64,000 nt of DNA from Candidatus Aminicenantota bacterium (GTDB lineage: Bacteria; Acidobacteriota; Aminicenantia; JAMOAD01). The stretch spans positions 1-64,000 of the forward strand of contig JAMOUT010000057.1 in the NCBI GenBank assembly GCA_027061995.1, in the 5' to 3' direction. Numbering within the stretch: position 1 is the first letter of the stretch; every line of letters starts with the position of its first letter. The notes beneath the pieces were generated by a model. The model saw only the letters and a list, made by a program, of their open reading frames with translations. It ran no database searches and was not told where the DNA came from. Positions 1 to 64,000 of the stretch are shown in pieces. The position numbers and the translations under genes are program-made.

Positions 1-45
1 GAAAGCTGCCCTGAGGCTTTTAGCTTTAAGCTTCGAAGCTTTTAT
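1..45. repeat. AGCTT-rich intergenic repeat patch (left copy)
   Basis: Short patch of iterated AAGCTT, GGCTTT and GAAGCT units before the first gene. The 12-mer TAAGCTTCGAAG at 27-38 recurs exactly at 1113-1124, on the other side of the gene at 58-1053. AGCTTTAAGCTTC (22-34) matches a 13-mer at 8237-8249 at 12 of 13 positions. The function is unknown; the patch looks like part of a dispersed degenerate repeat family. Confidence 0.5.
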
Positions 46-57
46 AAAGGAGACATT

Positions 58-1053
58 ATGGAGAACGGAGAATCGGGGATTAGGAATTTCGGAGTAAAAC
101 AGATTGCTTATCCCGTATTATTAATATTGTTTTTGTTATTCTTGTTTTCGGCTTGTAAAAGTCATAATGATAATCCTGTCTCACAGAGTTTTTCAATAAG
201 GGTTTATGTATCCGATACTTTCGATAATGGTTCATTAGATAATATTCCAGTAACATTAGAATGTGGAGGCATAGTTTATGATAAAGTTACAAGAGGAGGT
301 TTTACTAGGATTGATTTAGACAATCCTGCAAATTGTACATTAAAAGTTAATTTTAGCAATCAAGCAGGAACTCAAAATAGTGAATACATACCTTCTGTTA
401 TTGAAAATCTTACATTAACTGGTGGAAATGATATTAGAATTGATATTGTTAGAAAGAGTTATTTAAATCCTGAGGGTTACGATTGGAAGCATTTAATATA
501 TGCTTATAGGGGAAGTAATAGAGGTGGAGTAAATCAAGTTTGGACAAAGCAACCTAGTAGATGGATTGTTTATGATCCTAATAATAAATTAAAGAAGTAT
601 CCTGATCCAAAGAATAATGATGTATTTAATAATATAATGAAAGGATTTGATGCAATACAAGAATATACAAATGGTTTTATTAGAGCTCCTTCCAGAGATG
701 AGGTTGAGATTAAGTATGAAGGTCCAAATGGTGGTATAGATGGAAGTGTATATTTTATGATAACAGATGGAAATGCATGGGCAGCAGATTATGCAAATTC
801 CAATAATGAGATTTATAAAAGTGGGGCAGGGGCAGGACCAGGAGATGATACAGATACTTTAAGTGAATTAGTTTCATCAGTGCAAGGAGGAGATAATGAA
901 GCACCGAATATTGTCTCTATTATGATGGGAACTGGGAAAATATCTGATTATGATAGAATATGGGGGGAATTTAATTATTATAAAAGAGAACCAGGTTCTA
1001 GAATAGTTCTAAATGGACAATATGGTCATTTGTATGAATTAAGATTAAAGTAA
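58..1053 (+). CDS. Putative secreted lipoprotein, function unknown
   Basis: A 331-residue protein that I do not recognise. Residues 20-33 form a hydrophobic segment ending in FSAC, a lipobox with Cys33 as the probable lipidated residue, so it is likely an envelope-anchored lipoprotein. Residues about 45-130 look like a small beta-rich domain of the Ig-like or transthyretin-like type. The C-terminal 200 residues are rich in Asn, Gly, Asp and Tyr and contain no metal-protease HExxH motif. AAAGGAG lies 5-6 bases before the ATG and supports this start. The gene stands alone between two AGCTT-rich repeat patches sharing an exact 12-mer, and by eye has fewer GGG/CCC runs than the housekeeping genes. 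It could be an accessory or acquired gene. What is seen is the lipobox, Shine-Dalgarno site and flanking repeats; the rest is inference. Confidence 0.75.
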   Translation: MENGESGIRNFGVKQIAYPVLLILFLLFLFSACKSHNDNPVSQSFSIRVYVSDTFDNGSLDNIPVTLECGGIVYDKVTRGGFTRIDLDNPANCTLKVNFSNQAGTQNSEYIPSVIENLTLTGGNDIRIDIVRKSYLNPEGYDWKHLIYAYRGSNRGGVNQVWTKQPSRWIVYDPNNKLKKYPDPKNNDVFNNIMKGFDAIQEYTNGFIRAPSRDEVEIKYEGPNGGIDGSVYFMITDGNAWAADYANSNNEIYKSGAGAGPGDDTDTLSELVSSVQGGDNEAPNIVSIMMGTGKISDYDRIWGEFNYYKREPGSRIVLNGQYGHLYELRLK

Positions 1054-1300
1054 AGCCAAAAGCCTCGAAGCCTCCGTGGCAGCCCCGCACCAAATTCTGA
1101 AGCTTAAAGCCATAAGCTTCGAAGGCAGCTTCTTGGGCTTAAAGCTAATAAAGCATAAAGCTCTTGCTGTTTTGAGCTAAATATCTACAGTGCGGGATCT
1201 CCGCTACGCTCCGACTTCTTGGGATTAGAGCTAATAAAATCATTAAGCTTTTGTAGTTGGCTTTGAAAATAGCTCCGAGGCCGGTGAGGATGAAATCCGA
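1054..1300. repeat. AGCTT-rich intergenic repeat region
   Basis: A 300-base gap without a credible gene. It is filled with short units such as GAAGCTTAAAGCC, TAAGCTTCGAAG, AAAGCT and GGCTT, and is visibly more GC-rich than its surroundings. GAAGCTTAAAGCC at 1099-1111 is the exact reverse complement of the 13-mer at 8237-8249. The end carries the promoter of the next gene. Confidence 0.55.
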
Positions 1301-1309
1301 ACCTCCCGC

Positions 1310-1338
1310 TTGACAAAACAATGTTTCAAAGCTATATT
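1310..1338 (+). promoter_or_regulatory. Sigma70-type promoter of the Rpn-family gene
   Basis: TTGACA at 1310-1315, a 17-base spacer and TATATT at 1333-1338 form a near-consensus promoter. The predicted start near 1345 leaves a leader of about 11 bases that still contains GGAG before the ATG at 1356. Confidence 0.7.
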
Positions 1339-1355
1339 ATATTTGGAGTTATAGA

Positions 1356-2324
1356 ATGGGAAAAGTAGATAATATACATGATAAAATATTTAAGAAAGTA
1401 TTTTCGGAGAAAAAGAATGTTAAGGCATTCATGAAAGTGAGTTTACCCGAAGAGGTTAAGAATAATATAGATTTTAATAATATAGAAATAGACCCCAATG
1501 AATATATAACAACAGAGATGAGGGGATATTTTACAGATATAATAGTAAAGACAAGGATAAGAGGGGAGAAAAAGGAAAAAGGAAAAGAGAAGGGAGAAAT
1601 AATCCCGACGGATATATATTTATTATTTGAACATAAGAGTTATCAAAGTGAAAAGATATTATTTCAATTATTAAGATATATGTATATGATGTGGGAGAAA
1701 GATATAAAAGAGGGAAAAAAGCTGAGAGTAATACTTCCTTTTGTCTTTTATCACGGAAGAGGGAAATGGAAGGTAAAGAGGGAGTTTAATGAAATCTTTA
1801 ATATACCGGAAGGGATAAAGAGATATACATTAAATTACAGATATATGTTATTTGATGCGAATGAGTGGGATTTAAAGGATATGGAGAATAAAGAGTTAAG
1901 AAAGAATATAGTATTGTTAAGTATGTTAATATTAATGAAGAGCGGTAAGAGAGGAGATATAGACAGTATAGAGAGGGTAATTGAATTGTGGAGAGAAATG
2001 GGAGTAGTGGGAAAGGAGGAATATGTAAGAGTGTTTTTAACATATATAATGGAAACAAAAGATATAAAAGAAGAGAAATTAATAAAGATAATAGAAGAAA
2101 AAAAAATAGGAGGTGAGATAATGCCAACATTAGCGAACAGGTTAAGAGAAGAGGGATATAATAAAGGGATACAAGAGGGGATAGAGAAAGGGATCTATGA
2201 GGATAAAAAAAAGGTTGCAAAGAATATGTTGATGAGAGGATTGGATGAAGAGTTGGTTTCCGAAGTAACAGGCTTGAGTGAAAAGGAGGTAAAGGAAATT
2301 AGGAAAGAGATAAAGAAAAACTGA
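1356..2324 (+). CDS. Rpn/YhgA-family PD-(D/E)XK nuclease (putative transposase-like)
   Basis: A 322-residue member of the Rpn family (recombination-promoting nuclease, PF04754-like, often labelled putative transposase). The N-terminus has the family's HDKIFKKVFSEKKNVKAFMK-type opening, and residues about 85-95 carry TDIYLLFEHKS, where the Glu and Lys fit the PD-(D/E)XK active site. A basic helical region follows, and the C-terminus (KGIQEGIEKGIYEDKKK, then a short helix-turn-helix-like end) is typical of the family. Family members studied in E. coli are DNA endonucleases that stimulate RecA-independent recombination and move as copies between loci. Here the gene is single, with its own strong promoter and a hairpin downstream. 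It sits in the accessory stretch between repeat patches. Family assignment is firm; its role here is inferred. Confidence 0.88.
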   Translation: MGKVDNIHDKIFKKVFSEKKNVKAFMKVSLPEEVKNNIDFNNIEIDPNEYITTEMRGYFTDIIVKTRIRGEKKEKGKEKGEIIPTDIYLLFEHKSYQSEKILFQLLRYMYMMWEKDIKEGKKLRVILPFVFYHGRGKWKVKREFNEIFNIPEGIKRYTLNYRYMLFDANEWDLKDMENKELRKNIVLLSMLILMKSGKRGDIDSIERVIELWREMGVVGKEEYVRVFLTYIMETKDIKEEKLIKIIEEKKIGGEIMPTLANRLREEGYNKGIQEGIEKGIYEDKKKVAKNMLMRGLDEELVSEVTGLSEKEVKEIRKEIKKN

Positions 2325-2455
2325 TTAAAGCCGAGCAGTAGTTTTTATTTGCAAAAGTTTGCACGGTTTTAAAGAGCTGGGACAGCTGCTCGGTTTTTAT
2401 TAATTCATAATTCAATATTTATAATTCAAAATTATTATTTAATGCTCGGCTTTAA
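2325..2455. repeat. 131-bp segment bounded by a perfect 13-bp inverted repeat
   Basis: TTAAAGCCGAGCA at 2325-2337 is the exact reverse complement of TGCTCGGCTTTAA at 2443-2455. Inside lie a second copy of the arm (CTGCTCGG, 2386-2393), the small palindrome GCAAAAGTTTGC (2351-2362) and AGCTGGGACAGCT. The segment begins directly after the Rpn stop codon. It may be a small non-autonomous element or simply nested terminators. Confidence 0.5.
2331..2400 (+). terminator. Probable terminator of the Rpn gene
   Basis: The arm CCGAGCAG (2331-2338) pairs with CTGCTCGG (2386-2393) and is followed by TTTTTATT. The loop is long (47 bases) but contains its own hairpin GCAAAAGTTTGC, so a branched stem-loop plus U-tract is plausible. 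Confidence 0.5.
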
Positions 2456-2541
2456 AGATTCCTCTTTATTTAATATTTTATCCTTGTTTATTCGGTTTTT
2501 TCATTACTCGAGGTTTTGAGTTCAAAACTTAAAAATTGCCC

Positions 2542-2589
2542 CTTAAATAAAAAAGGGCTTTAAACCCTTTAAAGAGTTTAAAGCCCTTT
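2542..2589 (-). terminator. Rho-independent terminator of the cold-shock gene
   Basis: On the minus strand a 14-bp perfect stem (2576-2589 with 2552-2565, core AAAGGGCTTTAAAC) encloses a 10-base loop and runs into TTTTTTATTTAA. It ends transcription from the cold-shock gene at 2606-2806. Confidence 0.85.
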
Positions 2590-2605
2590 AAGTCAGAAAT
2601 GGATT

Positions 2606-2806
2606 TTATAGTTTGACTACGTTAGCTGCGTAATCCCCTTTTTCATTATGACGAATTTCAAATTCAACACTTTGTCCTTCGTCTAATGATTTGAAACCAT
2701 CTTCCTGAATTTCACTGTGGTGCACAAAGATATCTTTACCATCTTCGATCTGGATAAATCCATATCCTTTCTTTGCATCAAACCACTTAACGGTTCCTTT
2801 AGTCAT
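2606..2806 (-). CDS. csp: Cold-shock protein (CspA family)
   Basis: A 66-residue single cold-shock domain, the full length of the family. The RNA-binding motifs are intact: KGYGFIQ (RNP1) and DIFVHH (RNP2), with the start [18 protein letters not shown] typical of these proteins. Csp proteins are cytoplasmic single-strand RNA/DNA chaperones that melt mRNA structure, some induced at low temperature and some constitutive. GGAGG lies 9 bases before the ATG. A near-perfect promoter about 115 bases upstream gives a leader of about 108 bases, and long structured leaders are characteristic of cold-inducible csp mRNAs. A strong terminator follows, so it is monocistronic. The family is certain; cold induction is inferred from the leader length. 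Confidence 0.97.
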
Positions 2807-2920
2807 CTCGGTTTACCTCCGTAAAAAATTTAAACAGTAAACTAAGGGGAATTTAATAAGATTGAGAGAAATAACTCTTATGACTTAATAAAAATCACAC
2901 CTTACTTACTATAATAAACT

Positions 2921-2949
2921 ATTATACATTAAGAAACACAAAAAGTCAA
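2921..2949 (-). promoter_or_regulatory. Promoter of the cold-shock gene, with long 5' leader
   Basis: On the minus strand TTGACT (2949-2944), a 17-base spacer and consensus TATAAT (2926-2921). The predicted start near 2914 leaves a leader of about 108 bases before the ATG at 2806, as expected for a cold-shock mRNA. Confidence 0.75.
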
Positions 2950-3174
2950 AAAATAAACTGATTTTAGAAAATATTATGGTAAAACAATTTATTTATTATT
3001 TAAAAGTCGTTAAGAATCCATGAGTTATTTAGCCAAGGCAAATGCGGGTTATTAGTTTTCGATAATTTCAGGAAAAGCCGAGGCTTAATACAGCTCGCTC
3101 TTTTCCCGTATTCGCTCTGCTCACTGCATTTTCCCCTCCCAAGTTGAAATTTTCATTAGTTTTGTTTCATCCTC
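2950..3174. other. Intergenic stretch without a gene
   Basis: Part of the 400-base gap between the cold-shock gene and the ABC transporter. It holds the palindrome AAGCC-GA-GGCTT (3075-3086) and an unusually GC-rich, CTC/CGC-containing patch at about 3090-3140. I see no reading frame with a ribosome binding site and no convincing RNA fold. Confidence 0.4.
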
Positions 3175-3203
3175 TTGACAAAACCTCGAAATTTTATTAA
3201 TTT
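3175..3203 (+). promoter_or_regulatory. Promoter of the ABC exporter operon; mRNA probably leaderless
   Basis: TTGACA at 3175-3180 is followed by A/T-rich -10 candidates (TATTAA 3195-3200 or TAATTT 3198-3203). The ATG at 3209 lies only 5-8 bases downstream and has no Shine-Dalgarno site. The -35 box is perfect; the exact -10 box is uncertain. Confidence 0.5.
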
Positions 3204-3208
3204 CTCAT

Positions 3209-4081
3209 ATGTTTGCAATAGAGTTTGAAAATGTTTCTAAAGTCTATAAAAAGGACTTTAAAACCATAGATGCTGTTAGAAACATCTCATTGAAAGTTCC
3301 TGTAAATTCGATTTTCTCGATTATAGGTCCCAATGGAGCCGGCAAAACAACATCTCTTAAAATGATTACCGGTATAACACCCGTAACAAAAGGGAAAATC
3401 AGAGTTTTCGGAAAAGAGAAATTTAATAGTGATACAAAAAAGTTGTTCGGTTTTCTTCCGGAACACCCCTCTTTCTTCTCAAATATTACCCCGTGGGAAT
3501 TTCTCGGGTTTGTCCTTTTTACTTCCGAGGGGAAGATAGATAAACAAAAGATTGATTCAGCGCTTGAACGAGTGGGGCTTTCAGAAGAAAAAGATGAAAA
3601 GGTGAGAAAATTTTCAAAAGGGATGGTGCAGAGACTCGGGATAGCGCAAGCCATAATACATAACCCTGAAATTATTATCCTTGATGAACCTTTCTCGGGG
3701 CTTGATCCGATAGCAAAAGAGAAACTGAAGAAGATAATATTTTCTCTCTATGACAGGGGGAAAACAATAATATTAAGCTCACACAATTTAACGGATATAG
3801 AAAATCTTTCAACTCATATATCACTTATCAGGAAAGGGGAACTTATGTTATCCGAAGATATAGAAACTCTTAAAGATAAAGCTGTTTATTTTGTGGAATT
3901 CAGGGGTGATATTGATGAATGGGAGACCATTGGAATAGAGAAAAAAGGGGGAAGAAGATTTATCTCTCTTAAGGATAAAAATACGCTTTGGAGATTTCTT
4001 GAATTTCTGAAAAAACAAAAATTTGAAATCATCTCGGTTAATCTCAGTTTTAAAAATTATCTTGAGGAGTTTTACGGATGA
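3209..4081 (+). CDS. ABC transporter ATP-binding protein
   Basis: A 290-residue cytoplasmic ATPase that would power the permease encoded next. Walker A GPNGAGKT is near residues 40-47, the signature FSKGMVQRLG near 135-144, Walker B IIILDEP near 155-161, and the switch His is in LSSHN. It belongs to the DrrA/CcmA/NosF-like group that pairs with ABC-2 permeases; the substrate cannot be read from sequence. The last 70 residues form the accessory C-terminal domain common in this group. The permease gene overlaps its stop codon by 4 bases and the secreted nuclease-like gene overlaps the permease in the same way, so the three genes form an operon. The start codon has no ribosome binding site and sits just below the -10 box, which suggests a leaderless mRNA. 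Confidence 0.93.
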   Translation: MFAIEFENVSKVYKKDFKTIDAVRNISLKVPVNSIFSIIGPNGAGKTTSLKMITGITPVTKGKIRVFGKEKFNSDTKKLFGFLPEHPSFFSNITPWEFLGFVLFTSEGKIDKQKIDSALERVGLSEEKDEKVRKFSKGMVQRLGIAQAIIHNPEIIILDEPFSGLDPIAKEKLKKIIFSLYDRGKTIILSSHNLTDIENLSTHISLIRKGELMLSEDIETLKDKAVYFVEFRGDIDEWETIGIEKKGGRRFISLKDKNTLWRFLEFLKKQKFEIISVNLSFKNYLEEFYG

Positions 4082-4845
4082 GAAAACTCCTTTTTACATC
4101 GGGAATTATCATTAAAGAGATTATAAGGGATAAGTTCTTCTATTTTCTGAGTTTCGGAGGGATTCTTTTTTTCCTTTTAACTTTAATATTTAATGAGATG
4201 GTTGTCGGTGAGGCTGCAAAAGTTACAAAAGATCTTACCCTCTCTTCAATATCTCTGTTTAATTTTATCTTTTTGTTGATTTACGGAACGAGAATTATCT
4301 CTAAAGAGATTGAAACAAAATCAATATATACGATTCTTATAAGACCTTTTAAAAGATGGGAATATCTGTTCTCTAATCTTATCGCACTTTTTATATCAAT
4401 CCTAATGCTGGATTTTTTTCTCTCCATTCTCGGTATTATGACCATAAAAATATTTTACGGTGAATTTTGGTTTGCTCCCGTATTAAAACATCTGTTTTTT
4501 TCATCTTTGGAAAGTATTGTCCTGATAAGTTTTGTTTTACTGTTTTCAACGGTTTTCTCCTCTTCCCTTTCTTTGATTCTTTTTTTGCTTACCTATTTTA
4601 TCGGACATTCCATTGATGAGAGTCTCAGAAGTATGGCTTCCGGCAGCGGAGTGGCAATGAAACCGATTGTAAACATTATAAAATTTATTATGCCGAATCT
4701 TGCGTTTTTTGATTATAAAACACAGCTTTTATACGGATTAAAATTCCCTGAGAATATCTATTATTATTCTGTTTTATATGCCATATCATACGGAATTATC
4801 ATATTTTTAATTAGTGTTTATTTTTTTAAAAAGAGGGAATTATGA
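4078..4845 (+). CDS. ABC-2 type permease subunit
   Basis: A 255-residue integral membrane protein with about six hydrophobic segments, the usual size and layout of ABC-2 permeases of the NosY type. After the first membrane segment (about residues 20-40) comes a cytoplasmic stretch with KEIETKSIYTILIRPFKR, which matches the conserved permease/ATPase coupling region of the family. Its start overlaps the ATPase stop codon by 4 bases and its end overlaps the next gene by 4, indicating translational coupling. It should form a dimeric channel with the preceding ATPase. The direction is most likely export; the substrate is unknown. The nearby exported nuclease-like protein and the molybdopterin enzyme are possible functional partners but nothing in the sequence proves it. 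Confidence 0.88.
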   Translation: MRKLLFTSGIIIKEIIRDKFFYFLSFGGILFFLLTLIFNEMVVGEAAKVTKDLTLSSISLFNFIFLLIYGTRIISKEIETKSIYTILIRPFKRWEYLFSNLIALFISILMLDFFLSILGIMTIKIFYGEFWFAPVLKHLFFSSLESIVLISFVLLFSTVFSSSLSLILFLLTYFIGHSIDESLRSMASGSGVAMKPIVNIIKFIMPNLAFFDYKTQLLYGLKFPENIYYYSVLYAISYGIIIFLISVYFFKKREL

Positions 4846-6218
4846 AAAAAACCGTAAAAATATTATTAATATTTTTGTTCTTGTTTTCGATAATATTTGT
4901 TTATGCTGTATCAAATATCAATTTATCTGATATTAGGGAAACCGTGAAAACCCCAGAGGAATATCTTTTAATTCCTTCGGGGCGGTATATTAAAATTCTC
5001 TCACTCGGTGAAGAGGAACTTTTAGGAGATTATATACTTTCAAGAGCTTTAACATACTATGGGAAACACTATTTTGAAAGGGGATATCCGTATAAAAATC
5101 TTTATGATTTTTTTAACGGGGTCAGTGATATTGATAATTTTAATAAACAAGCATATATGATGGGAGCAAGACTTTTATCTGACAGATATCCTCATAAAGG
5201 AAACAAAATATTAAGAAAAGGGATGAGGTTTTTACCGAATTCTTGGAAGCTTCCCGAGCTTGCCGGTTTTATATATTATCATAATATACGGGACAAATAC
5301 CTTGCCGCAAAATATTATGAGATAGCTTCTCAAAAACCTTTCCGCCCCCCTTTTGTTCCCTCCCTTTCATCGAAATTTTATGCTGAGGGGGGAGATCTCG
5401 AAGATGCAATAAAAGTTTTATATAGTTTTTATTCAACAACAAAGGATAAAAGATTAAAAAAATCATTTAAACGGGATATTGAAAACCTGAATGCCGAGCT
5501 TACATTAAGAAAAGGTTGGAAAACCGGCAAAGTGGTAAAGGTTGTTGACGGTGACAGTATGTTTATAAGAACGGAAACAGGGAAAAAGGTTGAAGTCAGA
5601 ATAATAGGGATTAATGCATTCGAGCTTCACGGAACCGATGAGAAAAAACTTACATTCGGTTGGATGGGAAAAGAGTTTGCATATTATAATCTTATGAATA
5701 AAAAGGTTCATTATAATCTCGGTGGCGACAGATACGACAGATACGGAAGAATGCTTATATATCTTTGGTATGATAATAATAAATTATACAATTATGAGAT
5801 AGTTAAAAGAGGTTTTGCAAAAGCTTTTTTAAGATATGATTTTAATAAGATAATAAAAAGAAAGATAAAAGAGGCTGAAAAAATCGCCAAAATCAATAAA
5901 AGAGGGTTATGGGGTTTTGATATTATTCCCCCCATAAAAAAACTTTCATATATATATGATGCTGTCGGGGATTTGGTTAGAGTTGAATTTAAAGTTTACA
6001 ATGTTCATTGGGGCAGAAAAAATATATATATTAATTCTTCCCGTGATTACAGACATAGTTTTAAACTTGTTATACCGAGATGGGCGGAAAACAGATTTTC
6101 TCCCCCCCTTTCAAGTTTAAGAAACAGAAGAATTGAGGTTATAGGTTTTGTCTCCGAATATAGGGGAGTGCCTGAGATAAGAGTTTATGAAAATATTCAA
6201 ATTAAAGTTTTGAGGTAA
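4842..6218 (+). CDS. Exported SNase-domain protein with TPR-like and OB-like regions
   Basis: A 458-residue protein with an N-terminal hydrophobic segment (residues 6-24), so probably exported or membrane anchored. Residues about 60-210 are helical and TPR-like. Residues about 224-360 form a staphylococcal-nuclease-like domain (VVDGD, then RIIGINAFE, DRYGR, and the closing AKINKRGLWG). The family motif RxIGIDxPE reads RIIGINAFE here, so the calcium-binding Asp equivalent to D40 is Asn, while the Arg and Glu equivalents are kept; activity may be reduced or altered. The last 80 residues (about 375-458) resemble an OB-fold, ending VIGFVSEYRGVPEIRV. The gene overlaps the ABC permease by 4 bases, so it is co-expressed with that exporter. 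A role in envelope nucleic-acid processing is only a guess. Confidence 0.8.
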   Translation: MKKTVKILLIFLFLFSIIFVYAVSNINLSDIRETVKTPEEYLLIPSGRYIKILSLGEEELLGDYILSRALTYYGKHYFERGYPYKNLYDFFNGVSDIDNFNKQAYMMGARLLSDRYPHKGNKILRKGMRFLPNSWKLPELAGFIYYHNIRDKYLAAKYYEIASQKPFRPPFVPSLSSKFYAEGGDLEDAIKVLYSFYSTTKDKRLKKSFKRDIENLNAELTLRKGWKTGKVVKVVDGDSMFIRTETGKKVEVRIIGINAFELHGTDEKKLTFGWMGKEFAYYNLMNKKVHYNLGGDRYDRYGRMLIYLWYDNNKLYNYEIVKRGFAKAFLRYDFNKIIKRKIKEAEKIAKINKRGLWGFDIIPPIKKLSYIYDAVGDLVRVEFKVYNVHWGRKNIYINSSRDYRHSFKLVIPRWAENRFSPPLSSLRNRRIEVIGFVSEYRGVPEIRVYENIQIKVLR

Positions 6219-6220
6219 TT

Positions 6221-8107
6221 ATGGCAAAATATTTTACGACTTGTTTAAGAGATTGTTATGACACATGTCTTATTGAGTCAACCTATTTGAAAAAAGAGAT
6301 TAAAGAGATAAAAGGGGTGGAAAATCATCCTGTTACATCGGGTTTTTTATGTCCCAAGGGTAATAAATTACTCTCGTATTACAAACATGAGACAAGGATA
6401 AAAACCCCTCTTGCCGGGCAATTCCTTAATTGGCAGAATGTAAGTTGGGAAAAAGCTCTTAAAATCATAGCCGATAGAATAGAAAAATATCCCGATAAAA
6501 TAGGTTTTTATTCTTATTACGGAAGCACGGGGATTATAAGTAAAAATTTTCCGCAAAGATTTTTCAGAAAGATAGGTGCCATGGGTTTTGAATCCTCTAT
6601 CTGTGACAGAAACGGACGGGAAGTTTTAAAAGCGATGAATTATCAGGGCTATCAGTTATATCCCGAAGATATCGAAAATCATAAACAGGTTATAATATGG
6701 GGGGCGAACCCAAAGTGGAGTTCGCTTCATCATTGGTTTCTTCTTCTTAAACATAAATTAAGGATAATAGGGATAGATCCGATTAAAACCGTAACTTTAA
6801 AGGATGCTCATCAGGTTTTAAGACCGGAGCCTTCCTCCGATTGGTATCTTGCATACGGTATTGCAAAATTGATGATTGAAAATGGGGATGCGGATGAAGA
6901 TTATATAAGAGATAATGTTGCCGATTATGAGAAGATAAAAAAATGGATTACGGATAATATCTCAATCGAGGAAGTTCTCGGGAAAACAAAAGTAACGATA
7001 GAGCAGATTAATAAGTTCGTAAAAAACATTAAAAGATTTAAGCCCGGATATTTTTATATAGGATACGGGATTCAAAGACAGAGAAATGGTGGAGAGATAG
7101 TTCGTGCAATAGCAACTCTTGCTGCGATTGCAGGATATAAAATATTTTTTTCGAGAATGAGAGAAGATAAAAGGGGAACCGATTATGTTAGGGGGAGCTT
7201 TATAGGGGAATTGAATCAGGTTAACCAACTGCTTTTACCGGAAATGATTGAAAAAGGGGATATAAAAACACTGTTTGTGTTTAATTCAAATCCTGTTTCA
7301 ACAAGTCCCAATTCAAATAGAATAAAGGATGCGTTTTTAAAGGAAGATGTTTTTGTTATTGTATCCGATATATTTTTTACAGATACCGCCAAACTTGCAA
7401 ATGTTATTTTACCCTCTTCAACTTTTTTTGAATATTTTGATATTGCAACATCATTTTTTCATAATTATATTCAGGTTAATCAAAGAGTTGTTTCCCCTAT
7501 GTTTGAATCAAAAAGTAATTATGAACAATTCAAACTTATGGCAAAAGCAATAGGTTTAAAGGATGATTATCTGTTTGAGCCCGAGGAAGAGATAGCCGAA
7601 AAATATCTTTCATATTTCGGATATACTCTTAAAGTACTTAAAAAGGAGGGGTTTCTTGAGATTCCCGACAGGGAAAAGATTAATGGAAAAATAAAATTAT
7701 TGTTGAATGAAGATAATTTCCCCGAGTATCCTTTTTACGAGGAGGAACTTAAAGATGAAGATAGTTTAAGGCTTATATCTCCTGTCCACAGAGATCTTAT
7801 ATCTTCGCAGTATTATAAAATAACAACGAGCTTTCTTCCCGGAAGGATTTTTATCAATATAAATGATGCGAAAAAGCTTGATGTCAGATCGGGAGACAGG
7901 GTGCTTGTTTATAATGAAAAAGGTAAGGCGGAAATGAGTCTTGAGGTGAAAAATGAAGTTCCCGAAGGGGTTGCACTGATTTATAAAGCCCCGTGGGAAA
8001 GTTCCTCGGGATATTCTCCGAATATCTTTACCGAGGATAAACCACATCCGATCTATAGTGGTTCTCAATTCCATTCGAGTTTTATTAAGATAGAGAAAAT
8101 TAATTAA
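6221..8107 (+). CDS. Molybdopterin-dependent oxidoreductase (bis-MGD, [4Fe-4S])
   Basis: A 628-residue member of the DMSO reductase/formate dehydrogenase superfamily. The N-terminal iron-sulfur domain has C8, C12, C16 and C44 (CLRDCYDTC ... FLCPKG) as cluster ligands. The central molybdopterin domain follows, with IIWGANPKWSS and later VFNSNPVSTSPNSN. The C-terminal molydopterin-dinucleotide-binding domain spans about residues 500-620 (SGDRVLVYNEKGKA). Cys128 in SICDRNG lies where other members have the Mo-ligating Ser/Cys/Sec, but that needs alignment. No twin-arginine signal is present, so the protein is probably cytoplasmic. It starts 2 bases after the SNase gene, placing it at the end of the ABC operon. 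The substrate is unknown. No dedicated iron-sulfur or membrane subunit is adjacent. Confidence 0.9.
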   Translation: MAKYFTTCLRDCYDTCLIESTYLKKEIKEIKGVENHPVTSGFLCPKGNKLLSYYKHETRIKTPLAGQFLNWQNVSWEKALKIIADRIEKYPDKIGFYSYYGSTGIISKNFPQRFFRKIGAMGFESSICDRNGREVLKAMNYQGYQLYPEDIENHKQVIIWGANPKWSSLHHWFLLLKHKLRIIGIDPIKTVTLKDAHQVLRPEPSSDWYLAYGIAKLMIENGDADEDYIRDNVADYEKIKKWITDNISIEEVLGKTKVTIEQINKFVKNIKRFKPGYFYIGYGIQRQRNGGEIVRAIATLAAIAGYKIFFSRMREDKRGTDYVRGSFIGELNQVNQLLLPEMIEKGDIKTLFVFNSNPVSTSPNSNRIKDAFLKEDVFVIVSDIFFTDTAKLANVILPSSTFFEYFDIATSFFHNYIQVNQRVVSPMFESKSNYEQFKLMAKAIGLKDDYLFEPEEEIAEKYLSYFGYTLKVLKKEGFLEIPDREKINGKIKLLLNEDNFPEYPFYEEELKDEDSLRLISPVHRDLISSQYYKITTSFLPGRIFININDAKKLDVRSGDRVLVYNEKGKAEMSLEVKNEVPEGVALIYKAPWESSSGYSPNIFTEDKPHPIYSGSQFHSSFIKIEKIN

Positions 8108-8149
8108 CCCTACTTAATGTTTATATATATTAACTCAAAACTTTGAATA

Positions 8150-8255
8150 AGAGAGCTTGGAGGCTTGTTTTGCAAGAGCTTAGTGGCTTTGATAGCTGAA
8201 AGCCCCAAAGGCGGCCTTGAAGGCTTGGAAGCTTGTGGCTTTAAGCTTCATTATA
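8150..8255. repeat. AGCTT/GGCTT-rich intergenic repeat patch
   Basis: Iterated GGCTT, GAGCTT and GGAAGCTT units in the gap between the oxidoreductase and the TPR gene. GGCTTTAAGCTTC at 8237-8249 is the exact reverse complement of 1099-1111. An 82-codon frame reads through it but has no ribosome binding site and overlaps the real gene, so I do not call it. Confidence 0.55.
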
Positions 8256-8304
8256 GGGTTAATAAAAAAATACAAACACTATTGATGAACATATCCGTTA
8301 TTTA

Positions 8305-8313
8305 TGATAAAAT
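8305..8313 (+). promoter_or_regulatory. Extended -10 element of the housekeeping operon
   Basis: TGA-TAAAAT (8305-8313) is an extended -10 box (TGn plus 5 of 6 matches). The ATG at 8319 follows after 5 bases, the same geometry as other leaderless starts in this window. No good -35 is seen at 17 bases, which extended -10 promoters can tolerate. Confidence 0.4.
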
Positions 8314-8318
8314 TAGCA

Positions 8319-10658
8319 ATGCGATTATTTTTATTATTTTCTTTGTTAAATTTGATGGTGCCCCAAAAAGTTATAATGGATTATTCAGATTACGGATGGG
8401 CTGTCTTTCTTGATAAAGTGGGGGAACATAGAGCGGCAAAAGATATTCTTTTAAAACATAAAGAAAAAGATCAGTTTTATTATAATAAACTCGGTGAATT
8501 TGAGAGGGTAAATTATGATAAATCCCTTTATTATTTTAAAAAGGGGGAAAGAATTGATCCCGCCGAACCTGTTATTATAAAAAACATGGGAAAAACCTAT
8601 TTTTTCCTTTTTTTTAAGACAAAAAAAAATTCGGATATAGAGAATGCAAAAAAATATTTTAAAAGATATCTTAAAACGGATAAAACCGATTTTTTTGTTA
8701 ATTATCTTTATGGTGAATCCCTGAAATTTACGGGAGAGATAACAAAAGGGGTGGAATATTTAATAAACGCCTATCAGATCAATCCTTCATCCCGTATTTT
8801 AAAGGAGATTATAAGTATCAAATTGTCTTTAAAAGATTATTTTTGGATTATATTAAAATACAAGCAATTCAAATTATTTGATTATTTAAGTGAAAAAGAG
8901 TTGGATAAGATTCTTGAATTCATAGAGCGGCTTAAAATAAAAACAACGGATAAAGATTATGATAAAATCAAGCAATTTGTAAATGCTGTTAAGCCTAACG
9001 GGAATCTTAATATCCTGAAAAAATTAATAATTATCAATTTTAAAAATAAAAATTATTCTAAAGTTGTAAATATATATAGAAAAAACAAAAAACTGTTTGA
9101 AGAAACAAAACCTCCGTCAATAGTAAGGTTTTATCTTTTTTCTCTCTATTATTCTGAAAATTATTATGAATTATCAAAGGAAATTAATAAAAGATTCAGA
9201 GAGAATCCTGATTCTGCATTTTTAAAATATCTGTTATCAAGATATTATTATAGACTCGGTTATAAAAAATTACCATTTATATTCATTCGTAATATAGAGA
9301 AACCATCTTTTATCTCCGATGAATTTTATAATGATTATAAAACTCTTGTTAAAATAAGATATTGGTTAGCCGAAAAGGATCGAAATAAATTAAAAAATAT
9401 TTTAACTCGGGTTATGAAATCCGGAAAGATTAAAAAAAGTTCTCTTTTGCTGAAAATCAATATATTAAAAGCAGCTTTATTTATAAATGAAGAGAGAGTT
9501 ATTAAAAATCTTTTAAAAGAAAACAACAGGTATTTTAAGATTATATATCTTTGTAATAATAGTAAATCCGATGATATATTAAGATACATAGAATCAAATA
9601 AAAGAGAGGCTACCGTTGTTTTAAATGAATTGATAAACAACGGGAGAATTGGTATTTTGAATGATATCCTTAAAAAAATCGATAAACAAACTCTTAAACC
9701 GGAGCAATATGATTTTTTTACTGGAAGATATTATGAGCTTTCGGGAAAATATAAAAAAGCTTATAAATATTATGAGAAAACCATTGATAAAAACAGTTCC
9801 TTATCATATCTTAATTATTATACTTATTTTTCTTTACAACATAATTTTAAGATTAAACACAAAGAAGAAATTATTGATAAGTTTATTAAAGAGGGAAAAA
9901 CAGCGGCTGTTTATGATACTCTCGGATTATTACTGTTAAAGGCAAACCAAAAGAGAAAAGGGGAAAAATATCTGCTTAAAGCTTATATATTTACCCCTGA
10001 AGACAAGCTTATCAAAATGCATCTTGCGGATTATTATTATAGTATTGAAAATTATAAAAAAGCCCTGTATTTTTATAAAAAATCCTTTGAAGGGGAGTGT
10101 TTTACCGATGAATATAATCAGAACAGGGAAAGAATTAAAAAAAGGGTAAAAGAGTTAAAAAAAATGGATTTTAATATTGATAATTATTATGGTTTATACT
10201 CGGTTAAAATCTATTCGCAAGGAAAAGTAAACCCTTTAAGGCTAAAAATAAAATATGACGGCAATCATCTGTTGTTAAGCTTTTACCATTTCCCCATGAC
10301 AAAGATGGCTGATATATATACTAACGGAGACACTTATTTTATTAATTATCGGGAGAAAAGATTTTATGAGGGACGGTTCTCGGGAATACTTGAAAATATA
10401 ATAGGCATTGATATTAACAAGGATGATATTCTCAATCTTTTCGGGATTAAAGCCGGGATAAATTTCATCCCTTATAAAGAGATTGAGATTAACTCTTATA
10501 AAAAGGGTTTTCCCGAGAAAATAGAGATTAAAGGGGAAAACATAAGGATACGGATTAAACTATTAAAATTTAATATTAAAAGAAAGATAATCATCAAGCA
10601 ACCTAATACCGATAATTTTAATGAAGTTTTTGATGCTATGGAGGTGATTGGTGAATAG
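8319..10658 (+). CDS. Tetratricopeptide-repeat protein, probably envelope-exposed
   Basis: A protein of about 779 residues made mainly of TPR-like helical pairs (for example the region around YYFKKGERIDPAEPVIIKNMG and AYKYYEKTIDKNSSLSYLNY), ending in a beta-rich domain of about 170 residues. I know no named family for the whole. The start at 8319 gives a short hydrophobic leader (MRLFLLFSLLNLM). The frame could begin at 8304, but that ATG overlaps the -10 box, so 8319 is preferred. The C-terminal domain (about the last 160 residues, with IDINKDDILNLFG) resembles the DUF4292/LolA-like fold of lipoprotein-handling proteins, which would suit an envelope role, but this is tentative. It is the first gene of a long operon with ispE, prs, translation genes and dnaB; its stop overlaps the ispE start. 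Confidence 0.7.
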   Translation: MRLFLLFSLLNLMVPQKVIMDYSDYGWAVFLDKVGEHRAAKDILLKHKEKDQFYYNKLGEFERVNYDKSLYYFKKGERIDPAEPVIIKNMGKTYFFLFFKTKKNSDIENAKKYFKRYLKTDKTDFFVNYLYGESLKFTGEITKGVEYLINAYQINPSSRILKEIISIKLSLKDYFWIILKYKQFKLFDYLSEKELDKILEFIERLKIKTTDKDYDKIKQFVNAVKPNGNLNILKKLIIINFKNKNYSKVVNIYRKNKKLFEETKPPSIVRFYLFSLYYSENYYELSKEINKRFRENPDSAFLKYLLSRYYYRLGYKKLPFIFIRNIEKPSFISDEFYNDYKTLVKIRYWLAEKDRNKLKNILTRVMKSGKIKKSSLLLKINILKAALFINEERVIKNLLKENNRYFKIIYLCNNSKSDDILRYIESNKREATVVLNELINNGRIGILNDILKKIDKQTLKPEQYDFFTGRYYELSGKYKKAYKYYEKTIDKNSSLSYLNYYTYFSLQHNFKIKHKEEIIDKFIKEGKTAAVYDTLGLLLLKANQKRKGEKYLLKAYIFTPEDKLIKMHLADYYYSIENYKKALYFYKKSFEGECFTDEYNQNRERIKKRVKELKKMDFNIDNYYGLYSVKIYSQGKVNPLRLKIKYDGNHLLLSFYHFPMTKMADIYTNGDTYFINYREKRFYEGRFSGILENIIGIDINKDDILNLFGIKAGINFIPYKEIEINSYKKGFPEKIEIKGENIRIRIKLLKFNIKRKIIIKQPNTDNFNEVFDAMEVIGE

Positions 10659-11568
10659 AATAGAGTTTTTATCCTATGCTAAACTGAATCTTTTTCTTGA
10701 AGTCATAAGAAAGATGGAGGATGGTTATCATGAGATATTCACCCTTTTTCAGACAATCTCACTTGCGGATAAGATAATAGTGGAAAAAACAGATAGGGAA
10801 AATGAGATTGTTTTTAAAAACATTGATATCCCTCTTGATGAAAATAATACTGTTCAAAAAGTTATAGAATTACTTAAAATTAAAAAAGGGATAAAGATAA
10901 TTATTGAAAAAAATATCCCTGTCGGAGCGGGTCTCGGCGGAGGAAGTTCTAATGCGGGTGCTTTACTCCTCGCTTTAAATAATTTTTTAGAGCTTAACCT
11001 TTCTTTTGATAAACTATGGACTCTATCAAGAAAAATCGGAGCTGATGTTCCCTTTTTTTTGTTCGGTGGAACAGCTATCGGGCTTAACAGGGGAGATATC
11101 ATTGTCCCTGTTAAACCTCTTGAAAAAAAGGTTTTTATGCTGAAAACTCCCGATATAAAAGTTTCAACTAAGATGATTTATCAAAACTTGACAGAATACG
11201 GAGATAAAAGTAAAATATATGCCTATTTTTTGAGTGAAAATTTTAATAATTTTTATAATAGGTTGGAACAGAATAGTTTTATTTTATATCCGATTTTAGG
11301 AGAGATTAAAGAAAAGATGAGTGAATTTTGTGATTTTGTTTTAATGAGTGGCAGTGGTTCCACTATCTTCGGCGGATTTGAAGATAGGGAAACCGCAGAA
11401 AAATATTTGAATGGAATGGAAGAGGTTTCTCTTTTTGATGCGATAGACAGAGATACTTATTATAAAAATAGTGGGGCGTCGCCAAGCGGCAAGGCATCGG
11501 TTTTTGGAGCCGACATTCGGAGGTTCGAATCCTCCCGCCCCAATTCCGAAAAAAGGGGAGACTTATAA
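10651..11568 (+). CDS. ispE: 4-diphosphocytidyl-2-C-methyl-D-erythritol kinase (IspE)
   Basis: GHMP-family kinase of the MEP isoprenoid pathway, phosphorylating CDP-methylerythritol in the cytoplasm. The ATP-binding motif PVGAGLGGGSSNAG lies near residues 90-103, the N-terminal SYAKLNLFLEV and the C-terminal SGSGSTIFGGF are family signatures. GGAGG sits 6 bases before GTG 10651; TTG 10648 is also in frame but too close to it. The protein would be 305 residues. The last 32 or so are encoded by a complete tRNA-Gln gene on the same strand (11472-11543) and its 3' flank, so they are not ancestral kinase sequence; the recognisable domain ends near FDAIDRD. The stop TAA overlaps the prs ATG. RNase P cutting of the tRNA would leave an ispE message without a stop codon. 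Confidence 0.95.
   Translation: MNRIEFLSYAKLNLFLEVIRKMEDGYHEIFTLFQTISLADKIIVEKTDRENEIVFKNIDIPLDENNTVQKVIELLKIKKGIKIIIEKNIPVGAGLGGGSSNAGALLLALNNFLELNLSFDKLWTLSRKIGADVPFFLFGGTAIGLNRGDIIVPVKPLEKKVFMLKTPDIKVSTKMIYQNLTEYGDKSKIYAYFLSENFNNFYNRLEQNSFILYPILGEIKEKMSEFCDFVLMSGSGSTIFGGFEDRETAEKYLNGMEEVSLFDAIDRDTYYKNSGASPSGKASVFGADIRRFESSRPNSEKRGDL
11435..11463 (+). promoter_or_regulatory. Possible tRNA-Gln promoter inside ispE
   Basis: TTGATG (11435-11440), a 17-base spacer and TATTAT (11458-11463). The predicted start falls at about 11469-11472, essentially the first base of the tRNA. The match is moderate, and the bases are also codons of ispE. Confidence 0.4.
11472..11543 (+). tRNA. trnQ: tRNA-Gln (anticodon TTG), embedded in ispE
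   Basis: The full cloverleaf can be folded by hand. The acceptor stem TGGGGCG pairs with CGCCCCA, the D arm is GCC-AAGCGGCAA-GGC, the anticodon stem TCGGT/GCCGA holds loop TTTTGGA with anticodon TTG, and the T arm is GGAGG-TTCGAAT-CCTCC. The U1-A72 pair and the D-arm sequence match the known E. coli tRNA-Gln(TTG) pattern. CCA is not encoded; the discriminator base is A. The gene lies entirely within the ispE reading frame, on the same strand, 24 bases before prs. Confidence 0.95.
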
Positions 11569-12515
11569 TGAGATTCACAAAGATAAAGATGTTCGCCGGT
11601 TCTTCAAATACTGAGCTTGCTAATAAAATCGGACATTATCTTGATATCCCTTTGGGCAAACAGCTTTTAACAACCTTTTCCGACGGTGAGATAAGATATC
11701 AAATCCTTGAAAATATAAGGGGGGCTGATATATTTACTTTTCAATCATTGTCAACTGATGTTAATTTTCATCTTATGGAACTTTTAATAATGGGAGATGC
11801 TGTCCGAAGAGCTTCCGGCGGTAGAATAACAGCTGTTATCCCTTATTACGGGTATGCAAGGCAGGATAGAAAGGACAGGCCGAGAGTTCCGATAACAAGC
11901 CGATTAATAGCTGATTTAATTGTTGCGGCGGGTTTTGACAGGGTTCTTACGGTTGATTTGCATGCGCCTCAGATACAAGGATTTTTTAATATCCCTCTTG
12001 ATAATCTTATGGCGGCTCCTCTTTTAATAGAGCATCTTGAAAGAATGGATATAGAGGGGGATGTTGTAATTGTTTCCCCTGATGCCGGTGGTGTTGAAAG
12101 AGCAAGAGCTTTTGCCGAAAAATTAGGGGCGTATCTTGCCATAGTTGATAAAAGAAGGTATGAGCCCAATAAAGCCGAATTAAGACATATTATAGGAAAA
12201 GTAAAAGATAAGATTGCCATAATTGTTGATGATATAGTTGATACTGCGGGAACACTTACAAATACTGTTGAAGCGCTTCTCAGGAAAGGTGCTAAAAAAG
12301 TTTACGCTGTTACAACCCATGCCGTTTTATCAGGCCCTGCTATTGAAAGAATTAAAAAATCGAATATTGAAAAACTGATTGTTACGGATACGGTTCCTTT
12401 GAGCGAAGAGGGAAAAAAATGTGAAAAGATAGAGGTTTTATCAATAAATCCGCTTCTCGGAGAAGCTATTAGAAGCATTCATGAAGAGACCTCTGTAAGT
12501 AGATTATTTTTATAA
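11568..12515 (+). CDS. prs: Ribose-phosphate pyrophosphokinase (PRPP synthetase)
   Basis: A 315-residue cytoplasmic enzyme making PRPP from ribose 5-phosphate and ATP for nucleotide, His and Trp synthesis. The length matches class I enzymes. Visible signatures are KMFAGSSNTELA at the start, YYGYARQDRK (the flexible catalytic loop), the divalent-cation region VDLHAPQIQGFF, and the PRPP-binding loop VDDIVDTAGT at about residues 219-228. GGGGAG lies 9 bases before the ATG, which overlaps the ispE stop. The prs-rplY-pth order is a classic neighbourhood. Because a tRNA lies directly upstream, mature prs mRNA probably begins at the tRNA 3' processing site. Confidence 0.98.
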   Translation: MRFTKIKMFAGSSNTELANKIGHYLDIPLGKQLLTTFSDGEIRYQILENIRGADIFTFQSLSTDVNFHLMELLIMGDAVRRASGGRITAVIPYYGYARQDRKDRPRVPITSRLIADLIVAAGFDRVLTVDLHAPQIQGFFNIPLDNLMAAPLLIEHLERMDIEGDVVIVSPDAGGVERARAFAEKLGAYLAIVDKRRYEPNKAELRHIIGKVKDKIAIIVDDIVDTAGTLTNTVEALLRKGAKKVYAVTTHAVLSGPAIERIKKSNIEKLIVTDTVPLSEEGKKCEKIEVLSINPLLGEAIRSIHEETSVSRLFL

Positions 12516-12534
12516 ATTATAAAGGAGTTGAAAA

Positions 12535-13203
12535 ATGGAGTATAAAATTACCGCTGAATTAAGAGAAAAAACAGGGAAAGAGATTTCAAAACAATTAAGA
12601 AAAGAAAATTTTATTCCCGCTGTTCTATATGGAGAGAAAAAAGATAGCATTGCTTTGTCCGTTAAAGTTGATGATATTAAAGAGGTATTAAAGTCTGAAA
12701 GAGGTGTTAACCAACCTTTGAGGCTCAAATACGGGAAAAAGACTGAAGATGCTATGATTTATGAGCTCCAATATGATTATCTCGGAAGGGATATTATCCA
12801 TATTGATTTTCTTAGGGTTGACCTTGACAAACCTGTTGATATTACTGTTCCTATCCATCTTATCGGAACACCCGTAGGTGTAAAACAAGAGGACGGGCTT
12901 CTTGATTTTGTTACAAGAGAAATTGATCTTTCCTGTCTGCCTAAAGATATTATTAATAATATTGAGGTAGATATAAGTGAACTTCATGTCGGACAATCGG
13001 TTAAAGTTCAGGATATTGAGCTTGACGAAAGATATCAAATTGTTACCGATCCTTCCGTGGTTATTGCAACGGTTTCTTCGCATGCAGCGGAAGAGGTAGC
13101 GGAAGAGGAAGAAGTTGAGGAGACAGAGGAAGAAGCAGCCGCAGCAGGAACGGAATCCGAAGCAAAAGAGGGTGAAAAATCTGCTTCCGAGGAAAAGGAA
13201 TAA
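12535..13203 (+). CDS. rplY: 50S ribosomal protein L25 (Ctc form)
   Basis: A 222-residue long-form L25/Ctc protein. Residues 1-95 are the 5S rRNA-binding L25 beta-barrel domain, and residues about 95-185 are the C-terminal TL5-type domain (VDITVPIHLIGTPVGVKQEDG and following). The final 40 residues are an extremely acidic Glu/Ala tail, which is common in this family. AAGGAG lies 8-9 bases before the ATG. It follows prs by 19 bases and precedes pth, the order found in many bacteria. Homologues stabilise 5S rRNA in the large subunit, and the Ctc form is stress-linked in Bacillus. Confidence 0.97.
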   Translation: MEYKITAELREKTGKEISKQLRKENFIPAVLYGEKKDSIALSVKVDDIKEVLKSERGVNQPLRLKYGKKTEDAMIYELQYDYLGRDIIHIDFLRVDLDKPVDITVPIHLIGTPVGVKQEDGLLDFVTREIDLSCLPKDIINNIEVDISELHVGQSVKVQDIELDERYQIVTDPSVVIATVSSHAAEEVAEEEEVEETEEEAAAAGTESEAKEGEKSASEEKE

Positions 13204-13209
13204 CGATAG

Positions 13210-13824
13210 GTGTTTTTCTTTGGTTTGGGAAATCCCGGAGATGAATATAGACAAACAAGGCACAATACCGGATTTCTTGCCGTGGAATATATTGCGGATA
13301 AAATGAAAACAGATATAAATAAACTTAAATTCAACTCTTTATACGGAACATTCAAACACAAAGGGGAGGAACATTATCTTATTAAACCTTTAACTTATAT
13401 GAATCTGTCGGGAGATGCAGTTAAAAAGTGGAGTTCTTCCAAAAAGATTGATTCAAAAAAAATAATGGTTATTTATGATGATATAGATTTACCCGTAGGT
13501 TCTTTCAGAATCAGGAAGAATGGAAGTGCGGGGACACATAAAGGGATGATTTCCATAACTGAAAAACTCGGGACAAATGATTTTCCGAGAATAAGAATCG
13601 GGATAAAAGGGGATGAAAAATATTATGATCTTGCAAAATTTGTTTTATCCGATTTTAAAAAAGATGAGTTTGAAGAGATTAGAAAAGTTATTAATATTAT
13701 TCCCGATGTTATTATGGATATGCTTAATCTCGGAATTGAAAAAACCATGACAAAATATAATAAAAAAACCTTGCTCCTTCCTGAAAAGGAGGGGGCTGAT
13801 AAACCAAAAGGAGGAGAAATATGA
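13210..13824 (+). CDS. pth: Peptidyl-tRNA hydrolase
   Basis: A 204-residue enzyme that releases peptides from prematurely dropped peptidyl-tRNA. The start FFFGLGNPGDEYRQTRHNTG carries the catalytic His in RHNTG, the Asn in YMNLSG, and the Asp in the DDIDLPVG stretch; GSAGTHKGM matches the family's GGxxGHNG loop but with Thr-His instead of Gly-His. The start is GTG at 13210; AAGGAA lies 10 or more bases upstream and the preceding stop only 6 bases away, so translation may be coupled to rplY. The rpsF start overlaps its end by 4 bases. The function would be useful in a cell that generates non-stop ispE messages. Confidence 0.96.
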   Translation: MFFFGLGNPGDEYRQTRHNTGFLAVEYIADKMKTDINKLKFNSLYGTFKHKGEEHYLIKPLTYMNLSGDAVKKWSSSKKIDSKKIMVIYDDIDLPVGSFRIRKNGSAGTHKGMISITEKLGTNDFPRIRIGIKGDEKYYDLAKFVLSDFKKDEFEEIRKVINIIPDVIMDMLNLGIEKTMTKYNKKTLLLPEKEGADKPKGGEI

Positions 13825-14180
13825 TTAATTATGAACTTTTGTTCATCATGAAGCCTAATTTATCTGATGAAGAAAGGAAAAAAATTGTGGACATTATCAA
13901 AAACATCATTGTTGAAAATGGCGGAGAGATTACGAGAGAAGAAGATTGGGGAAAAAGAACTCTTGCCTATGAAATTAAAAAGCTTAATGAGGGATACTAT
14001 ACCCTTCTTAATTTTACTTCTAATTCAAAAGTCCCCGGGGAAGTTGAAAAAAGGATGAAGCATACTGAGACCATCTTAAGATGGCTTATAATTAAACTTG
14101 GAAGAGAGTTGAAAAAACCTGATAAATTGGAAAAGAAAAAATCAAAAAAAGCTGAAGTAAAAACAGAGATGGAGATATAG
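13821..14180 (+). CDS. rpsF: 30S ribosomal protein S6
   Basis: A 119-residue S6 protein, with a typical beginning NYELLFIMKPNLSDEE and the core WGKRTLAYEIKKLNEGYY, forming the ferredoxin-like fold that pairs with S18 on the small subunit platform. The last 25 residues are a Lys-rich extension. GGAGG lies shortly before the ATG, which overlaps the pth stop by 4 bases. In most bacteria ssb sits between rpsF and rpsR; here rpsR follows directly after 6 bases, so ssb must be elsewhere. Confidence 0.97.
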   Translation: MINYELLFIMKPNLSDEERKKIVDIIKNIIVENGGEITREEDWGKRTLAYEIKKLNEGYYTLLNFTSNSKVPGEVEKRMKHTETILRWLIIKLGRELKKPDKLEKKKSKKAEVKTEMEI

Positions 14181-14186
14181 GAGGAG

Positions 14187-14441
14187 ATGATGGAGAGAAG
14201 AAACACAAAAAAATCACAAAAAAATTATTTTTTTCAGAGAAAAAAATATTGTTGGTTTTGCAAACATAATATGTGGTATATAGATTATAAAGATGTTAAT
14301 CTTTTGAAAAATTATATTCATGAAAATGGAAAAATAATGTCAAGAAGAATAAGCGGCACATGTCATTATCATCAGAAAAGGTTGACCTTGGCTATTAAAA
14401 GAGCGAGACATATGGCTTTATTACCGTTTATTGTTAAATAG
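14187..14441 (+). CDS. rpsR: 30S ribosomal protein S18 (zinc-binding C+ type)
   Basis: An 84-residue S18 protein. The core includes [33 protein letters not shown] and [12 protein letters not shown], all standard. It keeps CWFC and a later C-x-x-H (GTCHYH), a pattern matching the C+ zinc-binding form of S18. The N-terminus is a short basic tail. GGAGG stands just before two adjacent ATG codons (14187 and 14190), either of which could be used. It lies between rpsF and rplI and is co-expressed with its partner S6. Confidence 0.96.
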
Positions 14442-14449
14442 GAGGAAAA

Positions 14450-14899
14450 ATGAAAGTAATATTATTACATGAAATAGAAAATTTAGGTCGAAAAGGTGAG
14501 ATTATCAGAGTAAAGGATGGATATGCAAGAAATTATCTTATCCCCAAAAAGCTTGCATTATATGTTTCAAAATCAAATATCAAGATGATTGAAGAAAGAC
14601 AGAAGAAACTTGAGAAAGAGAGAGAGAAAGAGATTAAAACCGTTGAGGAGTTTAAAGACAGGATTGAGAAATTAAAAGTTGTTATTAAGAAAAAAGCGGG
14701 TGAAGAGGATACTCTTTTCGGTTCCGTAACAAGCTCTGATATTGAGGAGGCTCTTAAAGCCGAAGATATTGAAGTTGAAAAGAAAAATATTATTATTCCC
14801 GAACATATTAAAAAACTCGGAGAATATAAGGTGGATATAAGAATCCATCCCTCGGTAAAAGCTCAACTAAATATAGTTGTTGAAAAAGAGGAAGAATAA
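14450..14899 (+). CDS. rplI: 50S ribosomal protein L9
   Basis: A 149-residue L9. The N-terminal domain MKVILLHEIENLGRKGEI followed by KDGYARNYLIPKKLA is the family signature, a long connecting helix follows (residues about 45-75, Lys/Glu rich), then the C-terminal rRNA-binding domain with LFGSVTSSDI. L9 stabilises the L1 stalk region and supports reading-frame fidelity. GGAGG lies 7 bases before the ATG. dnaB follows after 8 bases, a gene order conserved in many bacteria. Confidence 0.98.
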   Translation: MKVILLHEIENLGRKGEIIRVKDGYARNYLIPKKLALYVSKSNIKMIEERQKKLEKEREKEIKTVEEFKDRIEKLKVVIKKKAGEEDTLFGSVTSSDIEEALKAEDIEVEKKNIIIPEHIKKLGEYKVDIRIHPSVKAQLNIVVEKEEE

Positions 14900-14907
14900 T
14901 CTTTTGA

Positions 14908-16311
14908 ATGGATTCTAAGAAAAGGAAAAAAAAAGATAAAAAGGAGCAATTAAAAGGACTTCCGTCAAGTAAAGAAACAGAAAAAACTGTTCTCGGAGCT
15001 ATCCTAAAAAACAATAGTCTTTTTTTCACAAGTTTCCTGAGCCTTGAAGAGAAAGATTTTTACTTTGAAAGCCATAAGATAGTTTTTAATGCTATAAAAG
15101 AGCTTATTAAAGAGAATGACAGGTGTGATAGTATAAGTCTTAAAGAATACCTTAAAGGTATAGGCAAGATAGATGAGGCGGGAGGGGAATACTATATTAT
15201 AAGCTTGATTGACGGCATCCCTTATCTTGAGTCAATTGACCATTATGTTAAATTTCTAAAACAAAAAAGTATAAAGAGGGAGCTTTATTATCTTGCCGAT
15301 GAGATAATACACGGAGTTACAACCGATCTTATGCCTCATGAAGAGATTCTTGAGAAAACTCAGATAGGACTTTTAAGGATTGCAGAAGGGGGGATTAGCA
15401 AAGGTTTTGTTAAAGTGGGAGATATTCACCATGTTTTTCTTGAGGAGCTTGATAAAAAAAGCAAAGGATATAATGCGGGTCTTGCAACCGGTTTCATAGA
15501 TATTGATAATCGAACGGGGGGTCTTCAGAAACAAAATCTTGTGGTTGTTGCCGGAAGACCGGGGATGGGAAAAACAGCATTTGCTCTTAATATAGCTTAT
15601 AATATTGCAAAAAGAGGGGGGTGTGTCGGGTTCTTTTCTCTCGAAATGAGTAAAGAGGAACTTTATAAAAGGTTAGTATCCATGGAATCTGGAGTTCCTT
15701 CCAATAAAATAAGAGATGCTATTCTAACCAAAGATGAAAAACAAAAAATATTTGATGCGACAAATAAAATTTCCGAGTCAAATATTTTTGTTGATGAGAC
15801 GGGTGGTATTACAATTACCGAACTTACCGCAAGAGCCAAACAGCTTAAGGATTTGTATGATTGTGATTTGTTTGCGATAGATTATATTCAATTGATGAAT
15901 ATGGATAAAACATCTTTCAGATCATCCAGATCAAGAGTTGAAGAAGTTAGCACTATTTCAAGAGGATTAAAAGAGATGGCAAAAGAGCTTAATGTTCCGG
16001 TGATTGCAATCTCTCAATTATCAAGAGCGGTGGAGCAAAGACCGGGAGCGAGAAGACCGAGATTATCTGATTTGAGAGAATCGGGGGCTATTGAACAGGA
16101 TGCTGACCTTGTTATGTTTGTTTACAGACCCGAGATCTATTATCCCGAAGAGGAGATTTTTCAGGGAGTTGCGGAGATTATTATTGCAAAGCACAGAAAC
16201 GGACCTATAGGTTCGGAATTATTAACTTTTCTCGGAGCACTTACGAAATTCACTAATACGGCTCTTCCGAATAAAGATGAGATTTTGGAAGCTATTTCCC
16301 AATTAGGATAA
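14908..16311 (+). CDS. dnaB: Replicative DNA helicase DnaB
   Basis: A 467-residue hexameric replication helicase. The N-terminal helical domain (residues about 20-125) binds primase, and the RecA-like C-terminal domain carries Walker A GRPGMGKTAFALN near residues 216-228, Walker B LFAIDYIQLM, and the arginine-finger and loop region SRAVEQRPGARRPRLSDLRE. Length is normal and there is no intein. The start has only a weak ribosome binding site, so coupling to rplI is likely. Its stop is one base from the stop of the convergent PP2C gene, and the junction GGATAAATTATCC is a small palindrome. Confidence 0.98.
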   Translation: MDSKKRKKKDKKEQLKGLPSSKETEKTVLGAILKNNSLFFTSFLSLEEKDFYFESHKIVFNAIKELIKENDRCDSISLKEYLKGIGKIDEAGGEYYIISLIDGIPYLESIDHYVKFLKQKSIKRELYYLADEIIHGVTTDLMPHEEILEKTQIGLLRIAEGGISKGFVKVGDIHHVFLEELDKKSKGYNAGLATGFIDIDNRTGGLQKQNLVVVAGRPGMGKTAFALNIAYNIAKRGGCVGFFSLEMSKEELYKRLVSMESGVPSNKIRDAILTKDEKQKIFDATNKISESNIFVDETGGITITELTARAKQLKDLYDCDLFAIDYIQLMNMDKTSFRSSRSRVEEVSTISRGLKEMAKELNVPVIAISQLSRAVEQRPGARRPRLSDLRESGAIEQDADLVMFVYRPEIYYPEEEIFQGVAEIIIAKHRNGPIGSELLTFLGALTKFTNTALPNKDEILEAISQLG

Positions 16312-16312
16312 A

Positions 16313-17101
16313 TTATCCATCTAATAATTTCTTGAGTATTTTTTTAAATGATTTCTTAGTTGATTTATTATTAATCTCGGTGAAAACAGTAATAATCGTG
16401 ATATTATCATGCCCCCCTTCTTGTAGTGCCAGGTTCAATAGGTATTTTGCGGATTTTTCAGGTGAATCTTGTTTTAATCCTTGTATGATAGGTTTTCTAT
16501 CTACGAATCCGTGTAATCCGTCCGAGCATAAAAGAAATTTATCCCCTTTTTTTATTTCAAAAGGTCCGTTAATTTGAGGTTTTATCTCATTGTAAAGCAT
16601 ACCGAGAGATTGGGTTAAAAGATTCCTTTTCGGATGTGTCTTAGCTTCATCTTCGGAAATTATCTTATCTTTTAATAATTTTGCCACAAAAGAGTGATCT
16701 TCGCTTAATTGGATTAACTTGCTTTTTGAAAATCTATACAACCTGCTATCACCGATATGTCCAATATAAGCTTGATTATCCGTTATATACAGGATTGATA
16801 GAGTTGTTCCGAGCCCCCAATAATCATCATTATCTTTGCCCATCTTTAAAAGGGTCTCATTTATATTATTAAGAATACTTTCCAGCTTCTTGTTTATATT
16901 TGATCCTTTAATTTTTTTTAAATTCTCAGAGAGAATATTAATAGCTGTTTTGCTTGCAACTTCTCCGGCAAGATGTCCCCCCATTCCGTCAGCCACGGCA
17001 AATGCTAATTCATTATCCGATATTTTATTTATTAAAAAATCATCCTCATTATTTTTTCTGACTTTCCCCTTATCCGTTATTCCATAATAATAATATTTCA
17101 T
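16313..17101 (-). CDS. PP2C-family protein serine/threonine phosphatase
   Basis: A 262-residue soluble PPM/PP2C phosphatase (PrpC/Stp1 type). Metal-binding motifs are intact: VRKNNEDDF near the start, VADGMGGHLAGEVAS near residues 36-50, IGDSRLYR, LCSDGLHGFV and GGHDNITI. Such enzymes usually reverse Hanks-type kinases; the kinase at 51971-54115 is a candidate partner though it is 35 kb away. It has its own promoter (17109-17137) inside the end of the response regulator gene, and its ATG lies 7 bases below the -10 box with no ribosome binding site, the clearest leaderless case here. The C-terminal 25 residues are a basic extension. Confidence 0.95.
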   Translation of the reverse strand: MKYYYYGITDKGKVRKNNEDDFLINKISDNELAFAVADGMGGHLAGEVASKTAINILSENLKKIKGSNINKKLESILNNINETLLKMGKDNDDYWGLGTTLSILYITDNQAYIGHIGDSRLYRFSKSKLIQLSEDHSFVAKLLKDKIISEDEAKTHPKRNLLTQSLGMLYNEIKPQINGPFEIKKGDKFLLCSDGLHGFVDRKPIIQGLKQDSPEKSAKYLLNLALQEGGHDNITIITVFTEINNKSTKKSFKKILKKLLDG

Positions 17102-17108
17102 TATTTAC

Positions 17109-17137
17109 ATTATAAATAAAAAATAATAAAATATCAA
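17109..17137 (-). promoter_or_regulatory. Promoter of the PP2C gene, leaderless geometry
   Basis: On the minus strand TTGATA (17137-17132), a 17-base spacer and consensus TATAAT (17114-17109). Only 7 bases separate the -10 box from the ATG at 17101, so transcription should begin at or next to the start codon. Confidence 0.75.
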
Positions 17138-17138
17138 G

Positions 17139-17498
17139 CTATTTGAAAATATTTTTTAGAGTTTCAGCGAGAATTTTAAGATCAAACGGCTTTTGCAAAG
17201 AACTTACGACAAAATCCTTATAATCATCTTCAATCTCAAGGTTGCTTGATAAACCGGAAGTTAGAATAACCGGTATTGTAAGTCCTTTGTTTTTCATTGT
17301 TTCAAGAAAAGCATCTCCCCTAATATCGGGAAGCGTATAATCCAGAATAATAGCATCTATATTTTCATTGTCAATTATTTTAAAAGAAGATACACCGTTT
17401 TCAGCGGTAATAACTTCGTAATCACCAAGATCACTCACGAATTCAAACAACATCTCTCTTATAAATTCTTCATCATCGATTATTAAGACTTTCTTCAT
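17139..17498 (-). CDS. Single-domain response regulator (CheY-like)
   Basis: A 119-residue receiver domain without an output domain. The acidic pair is D8/D9 in LIIDDEE, the phosphoacceptor is D53 in AIILDYTLPD, the switch region is VILTSG and the conserved Lys lies in LQKPFD. It starts 2 bases after the nuoN stop, with AAGGGG 8 bases before the ATG, so it is the last gene of the nuoJKLMN transcript. No histidine kinase is in this window. Single-domain regulators act by protein-protein contact; the chemoreceptor at 25756-27756 raises the possibility of a chemotaxis link, which is inference. Confidence 0.95.
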   Translation of the reverse strand: MKKVLIIDDEEFIREMLFEFVSDLGDYEVITAENGVSSFKIIDNENIDAIILDYTLPDIRGDAFLETMKNKGLTIPVILTSGLSSNLEIEDDYKDFVVSSLQKPFDLKILAETLKNIFK

Positions 17499-17500
17499 TT

Positions 17501-18892
17501 TTATATCCCCTTAATAAAGTTAAAGATAAGTTGCGGATAAAATGAACTTACTATAATCATGATACCGCAAATAAATAGCAATAATTTACCTCCCATACCA
17601 AAAATAAGATCTCTATCTCCCTCTTTTATATACATAAATGATATTATCCTAAAATAATAAAACACGGATATCAATGTTCCGAGAACAGCTATCAATGAGA
17701 TAAAAACAAAGCCTGATTTTATTAATCCCACAAAAAGATAAAATTTTGCAAAAAATCCTATGGTCGGGGGAAACCCAGCAAGGGATAAAAGAGCCAAGGA
17801 TAATACAAATGATTCCAACGGCTTTTTTGAAGATAGACCTGAAATATCATTAATATTAACCGTATCTTTGCCATCTTTAATGAGATAATTAAGAAATGTG
17901 AAAACTGTCAAGTTAAGAAAAAGATATATTATTCCGTAAAATAAAAGATATTTTTTTGCAAACTCATAGTTTAACATAAAACCCATAGCCATATATCCCG
18001 AATGGGCGATTGCGGAGTATGCCATTAATCTTTTTAAATTTTTCTGTTTTAAAGCTGTTATATTTCCCCAAATGATTGTAATAGCGGAAATAATCCAAAT
18101 TATATCTTGAAGTGGTTCTCCTGATAATTGCTTTAAACTTATTATTCTTAACATCGCAAATATTATTGCAAGTTTTGGAGCTACGGAAAAATAACCTGCA
18201 ATAGGTGTTGTTGTTCCTTCGTAAACATCGGGTGTCCATGTATGAAAAGGGGACAGAGAGAATTTAAAAAAAAGATTCATAAGGAAAAGTAATAATCCTC
18301 CCAAGATAAGATTGTTTAAATGACTGTTTTTAAGAATGATTCTTAAATCAAGTGTTCCCGAGCCTCCGTATAAAAAACTCAATCCGAGAAGTCCGAAAGA
18401 TGATGAGATTATTCCGAGATAAAAATATTTGAAGACAGCTTCGGAAGAGAGCCTGTCTTTTGCTATCCCTGTTAGTATATAGCTTGAAAATGAGAATATT
18501 TCAAGAGATAAAAACAACACCAGAATATTATATGAAGAAACAAATCCTATCAATCCCGCTTGAGCAAGAAAAAGCAAAGCGTAATATTCATTATAAATAA
18601 CTTTTCTCTCTTTATTGTATGAAAAGCCGAGGATTATTATTGTAAAACTTATCAATGCTATAAGGAAAACGAAAAGATATGATAAATTATCAAAAATAAT
18701 CTGCCCTTTAAAACCTATTGTTGTTATCCCCCTGTAAAAAACTGCCGGAACTATGGTTAAAGCGGCAAAAAACAGAGAAAAACCTTTGATGATTTTATGA
18801 GGCTTGCTCAGAAAAAGATCAAACATAATAATTGTGAAAGCGGCAATGAAAGAGATTAGAATAGGCAGGATTGCAACATATGTATCATTCAC
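17501..18892 (-). CDS. nuoN: NADH-quinone oxidoreductase subunit N
   Basis: A 463-residue antiporter-like membrane subunit of complex I, with about 14 hydrophobic segments. The proton-channel region contains SLEIFSFSSYILTG and FKFSLSPFHTWTPDVYEG, and the second half has KQKNLKRLMAYSAIAHSGYM, all hallmark motifs of NuoN/ND2. Its start overlaps the nuoM stop codon by one base, and a response regulator follows. It belongs to the J-K-L-M-N block that forms the distal proton-pumping arm. Confidence 0.97.
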   Translation of the reverse strand: MNDTYVAILPILISFIAAFTIIMFDLFLSKPHKIIKGFSLFFAALTIVPAVFYRGITTIGFKGQIIFDNLSYLFVFLIALISFTIIILGFSYNKERKVIYNEYYALLFLAQAGLIGFVSSYNILVLFLSLEIFSFSSYILTGIAKDRLSSEAVFKYFYLGIISSSFGLLGLSFLYGGSGTLDLRIILKNSHLNNLILGGLLLFLMNLFFKFSLSPFHTWTPDVYEGTTTPIAGYFSVAPKLAIIFAMLRIISLKQLSGEPLQDIIWIISAITIIWGNITALKQKNLKRLMAYSAIAHSGYMAMGFMLNYEFAKKYLLFYGIIYLFLNLTVFTFLNYLIKDGKDTVNINDISGLSSKKPLESFVLSLALLSLAGFPPTIGFFAKFYLFVGLIKSGFVFISLIAVLGTLISVFYYFRIISFMYIKEGDRDLIFGMGGKLLLFICGIMIIVSSFYPQLIFNFIKGI

Positions 18893-20367
18893 TATCTATC
18901 TCCTTTTATAGTCATGATATATTTCTGAATTGAAACCGGAACAGTTATTTTATTTGTAAAAGTTGAAGGATACACTCCCATCCATATTATCAAAATTATA
19001 ATAGGTATCAAAACAAGAATCTCTCTGATATTCAAATCAACCAATTTTTCTTTTATAGTCTGTTTAACGGGTCCTTGCATAACTCTTCGATACATCCATA
19101 AAAGATAAGCAGCTCCTATTATTATTCCCGTTCCCGCGAAAACGGCAAGAATCTTTTTAAATTCAAAAGTTCCCCACAGTATCATAAACTCACCGATAAA
19201 ACCGTTTAATCCGGGAAGTCCTGCAGACGAAAACATCACTAACATGAAAAAAGCCGAATAAATCGGCATTAATTTTGCGACTCCTCCGTAATCCGCAATT
19301 TGCCTCGTATGGGTTCTTTCATATAAAATTCCCACCAATAGGAATAAGGCTCCTGTTGATAATCCGTGATTTAGCATCTGATATATGGCTCCCGTAAATC
19401 CCTCTTTATTAAGCACAAGAAAACCGAGCATTATAATTCCCATATGGGAAACACTTGAATAAGCGACCAGCCTTTTCATATCTTTTTGGGCAAGAGCCAT
19501 AAATCCTCCGTAGATTATTCCTATTATTGAAAGAATTATAAGAAGTTCCCTGTATTGAAGAAGAATGTAGGGGAAAAGGGGGAGGGCGAATCTTATGAAT
19601 CCGTAAACCCCCATTTTAAGTAATACTCCCGCAAGTATTATTGAACCTGCGGTAGGTGCTTCGGTGTGTGCATCCGAAAGCCAAGTATGAAAAGGAAACA
19701 GAGGAATCTTAATCATAAATGCAAGTGCAAAAGCAAGGAAAAGCCAGCCCTGGATATGGTCCGGTAAAGGACCTTTTGAAAGCCAATCCGTTAATTCAAA
19801 ACTGACTCCTCCCGCTGATTTAAAATAAAATATTATGGCAAGAAGCATTAAAAGACTTCCGGCCATTGTATATAAAACAAATTTAAAACTTGCATATATC
19901 CTGTTTTTACTCCCCCAAATCCCTATTATAAAATACATGGGTATAAGCATAATCTCCCAAAAGATATAGAATAAGAGAAGATTAAGTGAGACAAAAACAC
20001 CTATTATCCCCCCTTCGAGAAGAAACATGGATATTGCAAAACCCTTTTGTTTTTTCGTTATTGATTTAAAAGATGCAAAAAAAGCGATGGGGAATAGGAA
20101 AGTTGTTAATAGTATCAATAACAAACTTACCCCGTCTATCCCAATGTGGAAATTTATCCCGGGATTAAGCCATTTTTTATTTATAACAAATTGAAAACCT
20201 CTGTTTGTTTCATCAAAATTAAAAAACAGATATAGTGATAAAATAAAATGGATTACTGATAGAAAGGCTGATACAGGCATGATAATTCTTGATTTTTCCT
20301 TTGGTATTAATAAAATAATCAAAGCAAATATGAAAGGTCCGAATAATATATATTCAAGCATCTGCAT
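18892..20367 (-). CDS. nuoM: NADH-quinone oxidoreductase subunit M
   Basis: A 491-residue antiporter-like subunit with about 14 membrane segments. Signatures include FYIFWEIMLIPMYFIIG (with the key membrane Glu), MIKIPLFPFHTWLSDAHTEAPT and QKDMKRLVAYSSVSHMG. It begins directly after the nuoL stop and overlaps nuoN by one base, so the subunits are made in step. As in other complexes, NuoM would form one of three parallel proton channels in the membrane arm. Confidence 0.97.
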   Translation of the reverse strand: MQMLEYILFGPFIFALIILLIPKEKSRIIMPVSAFLSVIHFILSLYLFFNFDETNRGFQFVINKKWLNPGINFHIGIDGVSLLLILLTTFLFPIAFFASFKSITKKQKGFAISMFLLEGGIIGVFVSLNLLLFYIFWEIMLIPMYFIIGIWGSKNRIYASFKFVLYTMAGSLLMLLAIIFYFKSAGGVSFELTDWLSKGPLPDHIQGWLFLAFALAFMIKIPLFPFHTWLSDAHTEAPTAGSIILAGVLLKMGVYGFIRFALPLFPYILLQYRELLIILSIIGIIYGGFMALAQKDMKRLVAYSSVSHMGIIMLGFLVLNKEGFTGAIYQMLNHGLSTGALFLLVGILYERTHTRQIADYGGVAKLMPIYSAFFMLVMFSSAGLPGLNGFIGEFMILWGTFEFKKILAVFAGTGIIIGAAYLLWMYRRVMQGPVKQTIKEKLVDLNIREILVLIPIIILIIWMGVYPSTFTNKITVPVSIQKYIMTIKGDR

Positions 20368-22242
20368 CTATAACCCCAAAACAAAAATTGTCAGAATCAA
20401 AATAGCACCTGTAATAATATGATATATATAATCTTTTAGAAAACCTGATTGAAAATAGGATAGAAGGTTTCCCGAATATAGAGAAAATTTCCCGGAGCCA
20501 TTTACTATTCCGTCTATTACAGCAATATCAAACCATTGATATATCCCTTCCGAACCATAAACAACAGGGTTGATAAAAACAAATTCATATATCTCGTCAA
20601 TATAATATTTATCATATGATAATTTGTGGAAAAATTTGAATTTATTAGATAGTTTATCGGGTAATCCCGTGTTTTTCACATACAGATACCATGCGATAAA
20701 AATCCCTAAGATAGCAATGAAAGAGGATAAAAGTGTGAGATTGATTTCCGTGGTATGAGTGAACAATATCTCCTTTTTAAAAACAATGATTTTGTCCATA
20801 TATGATTTCCATAAGCTATGTTTAGAAATAAATTCGGGTAGAGATATATAACCTCCTATAGTGGATAGGACCGCAAGAATAATCAGAGGGATAGTCATTG
20901 TTTTCGGAGATTCGTGTATATGATATTGCACCTCTTTATCCATTCGCGGCTCTCCGTAAAAGGTCATAAATATCAACCTGAAAATATATAGAGCTGTCAA
21001 AAGAGCTGTCATAATCCCGATTATCCATAAAATACGGTGATTCATGAAATATGAGTTTGCCAAAATCTCATCTTTGCTGAAAAAACCGGCAAAACCGGGA
21101 ACTCCCGATATGGCTAATCCCGCGATTAAGAAAGTATAAAATGTTGTGGGCATATATTTTTTTAATCCCCCCATTTTCCTCATATCCTGAATACCACCCA
21201 TGGCATGGATAACGCTTCCCGCTCCGAGAAAAAGGAGAGCTTTAAAAAACGCATGCATTATAAGATGGAAAATAGCGGCTCCGTATGCACCTATCCCCGC
21301 GGCAAACACCATATATCCTATTTGACTTATCGTTGAATAAGCTAAAACTTTTTTTATATCCGTTTGGGTTAGTGCTATGGTTGCGGCATAAAAAGCAGTC
21401 CAAACACCGACAACAGCTACCACCATGGATGCGGTCGGGGTTAAGGAATATATTCCGTTTAGTCTGACAATCATATAAACACCGGCTGTTACCATTGTTG
21501 CTGCATGAATCAGAGCACTGACGGGAGTGGGACCTTCCATTGCATCGGGAAGCCAGACATAGAGCGGAATTTGAGCTGATTTTCCGGTTGCGCCCGCAAA
21601 CAAAAGCAAACCTATTATTGTTGCTGTTGCAACAGGCATTAAGCCGGAAGACACAAAACTATTTATTTTTATAAAATCCGCTGAACGGACAACATATAAA
21701 ATCCAAAATATACCTATTAAAAAGCCCAAATCACCTATACGATTTACTATAAAAGCTTTCATTCCCGCTTTTGCTGCCGATTCTTTTTCAAACCAAAAAC
21801 CTATTAGAAGATATGAACATAAACCCACACCTTCCCATCCGACGAACATCATAATTATATTTGAAGATAAAACAAGGACAAGCATAAAAAATGTAAAAAG
21901 ATTCATATATGCAAAAAATCTCGGATATGATTTATCCTCCGCCATATATCCTATGGAATAAACATGTATTAGAAAACTAACCCCTGTTACCATTAAAACC
22001 ATTGCCGCCGAAAGATGATCCCATTTAAGGGCGAATTCAATATTTATATTTCCTATACTTATCCATCTGTATATATGATAGATTATATTATCTCCCGCTT
22101 TGTCAAAATTCATTATACCTATGATAAACGGGATAAGAATGGAGATGGGGGAAAATAGTGAAACTATTTTTTTATTAAGATATCTTCCGAATAAGATAAG
22201 AATCAAAGAGCTTAAAACGGGAAAAAGCAATATGAATATCAT
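20368..22242 (-). CDS. nuoL: NADH-quinone oxidoreductase subunit L
   Basis: A 624-residue subunit, the normal NuoL length, with about 16 membrane segments and the long C-terminal lateral helix. Signatures are MFVGWEGVGLCSYLLIGFW near residues 135-155, KSAQIPLYVWLPDAMEGPTP and TDIKKVLAYSTISQIGYM, then HAFFKALLFLGAGSVIHAM. The start overlaps nuoK by 4 bases. NuoL is the most distal antiporter-like subunit of the pump. Confidence 0.98.
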   Translation of the reverse strand: MIFILLFPVLSSLILILFGRYLNKKIVSLFSPISILIPFIIGIMNFDKAGDNIIYHIYRWISIGNINIEFALKWDHLSAAMVLMVTGVSFLIHVYSIGYMAEDKSYPRFFAYMNLFTFFMLVLVLSSNIIMMFVGWEGVGLCSYLLIGFWFEKESAAKAGMKAFIVNRIGDLGFLIGIFWILYVVRSADFIKINSFVSSGLMPVATATIIGLLLFAGATGKSAQIPLYVWLPDAMEGPTPVSALIHAATMVTAGVYMIVRLNGIYSLTPTASMVVAVVGVWTAFYAATIALTQTDIKKVLAYSTISQIGYMVFAAGIGAYGAAIFHLIMHAFFKALLFLGAGSVIHAMGGIQDMRKMGGLKKYMPTTFYTFLIAGLAISGVPGFAGFFSKDEILANSYFMNHRILWIIGIMTALLTALYIFRLIFMTFYGEPRMDKEVQYHIHESPKTMTIPLIILAVLSTIGGYISLPEFISKHSLWKSYMDKIIVFKKEILFTHTTEINLTLLSSFIAILGIFIAWYLYVKNTGLPDKLSNKFKFFHKLSYDKYYIDEIYEFVFINPVVYGSEGIYQWFDIAVIDGIVNGSGKFSLYSGNLLSYFQSGFLKDYIYHIITGAILILTIFVLGL

Positions 22243-22541
22243 CTTTTAAGCTCCTTTAAATCTTCTATTGATTTTATCTTATGTTTTCTGTATAAAAGAA
22301 CTGCTATTGAAAGCCCTACGGCAATCTCGATTGCGGCAACAGTAAGTGTGAATATAACGAATATCTGGCCGATTGCATTTGAATGAAGTTTTGAAAAAGC
22401 TATGAAAAGAAGGTTAACCGAATTTAAAGTGAATTCAGCACCTATCAGAATCATAATCAGGGTTCTTTTTGAGATTATTATTGCAATCCCTATTATGAAA
22501 GAGAATAAAGCTATGAGGATACTTCCGTAAACAATAATCAT
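22239..22541 (-). CDS. nuoK: NADH-quinone oxidoreductase subunit K
   Basis: A 100-residue three-helix membrane subunit, the normal size. The conserved stretch LIGAEFTLNSVNLLFIAF carries the first essential membrane Glu, and VAAIEIAVGLSIAVLLYR carries the second. It overlaps both nuoJ and nuoL by 4 bases. It forms part of the proton path between NuoJ and the antiporter-like subunits. Confidence 0.97.
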   Translation of the reverse strand: MIIVYGSILIALFSFIIGIAIIISKRTLIMILIGAEFTLNSVNLLFIAFSKLHSNAIGQIFVIFTLTVAAIEIAVGLSIAVLLYRKHKIKSIEDLKELKR

Positions 22542-23023
22542 CCCTCTTTTCCTCTCTTTGCAAATATAAATATTCCGATAACTCCGACAAGAATGAGTAT
22601 TGAGATAAGCTCAAACGGATATATGAAATCTTTGAAAAATAACATGGATAACTCTTTTGTTTTTACTGTTTGACCTAATTTATCGGGAAAACCCACATCA
22701 ATTTTTAAAGCGACAAAATCAAGAATAAGAACGGATAATAAAACAGCACCTGTCCACCATTTTTTCAGAGAGGTGAAAGAGTTTTTTTCTATCTCATAAA
22801 ACATAATTACCATAATAATAAGGACAACGCCCGCCCCCGCATACACCAAAATCTGAAGTGTTGCAATAAAGGGAGCTCCGAGCATGCCGTATATACCGGC
22901 CATTGAGAGGAGAGCGATTATAAGGTAAAAAGCATTATAAACCGGTTTTTTTTCAACAATAATCATAATTCCGGTTGTAAGAATTATTAACCCAAGAAAT
23001 GCAAAAATTAAAATTTCCAACAT
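22538..23023 (-). CDS. nuoJ: NADH-quinone oxidoreductase subunit J
   Basis: A 161-residue five-helix membrane subunit. Family features include KKPVYNAFYLIIALLSMAGI and the region TLQILVYAGAGVVLIIMVIM that forms the pi-bulge helix. It is the first gene of this transcript: nuoA-nuoI, including nuoH, are absent from the upstream sequence, which is occupied by a BatA-like gene. It has a near-perfect promoter of its own (23031-23059), with the ATG 7 bases below the -10 box and no ribosome binding site. So the complex I genes are split into at least two loci, and this arm could alternatively serve another antiporter-type complex. Confidence 0.96.
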   Translation of the reverse strand: MLEILIFAFLGLIILTTGIMIIVEKKPVYNAFYLIIALLSMAGIYGMLGAPFIATLQILVYAGAGVVLIIMVIMFYEIEKNSFTSLKKWWTGAVLLSVLILDFVALKIDVGFPDKLGQTVKTKELSMLFFKDFIYPFELISILILVGVIGIFIFAKRGKEG

Positions 23024-23030
23024 CTTTTTT

Positions 23031-23059
23031 ATTCTATTTTATTGTTTAATATTTGTCAA
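23031..23059 (-). promoter_or_regulatory. Promoter of the nuoJKLMN operon, leaderless geometry
   Basis: On the minus strand TTGACA (23059-23054), a 17-base spacer and TAGAAT (23036-23031), 11 of 12 matches to consensus. The nuoJ ATG starts 7 bases further on, after CTTTTTT on the plus strand, with no Shine-Dalgarno site. Confidence 0.8.
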
Positions 23060-23125
23060 CTAATTTTAAAAAAATAATTTTATTCGGATAATGATTAATT
23101 ATTTTGATATTGTGCGGACAAACAA

Positions 23126-24094
23126 TTAATCGGTTAAAAAAAAGAGTTTACCTATTATGTATCGTAAGATAAAAAAGGTAAAAGCAAGTATCAGGGGGAT
23201 ATAAAATTTATCATAATATTTTGTTCTGATTGTTATTTTAAATCTGTTTTTTTCAAGATTATTTATATCCTTAAAAATCTTCTCCATCTTTTTATTGTCG
23301 GTCGCTCTGAAATATTGTCCCCCTGTTGTTTTAGCAATTGATTTTAGTATATCTTCGTTAAAATCAACTCTTATTCTCATATAGCGAATGCCGAAAGGTG
23401 TTTTCATGGGGTAGGGGGCTTCATTCAGGGAGCCTATCCCTATGGTATAAATTTTAATATTAAACTCTTTTGCTATTCTTGCAGCTTCCTCGGGTGAAAT
23501 ATCCCCCATATTATTATTTCCATCGGTCAGCAGAATTATTATTTTGGTTTTTGCTTTACTCTCTTTTAAGGATGATATAGCCGATATAAGCCCCATTCCT
23601 ATCGCTGTTCCGTCTTTTAAAACACCCATTTTAAGATTTGAAAGAGTATCTATTATCATTTGATGGTTTATGGTTATCGGAATCAGTGTGTTCGCTTCTC
23701 CCGCAAATATTGTCAAGCCCAGCATATCATTACCCCTTTTTGAGACAAAATCTCTGATAACCTTTTTAGCAACTTTGAATCTTGAAGGTTTAAGATCGGC
23801 GGCAAGCATACTTGAGGAATTATCAAGAACAATCATAATTGCATACCCTCTGAAAGATTGTTTTACCTCTTTTACCCCGAATTGAGGCCTCATTAATGCC
23901 ATGATTAACAGTAAAAAACCCAAAATCTCGAGAATATATAAAAAATTATAATTTAATTTGCTGTTTTTAAATTTAATATGTTTTATGGAGGAAAACAATA
24001 AAAATCTTTCTGTTATCTTGTGTTTGAATTTAAAATAATAGAGAGTTATTATCGGAATAATTAATAATATTGAATAGGGGTATAAAAATCTCAT
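23126..24094 (-). CDS. VWA-domain membrane protein, BatA-like
   Basis: A 322-residue protein with two N-terminal membrane segments (residues about 5-22 and 52-68), a periplasmic von Willebrand A domain (about 84-285) and a C-terminal membrane segment (about 298-318). This is the layout of BatA from Bacteroides/Leptospira-type aerotolerance operons. The MIDAS motif is intact: DNSSSM, a Thr in DGTAIG, and LLTDG. The usual partners (MoxR ATPase, DUF58 protein, BatB, BatD) are not adjacent, so this is an isolated gene or the last part of a dispersed set. Its ATG lies 6 bases below an extended -10 box. The family is clear; the function is not well established. Confidence 0.88.
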   Translation of the reverse strand: MRFLYPYSILLIIPIITLYYFKFKHKITERFLLFSSIKHIKFKNSKLNYNFLYILEILGFLLLIMALMRPQFGVKEVKQSFRGYAIMIVLDNSSSMLAADLKPSRFKVAKKVIRDFVSKRGNDMLGLTIFAGEANTLIPITINHQMIIDTLSNLKMGVLKDGTAIGMGLISAISSLKESKAKTKIIILLTDGNNNMGDISPEEAARIAKEFNIKIYTIGIGSLNEAPYPMKTPFGIRYMRIRVDFNEDILKSIAKTTGGQYFRATDNKKMEKIFKDINNLEKNRFKITIRTKYYDKFYIPLILAFTFFILRYIIGKLFFLTD

Positions 24095-24100
24095 TTACCT

Positions 24101-24109
24101 ATTTTACCA
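24101..24109 (-). promoter_or_regulatory. Extended -10 promoter of the BatA-like gene
   Basis: On the minus strand TGG-TAAAAT (24109-24101), an extended -10 box, followed by AGGTAA and the ATG at 24094. A leaderless or nearly leaderless transcript is expected. Confidence 0.5.
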
Positions 24110-24267
24110 TATTTGAAAAAAAGTTAACAAACTTTTACTACTTTCTCCTGAAAAAGAATTAGAATCGTAAAATCAATTTTAAACCGAACAGTTTTTTTAA
24201 TATTAACATTCAAACAAACAAAGGGTAAGATAACCACAGTGAATCAAAAAGGAATAACCGAAAAAAC

Positions 24268-24296
24268 TTGACATTATATTATAATATTATTATATA
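24268..24296 (+). promoter_or_regulatory. Promoter of the small antitoxin-like gene
   Basis: TTGACA at 24268-24273, a 17-base spacer and TATATA at 24291-24296. The predicted start near 24303 is just before the ATG at 24306 and 18 bases before an alternative GTG with its own Shine-Dalgarno site. Confidence 0.65.
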
Positions 24297-24305
24297 TAAA
24301 TAATA

Positions 24306-24533
24306 ATGCGGAGAAAAACAGTGAATTCGGGTGATTCTATTTTAAAAGAGATAAAAACATATGTTAACAAAGAGTCTATAGATTATTTAAGCGCATTACA
24401 ATATATTCTCAGAATAAGGTTTCTCGCCCATGAAAATTCTGAATTAATGATACGGAAGACAGGGGATACCTTAGAAGCAAAAGCTGAGCTTGAAGAATGG
24501 ATGTTTGAGGAGCTGAAGATTGAAAATTTATAA
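24306..24533 (+). CDS. Small protein, possible antitoxin of a decayed module
   Basis: A 75-residue charged helical protein that I do not recognise by name. It could start at ATG 24306 (leaderless) or at GTG 24321, which has GCGGAG 7-8 bases upstream and would give a 70-residue protein. Within its 3' end lies GAGGAG followed 7 bases later by TTG 24520, which opens a second frame beginning KIYKTPKFKRLRKKE, the typical opening of RelE/HigB-type toxins. Overlapping small genes with that arrangement are characteristic of type II toxin-antitoxin modules, so this protein may be the antitoxin. The assignment rests only on context. Confidence 0.55.
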   Translation: MRRKTVNSGDSILKEIKTYVNKESIDYLSALQYILRIRFLAHENSELMIRKTGDTLEAKAELEEWMFEELKIENL

Positions 24534-24582
24534 GACCCCTAAATTCAAAAGATTAAGAAAAAAAGAAAAAAATGAAAAATAA
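24520..24582 (+). pseudogene. Truncated RelE/HigB-like toxin remnant
   Basis: A 20-codon frame starting at TTG with a strong GAGGAG site 7 bases upstream, overlapping the antitoxin-like gene by 14 bases. Its sequence KIYKTPKFKRLRKKEK resembles the first residues of RelE/ParE-superfamily toxins, where KTxxFxRxxKK is a common opening. The frame then ends in TAA, whereas complete toxins have about 90-110 residues. The next gene begins inside it (ATG 24572), so the remainder has been lost. The resemblance is short and by eye only. Confidence 0.4.
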
Positions 24583-25627
24583 AATGGTAAATAAGAGCTT
24601 TTTAACTCTTCTGACAATTTATCTGTTAATCATGGTTTTATTCGGTTTTCAGGAAAAAGATAATTTTAAATTAGCTTATAGTATGGGTAAAATAATAGGA
24701 ATTAATGAGCCAAAAACAAAGGCGGCGGAAAATTATATATTTTATAATATAGGAAGTGTGGATTGTGATAAAAATGGAAATATATATGTGCTTGATAGAT
24801 TGGGTTATTGCGTTAAAGTTTTTGATAAATATGGGAAGTTTGTAAAAAAACTTTTCAAAAAAGGGAAAGGGCCTAATGAAATTTCAGCTCCTCAGGAAAT
24901 TAAAATAAATAAATTCAATAACAACATTTATATACTACAGGATTATGGATTTACGATTAAAGAATTTGATAGAAACGGAAATTTCATAAAAATTTTCAAT
25001 CTTCCCGAACAATTTTTTAGCCCGTTTGATTTTATTACGGAAAATAAGATTATTTATATCCCCACTATCTCAAAAACTAAGAAAAAATATTACCTAAATA
25101 TTGTTAATTTAAAAACTCTTAAAATGGAAAAGAAGCTGATTCGCATTGCTTATCATCCGTTTCTAAACGATGGACAATTTTTTGTTCTTAATAAAGATTT
25201 AATATGGAGTGTTCCTCGAAATACAAATAATGTTATTGCTTATAATTATATTACGGGAAAACAAGTAGAAAGAATTAAAATAAAAGGTAAATTTAAAAAA
25301 AATGAAACAACAAAATTATTAAACGGAAGAGCTATTGTACCTTTTATTTATAATTCCGCTATTCCCTTTTTTATAAAAGATAATTTATACCTTCTATTAA
25401 CAATAAGGAGATATAAAGATAAAACTATTAAAAGTTTAAAAAATCCTCTTTCAATAAAAAATTATATTTACATAAAGAGAGAGGGGGTATTTGTAAAAAA
25501 AACATATTTAAAAAATTGTGATTTCGGAGAGATAAAATATATTTTAGGAGATAAATTAATATTTGGATTCAGAGATCCTTATCCTCACTTGAAAATAGTT
25601 ATGATAAAAAAAAGCTTCAATAAATAA
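24572..25627 (+). CDS. Exported 6-bladed beta-propeller (NHL-like) protein
   Basis: A 351-residue protein with an N-terminal hydrophobic signal segment (residues about 8-25). It contains NHL/6-bladed-propeller blades: NIGSVDCDKNGNIYVLDR, VKVFDKYGKFVKKLFKKGKG and IKEFDRNGNFIKIFNL are blade-like repeats with the usual D-x-x-G-N-I-Y pattern. Such proteins are frequent in Bacteroidota and Acidobacteriota-like diderms, are exported, and have no known enzymatic role. The ATG lies inside the remnant of the toxin-like frame and has only a poly-A purine stretch upstream, so the promoter and ribosome binding site are unclear. It ends 128 bases from the convergent chemoreceptor gene. Confidence 0.75.
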   Translation: MKNKMVNKSFLTLLTIYLLIMVLFGFQEKDNFKLAYSMGKIIGINEPKTKAAENYIFYNIGSVDCDKNGNIYVLDRLGYCVKVFDKYGKFVKKLFKKGKGPNEISAPQEIKINKFNNNIYILQDYGFTIKEFDRNGNFIKIFNLPEQFFSPFDFITENKIIYIPTISKTKKKYYLNIVNLKTLKMEKKLIRIAYHPFLNDGQFFVLNKDLIWSVPRNTNNVIAYNYITGKQVERIKIKGKFKKNETTKLLNGRAIVPFIYNSAIPFFIKDNLYLLLTIRRYKDKTIKSLKNPLSIKNYIYIKREGVFVKKTYLKNCDFGEIKYILGDKLIFGFRDPYPHLKIVMIKKSFNK

Positions 25628-25755
25628 AGAGATGTTTAAAAATAATAAAGAGGTATTAGCTTGTTTTAGTCTTGTCCTGAAATAGTTAGAATACTCAATT
25701 TTATTTTTTCTCCAACTCAGAAATTTCCAGATGTCAATGATATGATATTAATTAT

Positions 25756-27756
25756 TTAAATATCTTTCTGATTATCCTCAAGTTTGAATTTTTTTATACT
25801 CTCTTTCATCTTTTCCGCTAACTCTTTTAGCATTGCTGATGATGTTGATATATTGTTAATGGAGGTATTTGTTTGGGATGTTGCTTCCGCTATCTGTTGA
25901 ATGTTGAGATTAACTTCATTTACGGTTTTATTAACCTCTTCTATCGAATTTGCCACTATATTCATTAAGTCAACTATTCCCGAGCTTGATGATTCAACCT
26001 CCCTTAAAGCTTCTATACTTTTACCTCCCAAATCTTTTCCTTTTTCAACCTCTGCTATCGCTTCTTTCATAGCGCCTTCGGCTTCATTCGATTCCCCTTG
26101 CAACCTTTCTATGATTATTGCAATCTCTTTTGTTGATTTAGCTGTTCTCTCCGCTAACTTTCTGACCTCATCCGCTACAACAGCAAAACCTTTTCCCGCT
26201 TCTCCGGCTCTTGCGGCTTCGATGGAAGCATTTAGAGCCAATAGATTTGTTTGATCAGCTATATCATTAATAACAGTAATGATTTCGGATATTGAGATAG
26301 TTGACTCTCTTAGTCTCCCTATAATCGAAGATAAAGCTTCTGTTTTATCTGCAATTTTCTGAATTATATTTATTGTGGTTCCTATTGTTTCCGCACTGTT
26401 CTTCGTAAGTTCAGATGATTTTATCGCTTTTTCTTGAGTTCCTTTAATATTTTCACCTATTTCAAAGAATGTTGCGGTGAACTCTTCAACGGCTGATGCT
26501 ACTGAAGCCGCTTGAGCTGTTTGTTTTTCGGAAACAATGGTCATTGTCTCCGTTGAGTCAGCTATCTCTTCTGATACAGAACTAATATTTATCGCATTAT
26601 TTTTTGTTTCCTTTATTAGGTTTGACAAATTATTCATAAACTTATTAAAATGTTTAATAACTGTTCCTATCTCATCCTGCGAATCATCCTTTATCCTAAC
26701 GGTCAGATCACCGGAAGATGCTTTCACAAAAACATCTTTAAGAATCAGGAATCTGCCGAGACTCTTGTTCAAGACAAAAATTAAAAGGGTGGTGATTAAT
26801 CCTATGAAAAACATTGTCATAATAATTATTTTCATATTTGTTTTTTCAAAGTTCTTAAACATAGCGGTATTATCTCTCGCATATACCAGAACGCCGAGAG
26901 GTTTACCGGAAAAATCTTTTATTATATTAAATGCGAAAGAATAATATCTCCTTAAAATCTTAAATTTTTCATTCATCGCTTTTTGAAGATCCTGTTTTTT
27001 TATGTATTTTTTTATTTTATTATAATCCATCCCTGATTTCCCGATTAATACAAAATCCCCTTTTTTATCTCCCTTGAAATCGGAAAATATCTTAATCCCT
27101 TTAACACTCTTTTTATCAAGGAAAAAATATACCCCCTCTTTTGCCAAAAGGCATGATTGTTTGATTAATTCTTTAAAAGGGAAAAGAACTTCGACAGAGC
27201 CTATGTATCGGTTGTTTTGGAAAATGGGAGATAATCCTCTCATAACCAGACCTCCTCTTCCTAACTCTATTCCTATCATTGGTTTGTGAGTTTCACTTAT
27301 CTTTAGAATAGTGAATCTGAAGCTTGAAAGATCATCCCCTCCGTCACCTTGCCCCGGTTTTTTCCAGAGTCTTAAAAAACTTTTTGCGGGAGGTTTATGA
27401 AAGTGGACTTTTATTGTTGTTAAATTTAAGTCTTTGGTTATTTTTTTTACTATAGGAGTTGCTTTACTTCTTAAAAAAGCTCTTCCCTGCTTTTCATCTG
27501 AAAATTTGTATGCTTGCGCAACAAAATCAAGGCTTGAAAAACCTGAAGACAGAAGCAGAGCTTTATTGGAAATCCTTTTCGTATTGGTTATAATTTCCCC
27601 TATTCTTTGAGAAGCGGAAGAATTTATCTCTTCCGTAAGAATCTTTTTTTGGTTTGAATAGAAGAATAATAATCCTGATACTCCCAAGATAAAAATAAGT
27701 GAAATAACCGGAATAATAAGTTTATACTTGATTGATAAATCTTTGTATTTTCCCAT
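25756..27756 (-). CDS. Methyl-accepting chemotaxis protein
   Basis: A 666-residue transmembrane chemoreceptor. Membrane segment 1 spans residues about 13-31, a periplasmic sensor domain about 32-305, membrane segment 2 about 308-330, HAMP about 330-385, and the cytoplasmic signalling domain about 390-655 with the highly conserved tip [19 protein letters not shown]. The sensor domain looks like a Cache-type domain. No CheA, CheW, CheR or flagellar genes are nearby and there is no C-terminal CheR-binding pentapeptide, so it acts with signalling proteins coded elsewhere. GGAGGAGG lies 6 bases before the ATG, and a good promoter (27798-27826) precedes it. The ligand is unknown. Confidence 0.96.
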
Positions 27757-27797
27757 ATTTTCCTCCTCCTCTCAATTAAATTAATCCCTTGTATTTT

Positions 27798-27826
27798 ATT
27801 ATGCCCAAAAAAATACAAAAAATCAA
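27798..27826 (-). promoter_or_regulatory. Promoter of the chemoreceptor gene
   Basis: On the minus strand TTGATT (27826-27821), a 17-base spacer and CATAAT (27803-27798). A leader of about 35 bases then carries an unusually strong Shine-Dalgarno site, in contrast to the leaderless genes. Confidence 0.65.
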
Positions 27827-27880
27827 ATAGTTTTAATTTTTTTTTGCATTATGATAAAAATAAATTATTAAGTTAAAGAT

Positions 27881-27909
27881 TTTACAATCTGTTTTTTTTC
27901 TGTTATTCT
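27881..27909 (+). promoter_or_regulatory. Possible promoter of the alpha-2-macroglobulin operon
   Basis: TTTACA (27881-27886), a 17-base spacer and TATTCT (27904-27909). The match is moderate. The short leader that follows contains GGGGAGG before the start codons. Confidence 0.4.
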
Positions 27910-27935
27910 TATTAATTAAAGCAGGGGAGGTGGCT

Positions 27936-30900
27936 ATGATGAAGAAAAGGCTTATTATTTACGGAGCGGTTTTAATAATCTTATTGCTCGGTGCTTTTCT
28001 TTATTATGCTTTTGAAACTTATCATTCAAGTTCAACAAAAGTTAAACCTATATCATTAAAATCAAAAATAAGATTGATAGATTCGGAGAAAAATGAAGAA
28101 AGAAGCCTCAAAATATATTTTGCCCTTTCAGGAGATCCCACAAATTCAAAATCACCGATTTATATTGGCTTTTCAATACCTATAAATAAAAAAATAAAAA
28201 AAAGAACTTTTGTAGAAAAAAAAATAGTTAATATCAAACCTTCGATAAAGGGCTCTCTTTATTGGGAAGATTCTAATAGACTTGTGTTTTATCCTAAGGA
28301 GAAATATAAACCTAATACCACATATAAAGTATCTCTTGTTGAGGATATTCTTCCTAATAAAAAGATAAAGGGGAAAAAAGAATTCCTGTTTTCAACTCAG
28401 CCTTTTAAGGTAATCGGTTTATCTGTGATTTCAAGAGATTATGTTAATAGGACAGCTAAAATCGAGGTATCTTTTAATTATCCTGTTAATAAGGAAATTC
28501 TTAAAAAACATATCGCATTTTTGGATAATATAACCGGAAAGAGTATTAAGTTCGAGGTATCATCAAATAAAGATGAAGTCATATATAATATTCTTCTTTC
28601 GGATGTGCCTTCATATATCATGAAAGCAAAATCAAGATTATTGATTAAAATTGATTCCGGATTAACGATTAAAGGAACTAATATAAAATTAGGTAAAGAA
28701 TACTCCACCAGAATAAGAATTCCGGTTCCCGAACCTTTTTATTTGGATAAATATAAATTCTCCGAAAACAATCAAAAAATTTCATTAATCCTGAAGTTTA
28801 CCGCTGAAGTTAATAAAACTATTTTCAGTTCATATTTTTCAATGAAACCTTATCTTAATTATTCGGTGAAAAAAGCGGGAAAATATATTTTTATAAGCGC
28901 TGATTTTAAGTCCGGTAAAGAATATACTTTTAAAATTAAAAAGGGGCTGAAATCCGTTGATAGTAAAGAATTAAAAAATGATGAAGAATTTCATTTGACT
29001 GTTCCCGATCTTTCCCCTCAGCTTCAATTTTTATATAAAGGAACATATCTTCCCAAAACCGAGCACCCTACGATAAAAATCAGGAGCACAAATATTACAG
29101 GGGCAAGTTTGGAGATAAGAAAAATATATCCGAATAATCTTGCCTTTTGGTATGGAAAATATTTTGCGGATAATGATAATGATACTTCAAAAGCGGATAA
29201 ATATATATCCTCGATTGTTTACAATGGTATTATATCTCTTTCCGATAAAAAGAATAAAACCATTATTACTGATTTGGATTTAAGTAAATATATAAAAAAA
29301 GAGGATAAAGGGGTTTTTGAAATAAAGATATACTCTATCAATGATGATTATAAATCCGATTATTTATGGATAAATTTGACAAATTTGGGGGTGGTTTATA
29401 AAAAAGGGGTGAACAAATTAAAAATATGGGCATTCGGTTTGAAAGATCTTTCCCCTGTATCCGGTGTGAAAATATCTTTTCTTAGACTAAATAATCAGAT
29501 AACAGATAGCTTTTTTACCGATGGTGATGGCGTGGTGGAAATTAATGATTATGATAAAATAAAATCAAAGGGTGAGATAATATTATTAATAGCGGAAAAA
29601 GGGGATGATTTCACCTATATAGATACAAATTATTCAAAAATCGATGTTTCCGATTTTGATACGGGTGGTGATTCGTATGATCCGCAATCGGGATATCAGG
29701 CTTATGTTTATTCTGAAAGGGAGCTTTATCGTCCCGGGGAAAAAGTTAATATAGCGGCAATTGTAAGAGATAAAGCTCTGAATCTTCCTGAAAAAATGAC
29801 ATTTAATCTCAAAATTTTCAAGCCTAACGGAAAGCTCAGAATAGTGGAAAAAGGAAAACCCGATTTAAACGGGATGTTATCATGGAAAATAAAATTCTCT
29901 GATTCGGATAGAACGGGAACATATCCCGTGAAATTGTTTCTCGGAAAACGGATAATAGGTGAAACTAATATAAAATTGGAGGAGTTTGTTCCCGAGAGAA
30001 TAAAACTTATAGCGAAATTAAACAAAAAAGAGTTTTACACTCATGATATTCCGAAGGTTAAATTAAAGGCAAATTATCTTTTCGGTCCCCCTCTTACCAA
30101 TGGAAAGTATGTAATAACCGCATTTATTAGCCCTGTGATTACAAATTTTAAGGGGTATGAAAAATATGTTTTCGGGCAAGAGGTTAATGATTATAAGATG
30201 TTTAAAATCAACGAACTTTCGGGTAAACTTAATGAAAATGGGATGAAAGATTTGATGTTACGAATCCCTTCCGGAAAATATGCGGGGAAAATGAAGTTAA
30301 CAATTGATGCCGAAGTATTTGAAGGTGATAGTGGAAAAAGTGTTAATGATATATTGACGGGCATTTATTCCCCTTATAAAGTATATATAGGGTTAAAAAG
30401 AATATCGGGATATTTGAAGGAGAATGAAAGCATTGTGATAGAGGGGGTTGTTTTAAGTGATAAAGGCGAACTTTTAAAAAACAAGAGAACATTAAATTTC
30501 AAGATACTTAAAAGAGATTATGGTTGGGTTTATTATGATGACGATGATTATAATTATCATTATAAAAGGGTGGAATATGAGGAACTGGTGGACAATGGTA
30601 AAATTATCGTTAATAATGGTAAATTCACTATCCCTTTTACACCCGAATACGGAACCTATAGAATAAATGTCTCCGATTTGAAAAATGTTAGTTCCACCGA
30701 TATTATTCTTTCAACATATTGGTGGGAGGAAGGCTCGGGAGAAAAGAGAAAAAGGGAGGCGGAAAGAATTAATATTTTCATTGATAGAACATCGGTCCGA
30801 ATCGGAGATGAAATTAAAATAGGTTTTGTTTCCCCTTATGATGGCAAGCTTATTTTAAGCGTTGAAGGAAAAGAGCTTTTATATTCAAAAATTTCCGATA

Positions 30901-33374
30901 TAAAGAGAGGAGAGCAAAATATCTCTTTAAAGATAAGGGAAAACATGGATTTCCCTAATATATATGTATCTGTTTTGATAATAAAGAAGATGACTGATAG
31001 AGACCCTTTCCCTTCAAGAGCATACGGGACTGTTCCGCTTAAAATCATTCCCGAAAAAAATATTCTGAAGATAGACATAACCACACCTAAGGTTTTAAGG
31101 CCGAAACATATCTTACCCGTTAAAATCAAAGCTATAGGTGAAAGTAAAGCCGAGGTAACCATAGCGGCGGTTGATGAAGGGATTCTTCAGATCACGGATT
31201 ATAAAACACCTAACCCTCTCGAATATTTTTTTCGAAAAAGAAGACTTGGTATATCCACTTTTGATGTTTTCGGTTTATTATTACCCGATTTTTCCAAACA
31301 AGTGAGAAATGGAGCCGGTTATGAGGAAAAGACAACGGATTTGAAGAAAGGTAAGAAAATGTCTAACCTTAAAAGGGTTAAACCGGTGTCTCTTTGGTCG
31401 GGTATCGTTAAATTGGATGAGAATGGAGAAGGAAAGGTATTTTTTAAAATTCCTAATTATCAGGGGCAATTGAGAATCATGGCTGTGGGGGTGGCCGGAA
31501 AAAAATTCGGAAATTGTGAAAAGAAAGTTTATATAAGAGACAGATATACGATAGAAGCGACTTTACCGAGATTTTTCATAAAAGGGGATAAGGCTATTAT
31601 TCCTGTTGATATTTTTAATAATACCAAATATACGAAATCTTTGGAATTAAAAACTGATTTCAAAAATATTATCTTGGAATCAGAGTTACCAGATAAAATA
31701 AAAATCAAGGGAAATAACTCCAAACACTTTGAAATTAGAATCCGCATTCCGAATAAAAGTATGAATTATTCCGTTTTTAAGTTTATGGTAACCGATGGTA
31801 AAAGAAAAGTATATAATAAAATTGATATTCCTGTTAAAGATATTATGGATAAAGAGGAGGAAACTTTTGATATAAAAGTTGAAAAAGGTGAGCATGTGAT
31901 TCCCGTAAACATTAATAAATGGAAGGAGGATACGGATTTGACCTTTTCAATGTCCTATTTCAAATATATAAAGGAATTGGGACATATGAGTTATCTCATT
32001 CATTATCCCTACGGTTGTATCGAACAAACAGTATCATCGGTTTTTCCCATTATTTATATAAAAGATATATTAAAAATTGTAAATCCTAAGGCTCTTAAGG
32101 GTAAAAACATATACAGATATGTTTATGCCGGAATAAACAGGGTGATGTCAATGCAGACTGTTTCCGGTGGATTCGGTTTTTGGCCGGGTTCAACATCTCC
32201 TGTCGTTTGGGGTTCAACATATGCACTTCACTTTTTATACGAAGCAAAGGTAAACGGGTATGATGTTCCCAATTTTGTAATAAATAATTGTGTTTTGTAT
32301 TTACAAAAGAATATTATTAATAGTTCATCCGCCGAATCATTCGAATACAATAGATCCGCTTATATAATTTATGTTCTGACAAAGTTAAAAGAGTATGATA
32401 AGAGAGAACTTAATTCCTATTATGATAATTATTATAATAAGATGAGTTCGGAAGGTAAAGCTCTTCTCGGTGCTTCTTTTATTAATGTCGGAATGCGCGA
32501 TAAAGGGTTAAAAATATTAAAGGAAAACCTCGGATTAGACAGGGAAAGTTCCGATTATGGATCTGTTTTAAGAAGCTATGCTTTAAGATTGTATCTTAAT
32601 GCCGAGGCAAATTCTCCCGAAAGATATAAATTGTCCGAAAAGGTGGCAAAATTTTTAGGCTTGGGCTATGATACCTATTATTATAATACACAGGAGATAG
32701 TGTGGTCTGTTTTAGGATTCGGAACTTTGCTAAGAAAAGAAAAGCAGGAAAAATTATCCGTTGATTTTTATGTTGACGGAAAATTAACGAGAAAATTCAG
32801 AAAGAAGAATGATTCCCTATTGATAAAAAATTATAATGGGGAAAAATTGAAAGTTGTAAATCACGGAGCCACCCTTTTTATGGCTGTTAAAATCTCGGGA
32901 AGAAAGAAGAACCGTTTTTATAAAGATATATCGAACGGGATGACTATTAAAAGGAAATACTATACTATGGATGGAAAACCTTTAAAAACAGTGAACAATT
33001 ATTATTCGACAAAATTAGCTTCTCTGATTATAGTAAAGTTAACAATAAAAGCGACAGGGTATGAAAATCTTTATAATCTTGCTATTGTTGATAGAATCCC
33101 AGCCGGGTTCAGTATTGAGAATCCGAGAATAGGGATGGAACATCCTGTGAATTGGCTTGATAAACCCTCTTTTGTTCCCGATTATATTGATATAAGGGAT
33201 GATAAATTGATGATTTTCGGTAATTTAAGTTATTATAAAGGGAAAGCATTCTTTTATTATGTTATAAGAGCTGTAAACAAGGGGGAATACTTACTCCCTC
33301 CCGTAAAGGGGGAGATGATGTATAAACCCAAAATAAGATGTATTACGGATAAGAAAAAAATCATTATAGAATAA
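27936..33374 (+). CDS. Bacterial alpha-2-macroglobulin (YfhM-like), thioester type
   Basis: A protein of about 1812 residues, the usual size of large bacterial alpha-2-macroglobulins. An N-terminal membrane anchor (residues about 5-25) is followed by many beta-sandwich MG domains. The thioester motif GCIEQ is present near residue 1361 in HYPYGCIEQT, so the protease-trapping bond can form. The surrounding thioester helical domain has GGFGFWPGSTSPVVWGSTYA, typical of the family. GGGGAGG precedes ATG 27936/27939; a GTG at 27930 overlaps that site and is unlikely. The pbpC gene follows after 5 bases, the classical ECAM pair thought to guard and repair the envelope after protease attack. No lipobox is seen, so anchoring is by the membrane helix. 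Confidence 0.95.
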   Translation: MMKKRLIIYGAVLIILLLGAFLYYAFETYHSSSTKVKPISLKSKIRLIDSEKNEERSLKIYFALSGDPTNSKSPIYIGFSIPINKKIKKRTFVEKKIVNIKPSIKGSLYWEDSNRLVFYPKEKYKPNTTYKVSLVEDILPNKKIKGKKEFLFSTQPFKVIGLSVISRDYVNRTAKIEVSFNYPVNKEILKKHIAFLDNITGKSIKFEVSSNKDEVIYNILLSDVPSYIMKAKSRLLIKIDSGLTIKGTNIKLGKEYSTRIRIPVPEPFYLDKYKFSENNQKISLILKFTAEVNKTIFSSYFSMKPYLNYSVKKAGKYIFISADFKSGKEYTFKIKKGLKSVDSKELKNDEEFHLTVPDLSPQLQFLYKGTYLPKTEHPTIKIRSTNITGASLEIRKIYPNNLAFWYGKYFADNDNDTSKADKYISSIVYNGIISLSDKKNKTIITDLDLSKYIKKEDKGVFEIKIYSINDDYKSDYLWINLTNLGVVYKKGVNKLKIWAFGLKDLSPVSGVKISFLRLNNQITDSFFTDGDGVVEINDYDKIKSKGEIILLIAEKGDDFTYIDTNYSKIDVSDFDTGGDSYDPQSGYQAYVYSERELYRPGEKVNIAAIVRDKALNLPEKMTFNLKIFKPNGKLRIVEKGKPDLNGMLSWKIKFSDSDRTGTYPVKLFLGKRIIGETNIKLEEFVPERIKLIAKLNKKEFYTHDIPKVKLKANYLFGPPLTNGKYVITAFISPVITNFKGYEKYVFGQEVNDYKMFKINELSGKLNENGMKDLMLRIPSGKYAGKMKLTIDAEVFEGDSGKSVNDILTGIYSPYKVYIGLKRISGYLKENESIVIEGVVLSDKGELLKNKRTLNFKILKRDYGWVYYDDDDYNYHYKRVEYEELVDNGKIIVNNGKFTIPFTPEYGTYRINVSDLKNVSSTDIILSTYWWEEGSGEKRKREAERINIFIDRTSVRIGDEIKIGFVSPYDGKLILSVEGKELLYSKISDIKRGEQNISLKIRENMDFPNIYVSVLIIKKMTDRDPFPSRAYGTVPLKIIPEKNILKIDITTPKVLRPKHILPVKIKAIGESKAEVTIAAVDEGILQITDYKTPNPLEYFFRKRRLGISTFDVFGLLLPDFSKQVRNGAGYEEKTTDLKKGKKMSNLKRVKPVSLWSGIVKLDENGEGKVFFKIPNYQGQLRIMAVGVAGKKFGNCEKKVYIRDRYTIEATLPRFFIKGDKAIIPVDIFNNTKYTKSLELKTDFKNIILESELPDKIKIKGNNSKHFEIRIRIPNKSMNYSVFKFMVTDGKRKVYNKIDIPVKDIMDKEEETFDIKVEKGEHVIPVNINKWKEDTDLTFSMSYFKYIKELGHMSYLIHYPYGCIEQTVSSVFPIIYIKDILKIVNPKALKGKNIYRYVYAGINRVMSMQTVSGGFGFWPGSTSPVVWGSTYALHFLYEAKVNGYDVPNFVINNCVLYLQKNIINSSSAESFEYNRSAYIIYVLTKLKEYDKRELNSYYDNYYNKMSSEGKALLGASFINVGMRDKGLKILKENLGLDRESSDYGSVLRSYALRLYLNAEANSPERYKLSEKVAKFLGLGYDTYYYNTQEIVWSVLGFGTLLRKEKQEKLSVDFYVDGKLTRKFRKKNDSLLIKNYNGEKLKVVNHGATLFMAVKISGRKKNRFYKDISNGMTIKRKYYTMDGKPLKTVNNYYSTKLASLIIVKLTIKATGYENLYNLAIVDRIPAGFSIENPRIGMEHPVNWLDKPSFVPDYIDIRDDKLMIFGNLSYYKGKAFFYYVIRAVNKGEYLLPPVKGEMMYKPKIRCITDKKKIIIE

Positions 33375-33379
33375 TTAAA

Positions 33380-35674
33380 TTGATTGTTAGATTTAAAAAG
33401 ATATTTTATTTTTTATTATTGTTAGTCATAATTATTTTTGGTTTGGATAAAATTTTTCCTCTACCCGAAGATAAATTATTCCCTGATACCTCAACAATAA
33501 TATATTTTCAAAATGGAGAACCCGCCCGATTATTCCTAACCGAAGATGATAAGATAAGATTATTTACGAGTTATGATAATATTCCTGAAAAAATCATCAA
33601 AACTTTCATACTTTCCGAAGACAGATATTTTTTTTATCATTTCGGGATTAATCCAGTATCAATTATGAGAGCATTGATAGGGAATATAAGGGCGGGCAAA
33701 ATCAAATCGGGTGGTTCCACGATAACCATGCAGATAGCAAGGATGATGGAGCCTAAAAAAAGAGATATCATATCAAAAATTATTGAATCATTAAGAGCAA
33801 TTCAGTTGGAACTTCATTATTCCAAAAGAAAACTTCTCGAAATTTATCTTAATATTTCCCCTTACGGTTCAAATATAGAGGGAGTGGGAGCTGCTTCATA
33901 TCTCTATTTTAATAAACCTTTAACAGCTCTTAATATCCAAGAGACAGCTCTTTTAACGATAATTCCCAAAAATCCGAATATGCTAAACCCGAATAAAGGG
34001 GTTAAACAAAAGATATTTTCATACTATAATAAATTACTTTTAAAATTAAAAAACAAAAAAATAATAAATTATGATGATTATAAGAGATGGTCGGATTTGG
34101 AAACTCTTCCGAAAAGATATCTCCTTCCTTTTAAAATCCCCCATCTTGCAATTTGGCTTAAAAAAAGATATCCGAACAAAAAAAGAATTTATACTACAAT
34201 AGAGCCGGATATTCAAAACTCGGTGAAAAAGATAATGGAATCCCATTATAAAAGTATTAAAAAGTTTGACATTCATAATATTTCTGTTATTGTAATTAAT
34301 AATAAAACAAAGTCTATCATAAGTATAATCGGTTCACAGGGTTTTTTTGATGAAGAAGGGGGGCAAATAAAAGGGTTTTTGGCACTAAGGTCCCCGGGGT
34401 CAACATTAAAACCGTTTCTTTATGCTTTGGCTATTGAAAAAGGGGTTATAAACACCGAGACTTTGCTAAAAGATATCCCAATAGAATTTAAAGCGTATGC
34501 TCCGAAAAATTATATGGATATTTACAGAGGTTTGGTCCCTGTTAAAGTTGCTCTTGCTCAATCATTAAATGTTCCCGCTGTAAATCTTTTAAAACGAATC
34601 GGTTTGAATGAATTTTACGACTTATTAAAAGAGTTGGAGTTTTATTCTTTAAAAGATAAGAAAAATTACGGATTATCCATTGTTCTGGGTGGATGCGGAG
34701 TAAATTTGTTGGAATTAACAAAGGCATATACCGTATTTCCCCATATGGGAAAACTCTATGATACGAAAATTATTAAAGATAAAAGAGAATCAAGACCAGT
34801 CCGGATTTATTCGGACGGAACAGCTTATTTGATTTCCGAAATATTAAGAGACCACAGAAGACCTGATTTTCCCGAAAATTGGGAATATTTTGAAAAATTG
34901 CCTTTGATTGCTTGGAAAACGGGAACTTCTTACGGCCATTTTGATGCATGGAGTATAGGGTATAATCCTAAATATACAGTAGGTGTATGGGTGGGTAATT
35001 TTAATAATCAAAATTCATCGGATATTGTGGGCTCAAAAGTTGCAACTCCCTTGCTTTTTAAGATATTTGATCAATTGATGTCAGGAGAAACAGCCGAATA
35101 TTGGTTTAAAAAACCGAATGATTTGATAAAAACCGAAGTATGTGATTTCTCGGGTATGGTTCCCGTCAATGGTCGGGAGAGAACAAAGTTGGTTTATGTT
35201 CTTAAAAATAGTGTTCCGAATGATAAATGTGTTTTTCATAAAAAATATTTTATAGATAAAAAAACAGGTAAAATAGTGTGTCCGAAAATTATGAAAGAAA
35301 ATCGGAAATATGATGAAAAAATTTTCAGAGTTTATCCTCCCGATATAGCATTATGGTATAAAAAACGGGGGGTTTTATTACAAAAACTTCCGAAAATTGA
35401 TGAAAGGTGTATTAACTCGGAGAATAATGAACCTCCTAAGATAATTTTCCCTGATAATAATCAATCTTTTACTTTTCCCGGCAATTTGAATAAAAAAAAT
35501 CGTAAAATTCCCCTGAAATCGGATAGAGTTGTTTATTGGTTTATTGATAATAAACTCATAGGTATTGGTTTTAAACTATTTTATACAGCTACTGCCGGAA
35601 AGCATATTATTGAGGTGATTGATGAAAACGGTGTTCAGGGTGAGAATATTATGATTAAGGTTAAGATTTTATAA
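33380..35674 (+). CDS. pbpC: Penicillin-binding protein 1C
   Basis: A 764-residue bifunctional peptidoglycan synthase. Residues about 8-25 are the membrane anchor. The glycosyltransferase (GT51) domain carries LSEDRYFFYHFG near residues 77-88 and GGSTITMQIARMM. The transpeptidase domain has SPGSTLK (active Ser with SxxK) near 337-343, SLN near 394 and KTGTS near 512. A C-terminal domain of about 90 residues is of the PBP1C type. Translation starts at TTG 33380, 5 bases after the previous stop and without a clear ribosome binding site, so it is probably coupled to the alpha-2-macroglobulin gene. The pair acts together in the periplasm. Confidence 0.96.
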   Translation: MIVRFKKIFYFLLLLVIIIFGLDKIFPLPEDKLFPDTSTIIYFQNGEPARLFLTEDDKIRLFTSYDNIPEKIIKTFILSEDRYFFYHFGINPVSIMRALIGNIRAGKIKSGGSTITMQIARMMEPKKRDIISKIIESLRAIQLELHYSKRKLLEIYLNISPYGSNIEGVGAASYLYFNKPLTALNIQETALLTIIPKNPNMLNPNKGVKQKIFSYYNKLLLKLKNKKIINYDDYKRWSDLETLPKRYLLPFKIPHLAIWLKKRYPNKKRIYTTIEPDIQNSVKKIMESHYKSIKKFDIHNISVIVINNKTKSIISIIGSQGFFDEEGGQIKGFLALRSPGSTLKPFLYALAIEKGVINTETLLKDIPIEFKAYAPKNYMDIYRGLVPVKVALAQSLNVPAVNLLKRIGLNEFYDLLKELEFYSLKDKKNYGLSIVLGGCGVNLLELTKAYTVFPHMGKLYDTKIIKDKRESRPVRIYSDGTAYLISEILRDHRRPDFPENWEYFEKLPLIAWKTGTSYGHFDAWSIGYNPKYTVGVWVGNFNNQNSSDIVGSKVATPLLFKIFDQLMSGETAEYWFKKPNDLIKTEVCDFSGMVPVNGRERTKLVYVLKNSVPNDKCVFHKKYFIDKKTGKIVCPKIMKENRKYDEKIFRVYPPDIALWYKKRGVLLQKLPKIDERCINSENNEPPKIIFPDNNQSFTFPGNLNKKNRKIPLKSDRVVYWFIDNKLIGIGFKLFYTATAGKHIIEVIDENGVQGENIMIKVKIL

Positions 35675-35678
35675 TAAA

Positions 35679-36437
35679 TTATCCGACCTTTTGTTTTCTT
35701 ATTTCCGTTAATATATCTTCCATGATTTCAGAGGCTTTTCCTTGTAAAAATAGATCTGTTATTGAATCAGTATATTTTGATTTTTCTATATTAATCTCTA
35801 TGATTTTCGCTCCATTATTTTTTGCAATAAAAGGTATTTGGGAAGCGGGCATTATCTCCCCTGTTGTTCCTATTATAAGATAGAGATCCGCTTTTTCCGA
35901 TTCTTTGATTGATCTATCATAAACCTCCGGTTTTATCGGCTCGGAGAAAAAAATAAAATCGGGTTTTAAAACTCCTTTACATCTGTCGCATCGCGGAGGG
36001 AGGGGATTTAAAAGTTCCTCTTTGAAATTAAATATTTTACCGCACTTAGAGCATACCAGGGTTCTTGAATTGCCGTGAAACTCGATTACTGTTTTATTTC
36101 CCCCTTTTTGATGAAGATTGTCTATGTTTTGGGTTATTATTGATTTAAGGTATCCTTCGGATTCAAGGCGTGCAAGCGCATAATGAGCGGGATTCGGATT
36201 ACTCTTCCCGAAAAAATCATAAAAAATCTCTTTTATTTTCAACCATGATTCTTTCGGATTATTGTGAAAATAGAAAAGATCCAAAAATATAGGGTTATAC
36301 TTTGACCATAAACCATTCTCTCCTCTGAAAGGGGGGATTCCGCTTTCAACCGATATTCCCGCACCTGTAAAAGTGACAAAGTATTCACTTGTTTTTATCC
36401 ATTCTGCCGCTTTTACAATATTATTATTCATTTTCAT
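35679..36437 (-). CDS. cobB: Sir2-family NAD-dependent protein deacylase
   Basis: A 252-residue sirtuin. NAD-binding motifs are present (FTGAGISVESGIPPFRG near residues 22-38 and TQNIDNLHQKGG), with the catalytic His in IEFHGNSR, and the structural zinc site is complete: CSKCG and, about 18 residues later, CDRCKG. It removes acetyl or longer acyl groups from protein lysines. The reading frame overlaps the preceding membrane-protein gene by 14 bases, so the two are co-transcribed. It converges with pbpC with only 4 bases between the stop codons. Confidence 0.96.
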   Translation of the reverse strand: MKMNNNIVKAAEWIKTSEYFVTFTGAGISVESGIPPFRGENGLWSKYNPIFLDLFYFHNNPKESWLKIKEIFYDFFGKSNPNPAHYALARLESEGYLKSIITQNIDNLHQKGGNKTVIEFHGNSRTLVCSKCGKIFNFKEELLNPLPPRCDRCKGVLKPDFIFFSEPIKPEVYDRSIKESEKADLYLIIGTTGEIMPASQIPFIAKNNGAKIIEINIEKSKYTDSITDLFLQGKASEIMEDILTEIRKQKVG

Positions 36438-37527
36438 TAGCCTTGATCGTAAAATAATTTTTCAGTGTATTTATCTCTCTTGAAAAAATTCTTAATTTAT
36501 AGTCGGATGGTTTATAAATATTTTTAAATACTTTCCCTCTTTTAATATATTCCGTATTTGAGAATTTAATTTGTATATACTCCCCCCCGAGAAAACTTTT
36601 ACCTGTTGTGACGGTATAATCATTCGCATTTCTCGGGAAAATTAAAACCGGTTTTTTAAATGAGAACAGATATATGTTTTTATCGGTTATGGCAAAAGCT
36701 CCCGTGGAAATTCTATTATTGAATTGAAATTTCAGTTGATAATCGATTTTCTCCTCTTTAAAAACAGGAAACCCTTCGGAAAAATAGGTGTCATCCGGTA
36801 ATTTTCCCCCGAGACTCATAAGTTTTGAAGTTATGAGAAAAATGATTATCATGATAAACAAAGGGAAAAAAATGATTATTTTTATCGGTTGGCATAAAAG
36901 ATAGAATGATTGACTGCAAGATGCTGCAAGCTCTTTTGAAAATCGGCTGATTGTAAGTTTCTTTTTAATATTTTTATCAATACTTTTAATTGAGATAAGA
37001 ATCTTATCAAATAATTTTTTATAATTATCGAGTGAATTTCTTGTGGAAAAATCAAACCAATACAATCTGTTTCTTATAGTGAAAAAATATGTATAAACCA
37101 CTCTTTTCCCCGATTTTTTAATAACATATGCCCCGTTATCAAATATGGGAATCACTTTGAAAAACATATTCTTTTTCGGAAAATAATATTTTCTTCCCGA
37201 TTCGGGAAACTCTCCGAGCCTGAAATATTTGACGGATAATTTTTTGAAATCAGGATTATTCCCTTTTGCAAAGGAGAGTCTGAAAACTCCTATCCCTCGC
37301 CAAATATATTTTTTAATAAACCATCCATTGTTCACATATATTTTAGGATAAATTTTCGGATTGTGTAACAGGGGAAGATTATAACTGATATCATATTCCA
37401 TGATTCTTTTTGTTTGATAATTTGATATTGCTTTTTTTTGTAAATTATCGATAATTTTCATTATACCTATGCTGAATAATCCGGTAATGATGATAATAAT
37501 GATAAACAGTTTATTTTGGTATCTCAT
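36424..37527 (-). CDS. Membrane protein of unknown function
   Basis: A 367-residue protein that I do not recognise. It has a membrane segment near residues 8-26 and a second one near 215-235, with a basic region between that may lie in the periplasm. After the second segment is a soluble beta-rich part of about 130 residues (for example FNNRISTGAFAITDKNIYLF, then SFLGGEYIQIKFSN), resembling a small PH-like or bPH-type domain. It leads a two-gene operon with the sirtuin, overlapping it by 14 bases, and has a promoter whose -10 box ends 5 bases before the ATG. A link between the two proteins is possible but unproven. Confidence 0.6.
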   Translation of the reverse strand: MRYQNKLFIIIIIITGLFSIGIMKIIDNLQKKAISNYQTKRIMEYDISYNLPLLHNPKIYPKIYVNNGWFIKKYIWRGIGVFRLSFAKGNNPDFKKLSVKYFRLGEFPESGRKYYFPKKNMFFKVIPIFDNGAYVIKKSGKRVVYTYFFTIRNRLYWFDFSTRNSLDNYKKLFDKILISIKSIDKNIKKKLTISRFSKELAASCSQSFYLLCQPIKIIIFFPLFIMIIIFLITSKLMSLGGKLPDDTYFSEGFPVFKEEKIDYQLKFQFNNRISTGAFAITDKNIYLFSFKKPVLIFPRNANDYTVTTGKSFLGGEYIQIKFSNTEYIKRGKVFKNIYKPSDYKLRIFSREINTLKNYFTIKANENE

Positions 37528-37532
37528 ATTTT

Positions 37533-37561
37533 ATTATATGGTAGTATGCTCATAATTGCAA
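37533..37561 (-). promoter_or_regulatory. Promoter of the unknown/sirtuin operon, leaderless geometry
   Basis: On the minus strand TTGCAA (37561-37556), a 17-base spacer and consensus TATAAT (37538-37533). Only 5 bases separate it from the ATG at 37527. Confidence 0.65.
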
Positions 37562-37765
37562 TAATCGTTTTTAGCCCTAAGTAAGCGAATAAAAAAGAAT
37601 GGATGGCCATTGTCTTTTTACCGAAGATAATAATATGAACAGTAAAGATAATAAATGGATTTTCAATTTGTTAGCCCAAAGTATAAAGCCTCCGAGCTTT
37701 TTTTTATCTCGTATAAATAGCGTATAAGGATTAGTAATCGAATTATTTTTAATCGTTTTTCAATC

Positions 37766-38356
37766 TTACTTTTCATTCTTTATTTTTTCAATATCTATAG
37801 AGAATATTATACAAACACACTTCATCGGTTTTTCAAATGGTCCGTAAATTCCGTATGCAGAAACATTTATCTTTCTTTTGCTATCTATTTTTTTTTCAAA
37901 ATAGAAATAAGGTGATTTTGTCATTCTCTTATCATTCGAATAATATGTCCATTTTCCGAACATATCAACCAACATCCTTATCGGAATAGAATAATCAAGA
38001 TATTTTGCTCGGTAATATAAATTAGTTAATCTTATCATTTTCGTCTTCTCGTTCGCTTTAGTCATATATGCCACATACATAGAATAATTATCCGTGGTAA
38101 TATATATATATATATATTCTTTATAATAGCTCTCATCAATTTTTACACCTTCTCCCAATACCTTCAATAAAACCTCTTTATTCAATGAGTGATTAATGAA
38201 TAATTCTATTATTTTTATAAATTTCTTCAAATCTTCTTCATACTTTCTCTTTCCCTTGGATTTTTCCTTAGCATAAAAAAGTGATAAGGAAAAACCGAAA
38301 ATAAGAATAATTACAATGATATTCCTTACATAAAATTTATTTACTCTAAACTTTAT
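37766..38356 (-). CDS. Exported protein of unknown function with an apparent ATA start
   Basis: A protein of about 196 residues that I do not recognise. A conventional start finder would choose TTG 38230, giving 154 residues. The same open frame continues 42 codons upstream and there encodes a textbook signal peptide: basic KFRVNKFYVR, then hydrophobic IIVIILIFGFSLSLFYA, then a charged mature N-terminus. No ATG, GTG or TTG lies ahead of it. ATA at 38356 does, with AGGAAG exactly 6 bases upstream and an in-frame TGA two codons before. So either ATA starts translation or an ATG was lost by one base change. The gene lies 68 bases downstream of the VIT/VWA gene on the same strand. The mature domain is beta-rich with many Tyr. 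Confidence 0.55.
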   Translation of the reverse strand: MKFRVNKFYVRNIIVIILIFGFSLSLFYAKEKSKGKRKYEEDLKKFIKIIELFINHSLNKEVLLKVLGEGVKIDESYYKEYIYIYITTDNYSMYVAYMTKANEKTKMIRLTNLYYRAKYLDYSIPIRMLVDMFGKWTYYSNDKRMTKSPYFYFEKKIDSKRKINVSAYGIYGPFEKPMKCVCIIFSIDIEKIKNEK

Positions 38357-38423
38357 ATCTCACTTCCTCTCTTTGCTCCGTGCTCTTTTAATAGTTTGAT
38401 AATTTTTTTAATTTTTCTTCGTC

Positions 38424-41400
38424 CTAAAACCACACCTTACCTACATTTATAACTTGTTTTCTATTTTTTAATCTCAAAATTATCACCTTTTCTTTTTCAT
38501 TTTTTCTTCCGTAATTTGTGAATATCGAGACCTTTAAGGTAACAGGTCCCAACATTCTTGCGGAATTATTTCCGTAATAATTAGCTTTTATCACATATTT
38601 TCCTTTGAGTGCTTTTTTAATCATGTATTCTTCGGGACCATAACCATTTGTGAAATCCTTCGACATTCTTCCTCCTGCTTTTGAAAGCTCGTGTCCATAG
38701 TAAACCTTTTCTCCGTAAGGCTCAATCACCCACAGATCAATATCTACATCATTCGTATCCCATGTGAGAACAATCCTCAAATCAACATCAAGCATCTTTA
38801 TAAGCCTTTTATCAACAGACGGTAGCTTTTTAACCCCTTTTTCCTTTGCAATTCTAATGAAATCATTCATCTCCATTAAGGCAATCAGCTCAATTCCATC
38901 GAATCTTCGCCATCTTTTTCTGATAACATCGTATAAGAGTGAAACCGATTCATAATATTTTCCGAGTTTTGCTTTTACAAGGGCAAGATCCCTGTAAGAT
39001 TGAGGTTCATCATCTCGCATCTTCAAAACCTTCTTGAGAATCTTCTCGCTTAACCGGTATCTTTTATACTCTTCAAGTCTGTAAGCATAGATCCTTAAAA
39101 GATGCGGTTCATCTTTTGACAATTCAAGAAGATTCGAGAGAATTTTCAGTCCGAGTCTTTTTCTTCCTATCTTCACAAAGTAATCCGCACAATCCATGTA
39201 ATATGCGGGAGAATTAAAATAATCTTTTCTCAGTTTCAAATATTTTTCATACCTGTTTTTTGAGCTTTTAATTTTCTCAATATACTCCGCCTCGGGATCA
39301 AACCTTTTTAGCTTAATCTTGGATACTTTTTCCGAGATAAATTTTCTTCCCGAGAACACTTTCCTATTCTTCGCCCTTATTGCTTTTCTTGCCGGTGGCG
39401 GGCTATTATATCTGTTTTCAGTTACCACACCGCCCAAAGTGCCGCCTGCAACTCCTGCTTCAACACCACTTTCAACAGTTATTTCCTCATGTAGTGCACC
39501 CATTCTCATTGTAAGATTAATCTCCGTATTCCTACTCCTCGAGCAAACGGTTTTTTGTGTTGTTTTAAACCCTTCAAGCTCGGCTTTTATTTCATAACAT
39601 CCGCTTTCTATATTATCAAATCTGAAAAATCCCTGTTCATCGGATATTTTCCGCCCATGTCTCCTTCCGCCTATCTTTTTCAATATAATAATGACACCCG
39701 GAAGTGGATTATTGTCTTCTGTCCGAACAAATCCGTAAACAATATTGTTCCCCCTTACATTTAACCTTTCTCTCCCCTCTTCAACACTATAACTTTGAGG
39801 TTTTTTTATCTTTTTCGGTTTGTAATTAAAATCAGTTTCCCACCATTTCACTTTTTTTCTCCATTCTCTGAGAACCTCTTCAATCTTTTTATCTTCATCA
39901 TATCTCTTTTTCCTCTTTCTCTCTCTTATGATACGAATGTATCTTTTGTAAATCACAGGGAATGTTTTTGGCGGAACAATCTCGTATTCAAGGTATTGTT
40001 CCAAAGAATCAAGCACGAGCATTGATGTAAAAGGAGTCATCAAACCGTATTTCATCCCTGTTTTCTCGATAAGCTCTCTGTTTTTATTCTTAAACACGAG
40101 AAACTCCCCGAGTTTATTCTGTGCCCAGAATGTTTTTAAAACTTTTCCTCTGTTTTTCCCCTCTTTTTTAATTAATAGTTTCACCTTTTTAACCACTTTT
40201 TTGTCATAACCGAAGTTTAATTCAAGCATTGCCTTGTCCGTAAGCAATCTTCCCGTAATAAGCACCGGGTTTTTAACGGGAAATGGTAAAATAGGATAAA
40301 TCTCCGAAACTTTTCCCATTATGGTTTTAATTGATAAAAGAGATAAAACCGGTTTCCCCATTTTCCTTAAAATCTTTTTTGTTTTCTCAAAAGACAAATC
40401 AAAAAACTCTCCCCCGTTTTTCTTTGCAAGATAATTCAAAACAGAATAATCGTTTGATCTGTTATTACTGAAAATGTAAAGGGGAGCTGAAAATCTTCGG
40501 GGAAGATTCTCATCATAGTTTGTGATACCATCGGTAAATAATAAGAATACATCGCTTTTTATTATCCTTATACCATCCAAACATTTTAAGGAAGTGGCTC
40601 CGTCATATTTGATGTTTTTTATGTAAGTTATAAGCTTTTTAATATTTTCAATTCCCCCTCCGAAAAACTTTTTTGTTTCAATGTTTTTATTAAACACTAT
40701 CAATCGAATTCTTCTGATTGTATTTACATTATTCAATAGAAATTCATTTAAAAAGCTTATTCTAACGGTAGCTTCCGAATTATCCATTGATAGTGAAGAA
40801 TCCCATAGAATTGTGATGTCCCTGAAAATTCTTTTTCTTCTCTCCGGGTTTTTCCCCGAATAAACGGAAGAAAGAAAATAATATCTTCCGTTTTTATCAT
40901 GTTCTGATAGTGAAATGGTTTTTCTATTGTAAGGAATTGATATATTTATATCTTTCGGAGGGATGTAATTATTTTTTTTAAACTCCTTAAAGAATCCCCA
41001 TTCCGAAAAATTTATCTCATTAATACTGTTTAACTCTTTTTCGGCTGTTTTGAAATTTTTGTATTTTTGAATTTTAAGTTCGAATCTACCGACTTTTTGT
41101 CTTATAGCAAGGGGTATCTTTAGAATCAAAGAATTCCCCGAAAGATTAAGTTTACTTATATATTTTAACCTTATTCTCCTTGTTCCTTTGGGGCTGAAAG
41201 GAAATATCCTTGTTTTGAAATTATTGCCTGAGACAAGTTCAGCAAGCCCGGGATCAATTCCTTTTCTTACGATTTCCTCGAAAACAATCCTTGCTTTTTT
41301 CTTTTTTACGATTACACCGTCAACCATAACCCCTTTAATATCAAGTGCATAATTACTTAAAAAAGCTCCTTCGGGAAGCGGTAAAACAAGCTCCCCCTCA

Positions 41401-41597
41401 AGTGTTCTGTCGTAAGGGTTAAAAATGGTTGCACTAATTTCAGTCTCCGCAATCATGCCGTAAATCGTGGTTTTTATTTTTAATAGCTTGATCTTGGATT
41501 CTTTCTTACTGTTTCTTTCAAATCTAACACTAAAACCCTGAGAAAATAAACCGATTGATAACATAAAAAATAAAATAATAGTTAATAATTTTTTCAT
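38424..41597 (-). CDS. VIT/VWA-domain protein with regulatory-like and DUF2135 domains
   Basis: A 1057-residue exported protein. A signal peptide occupies residues 1-20. The VIT domain (about 20-150; GELVLPLPEGAFLSNYAL, GLAELVSGNNFKTRIFP) and the von Willebrand A domain (about 265-380; MIDAS DSSLSM, GATS, FTDG) are followed by a carboxypeptidase-regulatory-like domain (about 640-720; PLPGVIIILKK, GFFRFDNIESG), a TPR-like stretch and a C-terminal DUF2135/YfaP-like domain (about 940-1057; LTWDTNDVDIDLWVIEPYGE). This architecture is known from Acidobacteriota-like diderms, with unknown function. The start 41597 is chosen because GGAGGGG lies just upstream and it begins the signal peptide; the frame is open to 41645 but without a binding site. 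A perfect promoter lies about 95 bases upstream. Confidence 0.9.
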   Translation of the reverse strand: MKKLLTIILFFMLSIGLFSQGFSVRFERNSKKESKIKLLKIKTTIYGMIAETEISATIFNPYDRTLEGELVLPLPEGAFLSNYALDIKGVMVDGVIVKKKKARIVFEEIVRKGIDPGLAELVSGNNFKTRIFPFSPKGTRRIRLKYISKLNLSGNSLILKIPLAIRQKVGRFELKIQKYKNFKTAEKELNSINEINFSEWGFFKEFKKNNYIPPKDINISIPYNRKTISLSEHDKNGRYYFLSSVYSGKNPERRKRIFRDITILWDSSLSMDNSEATVRISFLNEFLLNNVNTIRRIRLIVFNKNIETKKFFGGGIENIKKLITYIKNIKYDGATSLKCLDGIRIIKSDVFLLFTDGITNYDENLPRRFSAPLYIFSNNRSNDYSVLNYLAKKNGGEFFDLSFEKTKKILRKMGKPVLSLLSIKTIMGKVSEIYPILPFPVKNPVLITGRLLTDKAMLELNFGYDKKVVKKVKLLIKKEGKNRGKVLKTFWAQNKLGEFLVFKNKNRELIEKTGMKYGLMTPFTSMLVLDSLEQYLEYEIVPPKTFPVIYKRYIRIIRERKRKKRYDEDKKIEEVLREWRKKVKWWETDFNYKPKKIKKPQSYSVEEGRERLNVRGNNIVYGFVRTEDNNPLPGVIIILKKIGGRRHGRKISDEQGFFRFDNIESGCYEIKAELEGFKTTQKTVCSRSRNTEINLTMRMGALHEEITVESGVEAGVAGGTLGGVVTENRYNSPPPARKAIRAKNRKVFSGRKFISEKVSKIKLKRFDPEAEYIEKIKSSKNRYEKYLKLRKDYFNSPAYYMDCADYFVKIGRKRLGLKILSNLLELSKDEPHLLRIYAYRLEEYKRYRLSEKILKKVLKMRDDEPQSYRDLALVKAKLGKYYESVSLLYDVIRKRWRRFDGIELIALMEMNDFIRIAKEKGVKKLPSVDKRLIKMLDVDLRIVLTWDTNDVDIDLWVIEPYGEKVYYGHELSKAGGRMSKDFTNGYGPEEYMIKKALKGKYVIKANYYGNNSARMLGPVTLKVSIFTNYGRKNEKEKVIILRLKNRKQVINVGKVWF

Positions 41598-41696
41598 TGC
41601 CCCTCCGTTTTTTTTAAGCAGAGTAGCTCCAACCCAAGCAATCATTCCAGCTTTTAACTCCGCAAATTATCTTGTTTTTTCCCATCCTTAAAAATT

Positions 41697-41725
41697 ATTA
41701 TAAAATAAACGGATTATATTGTCAA
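41697..41725 (-). promoter_or_regulatory. Consensus promoter of the VIT/VWA gene
   Basis: On the minus strand TTGACA (41725-41720), a 17-base spacer and TATAAT (41702-41697), both perfect. The leader is about 93 bases before the chosen start, with an AGCTT-type inverted pair (AGCTGG/GGAGCT) inside it. Confidence 0.8.
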
Positions 41726-41789
41726 ACAAAATCCATAATTTTGAAAAATTAATTGCTCTTCCTCGAACTAATTTATAAAGTCCGTTTGA

Positions 41790-41930
41790 AAAGCTTACCC
41801 CCAAAAATCCCGAGCTGTTCCGGCATTAAGCATCGCATGGTTTTGAAAGAGTTTCGAGGCTTGGAAGCTCGGAGGATGCGAGAGAGCTTTGAACCTTTGA
41901 TGCTTTTGGTTCTTAAATTCCTTATTCGAT
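41790..41930. repeat. AGCTT-rich intergenic repeat patch (between VIT/VWA gene and murJ-murG)
   Basis: A locally GC-richer stretch with AAGCTT, GAGCT, GGAAGCTCGG, GAGAGCTT and GCATTAAGCATCGCATG units in the 350-base divergent gap. A 70-codon plus-strand frame spans it but has no ribosome binding site and repeat-like content. The rest of the gap holds the two divergent promoters. Confidence 0.45.
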
Positions 41931-41954
41931 TTCTATCGGAAGCGAACAGTATTC

Positions 41955-41983
41955 TTGAAAAATAGATATTTTAATGATAATAT
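41955..41983 (+). promoter_or_regulatory. Promoter of the murJ-murG/mraY operon
   Basis: TTGAAA (41955-41960), a 17-base spacer and TAATAT (41978-41983). The ATG at 41996 begins 12 bases after the -10 box and no Shine-Dalgarno site is visible, so the leader is about 5 bases. Confidence 0.55.
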
Positions 41984-41995
41984 CTTGTTTAAGAA

Positions 41996-44900
41996 ATGAA
42001 AAACTTAAATCGAAAAATATTTAAAAGCTCTGTTCTTATATCAATCGGAACGCTATTAACAAGATTATTCGGTTTTGTCCGGGAGATTCTTGCAGCCGCT
42101 TATTTCGGGGGCGGTAAAACATATGATGCTTTTGTTGTGGCTTTTCAGGTGCCGAATCTATTCAGAAGGGTGTTAGGAGAGGAGATGATTGAAAGGGCTT
42201 TTCTCCCCCCTTTTAAGAGGATGCTTGCTGAAAACAGAGTGGGGAAAGCCAGAAAATTTTTGTTAAAAACAGCAATGATAGTATCAATTTCATCTTTTGT
42301 ATTAACCTTGTTGATGTATCCGTTTATATCATCAATAATAAAAATTCTTGCCCCCGGACTTTCACCCGAATCATTTGCTACAAGTGTCGCTCTTGCGAAA
42401 ATATTGCTACCTTTTCTTATCCTTATATCAATCTCATCTTTCGCCGGCGCGATTCTCTATTTTTCGGGTAAAAGTATATTATACAGCACAGCTCCGGGTA
42501 TTATGAATATTATTGTTATCATCTTTATTATATTATATCATTCTAAGTTGGGGGTTAAATCAATAGCGATTGCTTATCTTCTCGGTGCAGCGGGTTTTAT
42601 CTTTTATCAGCTTCCGGCTCTTATTAGAATTTTAAAAAACCTAAAAGGGAGTTCTGAAAAAAATAAAACAAAAGAGGTGAAAAAATCTGTTGTGGAAGCG
42701 GGGAAAATCCTGTTTTCATCGGCTATTTCAAAAGGGGTGCAGATAGTTGATACGATTGTCGCTTCTCTTGTAGGCTCGGGTGCCATATCATCGCTGTGGT
42801 ATAGTTTCAGATTGATTCAGCTTCCCTATTCGATTCTTTCTCTTTCAACATCAAGGGGGATTGCCCCGGAACTCTCCAAATTGAGGGGTAAAAAAGATAA
42901 GAAAAAATTCGGTCAAATCATAAATCTCGGGATAGATATAAACCTTATAGTCCTGACACCTATCATCTTGTTTTTCATGATATTTTCAAAAGAGATTATA
43001 ATGTTGTTTTATAAGAGGGGAGCTTTTAATCAGGCAAATGTTATAAATACGGCACTTCCCTTTTTCTATTATTCTCTCGCTCTTTTGCCTATGGGATTTA
43101 TCGGTTTGTTGAACAGGGTGTATTCCGCTCTTGAAGATAATAAAATCCCTCTGATTTCAGCTTTAACAGGGGGAATGATAAATGTGCTTTTTGATTTTAT
43201 GCTTTATAAAACAAGTCTGAAGCAGGGGGGGATTGCACTTGCGACAGCGATTGCTCTTTTTGTTCAGGTAATCATACTTTTTGTTTCTCTCAGGAAATAT
43301 AAAATTAAAATTAAATATATGAAGATTATAGAAACAATGGCAAAAATAATTTTTTCATTTTTCTTTTTTATCCCCTCTCTTATTATTTTTAAACTTCTTT
43401 TAAAAGGTAAAGTAGGGTTTTTTTCTGTTTTAATGATTTTATCAGTTGCATTTATAATCTCTTTCGGAATATATGCTGTTATAATTTATGAATTTTGGAG
43501 AAAAAGATACTCTGTTAAAAAAAGGGTTATATTAACCGGAGGTGGAACAGGGGGGCATGTTTACCCCTCTCTTGCGATTTACAATATTTTGAAAAAAAGA
43601 AATTTTACTTCGGATGTTCTTTATCTCGGAATAAGAGGGAGAGCCGAGGAGATAATAGTTCCTAAACATAAAATTAAAATCGAATATATCAAATCATCCC
43701 CCTTTGCAGGAGGTTCGCTTATAAGTAAGATTAAATCTCTTTTTATTATTATCCATGGTGTTTTAATCTCAATAAGAAAAATACTGAAATTCAGACCTCA
43801 TATTATTATTGCAACCGGTGGTTATGTATCCGCTCCGGTGGTTATGGCGGGTTTTATATTAAAACCTTTCTTGAAATTAAAAATTATTGTTGAAGAGCAA
43901 AACCTTGTCCCCGGAATGCTTAATAAAGCTGCATCTCTTCTATCCGATATTGTCCTTGTAAATTACAGGGAAACATCATATTTTATTTGGAGCAACAAAT
44001 GTATTCATGCGGGATATCCTGTCAGGAAAGAGTATATTGAAGATTATGATAAAAAAAAGATAAGGGGACAGTTGGATATTCCCAAAAGCAAGTTTGTGAT
44101 TCTTGTTACGGGCGGTTCTCTCGGTGCACGAAGTATCAACAGATTAATCGGTGAAAGTTTGAAAGAGTTGTCAGTTTTAGAAAATGTTTTCATTGTTCAT
44201 AGCGTAGGATTGGCTGATAATGGTTGTTACAATGCTTATGAAGATACTAAAATGATTCTCAAACAAAATCTGAAAAAACGGTTTAATGAAGAGGACTTTA
44301 TTGGTTATAATAAAAAAGGGAAAGTTTTTTACAGAGGATACAGATTTTTACATAATATGGTTGATTATCAGAAATCCGCAGATTTAATAATAAGTAGGGG
44401 TGGAGCCGGAGGAATAGCGGAGATAGCGGCTCTTTCAAAACCCTCCGTTATAATTCCCAAGAGAGGACTTCCCGGAGATCATCAGGAACTTAATGCAATC
44501 AATCTCGGGGAACGGGGAGGAGCTGAAATCATTTTTGAAAAACATGATAATAATAAAAATATCGATTATATAGATAAAAAAGAGTTTTTAAAGATTCTCC
44601 AAAGGTTGCTCAAAAGTAAAGATGAACTTAAGGGATTAAAGATGGAAGTTTCAAAATTCTATAAAAAAGATTCCGAAAAAATCATTTATGACTCCATATA
44701 CAGGTGTGTGGAAGGGGAAACACTTGATTTTATAAGCGAGATAATAGAGCCTGAATTTGTTAAATTTCAAAGACAATTCGATAGTCTTATTCTGTATCTT
44801 GATAATTTGGTTAAAGATAAAGGAAAAGATAATCTTTATTATCGTTTTTATAATATTAAGATAGATGATTATATGAATTCAAAAAATTTCCTGATTGTTA

Positions 44901-45478
44901 ATAAAGGGATAAAACTTATAGGTAGTTTGAGGAGGGAAGATCTTTATCCCTGGATTTATAAGAATTTTGATTCTTTTAAAGGATTTTTAAAAAGAAATAG
45001 TCTTGTTGCTTTGAAAAAATCGGAGAAATATTTCCCATTCTTTAAAAAACTTATTAAAAAAGGGCTTTCGGATTCATACTATGAGGTTCGCAGAGAGGCG
45101 ATTAAACTTTATTTGAAATTTTATAAAGAGATTGGCAATGACAGAATTATCATAAAGAAAATAAAACGGATGATATTCTCAAAAACCGAGAGTTTTGAAG
45201 TAAAATCACAAGCTATAGTAGCATCCGTTATATTTTTAAATGAAACCGAGTTTACAGAGTTTAACAAGCGGTTTCTTTATGCAAGAAACATAAGATTGAG
45301 GGAAGCTCTCCTTGAAAGTATTGAGTTCGGACTTAAGAACGGATTTTTAAAAGATAAAAAAAGGGTGAAAACATTCATTAAAAAAATGCTGATAACCACT
45401 TCCGAGTTTAAACCTGAATTTAGAGTCAGGGGTAAGTATATGAGGGTTATCAGGGAGGTTAGCAAACAAGATGATTAA
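41996..45478 (+). CDS. murJ-murG: MurJ-MurG fusion with C-terminal HEAT-like domain
   Basis: One 1160-residue frame. Residues 1 to about 505 are the lipid II flippase MurJ: about 14 membrane helices with the motifs TRLFGFVREILAAAYFG and PNLFRRVLGE holding the conserved arginines. Residues about 508-880 are MurG, the GlcNAc-transferase that converts lipid I to lipid II: GGGTGGHVYP, GGSLGARS, RGGAGGIAEIAALSKP and DHQELNA are all present. Residues about 885-1160 are helical and look like HEAT repeats. At the junction (RKRYSVKKRVILTGGG) there is no stop and no ATG, GTG or TTG close to the MurG start; the nearest Met is inside a MurJ helix about 30 residues earlier. The MurG part would lie in the cytoplasm, directly below the flippase. 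mraY follows with an 8-base overlap. Confidence 0.95.
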   Translation: MKNLNRKIFKSSVLISIGTLLTRLFGFVREILAAAYFGGGKTYDAFVVAFQVPNLFRRVLGEEMIERAFLPPFKRMLAENRVGKARKFLLKTAMIVSISSFVLTLLMYPFISSIIKILAPGLSPESFATSVALAKILLPFLILISISSFAGAILYFSGKSILYSTAPGIMNIIVIIFIILYHSKLGVKSIAIAYLLGAAGFIFYQLPALIRILKNLKGSSEKNKTKEVKKSVVEAGKILFSSAISKGVQIVDTIVASLVGSGAISSLWYSFRLIQLPYSILSLSTSRGIAPELSKLRGKKDKKKFGQIINLGIDINLIVLTPIILFFMIFSKEIIMLFYKRGAFNQANVINTALPFFYYSLALLPMGFIGLLNRVYSALEDNKIPLISALTGGMINVLFDFMLYKTSLKQGGIALATAIALFVQVIILFVSLRKYKIKIKYMKIIETMAKIIFSFFFFIPSLIIFKLLLKGKVGFFSVLMILSVAFIISFGIYAVIIYEFWRKRYSVKKRVILTGGGTGGHVYPSLAIYNILKKRNFTSDVLYLGIRGRAEEIIVPKHKIKIEYIKSSPFAGGSLISKIKSLFIIIHGVLISIRKILKFRPHIIIATGGYVSAPVVMAGFILKPFLKLKIIVEEQNLVPGMLNKAASLLSDIVLVNYRETSYFIWSNKCIHAGYPVRKEYIEDYDKKKIRGQLDIPKSKFVILVTGGSLGARSINRLIGESLKELSVLENVFIVHSVGLADNGCYNAYEDTKMILKQNLKKRFNEEDFIGYNKKGKVFYRGYRFLHNMVDYQKSADLIISRGGAGGIAEIAALSKPSVIIPKRGLPGDHQELNAINLGERGGAEIIFEKHDNNKNIDYIDKKEFLKILQRLLKSKDELKGLKMEVSKFYKKDSEKIIYDSIYRCVEGETLDFISEIIEPEFVKFQRQFDSLILYLDNLVKDKGKDNLYYRFYNIKIDDYMNSKNFLIVNKGIKLIGSLRREDLYPWIYKNFDSFKGFLKRNSLVALKKSEKYFPFFKKLIKKGLSDSYYEVRREAIKLYLKFYKEIGNDRIIIKKIKRMIFSKTESFEVKSQAIVASVIFLNETEFTEFNKRFLYARNIRLREALLESIEFGLKNGFLKDKKRVKTFIKKMLITTSEFKPEFRVRGKYMRVIREVSKQDD

Positions 45479-46577
45479 ACTTTTTTTAGAATTTCTAAAA
45501 GGGATAGGAATAGATTACGGATTTTTCAGATTAATCAATTATCTTAGTTTCAGAACAATAATAACCGTCGTAAGTTCTCTGTTTTTTTCTTTGTTGCTCG
45601 GGCATAAATTTATCCTTTTTTTATACGGTAAAAAATTCAGAGATTCATCGGGTGAAGTTTTGTCTATAAATGCTTATTCAAAAAGGGGAACTCCTACTGC
45701 CGGAGGCTTGCTTATAATCACTTCAACTCTTCTCTCGCTCTTGCTTTGGGGGGATTTTAAAAATCCGTATTTTTTGATGTTATTATTCGGTTTTATATAT
45801 CTCGGATTTGTGGGGTTTGTGGATGACTTTCAAAAAACAAGGTTTAAATCATCATTATCAGGGTTAAGTGAACTTGGTAAAACAATCCTGATTCTACTTT
45901 TTATTTTCCCTTTTACTATATTTTATTTTTCAGATTTATGCACTATCCCCAAAGCTATAAAAACGAATATATATATCCCCTTTTATAAGAATCCCTTGAT
46001 AAACATAGGGGAGATAGGTTTTATCATATTTATTTTTTTTGCTATGTTTTCCATTATTAATGCCGTAAACATAACCGATGGTCTTGATGGTCTGTTGAGC
46101 GGCACCAGCTCTCTAACGATAGGTGTTTATTCGATACTTGCCTATATTATGGGTAATTCGATTGTTTCCTCTTACTATCTGTTCCCTTATATTAAAGGGG
46201 TAGGGGAGGTTACTGTTTTCGGAGCCGCTTTGGTAGGCTCTCTACTGGGATTTTTGTGGTATAACAGCTATCCTGCGGAAATGTTCATGGGTGATACGGG
46301 CTCTTTGGCTATCGGAGGAGTTCTGGCAATGATGGTGTTTTTTACAAAACAAGAGATGCTTTTCTTAATAGCGGGGGGGATATTTGTCTTTGAAATTTTA
46401 ACCTCTCTTCTGCAGGAAAAAATAGGGGATAGGATAGGTAGGAGAATACTCTACAGAGCTCCTTTTCACCACTCTATGACTCATAGGGGGATAGCCGAGC
46501 CAAAAGCTGTTTTAAGATTATGGATAATAGCGATTATTCTTGCCGCAGTATCATTGCTGTCTTTAAAAGTCAGATAA
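45471..46577 (+). CDS. mraY: Phospho-N-acetylmuramoyl-pentapeptide transferase (MraY)
   Basis: A 368-residue polytopic membrane enzyme with about ten helices that attaches UDP-MurNAc-pentapeptide to undecaprenyl phosphate, making lipid I, the substrate of MurG. Signature regions are GFVDDFQKTRFKSS, INAVNITDGLDGLLSG, EMFMGDTGSLAIGG and the terminal HHSMTHRGIAEPKAVLRLW, which corresponds to the family's HHxxExxGWxEPKV segment. Its ATG lies inside the last codons of the murJ-murG frame, an 8-base overlap implying translational coupling. A very strong terminator follows. Two genes thus encode three consecutive steps of the lipid II cycle. Confidence 0.97.
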   Translation: MIKLFLEFLKGIGIDYGFFRLINYLSFRTIITVVSSLFFSLLLGHKFILFLYGKKFRDSSGEVLSINAYSKRGTPTAGGLLIITSTLLSLLLWGDFKNPYFLMLLFGFIYLGFVGFVDDFQKTRFKSSLSGLSELGKTILILLFIFPFTIFYFSDLCTIPKAIKTNIYIPFYKNPLINIGEIGFIIFIFFAMFSIINAVNITDGLDGLLSGTSSLTIGVYSILAYIMGNSIVSSYYLFPYIKGVGEVTVFGAALVGSLLGFLWYNSYPAEMFMGDTGSLAIGGVLAMMVFFTKQEMLFLIAGGIFVFEILTSLLQEKIGDRIGRRILYRAPFHHSMTHRGIAEPKAVLRLWIIAIILAAVSLLSLKVR

Positions 46578-46638
46578 TATGCTGATTATGAGAGATGAAA
46601 AAATTATAATTAGTAAAAAATCGATTAATAGATGAATT

Positions 46639-46672
46639 AAAAAAAAGGGGGGGGATCCCCCCCCTTTTTTTT
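46639..46672. terminator. Bidirectional terminator, A8G8-AT-C8T8 palindrome
   Basis: A perfect 34-bp palindrome of eight A, eight G, AT, eight C and eight T. It offers a G/C stem followed by a T-tract in both directions and separates the convergent mraY and beta-barrel genes. Homopolymer runs of this length are prone to slippage. Confidence 0.92.
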
Positions 46673-46689
46673 ATTAAGAAGGTGGAATG

Positions 46690-47928
46690 CTAAAAACTAT
46701 ATTTGATTTTCATGTAAACCATATCATTTTTATTAAATCTGCCGAACATCCCTTTATCTCCGAAAAATATATTGGCGCCGAGCATAATATTAACCCCATC
46801 GGTTATATCATAAGAGATTTTAGGTCTTATAAGTCCGTCTCCGTCTGTTAATCCGATATAAGAGAAAAGTTCAAGATGAAGAATATCTCCTTCAAGAAAG
46901 TTTTTTCTTGCAAGAACAGTCATAAGATTGTTTGTTTTATTATTTACAATAAAATTATTATAATCCGGGATGATTTGCTGAATAAACTGAGTGCTGAATT
47001 TAATCCCCGAGATTGAAAAATCGGCACCGAGAAGATAATTCACATAATCTTTTTCAATAACTCCGTCTCTGATTGCGGGATTATTTGATTGGAAGTGTTT
47101 TCCCCAATAATAAGCCCCCTCTCCCCTTATTACAACAGGTCCTATTGTAGTGCTGAAACTTCCACCAGCTACCGTTAATCTGTGATGTTCGGGAATGGCT
47201 GTTAAAGACAGTAATTGATGTGTCAAAGGGTCTATTTGTTTTAGAGTATGTATAACAGGATCAGCATCCCATGTGTATCCTCCCATTAACTCAAAATCCA
47301 TAACTGAAGAAAATACGGAATATTTCGCAAAAATCTCACTGTTTTTTATGGAAGGTTTTATATCCTTTCGGGAGAAGTCAAAAATAGGTTGAATCGGCAA
47401 AGCTGGTGTAATTGCCCAAATAGAGTTTTGAGCTGGAAATTTTGTGGCTGAAAAAACGGGAACCCAGACTAATTCAAATGTATTATCCCCGATATAATAA
47501 TCAAGTTTTACGGCTGTAACTCCCATCCTAATCTCTTCAAAATCGCGCAGAAGAAATTCGGATAAATCTTTGGGTGAGATGATATCGGTTATAAAAACTC
47601 CGTCGGCTTTTCCCCAGATTATCTGCTGTTTTCCGATTCTTATATCGAAGGAATTAAAGAAAAAATCAAGAAAAGCCTCTCTGATATCAAAAACAATGGT
47701 TTTGTCCGAATATTGATAAATGTAAGGATTTACTTTAAATCCGACTTTACTTGTCTGCATTGTGAAATTCAGGTCAAGTGTATTTTGAACGATTGAAAAA
47801 TCCATATTATCATTTAAAAGAACTCCATCATAATTTCTAACATAACCGGTTATATTTAATCCGTCTGCAAAACCGAAACTGAGGATTAAATATAATACTA
47901 ACGCAAAAAACAAAACTCTTCTCTTCAT
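46690..47928 (-). CDS. Outer-membrane beta-barrel protein (DUF1302-like)
   Basis: A 412-residue protein with a signal peptide (residues 1-21). The mature part is a series of alternating hydrophobic strands with Tyr/Trp/Phe, ends in a strand terminating in Phe (YMKIKYSF), as outer-membrane barrels do, and includes IRIGKQQIIWGKADGVFITD, a motif I associate with the DUF1302/alginate-export-like barrels. It starts one base after the stop of the LolA-like gene and is the last member of the RND cluster. It would be the outer-membrane partner of the exporter. The exact family is by eye. Confidence 0.8.
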   Translation of the reverse strand: MKRRVLFFALVLYLILSFGFADGLNITGYVRNYDGVLLNDNMDFSIVQNTLDLNFTMQTSKVGFKVNPYIYQYSDKTIVFDIREAFLDFFFNSFDIRIGKQQIIWGKADGVFITDIISPKDLSEFLLRDFEEIRMGVTAVKLDYYIGDNTFELVWVPVFSATKFPAQNSIWAITPALPIQPIFDFSRKDIKPSIKNSEIFAKYSVFSSVMDFELMGGYTWDADPVIHTLKQIDPLTHQLLSLTAIPEHHRLTVAGGSFSTTIGPVVIRGEGAYYWGKHFQSNNPAIRDGVIEKDYVNYLLGADFSISGIKFSTQFIQQIIPDYNNFIVNNKTNNLMTVLARKNFLEGDILHLELFSYIGLTDGDGLIRPKISYDITDGVNIMLGANIFFGDKGMFGRFNKNDMVYMKIKYSF

Positions 47929-48717
47929 TTATAAACCTCTCTTCATCATCCTTTCCGTGAATTTTCTTGCGGGGATACCGGTGTCTATTTTAATATTCGT
48001 CAGATGCATGATTGTGGAATGATTTTTTTGTTTGTTCTTCATTTCGACTTTAACTATTATCCAATAACCTTTTATATTATCGGCTTTTTTAAGGGTTAGT
48101 GTTTTTAGGTATTCTCCGTCCTCATCATAGAATTTTTTCTTTAAACCATACCACCTGTCTTTGACAACCCATGTTATTGTTTTTGAATACATATAATCTT
48201 CATCCTTAGGTGTGCTTTCCACGACATAACAGTTAAGTCCGTCTATTTTTTCGGTTTTGATTATCTTATGATTATCCTCTTCCGGGTTCCTATCCCCGAG
48301 ATCATCATATGTAAAATCGGAGCCCATAAAATAATCCCCTTTACTATCGCTTGAAATCCTTTTAACTTTTTTAAGAGCGGGAAGATATATCCATTGATCA
48401 TCATCTTTTTTAGGATCATCATAACTCCAGTTCATAAATGATGTATTTCTCACATCGGCGGGAGCAATAAAAAACATGATTTTTTTCTCAACTTTTCCGA
48501 AATCTTTGATAAATTGTTTGATTGTTCGCACTCTTTTACTCCCGTTTGAATTTATAAGAGTCATTGTAAGAGTGGCTTCCATATCCTTGGGAGATTTTCT
48601 GTTATAAACTTTTTTCATAATATCGAGCCCTGTTAATTTTTTCTGAGCGAATAAACCGCCTGCAAATAAAATGGTTAAGCTAATTAAAACCGATAAAACC
48701 TTGAATCTTTTTTTCAT
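47929..48717 (-). CDS. LolA-like outer-membrane lipoprotein-sorting protein
   Basis: A 262-residue periplasmic protein with a signal peptide (residues 1-24). The body matches the LolA-like outer membrane lipoprotein-sorting family (PF17131-type): KKVYNRKSPKDMEATLTMTL, a stretch with SSDSKGDYFMGSDFTYDDLG, and LNCYVVESTPKDEDYMYSKT. Such proteins form an incomplete beta-barrel that carries lipids or hydrophobic cargo. Its start overlaps the RND stop codon by one base, and the beta-barrel gene follows directly. Position between an inner-membrane RND pump and an outer-membrane barrel suggests a cargo shuttle. It is not the classical LolA, which acts with LolCDE. Confidence 0.85.
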   Translation of the reverse strand: MKKRFKVLSVLISLTILFAGGLFAQKKLTGLDIMKKVYNRKSPKDMEATLTMTLINSNGSKRVRTIKQFIKDFGKVEKKIMFFIAPADVRNTSFMNWSYDDPKKDDDQWIYLPALKKVKRISSDSKGDYFMGSDFTYDDLGDRNPEEDNHKIIKTEKIDGLNCYVVESTPKDEDYMYSKTITWVVKDRWYGLKKKFYDEDGEYLKTLTLKKADNIKGYWIIVKVEMKNKQKNHSTIMHLTNIKIDTGIPARKFTERMMKRGL

Positions 48718-51005
48718 TATTTTACCTCCTTTTCAAAATAAATATTTTTTATGTAAAGTATAATAAACATTATTGTAAGCGTTCCGAGAAAACTTGTGAA
48801 CATATTAAGGGAAACAAGCTCTCCCAAGTTTCTGTTAGGTGGAAATACCGAGAACACAAGAACCATAAATCCGGCTATAACGACCATTGCATTAAAAAGA
48901 ATAGCTCTTCCCGAATGATACATCGTCCATTTTGAGGCGGTATCTTTATCAGAAAATTGATTTGCATAGATTCTGTATCTATCTATAAAATGAATCGCAT
49001 AATCTATTCCTATACCTATGGCAATACTTGATATCAGAGCTGTGGTGGAAGACAGCGGGATATTTGTTAGCCCCATAACACCGAAATTAATAACCGCTGT
49101 CAATATTATGGGAACGGAACCGATTAAACCGATATAGAAGTTTTTAAACATAATTGTCAAAAGGATAAGAACAATGATAAGTGAAACTATAAGGCTTGAT
49201 ATCTGCCCTTTCAAAAGAAGATCGGTAAAAACAAGTGCTTTATAACCTGAACCTGCATAATTTATCTTTATGCCGAGTTTTGAAAAATCATCTCTAAATG
49301 ATTCAATAACTTTTATCGCTTTTTTTAGTTGAACCGAGTCATCGCTTTTAAGTTGGAAAGTAAGGTTTGCTTTTTGATATTTATCATCGACAACTCTCCA
49401 AAGATTAGCGGGATCACCGGACATCTCGTATAATAAAAGGTATTGAGCAATCAAATCTTTGTTATTTGGTATATTATTAAATTCCTCCTTATCGGCATGC
49501 ATAACTTTATTCATCCTTTTGATAAAGTCCGCGATTGAAAAAGAATCACCGACCATGGGAAGTGAATTAGTAACCTTTGATTGAAGTTTAAGCATTGCGG
49601 ATAAAACCGCGGGAGTTTTAAAAGTATCTTTCTCTTTACCCTCCAAGATAACATTAAGAGTTGTTGTTCCCCCGAAATTCTCATTAACAAACCTATCGGT
49701 TTTAACAATATCACTGTTTTTCTCAAATTTGGAGAGAAAACTTGAACTTATCCAAACTTTTGTAATCCCGTAAATTGATATAAAGAGAACTATCAAAGTT
49801 ATAATAATCACTAATTTTTTATATTTTATTATTTTTTCCGTTATTGAAAAATAGATTTTGGTATGTTCTTTTTTATCTTTGTTTTGTTTATATTTCGGAA
49901 GATTAAAAACATATAAAACAGCGGGGATAAAAAACATCGAAAGTATAAAAGCCGAGAAAACCCCGAAAGCGGAAAAAAGGCCGAAATATTTGACAGGATA
50001 AACGGCAGAGGTAAGAAGTGAAATAAAACCCACCATTGTGGTTACTGCGGCCATCATTACAGGTTTCCACATCTCTTTCATCATATTCGCGATGGCATCG
50101 GTTTTTGATATATTCGGTTTATCTTTAAGATGAAGTTCGAGATGACTGTATAAATGAACTCCGTATGCGACACCTATCGCTATGAGCATAACCGGAATCA
50201 TTGTGCTAACCGCATATATGGGGATATGGAAAGCCGCCATTAAACCGAATGTCCAAACGGTGCTCATTAAAACAACTATCAGAGTAGTAATTGTATTTTT
50301 AAAACTTTTTAAAAGAAACCATAAAACACCGATAATAAACAGTATAACAATAGGCACCATCTTTTTCATATCTTTTGGCATGAGATAGGCGAGGGTTCCT
50401 TCGACAATAGGTCTTCCGGCTACAAAAATCTTTTCAGGTCCCTCATACTTTTTCCCAAGTTTAAGAATCCTTTTGTAAAAATCCTGAGAAAATACATCCT
50501 TATCTATTCTTGCTACGATTATTGCGACTTTCATGTTTTTTGAAACAATTTTTCCGTAAACCATATCATTTGTTCTGACAAGTCTTTTGAGATTATCAAG
50601 TTTTTCTTTTGATTTCGGAACTCTTTTATAGAATGATTTCACATCAAGTCCGTCCTCTGTCCCTACGATATTATCCGCAGTATATAGAGAAGTAACATCC
50701 TCTTTTCTAATCTCTTTCATTTTTCCAAGTTCTTTTGTTATTGATTTTATTTTTTTTAGTGTGGTGTAATTAAAAATACCGTTTTCATTGTAAATTGCAA
50801 TCATAACAGCATCTTTAATATTGAACCATTCTTCAGCCATATTGCTATATTTGAATGCGGGATGATCCTGAGGCATATATTTATCAAGATTTGTTTCAAG
50901 TTTTGAATTGTCTTTTGCTATTTTTGTAAAAATAACCGTAATAATAATTATTATTAAAATAATCAATAGTGAAAATCTTAAAGATTTTTTTACAAAGTTT
51001 TCCAT
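48717..51005 (-). CDS. RND-superfamily (MMPL/HpnN-like) exporter
   Basis: A 762-residue inner-membrane protein with the RND duplication: one N-terminal helix, a periplasmic loop of about 200 residues, six helices (about 210-390), a second helix and loop, and six more helices (about 610-755). The two conserved membrane regions contain MLIAIGVAYGVHLYSHLELH and SSIAIGIGIDYAIHFIDRYR, typical of MMPL/HpnN-like exporters rather than of AcrB pumps. AGGAGGG lies 5-6 bases before the ATG. Upstream is a 24-bp palindrome matching one before the tetR gene. With the LolA-like and barrel genes it forms a three-part envelope transport cluster. The cargo, possibly lipid-like, is unknown. Confidence 0.92.
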   Translation of the reverse strand: MENFVKKSLRFSLLIILIIIIITVIFTKIAKDNSKLETNLDKYMPQDHPAFKYSNMAEEWFNIKDAVMIAIYNENGIFNYTTLKKIKSITKELGKMKEIRKEDVTSLYTADNIVGTEDGLDVKSFYKRVPKSKEKLDNLKRLVRTNDMVYGKIVSKNMKVAIIVARIDKDVFSQDFYKRILKLGKKYEGPEKIFVAGRPIVEGTLAYLMPKDMKKMVPIVILFIIGVLWFLLKSFKNTITTLIVVLMSTVWTFGLMAAFHIPIYAVSTMIPVMLIAIGVAYGVHLYSHLELHLKDKPNISKTDAIANMMKEMWKPVMMAAVTTMVGFISLLTSAVYPVKYFGLFSAFGVFSAFILSMFFIPAVLYVFNLPKYKQNKDKKEHTKIYFSITEKIIKYKKLVIIITLIVLFISIYGITKVWISSSFLSKFEKNSDIVKTDRFVNENFGGTTTLNVILEGKEKDTFKTPAVLSAMLKLQSKVTNSLPMVGDSFSIADFIKRMNKVMHADKEEFNNIPNNKDLIAQYLLLYEMSGDPANLWRVVDDKYQKANLTFQLKSDDSVQLKKAIKVIESFRDDFSKLGIKINYAGSGYKALVFTDLLLKGQISSLIVSLIIVLILLTIMFKNFYIGLIGSVPIILTAVINFGVMGLTNIPLSSTTALISSIAIGIGIDYAIHFIDRYRIYANQFSDKDTASKWTMYHSGRAILFNAMVVIAGFMVLVFSVFPPNRNLGELVSLNMFTSFLGTLTIMFIILYIKNIYFEKEVK

Positions 51006-51070
51006 TTTCCCTCCTGATGTTCGTTAATATTAACTAACATTAAAACCGGTTTTATTTTTTTCGGTTTCAT
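50990..51070 (-). CDS. Possible small protein between tetR and the RND gene
   Basis: A 26-codon frame (start MKPKKIKPVLMLVNINEH) with AAGGAGG 11 bases before the ATG, beginning 24 bases after the tetR stop and overlapping the RND start in another frame. It could be a translated leader that couples RND synthesis to tetR, or a small membrane-associated peptide. Part of its sequence is forced by the operator palindrome, so coding is uncertain. Confidence 0.3.
   Translation of the reverse strand: MKPKKIKPVLMLVNINEHQEGKWKTL
51017..51040. promoter_or_regulatory. TetR-type operator before the RND gene
   Basis: A 24-bp palindrome with half-site ATGTTAGTTAAT and a single mismatched position pair, 12 bases above the RND start codon and overlapping its Shine-Dalgarno flank. 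The same half-site occurs at 51699-51722. Confidence 0.75.
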
Positions 51071-51093
51071 TTTAATTTTTTCCTCCTTAATAT

Positions 51094-51687
51094 TTAATTA
51101 TTCGATTTATTTTTTATGATTTTTATTATACTATTCTTTAAACTGTTTCCGTCTTTAATTAAATCCGATTTAAATCCGTTCTGTGCCCATTCTTTAACAA
51201 GAAGTCTTAAACTCCCGAGAATTATAGTTGATAATTCTTTTGGTTTGATATCATCTCTTATTTCACCGTTTTTTTGCCCGTCAATAATTATTTTTTTAGT
51301 ATTCTCAATATTTAACATCATTATATTCTCAATTAAATCGGACAGTCTGTGCTCATTTTTAAACAGGTCTTCGGAAAAAATCACGGCTGCATAATGGTGA
51401 TTGGAGGAAAATTTTATAATATGATCATCGAAGATTTTTTCTATTTTATCAATGGCTGATATCTCGAAATCATTGATAAGATTAAAGTTTGATTCAATTG
51501 CTGTTTTAAAAAGCGTAAGAATGGCTTTCAGAATCTCAAATTTATTCTCGAAGTGCCTGTATATTGCGGGCTCGGAAATCCCGATTTTATGAGAAAGATT
51601 TTTTATCGTAAGATTCTGAATCCCTCTCTCGGAAATTAATTCTATGGATTTATTTAAAATTTCAAATTGTCTTTTACTGTAATTCAT
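51094..51687 (-). CDS. TetR-family transcriptional regulator
   Basis: A 197-residue regulator. Residues about 8-55 are the TetR helix-turn-helix: LISERGIQNLTIKNLSHKIG then SEPAIYRHFENKFEILKAIL. The remainder is a helical ligand-binding domain. It is transcribed toward the RND/LolA-like/barrel genes and a matching operator lies in front of both itself and the RND gene, so it is an autoregulated repressor of the cluster. GGAG stands 6-7 bases before the ATG. Two operators and the hydrophobic ligand pocket usual in the family suggest induction by the exported compound. The ligand is unknown. Confidence 0.94.
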   Translation of the reverse strand: MNYSKRQFEILNKSIELISERGIQNLTIKNLSHKIGISEPAIYRHFENKFEILKAILTLFKTAIESNFNLINDFEISAIDKIEKIFDDHIIKFSSNHHYAAVIFSEDLFKNEHRLSDLIENIMMLNIENTKKIIIDGQKNGEIRDDIKPKELSTIILGSLRLLVKEWAQNGFKSDLIKDGNSLKNSIIKIIKNKSNN

Positions 51688-51698
51688 TTTTTCATCTC

Positions 51699-51722
51699 CT
51701 TGTAGTTAATATTCACTAACAT
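51699..51722. promoter_or_regulatory. TetR-type operator before tetR
   Basis: Palindrome aligned with 51017-51040 (right half ATGTTAGTGAAT on the minus strand). It starts one base below the tetR -10 box (51728-51723) and covers the expected transcription start, the ideal place for autorepression. Confidence 0.7.
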
Positions 51723-51751
51723 AGTATAGAACAAAAAGATAGAGATGTCAA
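51723..51751 (-). promoter_or_regulatory. Promoter of tetR
   Basis: On the minus strand TTGACA (51751-51746), a 17-base spacer and TATACT (51728-51723). The operator lies immediately downstream. Confidence 0.8.
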
Positions 51752-51888
51752 GAATTAATTTTATCTGAAATAACAAAATAATATTTTCGGGCTTTTATCC
51801 GTTTTTCTTAGGATGATTCACAATAATTCATAATTTGGGATTTACCATTTATTTTCTTCTTTATGAATTTATAAAGTATGATAATCGT

Positions 51889-51917
51889 TTGACTAATTTA
51901 TAAAAATCTATTAATAT
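51889..51917 (+). promoter_or_regulatory. Promoter of the Ser/Thr kinase gene
   Basis: TTGACT (51889-51894), a 17-base spacer and TAATAT (51912-51917). The leader is about 47 bases and includes AAGAGG at a rather long distance (about 13 bases) from the ATG. Confidence 0.6.
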
Positions 51918-51970
51918 CTATTATTATGAATAAATGCTCATTGTGTTTTCTAAAGAGGTTTTGTTAAAAG

Positions 51971-54115
51971 ATGGAAACTAAAGAGATAAAAAACACAGAA
52001 TCATTTACCCTTGATAATCTTATGGTTTTTAACACAATTTCGGAAAGATATAAGATATTGAATGAGATTGGTGAAGGTGGAATGGGGGTTATTTACAAAG
52101 CTTTTGATAAAAAACTGAAAAAAAATGTTGCAATAAAAATAATAAAGAACCCTCTTTCCTCCGATTTAAAAAAGATAGAAAAGGAGGCTGTCAGATTAGC
52201 TCAGGTTGAGCATCAAAACATTTGCACTCTTTATGATTTTATTGTTAAAGATAAAGTCAGTTTTATGGTTATGCAATATATAGAAGGGAAACCTCTGAAC
52301 GAAAGAATAAATGATGAATCTCTGAGTTTTAAGGATAAAGTTTATATTGTGTTTCAAATATGCGACGGACTAAAAGCGATTCATCAAAAAGGGATTATTC
52401 ACCGAGACCTTAAACCTTCGAATATTTTGATAACAAAAGATAATAAGGTAAAGATAATTGATTTTGGTGTTTCAAAATTCATAAAAAATGAGTTTTTAAC
52501 GGATATAACAACAACAATCTCTTCAGGGGATACAGGATATGATAATGGGAACATTAAGATTAAAGGGACATTAAATTATATGTCTCCGGAGGCTCTCGAA
52601 GGGGAAAAACTTGATGAAAGAACTGATATTTTTTCCTTTGGTGTTATTATTTATGAGATGTTCTCCGGTGATATGATGTTTAAAAGCAATACACTTAGCG
52701 GAATTGTGAAAGAGGTTATGTTTAATAATGCGCCCGAGATAGAGCTTAATGATAAAATTGTTGAGAATGAGTTAAATAGAATTATAAAGAGAGCGACAAA
52801 TAAAGATAGGGGAAAGAGATATGGCACTGTTGAAGAGATAAAAAAGGATTTTGAAAAAATACGAAAAAAAAATCTTGAAGATATTTTCGTAAAAGGAAGT
52901 AAAAAAAAGAGTGGAAAGAAAAAAATAGGTAGATTAGTTGTCCTTTCCGTATTATCTTTTTATCTTATCATAAATATTTTAATAAATATCTTGCCATATA
53001 AGAGAATATCCTTAATAAAAGCATTAAGTTATGATTCCGGAATCGTTGATAATGATTTTCTTTTTAATATGAATTTCAGTATAAGCGATAAAACAAAAAA
53101 TGGTTCCATTCTTGTCGCCGAGAAAAATAATAATGAAAGTATTTTAATAAAAATATATAATTACGGATATTTTTTTAATAGCCATGGCTCTAATGATTCG
53201 ATAGTTTACCAAAGCAAAAAATTTAAAAATATAAATATATCAAGTTTGTTGTATGATAAAGATGGTAATATTATTATATCGGGGAGTTATCAAAAACCTT
53301 CAAAGATGACAACTAATTTTGTAAGTAAAATTACAACTGAGAAAAAGATTGTCTTTGAAAAGAGTTATCCGGTTTCCGAATTAACTTCATCAATAGTGAA
53401 AACTTTGGTAACCAAGCAAAATGATTATATCCATTTTCTTGCATTATCATCACAAAAAAACCCTATTTATATGAGAATAATTAAAACAGATTCAGACGGT
53501 AAAACGCTGTGGAGTAAGGAGTTTAAGGATAAGGATTATTCCATATTTTTTAATAATGCTGAACATACTAATAACAATAATATTTTTGTTTGCAGTGTAA
53601 TTAATAAATTCAAATCTTCGATAAAAGAGTGGAAAATTATTTTAAATATAATAAATGATAAAGGTGAGATTGTGAGCGGGAAAAAGATAGATGTCGGGAA
53701 TAACATTCTCAGTGTCCTGCCTCGAATTACCAAAGGGGTAAATGACAGATTTCTATTATCCTTTTTTTCTTCGGTTTATTCTCTCAATAAAAAACGGAAA
53801 TTAATACTCAGGATGTATGATAATAATCTGAATCTAATATGGGAGAGATCTCTGAATACAAAATATTTAACAAATGGGATACTATCTACGCCGGACGGTT
53901 ATTATTTTGTGTTTTGGAAAGATATAGCATATCGTTATTTTCCCTTTTTTCAATACTATTATTTGAATTTTACAAAGATAGATGAAAACGGGGTGCCTTT
54001 ATATACAAAAAAGATTAAACAACCCTATTTTGTCAGAGATAGAAAATTATATAAGATTATTCATTATGATTGGGGAACAATGTTACTTGTAATGAGTGAA
54101 ACAAAAATCTTCTGA
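51971..54115 (+). CDS. Hanks-type Ser/Thr kinase with propeller-like sensor domain
   Basis: A 714-residue transmembrane kinase. The cytoplasmic kinase domain (about residues 27-300) is complete: GEGGMGVIYKA (Gly loop), AIKII (Lys), HRDLKPSNI near 142-150, IIDFGVS near 161-167, GTLNYMSPEAL. A basic linker and a membrane segment (about 318-338) lead to an extracytoplasmic domain of about 375 residues with repeated D-x-D/N-G-x-x-x-W/I-S patterns (IKTDSDGKTLWSKEF, DNNLNLIWERSL, KIDENGVPLYTKKI), which I read as beta-propeller blades. Such an arrangement would let an outside ligand control the kinase. The next gene, hemW, begins 2 bases after it. The PP2C phosphatase at 16313-17101 is a candidate antagonist. 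Confidence 0.93.
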   Translation: METKEIKNTESFTLDNLMVFNTISERYKILNEIGEGGMGVIYKAFDKKLKKNVAIKIIKNPLSSDLKKIEKEAVRLAQVEHQNICTLYDFIVKDKVSFMVMQYIEGKPLNERINDESLSFKDKVYIVFQICDGLKAIHQKGIIHRDLKPSNILITKDNKVKIIDFGVSKFIKNEFLTDITTTISSGDTGYDNGNIKIKGTLNYMSPEALEGEKLDERTDIFSFGVIIYEMFSGDMMFKSNTLSGIVKEVMFNNAPEIELNDKIVENELNRIIKRATNKDRGKRYGTVEEIKKDFEKIRKKNLEDIFVKGSKKKSGKKKIGRLVVLSVLSFYLIINILINILPYKRISLIKALSYDSGIVDNDFLFNMNFSISDKTKNGSILVAEKNNNESILIKIYNYGYFFNSHGSNDSIVYQSKKFKNINISSLLYDKDGNIIISGSYQKPSKMTTNFVSKITTEKKIVFEKSYPVSELTSSIVKTLVTKQNDYIHFLALSSQKNPIYMRIIKTDSDGKTLWSKEFKDKDYSIFFNNAEHTNNNNIFVCSVINKFKSSIKEWKIILNIINDKGEIVSGKKIDVGNNILSVLPRITKGVNDRFLLSFFSSVYSLNKKRKLILRMYDNNLNLIWERSLNTKYLTNGILSTPDGYYFVFWKDIAYRYFPFFQYYYLNFTKIDENGVPLYTKKIKQPYFVRDRKLYKIIHYDWGTMLLVMSETKIF

Positions 54116-54117
54116 TA

Positions 54118-55209
54118 ATGTCAGGGCTTTATATCCATTACCCTTTTTGTAATAACATCTGTTATTATTGCCATTTTATAAAAACCAAATATAATAAGGA
54201 TAAAAATAATAGATTTATTAAAACAATAATCAGAGAGATTGAAAACATAAAAAAATACGATAGGATATTTGAAACAATTTATTTTGGCGGTGGAACGCCC
54301 TCACTTTTAAAAAAAGATATTATTTTAATAATGGATAATATAAAAAAAAATTTAAATCTTAATTTAAAGGAGACAAGTATAGAGATAAACCCCGAGGATA
54401 TTGACGAATCATTCATCGGTTTTCTCCGTAAAGGGGAAATTTCAAGGGTGAGTATGGGGATTCAACAGATGGATGACAGATTGCTTAACCTGCTTGGAAG
54501 AAAGCATAGCTCATCAGATATTTATAATGCAACGGAATTATTAAAAAACGGAGATTTTATATTGAATTTTGATTTTATAGTAGGAATCCCCTCCGAGAGT
54601 GAATATGAGATTGAAAAAATAATCGATTTTATCCTAAAATATCAACCGGACAGTGTCTCCGTATATTTTTTGGAAGATGTCAGAGGTAAGTATTGGGAGA
54701 GAATGGAAAAACTCAAAGATGAAGCAAAAATCAAACATTTTAAGATGATTGAAAAAGCACTTGAATCTATCGGGATAAAAAGATATGAGATATCAAATTT
54801 TGCAAAAAAAGGGAAAACCTCAATTCATAATCTTAAATATTGGAATTATCAAGAGTTCTTGGGAATAGGACCTTCGGCAGCTTCACTCTCAAACAAAAGA
54901 AGATGGAAAAATCCCGATTCTTTCAAATTATGGGAGGATTCAGTTTTTCAAAACCGTGATGATAGAAAAGATGAATATATTCTGACTGATTCTGATATTG
55001 CTAAGGAAGCTGTAATGATGGGATTAAGGAAAACGGATGGGATAGATATATCTGTTTTTAAAAAAAGGTTTAGTGCTGATCCTCTAAATATTTTACGGAA
55101 GATTCTTAAAGATAAAAAAGGATTTTTTGAAATAAAAAACGGATATATAAGGATAAAAAAAAGATATCTGTTTATCTTTAATTCTCTTCTCGCGGAACTT
55201 TTTGATTAA
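54118..55209 (+). CDS. hemW: Radical SAM heme chaperone HemW (HemN-like)
   Basis: A 363-residue radical SAM protein. The cluster motif is C11-x3-C15-x2-C18 (FCNNICYYCHF), the glycine-rich SAM segment is TIYFGGGTPSLL, and SIEINPEDID and RVSMGIQQMDD are typical of the HemN/HemW group. The start LYIHYPFC is the family opening. HemW proteins insert heme into respiratory enzymes; true HemN makes protoporphyrinogen. The length (363, shorter than HemN at about 450) and motif spacing favour HemW. It starts 2 bases after the kinase gene, so it is co-transcribed with it. It converges with the alcohol dehydrogenase gene. Confidence 0.88.
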   Translation: MSGLYIHYPFCNNICYYCHFIKTKYNKDKNNRFIKTIIREIENIKKYDRIFETIYFGGGTPSLLKKDIILIMDNIKKNLNLNLKETSIEINPEDIDESFIGFLRKGEISRVSMGIQQMDDRLLNLLGRKHSSSDIYNATELLKNGDFILNFDFIVGIPSESEYEIEKIIDFILKYQPDSVSVYFLEDVRGKYWERMEKLKDEAKIKHFKMIEKALESIGIKRYEISNFAKKGKTSIHNLKYWNYQEFLGIGPSAASLSNKRRWKNPDSFKLWEDSVFQNRDDRKDEYILTDSDIAKEAVMMGLRKTDGIDISVFKKRFSADPLNILRKILKDKKGFFEIKNGYIRIKKRYLFIFNSLLAELFD

Positions 55210-55230
55210 TGTAAAAAATTCAATCTGTTT

Positions 55231-56397
55231 TTAATATGCTTTTTCCAATATCTTTATAATATCCTCTTTATAAACAGGTTTAGGGTTGAAGATTATTGAG
55301 CCGTCCAATAATGCTTTATCCGTTATATTATCAAAACTATCCTTTTTTATACCTAACTCTTTTAATCTAATAGGAAGATTAACTTTTAAAAACATTCTCT
55401 CCGTGAAATTTTTAACCTCTGTTATGAAGTTATCCGCTTTTTCAATTGTTTTTATATTCGCAGTATTATTATGAAAATAATCGGATAATATCAAATAATC
55501 ATCTTTTGAAACATCCTTATTATATTCAAGACCGTAAGGCAGGAGTAAACCCACAATATGTCCGTGATGAAGGTGATAGATTCCGCCGATCGCGTGAGCT
55601 ATCGAATGAACTATACTCACCATTGAATTGGAAAATGCCAAACCCGCAAATAAGGAACCATTTAAAAGATTGAATTTTGCTTTTTTATCCCTTAACCCTT
55701 TTTCAAGATTATTGACTATTGTTTTGATTGCCATAACGGCAAATCCGTCGCTTACGGGATTCTTTTGTATTGAGATAAAAGATTCAATCGCATGGGATAG
55801 AGCATCGAGTCCCGTTGTAATTATGAGTTTATCGGGTAAAGTTTCAATGGAGCGAGGATCAAGAATAGCGCAATCGGGAAGCAAAAATTCGGATGAAAAA
55901 GCTTTTTTTATGTTTGTTTTATCATCGGTTATAACCGCAACCGAAGTAATCTCGGAACCCGTTCCGCTTGTTGTGGGAATTGCTATAAAAGGGTTAAGTC
56001 TGCTTTTTATCATATCGGCTCCTTCTATCTCTCTTAAACTATTATAATTGCAGCTAACAAGAATATTGACCCCTTTGGCGGTATCTATAACAGAACCTCC
56101 CCCAATGGCTATTATTGAATCGCAATTGTTTCTTTTATATATGTCAGCTATCTTTTCAACGGTTTTAAAAGATGAATCCGGCGGAACATCGGAAAATAAT
56201 ACCCCGTTTTTTATCTCGGTTGAACCGAGTGATGATTGGAGTTTTTTAAATATTCCCGCTTTTATTATCCCTTGATCTGTTATGAAAAGAGGGTTCTTCG
56301 AGTTAAGTTTTTTCAGGTTTTCGGGGATTTTTTCATAAGAGTTTTCTCCCGATATTATTTTTATTTTCAGGTTAAATTCATAAAAATTTGTTTTCAT
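55231..56397 (-). CDS. Iron-containing alcohol dehydrogenase
   Basis: A 388-residue group III alcohol dehydrogenase. NAD-binding region GGGSVIDTAKGVNILVS, then TSGTGSEITSVAVITD, and the metal site GLDALSHAIESFIS with VHSIAHAIGGIYHLHHGH supply the Asp and three His ligands. The substrate is most likely an aldehyde/alcohol pair. GGAGG precedes the ATG by 6 bases and the SCP2-like gene ends 8 bases upstream, so it is the last gene of the AOR operon. Together AOR and this enzyme could interconvert acid, aldehyde and alcohol using ferredoxin and NADH. Confidence 0.95.
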   Translation of the reverse strand: MKTNFYEFNLKIKIISGENSYEKIPENLKKLNSKNPLFITDQGIIKAGIFKKLQSSLGSTEIKNGVLFSDVPPDSSFKTVEKIADIYKRNNCDSIIAIGGGSVIDTAKGVNILVSCNYNSLREIEGADMIKSRLNPFIAIPTTSGTGSEITSVAVITDDKTNIKKAFSSEFLLPDCAILDPRSIETLPDKLIITTGLDALSHAIESFISIQKNPVSDGFAVMAIKTIVNNLEKGLRDKKAKFNLLNGSLFAGLAFSNSMVSIVHSIAHAIGGIYHLHHGHIVGLLLPYGLEYNKDVSKDDYLILSDYFHNNTANIKTIEKADNFITEVKNFTERMFLKVNLPIRLKELGIKKDSFDNITDKALLDGSIIFNPKPVYKEDIIKILEKAY

Positions 56398-56405
56398 GTA
56401 ACCTC

Positions 56406-56918
56406 CTAAATGCCGAATGGGATAGAGATAAAGTATAAATATATCCTTACTATTATTTTATTTACTATTTTTATTTTCGGAATTTTTTTAATGGCGCTTT
56501 TTACAATAAATACAGGATAAAGATATGTTTGAACATATTCAAGTATCTCCGTGAAAATCAGAGCATTTGTAAGATCCCCTTTAATGTTCATCCTGTTTTC
56601 CGAAAATCCGTAATCAAGTCTTTTTTGTGTTGTCATAAGTTTAAAAGCGGTTTCAATGTCTTTAAAATATATTGTAAAATCACTGTAATCACTCTGTTTT
56701 ACAGGTTTTAATCTATTGTCCTCTTTCTTAAGATAAAGATTTATATCCTCGGATTCAAGAGAGAGTTTTATAATAAAAGGACGGGGGAATTTTAAAATAT
56801 TGTTTTGAACATTTTTATCAAAATTTGATACCCCTTTTAATGCTCTTCCGAGAACAAAAAATATTATTTTTAAAACCAGAATTTTAAATTTTTTTCTTTT
56901 AAATTTTAATCTTTCCAT
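56406..56918 (-). CDS. SCP2-like sterol-carrier/lipid-binding domain protein
   Basis: A 170-residue protein. The region about 60-140 (SDFTIYFKDIETAFKLMTTQ, RMNIKGDLTNALIFTEILEY) resembles SCP2-type domains that bind lipids or fatty acyl chains. Both ends are hydrophobic or basic, suggesting membrane association. It overlaps the AOR stop by 13 bases and precedes the alcohol dehydrogenase, so the three are made together. A hydrophobic aldehyde or acid carrier role would fit, but this is inference from context; the domain call is by eye. Confidence 0.7.
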   Translation of the reverse strand: MERLKFKRKKFKILVLKIIFFVLGRALKGVSNFDKNVQNNILKFPRPFIIKLSLESEDINLYLKKEDNRLKPVKQSDYSDFTIYFKDIETAFKLMTTQKRLDYGFSENRMNIKGDLTNALIFTEILEYVQTYLYPVFIVKSAIKKIPKIKIVNKIIVRIYLYFISIPFGI

Positions 56919-58780
56919 TTGGTTTGAATTCCCGATTTTTTTAAAAGTTTTTCAGTTGGTATTCCATTATTGTCATATCCTCTGTATTTATAATATTTTT
57001 TAATCATTCCTGATAGAGGAACAACCCTTTTTCTATAATCATCATCTCTCCCCTCATTTAAAAATCTTTCGGGTAAAGTATCATCTTTCGCACTAATTCC
57101 CATTTTTGTATTTATATATCTTTCAAGAACTATTATCCTTTCCCCTGTCTTTAACAATTGTCTTGGAGATATTGAAATTCCCGTAATCGATGATAATAAT
57201 TTTGCATACATGCTGATATCTATGAGATTAAGGGTGAACTTGGGAAGATTTCTCATTAAGAATGAGAGAATAATCTTCGGGGTAATCTTTGTTAAAAAAG
57301 CCTCGAAAATATATCCGAAAGCCGTAAAAAGGCAGGTATGAAGAGAGTTGATTGCAGCATAAAGATTTTCAAAATATATTACAAACTCCGGTTTTCCCTT
57401 TGTTTTATGGGGATTCATCAGCTTGAAATAAACTTCAAGCGGGAAAATGGAAGCTGATATATGGCATCCCCCTCTGTTAGCAACAGCATATGATAATCCC
57501 TGACCTATGGAGCCTCGCGGATCATAAGCGGGGATTTCAAGCCCTTTTACATTCATGGAAAAAGAGACACCTCCGTATTTTTGAGATAATCTTTTTGTTC
57601 CTTGAGAAGCATCAACTCCGAATCCTCTCTTATAAGCTATATCTTCTATGAATTGTTTAATCCCCTCTTTTTCTCCGAATTTTAAATCCGTTTTTATCAA
57701 CCCTTTTTCCCCTGCTTCCATTATATAAGCAATTGTTCCTGCGGTTGAGATTGTATCAAGTCCCAAATCATTACAAAGTTCATTAACCTCCGCAATAAAA
57801 ACAGGGTCAAAGATTTCAAGATTTGAGCCGAACAGAGCGGTTGTTTCATATTCGGGGACATGAAGCTCTCTATTATTAAATTTACCTTTATGGCCGCACA
57901 GTATTGTGCATGGTTTACAGGTTGAAAAACCGGTCGTATGATTCTCTTTTATCTTTTCTCCCGAGATAAATTCGGCTTTTTCATGAGAACCTCTTGTAAA
58001 ATTCCGGACAGGTAATATTTTTCCTTTGTTATTTAGTAAAATATTTGAATTTGTTCCGAAATTTCTATAATAATAACCTGTGAAACTATTTGAGATAAGC
58101 ATTTTATTTGCTGTTCCTTTATATTTAATAAATTCTTTCTCATTATCGGGTTTTATCTTGTATTTTCCCCCTTTTGCAATTATCGCCTTGATTTTTTTAT
58201 CCCCGAAAACAGCTCCTATGCCACCGCGGCCGAAAAATCTGTCCGCAGATCTTACATTAGCATAAAGAACTCTGTTTTCTCCCGCGGGTCCTATCGTTAA
58301 TGAACCGTTTTTTGAATTAAGATTAAGCATCTCCTGTGTTTGTTTTGTCCCTTTTCCCAACATGTAAGTTGCATCCGAAAATTCAATTTTATCCTCATCA
58401 ATTTTTATTGTTTTCCAATCATTTAACCTTCCTTTTATTATAAGTCCGTCAAAACCGGTTTCTTTTAAAGCTGTTCCGAAATCACCCCCGCATGAGGAAT
58501 GAACAAGGATATTTGTTAAAGGGGATCTTGTCAAAGCGGAAAATCTTCCTGAATTGGGAGCTCCGGTTCCGGAAAAAGGACCTGTAAATATAACTATTAT
58601 ATTATCCTCCGAAAAAGGTTCCGCCTTATATGAGGATAATTCATAAAAATATTTTAATGCCAGCCCTTTTCCCCCTATATAATCTTTTATCCAATCGGAA
58701 GGGATTTTTTTTATTTCAAAACTTTCATCCGTAAGATTAATTATAATAACCCTTTTTGTGTAAGCTGTTTCAATTTTCAT
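56906..58780 (-). CDS. aor: Aldehyde:ferredoxin oxidoreductase (tungsten/molybdopterin)
   Basis: A 624-residue AOR-family enzyme. The N-terminal domain holds YIGGKGLALKYF and GPFSGTGAPNSGRF, the iron-sulfur ligands are in STCKPCTILCGHKG (C-x2-C-x3-C) with a fourth Cys further on near SLHTCLFTAFG, and the pterin region includes DLGLDTISTAGTIAY, NRGGCHISA and EYETTALFGSN. It oxidises aldehydes to acids, reducing ferredoxin. It is the first gene of the operon with the SCP2-like and alcohol dehydrogenase genes. A TTGACA-N17-TATAAA promoter and a 19-bp perfect palindrome that ends in the start codon control it. No associated cofactor-transfer genes are nearby. Confidence 0.95.
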   Translation of the reverse strand: MKIETAYTKRVIIINLTDESFEIKKIPSDWIKDYIGGKGLALKYFYELSSYKAEPFSEDNIIVIFTGPFSGTGAPNSGRFSALTRSPLTNILVHSSCGGDFGTALKETGFDGLIIKGRLNDWKTIKIDEDKIEFSDATYMLGKGTKQTQEMLNLNSKNGSLTIGPAGENRVLYANVRSADRFFGRGGIGAVFGDKKIKAIIAKGGKYKIKPDNEKEFIKYKGTANKMLISNSFTGYYYRNFGTNSNILLNNKGKILPVRNFTRGSHEKAEFISGEKIKENHTTGFSTCKPCTILCGHKGKFNNRELHVPEYETTALFGSNLEIFDPVFIAEVNELCNDLGLDTISTAGTIAYIMEAGEKGLIKTDLKFGEKEGIKQFIEDIAYKRGFGVDASQGTKRLSQKYGGVSFSMNVKGLEIPAYDPRGSIGQGLSYAVANRGGCHISASIFPLEVYFKLMNPHKTKGKPEFVIYFENLYAAINSLHTCLFTAFGYIFEAFLTKITPKIILSFLMRNLPKFTLNLIDISMYAKLLSSITGISISPRQLLKTGERIIVLERYINTKMGISAKDDTLPERFLNEGRDDDYRKRVVPLSGMIKKYYKYRGYDNNGIPTEKLLKKSGIQTKWKD

Positions 58781-58797
58781 AAGATAACCTATCTTAT
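58779..58797. promoter_or_regulatory. 19-bp palindrome between promoter and AOR start codon
   Basis: ATAAGATA-N3-TATCTTAT, a perfect 8-3-8 inverted repeat. It directly abuts the -10 box and includes the first bases of the start codon. It could be a repressor site or an mRNA hairpin blocking initiation. Confidence 0.7.
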
Positions 58798-58826
58798 TTT
58801 ATAACTTAAAAAATCATTACTGTCAA
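58798..58826 (-). promoter_or_regulatory. Promoter of the AOR operon
   Basis: On the minus strand TTGACA (58826-58821), a 17-base spacer and TATAAA (58803-58798). Transcription should start inside the downstream palindrome. Confidence 0.78.
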
Positions 58827-58829
58827 TAT

Positions 58830-59160
58830 GGAGGTGGTTCCCCCAAAACCTCGAATAAGAGAATAAGTTAGAGGAGAGTCCGGTATTCCGGGAAAAAACA
58901 GAGTAATAAAGGAAAAAAATTGTGAAAGAGAAGTGAAAAGTGAAAAATAATTATCTGAAATTGCTCAGATTTATGATTTGGTGCGAAGTCATATATTTTA
59001 TGATATTTTTTTGTTGTTCTCACTATCTTTATCATTCTTTATTCGCCTTTTGGGATTAATTGAAATATCCCTACCATGCTTGGAGATATATCATGACTTA
59101 TAATTCAATACATATGATTAAAATTAAACAACTGCCATCACTATGAACCTTATAAAAAAT
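58830..59160. other. Intergenic stretch without a recognised feature
   Basis: A 330-base divergent gap between the AOR and alr promoters. I find no reading frame with a ribosome binding site, no tRNA and no strong hairpin; only a small inverted pair TCCGGTATTCCGGGA near 58878-58892 stands out. Confidence 0.4.
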
Positions 59161-59164
59161 CTGA

Positions 59165-59170
59165 TAAAAT
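59165..59170 (+). promoter_or_regulatory. Candidate -10 box of alr, leaderless geometry
   Basis: TAAAAT (5 of 6 matches) with the ATG at 59178 only 7 bases downstream. No clear -35 box is seen at the usual distance, so this is weaker than the other promoters. Confidence 0.35.
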
Positions 59171-59177
59171 AACTATT

Positions 59178-60320
59178 ATGTTAAAATGGATTGAGATTAG
59201 TGAAAAAGCTCTTGTGCATAATTTAAGATTGATAAGAAATTTGCTAAAACATGGAACAAAACTCCTTTTTACAGTTAAGGCTAATGCATACGGGCATGGG
59301 CTAAAAGAGATAGCTTCAATTTGTGAAAAGCATAATCTTGTTGATGCTTATGGTGTGCATAGTATTGAAGAAGCTTTGAAATTAAGGGAAATCGGGGTTA
59401 ATAGGGATATATTGATACTCGGTTATGTTGAAGAAAAAGAGTTGATATATGGTTTGGAAAAAAACATAAAATTCACTGTATATAATTTATCCATGATTAA
59501 AAAGTTAAATTCTATTGCAAAAAAACTGTCAAAAAAAGCTGTTATCCATTTAAAGATAGAGACAGGAACCGGAAGACAAGGGATTTTGAAAAAAGATTGG
59601 GAGAAGATAAAAAATTATCTTAAAAAAGCGGAGAATATAGATTTTGAAGGGATATCCTCCCATTTTGCCAATATTGAAGATACAACTGACCATAGTTACG
59701 CCGAGTATCAGTTTGAAAGATTTATGAATTTTGTGAAAAGGGTAAAACAAGACGGGTTTTCCCCGCGGGTAAAACATTTTTCGTGTTCCGCTTCAACTTT
59801 ACTTTTCCCTCGAACCCATCTTGATATGGTTAGGATAGGGATAAGCGGTTATGGATATTGGCCGTCAAAAGAAACATATCTCTCTTTTTTACTTAAAAAA
59901 GGAAAAGAGATTAAGTTGGAAAAAGTTCTCTCTTTTTATACGAAAATAAGTCAGATAAAAATACTTGAAGAGGGCTCTTTTATAGGATACGGATTAACAT
60001 ATAAAACAAACTCAAACACTAAGATTGCAATTCTACCGGTAGGTTACTATGATGGTGTTGATAGGAAACTGTCAAATACGGGCTATTTTATTATTAAAGG
60101 GAAAAGAGCGGCTATAAGGGGAAGGGTGTGTATGAATATAACAGTTACGGATATAACGACAATCAAGGATGTTAAGATTGAGGACCGGGTTGTCCTTTTG
60201 GGAAGAGAAAGAGATGAAAATCTTACGGCTGATGATTGGGCGGGAAAGATAAATACAATTAATTATGAGGTGTTGTCAAGGCTTTCTCCGTTTATTAGAA
60301 GGGTTGTAAATGAAAATTAG
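59178..60320 (+). CDS. alr: Alanine racemase
   Basis: A 380-residue PLP enzyme supplying D-alanine for peptidoglycan. The PLP Lys is K34 in TVKANAYGHG, and the catalytic Tyr region is FIGYGLTYKTN in the C-terminal barrel. VCMNITVTDIT matches the family's VSMDQ segment but with Asn in place of the usual Asp. Length is normal. The ATG has no Shine-Dalgarno site and sits 7 bases below a -10-like box. The next gene overlaps its end by 11 bases. Confidence 0.96.
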   Translation: MLKWIEISEKALVHNLRLIRNLLKHGTKLLFTVKANAYGHGLKEIASICEKHNLVDAYGVHSIEEALKLREIGVNRDILILGYVEEKELIYGLEKNIKFTVYNLSMIKKLNSIAKKLSKKAVIHLKIETGTGRQGILKKDWEKIKNYLKKAENIDFEGISSHFANIEDTTDHSYAEYQFERFMNFVKRVKQDGFSPRVKHFSCSASTLLFPRTHLDMVRIGISGYGYWPSKETYLSFLLKKGKEIKLEKVLSFYTKISQIKILEEGSFIGYGLTYKTNSNTKIAILPVGYYDGVDRKLSNTGYFIIKGKRAAIRGRVCMNITVTDITTIKDVKIEDRVVLLGRERDENLTADDWAGKINTINYEVLSRLSPFIRRVVNEN

Positions 60321-60759
60321 AAAAATACCCGTTCTTATTATGATTTTTGTTTTTATCAGCATCCCTCTATCTTCGGAAAATGAGCCTCCGACTTCAAAAA
60401 TATCCCCTCGTTTTCTGAAGAAATATATGAATGCTCAATTAAAAGGAAAATATTTTGTATCATATATTTCAAAAACCGATTATTCTTTTAACGGTATAAT
60501 CCAAAAAATAGATGATGGGGCGGGTTATCCTTTTTTTATTAAATTTATAAAAGAAGAGAAAGTTGAAAAAGATAAGGAGAAATACAGATATAAATTTAAC
60601 GGATTTCCCGCTGATAAGAGGAAGGATGGGACTATTATTGTTCAGATAGCAAAAAATATTATAGTTGGAGTCGGAAGACCTCTTAAAGGATATGGAAATC
60701 CCATAGATATTTTAAAGATGCTTGATATAAAAAATGCACTTGATAAGGCTGGTAAATGA
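60310..60759 (+). CDS. Small exported protein, function unknown
   Basis: A 149-residue protein with a signal peptide (residues 1-21, hydrophobic VLIMIFVFISIPLSS). The mature part is basic and beta-rich, with no motif I recognise. It overlaps alr by 11 bases and the sulfatase-like gene by 4 bases, so it is translated as part of that operon and probably acts in the periplasm. The tight overlaps are good evidence that it is a real gene. Confidence 0.7.
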   Translation: MKIRKIPVLIMIFVFISIPLSSENEPPTSKISPRFLKKYMNAQLKGKYFVSYISKTDYSFNGIIQKIDDGAGYPFFIKFIKEEKVEKDKEKYRYKFNGFPADKRKDGTIIVQIAKNIIVGVGRPLKGYGNPIDILKMLDIKNALDKAGK

Positions 60760-63032
60760 GTAAGAATAAAAAATTAAAGATTATCTCAATTCTTGTTTTT
60801 ACTTTTTTCCTCATTTTGCTTTTGTTTGCTCACAGTATTTATACTTCGGTAACAGTAACTCCTAAATTAAAAAAACTTAAAAATAAAAATATAATATTTA
60901 TAACCATTGACGGTTTAAATAGTGAAATAATTGAAAAATATAGATTTAGAAATATTGATAATCTGAAAGATAGAGGAATCTATTTTAAGAATTGCTATAC
61001 TACAAGTGTCCAATTACTACCATCTTACCTTTCCATTTTTACATCGCTTTACCCGTTTCAACATAAAATAAATGATCAATTGGCCGGTAAAATAGAATCC
61101 CCTTTGTATTTTTTGAAGATGCTAAAAAAAGAGGATTATAAATCATCGGCATTCATAAGTAGTGTTTTTTTATCATCGGTGTTCGGATTAAACAAAGGGT
61201 ATGATTTTTATTATGATAAATTTAATATTGAAAAACAGGGTAAAATAAAAAATTTGTTCATGGAATCAAACAAGATTACACCTCAAGTAATAAATTGGCT
61301 ACAATCTCACTATGCCGATAAATTTTTTATATGGATAAATTATTCCGATCTTATCTCAACCAAGACTCTTCCTTACAAACCTGAGTTTAATGAATTTATT
61401 AAGAGATATAAGGTTATTTTGGAAAGAATTGATAATTCAATTGGTAAGATAATAAATTTTTTAAAAGAGGAAAAACTGGATGAGGATACAATCATTATTA
61501 TTACTTCTCCTTACGGATTATCATTAAAAGATAAGATATATTCCGCTGAAATGGATATTGGGGCAATCAGGGTTCCTTTTATTATGGATATTCCCGCCAT
61601 AAAAATCTTTAGGAAGAAGAAGATATCGCAAAAAGTTTCGAGTATGGATATTTTACCTACTGTGTTAAATTTTGTTTTAAATAATAATATTTATAAATCC
61701 GAGAAAATTGAAGGAAAAGACTTGTTGAAAACCATAATATTTAATAAAACTGTAAGGAATTATCTTTTATCTGAATATTATTTTCCTACTTTGCATTTCA
61801 ATGGTGCTTTCCAATTATCGCTTATCTATTATGATTATCAATATCTTAAAGGTCAATCAAGGGAATTGATTAATCTGAGAAGGAACACAAGAATGAATGT
61901 TCAAGCGTCGAGTAAGATTATCCATAAATTGGATAAGATAATTAAAAAAATTTATTCAAAGAAGAATCTCGGAAAAAAGATAAAGATTTCTAAAATGAGT
62001 TATGAAATTATAAAAATATTCGAAGAAATTAATTATCTTCCACCCATGAAAAATAAAAAAATAAGATATTCGGATAAGAATCTTATTGAAAAGTATCTGT
62101 TGGCAAGGAAATATTTTAATAAGAAACTTTATTTGAGAGCAATAAATGAATTAAAATCAAATAAAAAATCATTAAAATATATTGAGACTGTTTTTCTTTA
62201 CGCACAGATAATGGATAGATTGGATCAACCGGAAAAAGCTATGGAACTGCTTGAAAGATTGGTGTTGGATTTTCCTTCCAATAAACTGTTATTGGATAAA
62301 CTAACGGAATATTATATAAAATATAATAATAATGAAAGAGGTATAAGTTTCTTGGAATCTCTTGAAAAGAAAGCGGAAATAAAAGCTCCCATATTATCAA
62401 ACTTAGGTAATATATATATGAATATTAATGATTTGAATAGGGCTGAAAAATATTATAAGGCTGTTCTTGAATATGACCCGTATAGTCCCGAAGAATTTTT
62501 AAAATTAGGGATAATTAATTTCTCAAAAGGAAAGTATAACTCTGCTAAGGATTGGATTTTAAAGGCTATAAATTTAAGAAAACGAATTAAAAACGGTTAT
62601 TTTTACCTCGGCTATCTCAGTGAAAAGGAGAAAGAATATAAAAAAGCTTTAAGTTATTATAAGATAGAATTATCTAATTTCCCGAATAACCCCGAACTAT
62701 TTTACAGACTCGCTTTTTCATATGAAGCCATCGCTCAACCGATGAAAGCCATCTATTATTTAAAAGAATACATAAAGTTAAATAAAGATGATTATCTCGG
62801 TTATTTTAAATTAGCTAAGCTCTATTTTCTATTAAAAATAAATCTTCAGGAAACAATCCCCCTTATTCTTCATAGTATTCAACTATGTAAAAATACGAAA
62901 AAATTACCATCCATATATTATCTTTTATCTGATATTTATAAATATTGGGGGGATTTAAAGAAATCAAAATATTATCATAAATTGGGGAAAAAGATTGAAA
63001 AGTTCGGATTAACAAAAAGTCCCATTATTTAA
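60756..63032 (+). CDS. Sulfatase-fold protein with TPR domain, probable pseudoenzyme
   Basis: A 758-residue protein. A membrane anchor (residues 8-28) is followed by an alkaline-phosphatase/sulfatase-fold domain (about 48-330; FITIDGLNSE, VQLLPSYLSIFTSLYPFQHKI, IRVPFIMDIPAI) and a TPR region (about 440-750). This sulfatase-TPR layout is known from Acidobacteriota-like bacteria. The metal site looks lost: the family's second DHG reads SPYG near residue 250, the HG-containing loop reads LKDKIYSAEMDI, and the nucleophile region lacks the usual PSHAS or CxPSR. It is therefore probably not an active hydrolase; a scaffold or lipid-binding role is possible. It lies behind alr and a small exported protein. 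Confidence 0.8.
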   Translation: MSKNKKLKIISILVFTFFLILLLFAHSIYTSVTVTPKLKKLKNKNIIFITIDGLNSEIIEKYRFRNIDNLKDRGIYFKNCYTTSVQLLPSYLSIFTSLYPFQHKINDQLAGKIESPLYFLKMLKKEDYKSSAFISSVFLSSVFGLNKGYDFYYDKFNIEKQGKIKNLFMESNKITPQVINWLQSHYADKFFIWINYSDLISTKTLPYKPEFNEFIKRYKVILERIDNSIGKIINFLKEEKLDEDTIIIITSPYGLSLKDKIYSAEMDIGAIRVPFIMDIPAIKIFRKKKISQKVSSMDILPTVLNFVLNNNIYKSEKIEGKDLLKTIIFNKTVRNYLLSEYYFPTLHFNGAFQLSLIYYDYQYLKGQSRELINLRRNTRMNVQASSKIIHKLDKIIKKIYSKKNLGKKIKISKMSYEIIKIFEEINYLPPMKNKKIRYSDKNLIEKYLLARKYFNKKLYLRAINELKSNKKSLKYIETVFLYAQIMDRLDQPEKAMELLERLVLDFPSNKLLLDKLTEYYIKYNNNERGISFLESLEKKAEIKAPILSNLGNIYMNINDLNRAEKYYKAVLEYDPYSPEEFLKLGIINFSKGKYNSAKDWILKAINLRKRIKNGYFYLGYLSEKEKEYKKALSYYKIELSNFPNNPELFYRLAFSYEAIAQPMKAIYYLKEYIKLNKDDYLGYFKLAKLYFLLKINLQETIPLILHSIQLCKNTKKLPSIYYLLSDIYKYWGDLKKSKYYHKLGKKIEKFGLTKSPII

Positions 63033-64000
63033 TGGGAAATCTTCTCATAATTCTTCTTCTCCTTTGATATTTAACGGCAAAACGATGAGCTTCATCTCTT
63101 ATTTTTTTTAAAAGGAAAAAACCCGAGGAATTGTCCTCTCTATATGTTCCACCATTAATAAAATGTAGTGTGTCTTTTTCCCCTTTTGATATGGATATGA
63201 TATTTATGTTAACATTCATCTCGTCCGCAGCTCTTTTAGCATAATTAAGCTGTGCTTTCCCTCCGTCTATCAGGAGGATATCCGGGATTCTGTCTTTTTC
63301 TGTTTTCGCGAGTCTTCGTTTAACGATGCGATAGATATTCTCAGGGTCATTAGGTTTGTCTCTGTTTTTAATATAGTATCTTCTATACAATGATTTCTCA
63401 GGCTCCCCTTTCAGAAAAGTGATTCTTGAAGCTACAATATCTTCTCCCGAGAGATGAGATATATCTATACATTCTATTTTATCGGGAATTATCTCTAATC
63501 CTGTTATCACTTTTATCTCATTTAAAGCTTTGTCATTAAGATACTCTTTAAGTTTTAGAACAGTGTTTAATTTTACATTATCTATTATCTCTTTATATTT
63601 TTTAACCTTTCCTTTTATTACCCTGACTCTCTTTCCCTTTAACGATGATAAAAATACTGAGAGAGATTTGAGGAGGGATTTATCCGAAATATCATTAATA
63701 ATGATAAGTTCGGGTAGAGTATATTTCATATAAAACTCCGAAAAAAAAGAGAGTGAAAATTCAGGAAACGGAAGTTCTCTTTTATGGTAAAAATATTCTT
63801 TTTTTTCTTTTATCTCTCCCTTGGTGTTAAATCTTATTAAAAAAAGCAAAGTGGAATCTTCATGAGATTGAATTCCCCATACATCCATATTACTATCGAA
63901 TTTCATTGTTTTATACCTTGAATCTTTAATACTCTCTATTGCATATATAGTATCTCTTATTTCAGCCGCTTTTTCATATTCAAGACTTTCGGATGCGTTT
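63025..64000 (-). CDS. uvrC: Excinuclease ABC subunit UvrC, 5' end beyond the window
   Basis: The C-terminal 325 codons are visible; the gene continues past 64000, and the ATG at 63906 is internal because the frame stays open upstream with a UVR motif (YEKAAEIRDTIYAIES). The RNase H-like nuclease domain carries the acidic residues in IECIDISHLSG and LLIDGGKAQLN and the His in IRDEAHRFAV. The protein then stops after RRRRIMRRFPIK, so the usual C-terminal helix-hairpin-helix domain of about 60 residues is missing. The end overlaps the convergent sulfatase-like gene by 8 bases. In nucleotide excision repair UvrC makes both incisions; the HhH domain contributes to 5' incision. Confidence 0.95.
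   Translation of the reverse strand, partial: NASESLEYEKAAEIRDTIYAIESIKDSRYKTMKFDSNMDVWGIQSHEDSTLLFLIRFNTKGEIKEKKEYFYHKRELPFPEFSLSFFSEFYMKYTLPELIIINDISDKSLLKSLSVFLSSLKGKRVRVIKGKVKKYKEIIDNVKLNTVLKLKEYLNDKALNEIKVITGLEIIPDKIECIDISHLSGEDIVASRITFLKGEPEKSLYRRYYIKNRDKPNDPENIYRIVKRRLAKTEKDRIPDILLIDGGKAQLNYAKRAADEMNVNINIISISKGEKDTLHFINGGTYREDNSSGFFLLKKIRDEAHRFAVKYQRRRRIMRRFPIK

Follow-up and report, generated by a model that had tools for sequence, protein, structure and literature searches.

How lipid II gets from its cytoplasmic synthase to the flippase is an open question, for which free diffusion, an affinity gradient and a complex are considered. The 64,000-nucleotide stretch of DNA analysed here (the window), which belongs to a Candidatus Aminicenantota bacterium, contains a gene that raises the question whether both proteins can be a single polypeptide and, if so, what the link might do.

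Domain organization of the MurJ-MurG-HEAT protein

As proposed in the preliminary description, a single frame of 1160 residues comprises MurJ, MurG and a helical tail (Table 1). The ORF coordinates also reproduce the 8-base overlap of mraY with the 3' end of the fusion gene. The interval originally assigned to the fusion (41996-46577) includes mraY, and the fusion proper stops at 45478.

Table 1. Features of the fusion locus in the window, and examples of an extra domain found in the opposite-order proteins.
Feature	Position	Strand	Basis and remarks
MurJ-MurG-HEAT fusion gene	41996..45478	+	ATG start, one intact frame, 1160 aa
MurJ (lipid II flippase) domain, residues 1-503	41996..43504	+	Pfam, TIGR01695, AlphaFold helices (14 predicted membrane helices), structural match
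MurG (lipid II synthase) domain, about residues 504-887	43505..44656	+	GT28 N and C, structural match, signature residues
Linker (about 888-944) and HEAT-type helical repeat tail (about 945-1160)	44657..45475	+	Helical pairs in model, homologous tails
mraY (lipid I synthase), 368 aa	45471..46577	+	TIGR00445; 8-base overlap with fusion gene
Perfect 36-base inverted repeat, A and T runs on flanks	46638..46673	unassigned (.)	Likely bidirectional terminator
Extra domain between MurG and MurJ (examples)	L032:3185-3514, L038:4560-4892, L043:5929-6267, others		

Pfam places MurJ, the N-terminal GT28 and the C-terminal GT28 domain in this order along the protein, without a gap for a separate start. 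Structure prediction bears out the tripartite organization: the AlphaFold model, calculated from a 27-row alignment (pLDDT 86.7), displays a MurJ-like part with 14 long membrane helices, a Rossmann pair like that of MurG and, in the helical-repeat part, paired helices arranged in a stack. With a pTM of 0.63, the relative placement of these domains is not established by the model.

The N-terminal part is identified as MurJ both by Pfam (residues 34-476, 242.8 bits, cut-off 27.4) and by the equivalog model TIGR01695 (295.4 bits, above the curated cut-off of 235.55). Its helices adopt the MOP fold of MurJ, and a Foldseek search returned MurJ structures as the closest solved ones (TM-score by target 0.83), with E. 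coli MurJ 9ukv as the best match. Residues R23, R29, D44, R57, E62 and R272 correspond to R18, R24, D39, R52, E57 and R270 of E. coli MurJ, respectively. R29 and R272 are invariant across the set of MurJ-first proteins, and their E. coli counterparts, R24 and R270, are essential residues of the MurJ cavity (PMC6465408). The key residues of both enzymes had been described as apparently intact; this holds for most substrate-binding residues of MurJ and for the signature residues of MurG, but E. coli E273 is lost, and most MurJ-first relatives carry Q, N or H at this site.

The central part harbors the N-terminal (residues 511-647) and C-terminal (residues 701-856) domains of GT28, both scoring above the Pfam cut-off, and superimposes on MurG of E. 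coli (1f0k) and P. aeruginosa (3s2u) with TM-scores by target of 0.81 and 0.89. The tested residues of the MurG signature (GGGTGGH, GGYVSAP, EQN, GGS, E at E268, HQ..N) are invariant in 19 MurG-containing rows. The score with the equivalog model TIGR01133 is 207.8 bits, below the curated cut-off of 250.25, and the domain is therefore termed a divergent MurG-type domain. The other HEAT-linked MurGs tested reach 203-244 bits and thus likewise stay below the cut-off of 250, whereas canonical MurG of Aminicenantes scores 293-301 bits. This missed cut-off may explain why annotation pipelines have not flagged the architecture.

The tail of the window protein reaches no Pfam or NCBI family threshold by itself, but homologous tails of relatives match Pfam HEAT_2 with up to 71.6 bits as well as solved HEAT and alphaRep structures, and in the AlphaFold model the tail consists of paired helices at high pLDDT.

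The reported lack of a start codon near the beginning of MurG is confirmed by a codon scan, according to which residues 480 (ATG at 43433, within the final helix of MurJ) and 532 (TTG at 43589, within MurG) have no further in-frame ATG, GTG or TTG between them. Comparison between members of the fusion group reveals that third codon positions are the most variable in all regions, including the junction, which is the pattern expected of a translated junction. In most comparisons among relatives, conservation is lower in the junction and the linker than in the domains.

Genomic context of the fusion gene

Together with mraY, the fusion gene forms a two-gene operon. The upstream neighbour is located on the opposite strand, and the inverted repeat behind mraY, with its A and T runs, likely ends the operon. 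MraY scores 267 bits with TIGR00445 (cut-off 192) and is the only MraY above the cut-off in the genome, a draft of 104 contigs encoding one MurJ, one C-terminal GT28 domain and one bona fide mraY. Searching its contigs for a second MurG or MurJ yielded none. Contig 16 carries a compact division and cell-wall cluster (L189, 3096-14619) in the order class B PBP (ftsI-type), murE, murF, murD, ftsW, murC, ftsQ, ftsA, ftsZ, which is complete except for mraY and murG. In the usual dcw order, mraY is situated between murF and murD, and murG between ftsW and murC. Since MurJ, MurG and mraY are present as sole copies and the cluster lacks exactly mraY and murG, the fusion operon represents the cell's route to lipid I and lipid II. 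Contig 100 encodes MreB and a second SEDS protein.

Fused, split and opposite-order forms in related genomes

The suggested search for recurrence in related genomes detects the complete fusion in one frame in all four other family genomes examined (62, 62, 62 and 49% identity, full length). Four further Acidobacteriota MAGs (L073, L074, L076, L077) encode MurJ-MurG-HEAT with a MurJ identity of 47-49%; three of these match the genomes G346, G388 and G153, which belong to another family and class (f24). In a tenth case (G412), the sequence breaks off at the end of its contig. One member of the window's family (G002) possesses a second, very divergent MurJ-like protein (L056:299-1831) with 25% identity, which forms the longest branch of the MurJ tree.

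Separate murJ and murG genes in close relatives, which the preliminary description regarded as a potential refutation, do occur (L079, L173, L174) but constitute a genuine alternative arrangement and no assembly error. L079/G466, the single-contig genome G254 and G332 carry murJ as a gene of its own that overlaps murG-HEAT out of frame, and relatives with this split arrangement include genera of one family. Because close relatives manage with separate genes, the fusion is not obligatory. In the split relatives, about 8-10 residues of MurG precede its first strand; at the corresponding site the window protein has no start codon. In L084 (titled Candidatus Fermentibacteria), murJ, murG-HEAT and mraY are arranged in a row.

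At least nine families across the phylum encode MurG-HEAT proteins that measure about 660-700 aa and have no MurJ attached, and the succession of MurG-HEAT and mraY is widespread among Acidobacteriota. Among 53 distinct HEAT-encoding loci, mraY lies directly next in 51, while the remaining two run off the contig. Across loci, the HEAT repeats at the C-terminal end and the adjoining mraY are thus constant, whereas the position of MurJ varies. In other families of the window's class murG is a separate gene, which in most of the families checked lies a few kilobases behind mraY. Large MurG frames of families f3 and f9 (up to 1134 aa) were considered as further fusions and rejected, as they contain only GT28 domains behind upstream-extended frames.

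Two families of the same class, f4 and f5, display the opposite order: a single frame of 1071-1328 aa contains MurG, then MurJ, then HEAT. A model of the representative from G007 shows MurG, MurJ and paired helices, and solved MurJ and MurG structures are its best matches. At the position of R270, MurJ of this form mostly lacks arginine (L048, L032, L039 and relatives), with an arginine often found three residues, or one helical turn, later; L039 additionally lacks the equivalents of R18 and E57. An extra domain of about 100 residues is located between MurG and MurJ in f5 and part of f4 (Table 1) and is absent from G007 and its close relatives. Assignment of this insert as an FHA domain was discarded, since the profile matches are just weak (Ki-67, KIF13B, EmbR; E 0.4-2). 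In several f5/g7 genomes (G018, G012, G031, G046, G050; two of them 93% complete) the search for MurG returned no match, which may reflect an assembly gap, strong divergence or loss.

In the MurG tree, a branch with 100/100 support separates the HEAT-linked sequences from the canonical MurG sequences of the same class. The proteins with the opposite order make up one group (93/95), while the MurJ-first form requires at least three changes. Both fused orders and the split cassette also cluster in the MurJ tree (98), apart from canonical MurJ including that of the Aminicenantes families f2, f6 and f7; this tree contains several long branches, and its details are uncertain. A single fused ancestor for both orders is rejected by the AU test (joint clade, p about 1e-71), and so are the MurJ-first fusions as one clade (p 0.0066). 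The simplest reading is therefore that MurJ and MurG-HEAT were fused on at least two occasions, in opposite orders, and that additional fusions or fissions took place among the MurJ-first proteins. The AU test likewise speaks against MurG of f1, f4 and f5 forming one clade (p about 4e-10). The grouping of MurG from the window's family with families of other classes suggests that the cassette may have entered this family by lateral transfer; a MurC tree gave no resolution of where the family belongs.

Possible function of the fusion and competing explanations

MurJ has its N- and C-terminus on the same side of the membrane. Given this general topology and the even number of helices in the fold, MurG and HEAT would be cytoplasmic in either order. 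The protein is probably a real bifunctional lipid II synthase-flippase, in which MurG is tethered beside the inner mouth of the flippase and the HEAT tail acts as a docking platform. The MurG domain would convert lipid I to lipid II on the inner face, and MurJ, fused at the N-terminus with its last helix ending in the cytoplasm, would flip the lipid II made by MurG outward. The covalent link would fix a 1:1 ratio and keep MurG locally concentrated where the flippase opens inward, so that lipid II might be captured quickly and less of it would diffuse away. Native mass spectrometry has shown that MurJ takes lipid II from MurG and MraY, with the tighter binding of lipid II by MurJ as the cause of the transfer (PMC9046198). 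Direct hand-over of lipid II from MurG to MurJ is plausible.

The HEAT tail most likely forms a docking platform for a partner, for which MraY, encoded by the overlapping next gene, would be the first candidate. Recruitment of MraY or of the cytoskeleton, as suggested in the preliminary description, is plausible. Known interaction partners of MurG are MraY, MreB and Mur ligases, and the enzyme has been described as a scaffold (PMC6420597), a role that a HEAT docking domain would fit. More tentatively, MraY, MurG-HEAT and MurJ could constitute a dedicated lipid II export module of Acidobacteriota, with HEAT as the platform that gathers all three in one complex; in this reading, MurJ would have been welded on at least twice, in opposite orders, because selection favors direct transfer of lipid I and lipid II from one active site to the next.

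The most serious competitor to a bifunctional enzyme, unlikely but deserving real weight, is a fusion that is neutral or driven by expression: a frameshift in the overlap of the coupled genes murJ and murG-HEAT would have joined them, with equal expression as the utmost benefit and no gain in transfer. The relatives with overlapping, out-of-frame murJ and murG-HEAT (L079/L172, L173, L174) are indeed one frameshift away from a fusion, and fused and split states of the MurJ-first form interchange on the tree (at least 3 changes). However, the same frameshift cannot yield the opposite order, which needs a rearrangement, and fused forms are kept across whole families. It is improbable that the frame gives rise to two proteins, either by proteolysis at the linker or by an internal start at ATG 43433. 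The in-frame ATG at residue 480 and the low conservation of junction and linker relative to the domains would allow for this, but with a start at residue 480 MurG would retain most of a membrane helix, and the start site used by MurG of the split relatives has no counterpart in the window protein.

It is very unlikely that the MurJ domain, which belongs to the MOP superfamily, now serves a different lipid-linked substrate, in which case the protein would be no lipid II synthase-flippase. MOP flippases are diverse, E273 is missing here, and R270, in some members together with further residues, is lost from the opposite-order clade; yet the domain exceeds the cut-off of TIGR01695 and is the sole MurJ of the genome. 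Moreover, MurG makes lipid II only, which counts against a change of substrate in its partner. An assembly or frameshift artefact, conceivable in a genome of 104 contigs, is ruled out for practical purposes, since the fusion recurs in eight other assemblies, where the junction has diverged but stays in frame.

A bifunctional synthase-flippase would differ from known systems mainly in its architecture. With its full 14-helix fold, its score above the cut-off and its conserved arginines, the MurJ domain resembles MurJ (MviN, TIGR01695/PF03023); unlike canonical MurJ, it is fused to MurG and HEAT and falls into a clade with other MurG-HEAT-linked copies. Similarly, the MurG domain shares both GT28 domains, fold and signature residues with MurG (GT28, TIGR01133) but belongs to the divergent HEAT-linked clade. 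Bordetella MurE-MurF is a natural fusion with both activities demonstrated (PMC6420597) and, like the present protein, whose open frame is conserved in relatives, combines two consecutive peptidoglycan enzymes in one polypeptide. In contrast to these two soluble ligases, a peripheral transferase and a polytopic flippase appear to be combined here, which would join synthesis to transport. Mycobacterial MviN, a MurJ fused to a pseudokinase and bound by FhaA (PMC12599244, PMC11898655), is likewise a MurJ with extra cytoplasmic domains for regulation or docking, but carries no biosynthetic enzyme, whereas here the enzyme that makes the cargo is attached. A literature search, with most subscription papers outside its reach, found no description of a MurG-MurJ fusion in either order or of a MurG-HEAT protein. 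While the enzymes are known, the architecture, its two orders and the link to mraY thus appear to be new as far as the literature was searched.

The repeated joining in opposite orders suggests that these bacteria gain from keeping synthase and flippase physically together. With a natural synthase-flippase fusion in two orders, and relatives with split genes as controls, the passage of lipid II becomes directly testable, and the fused protein represents a ready-made target for structures of MurG bound at the flippase entrance.
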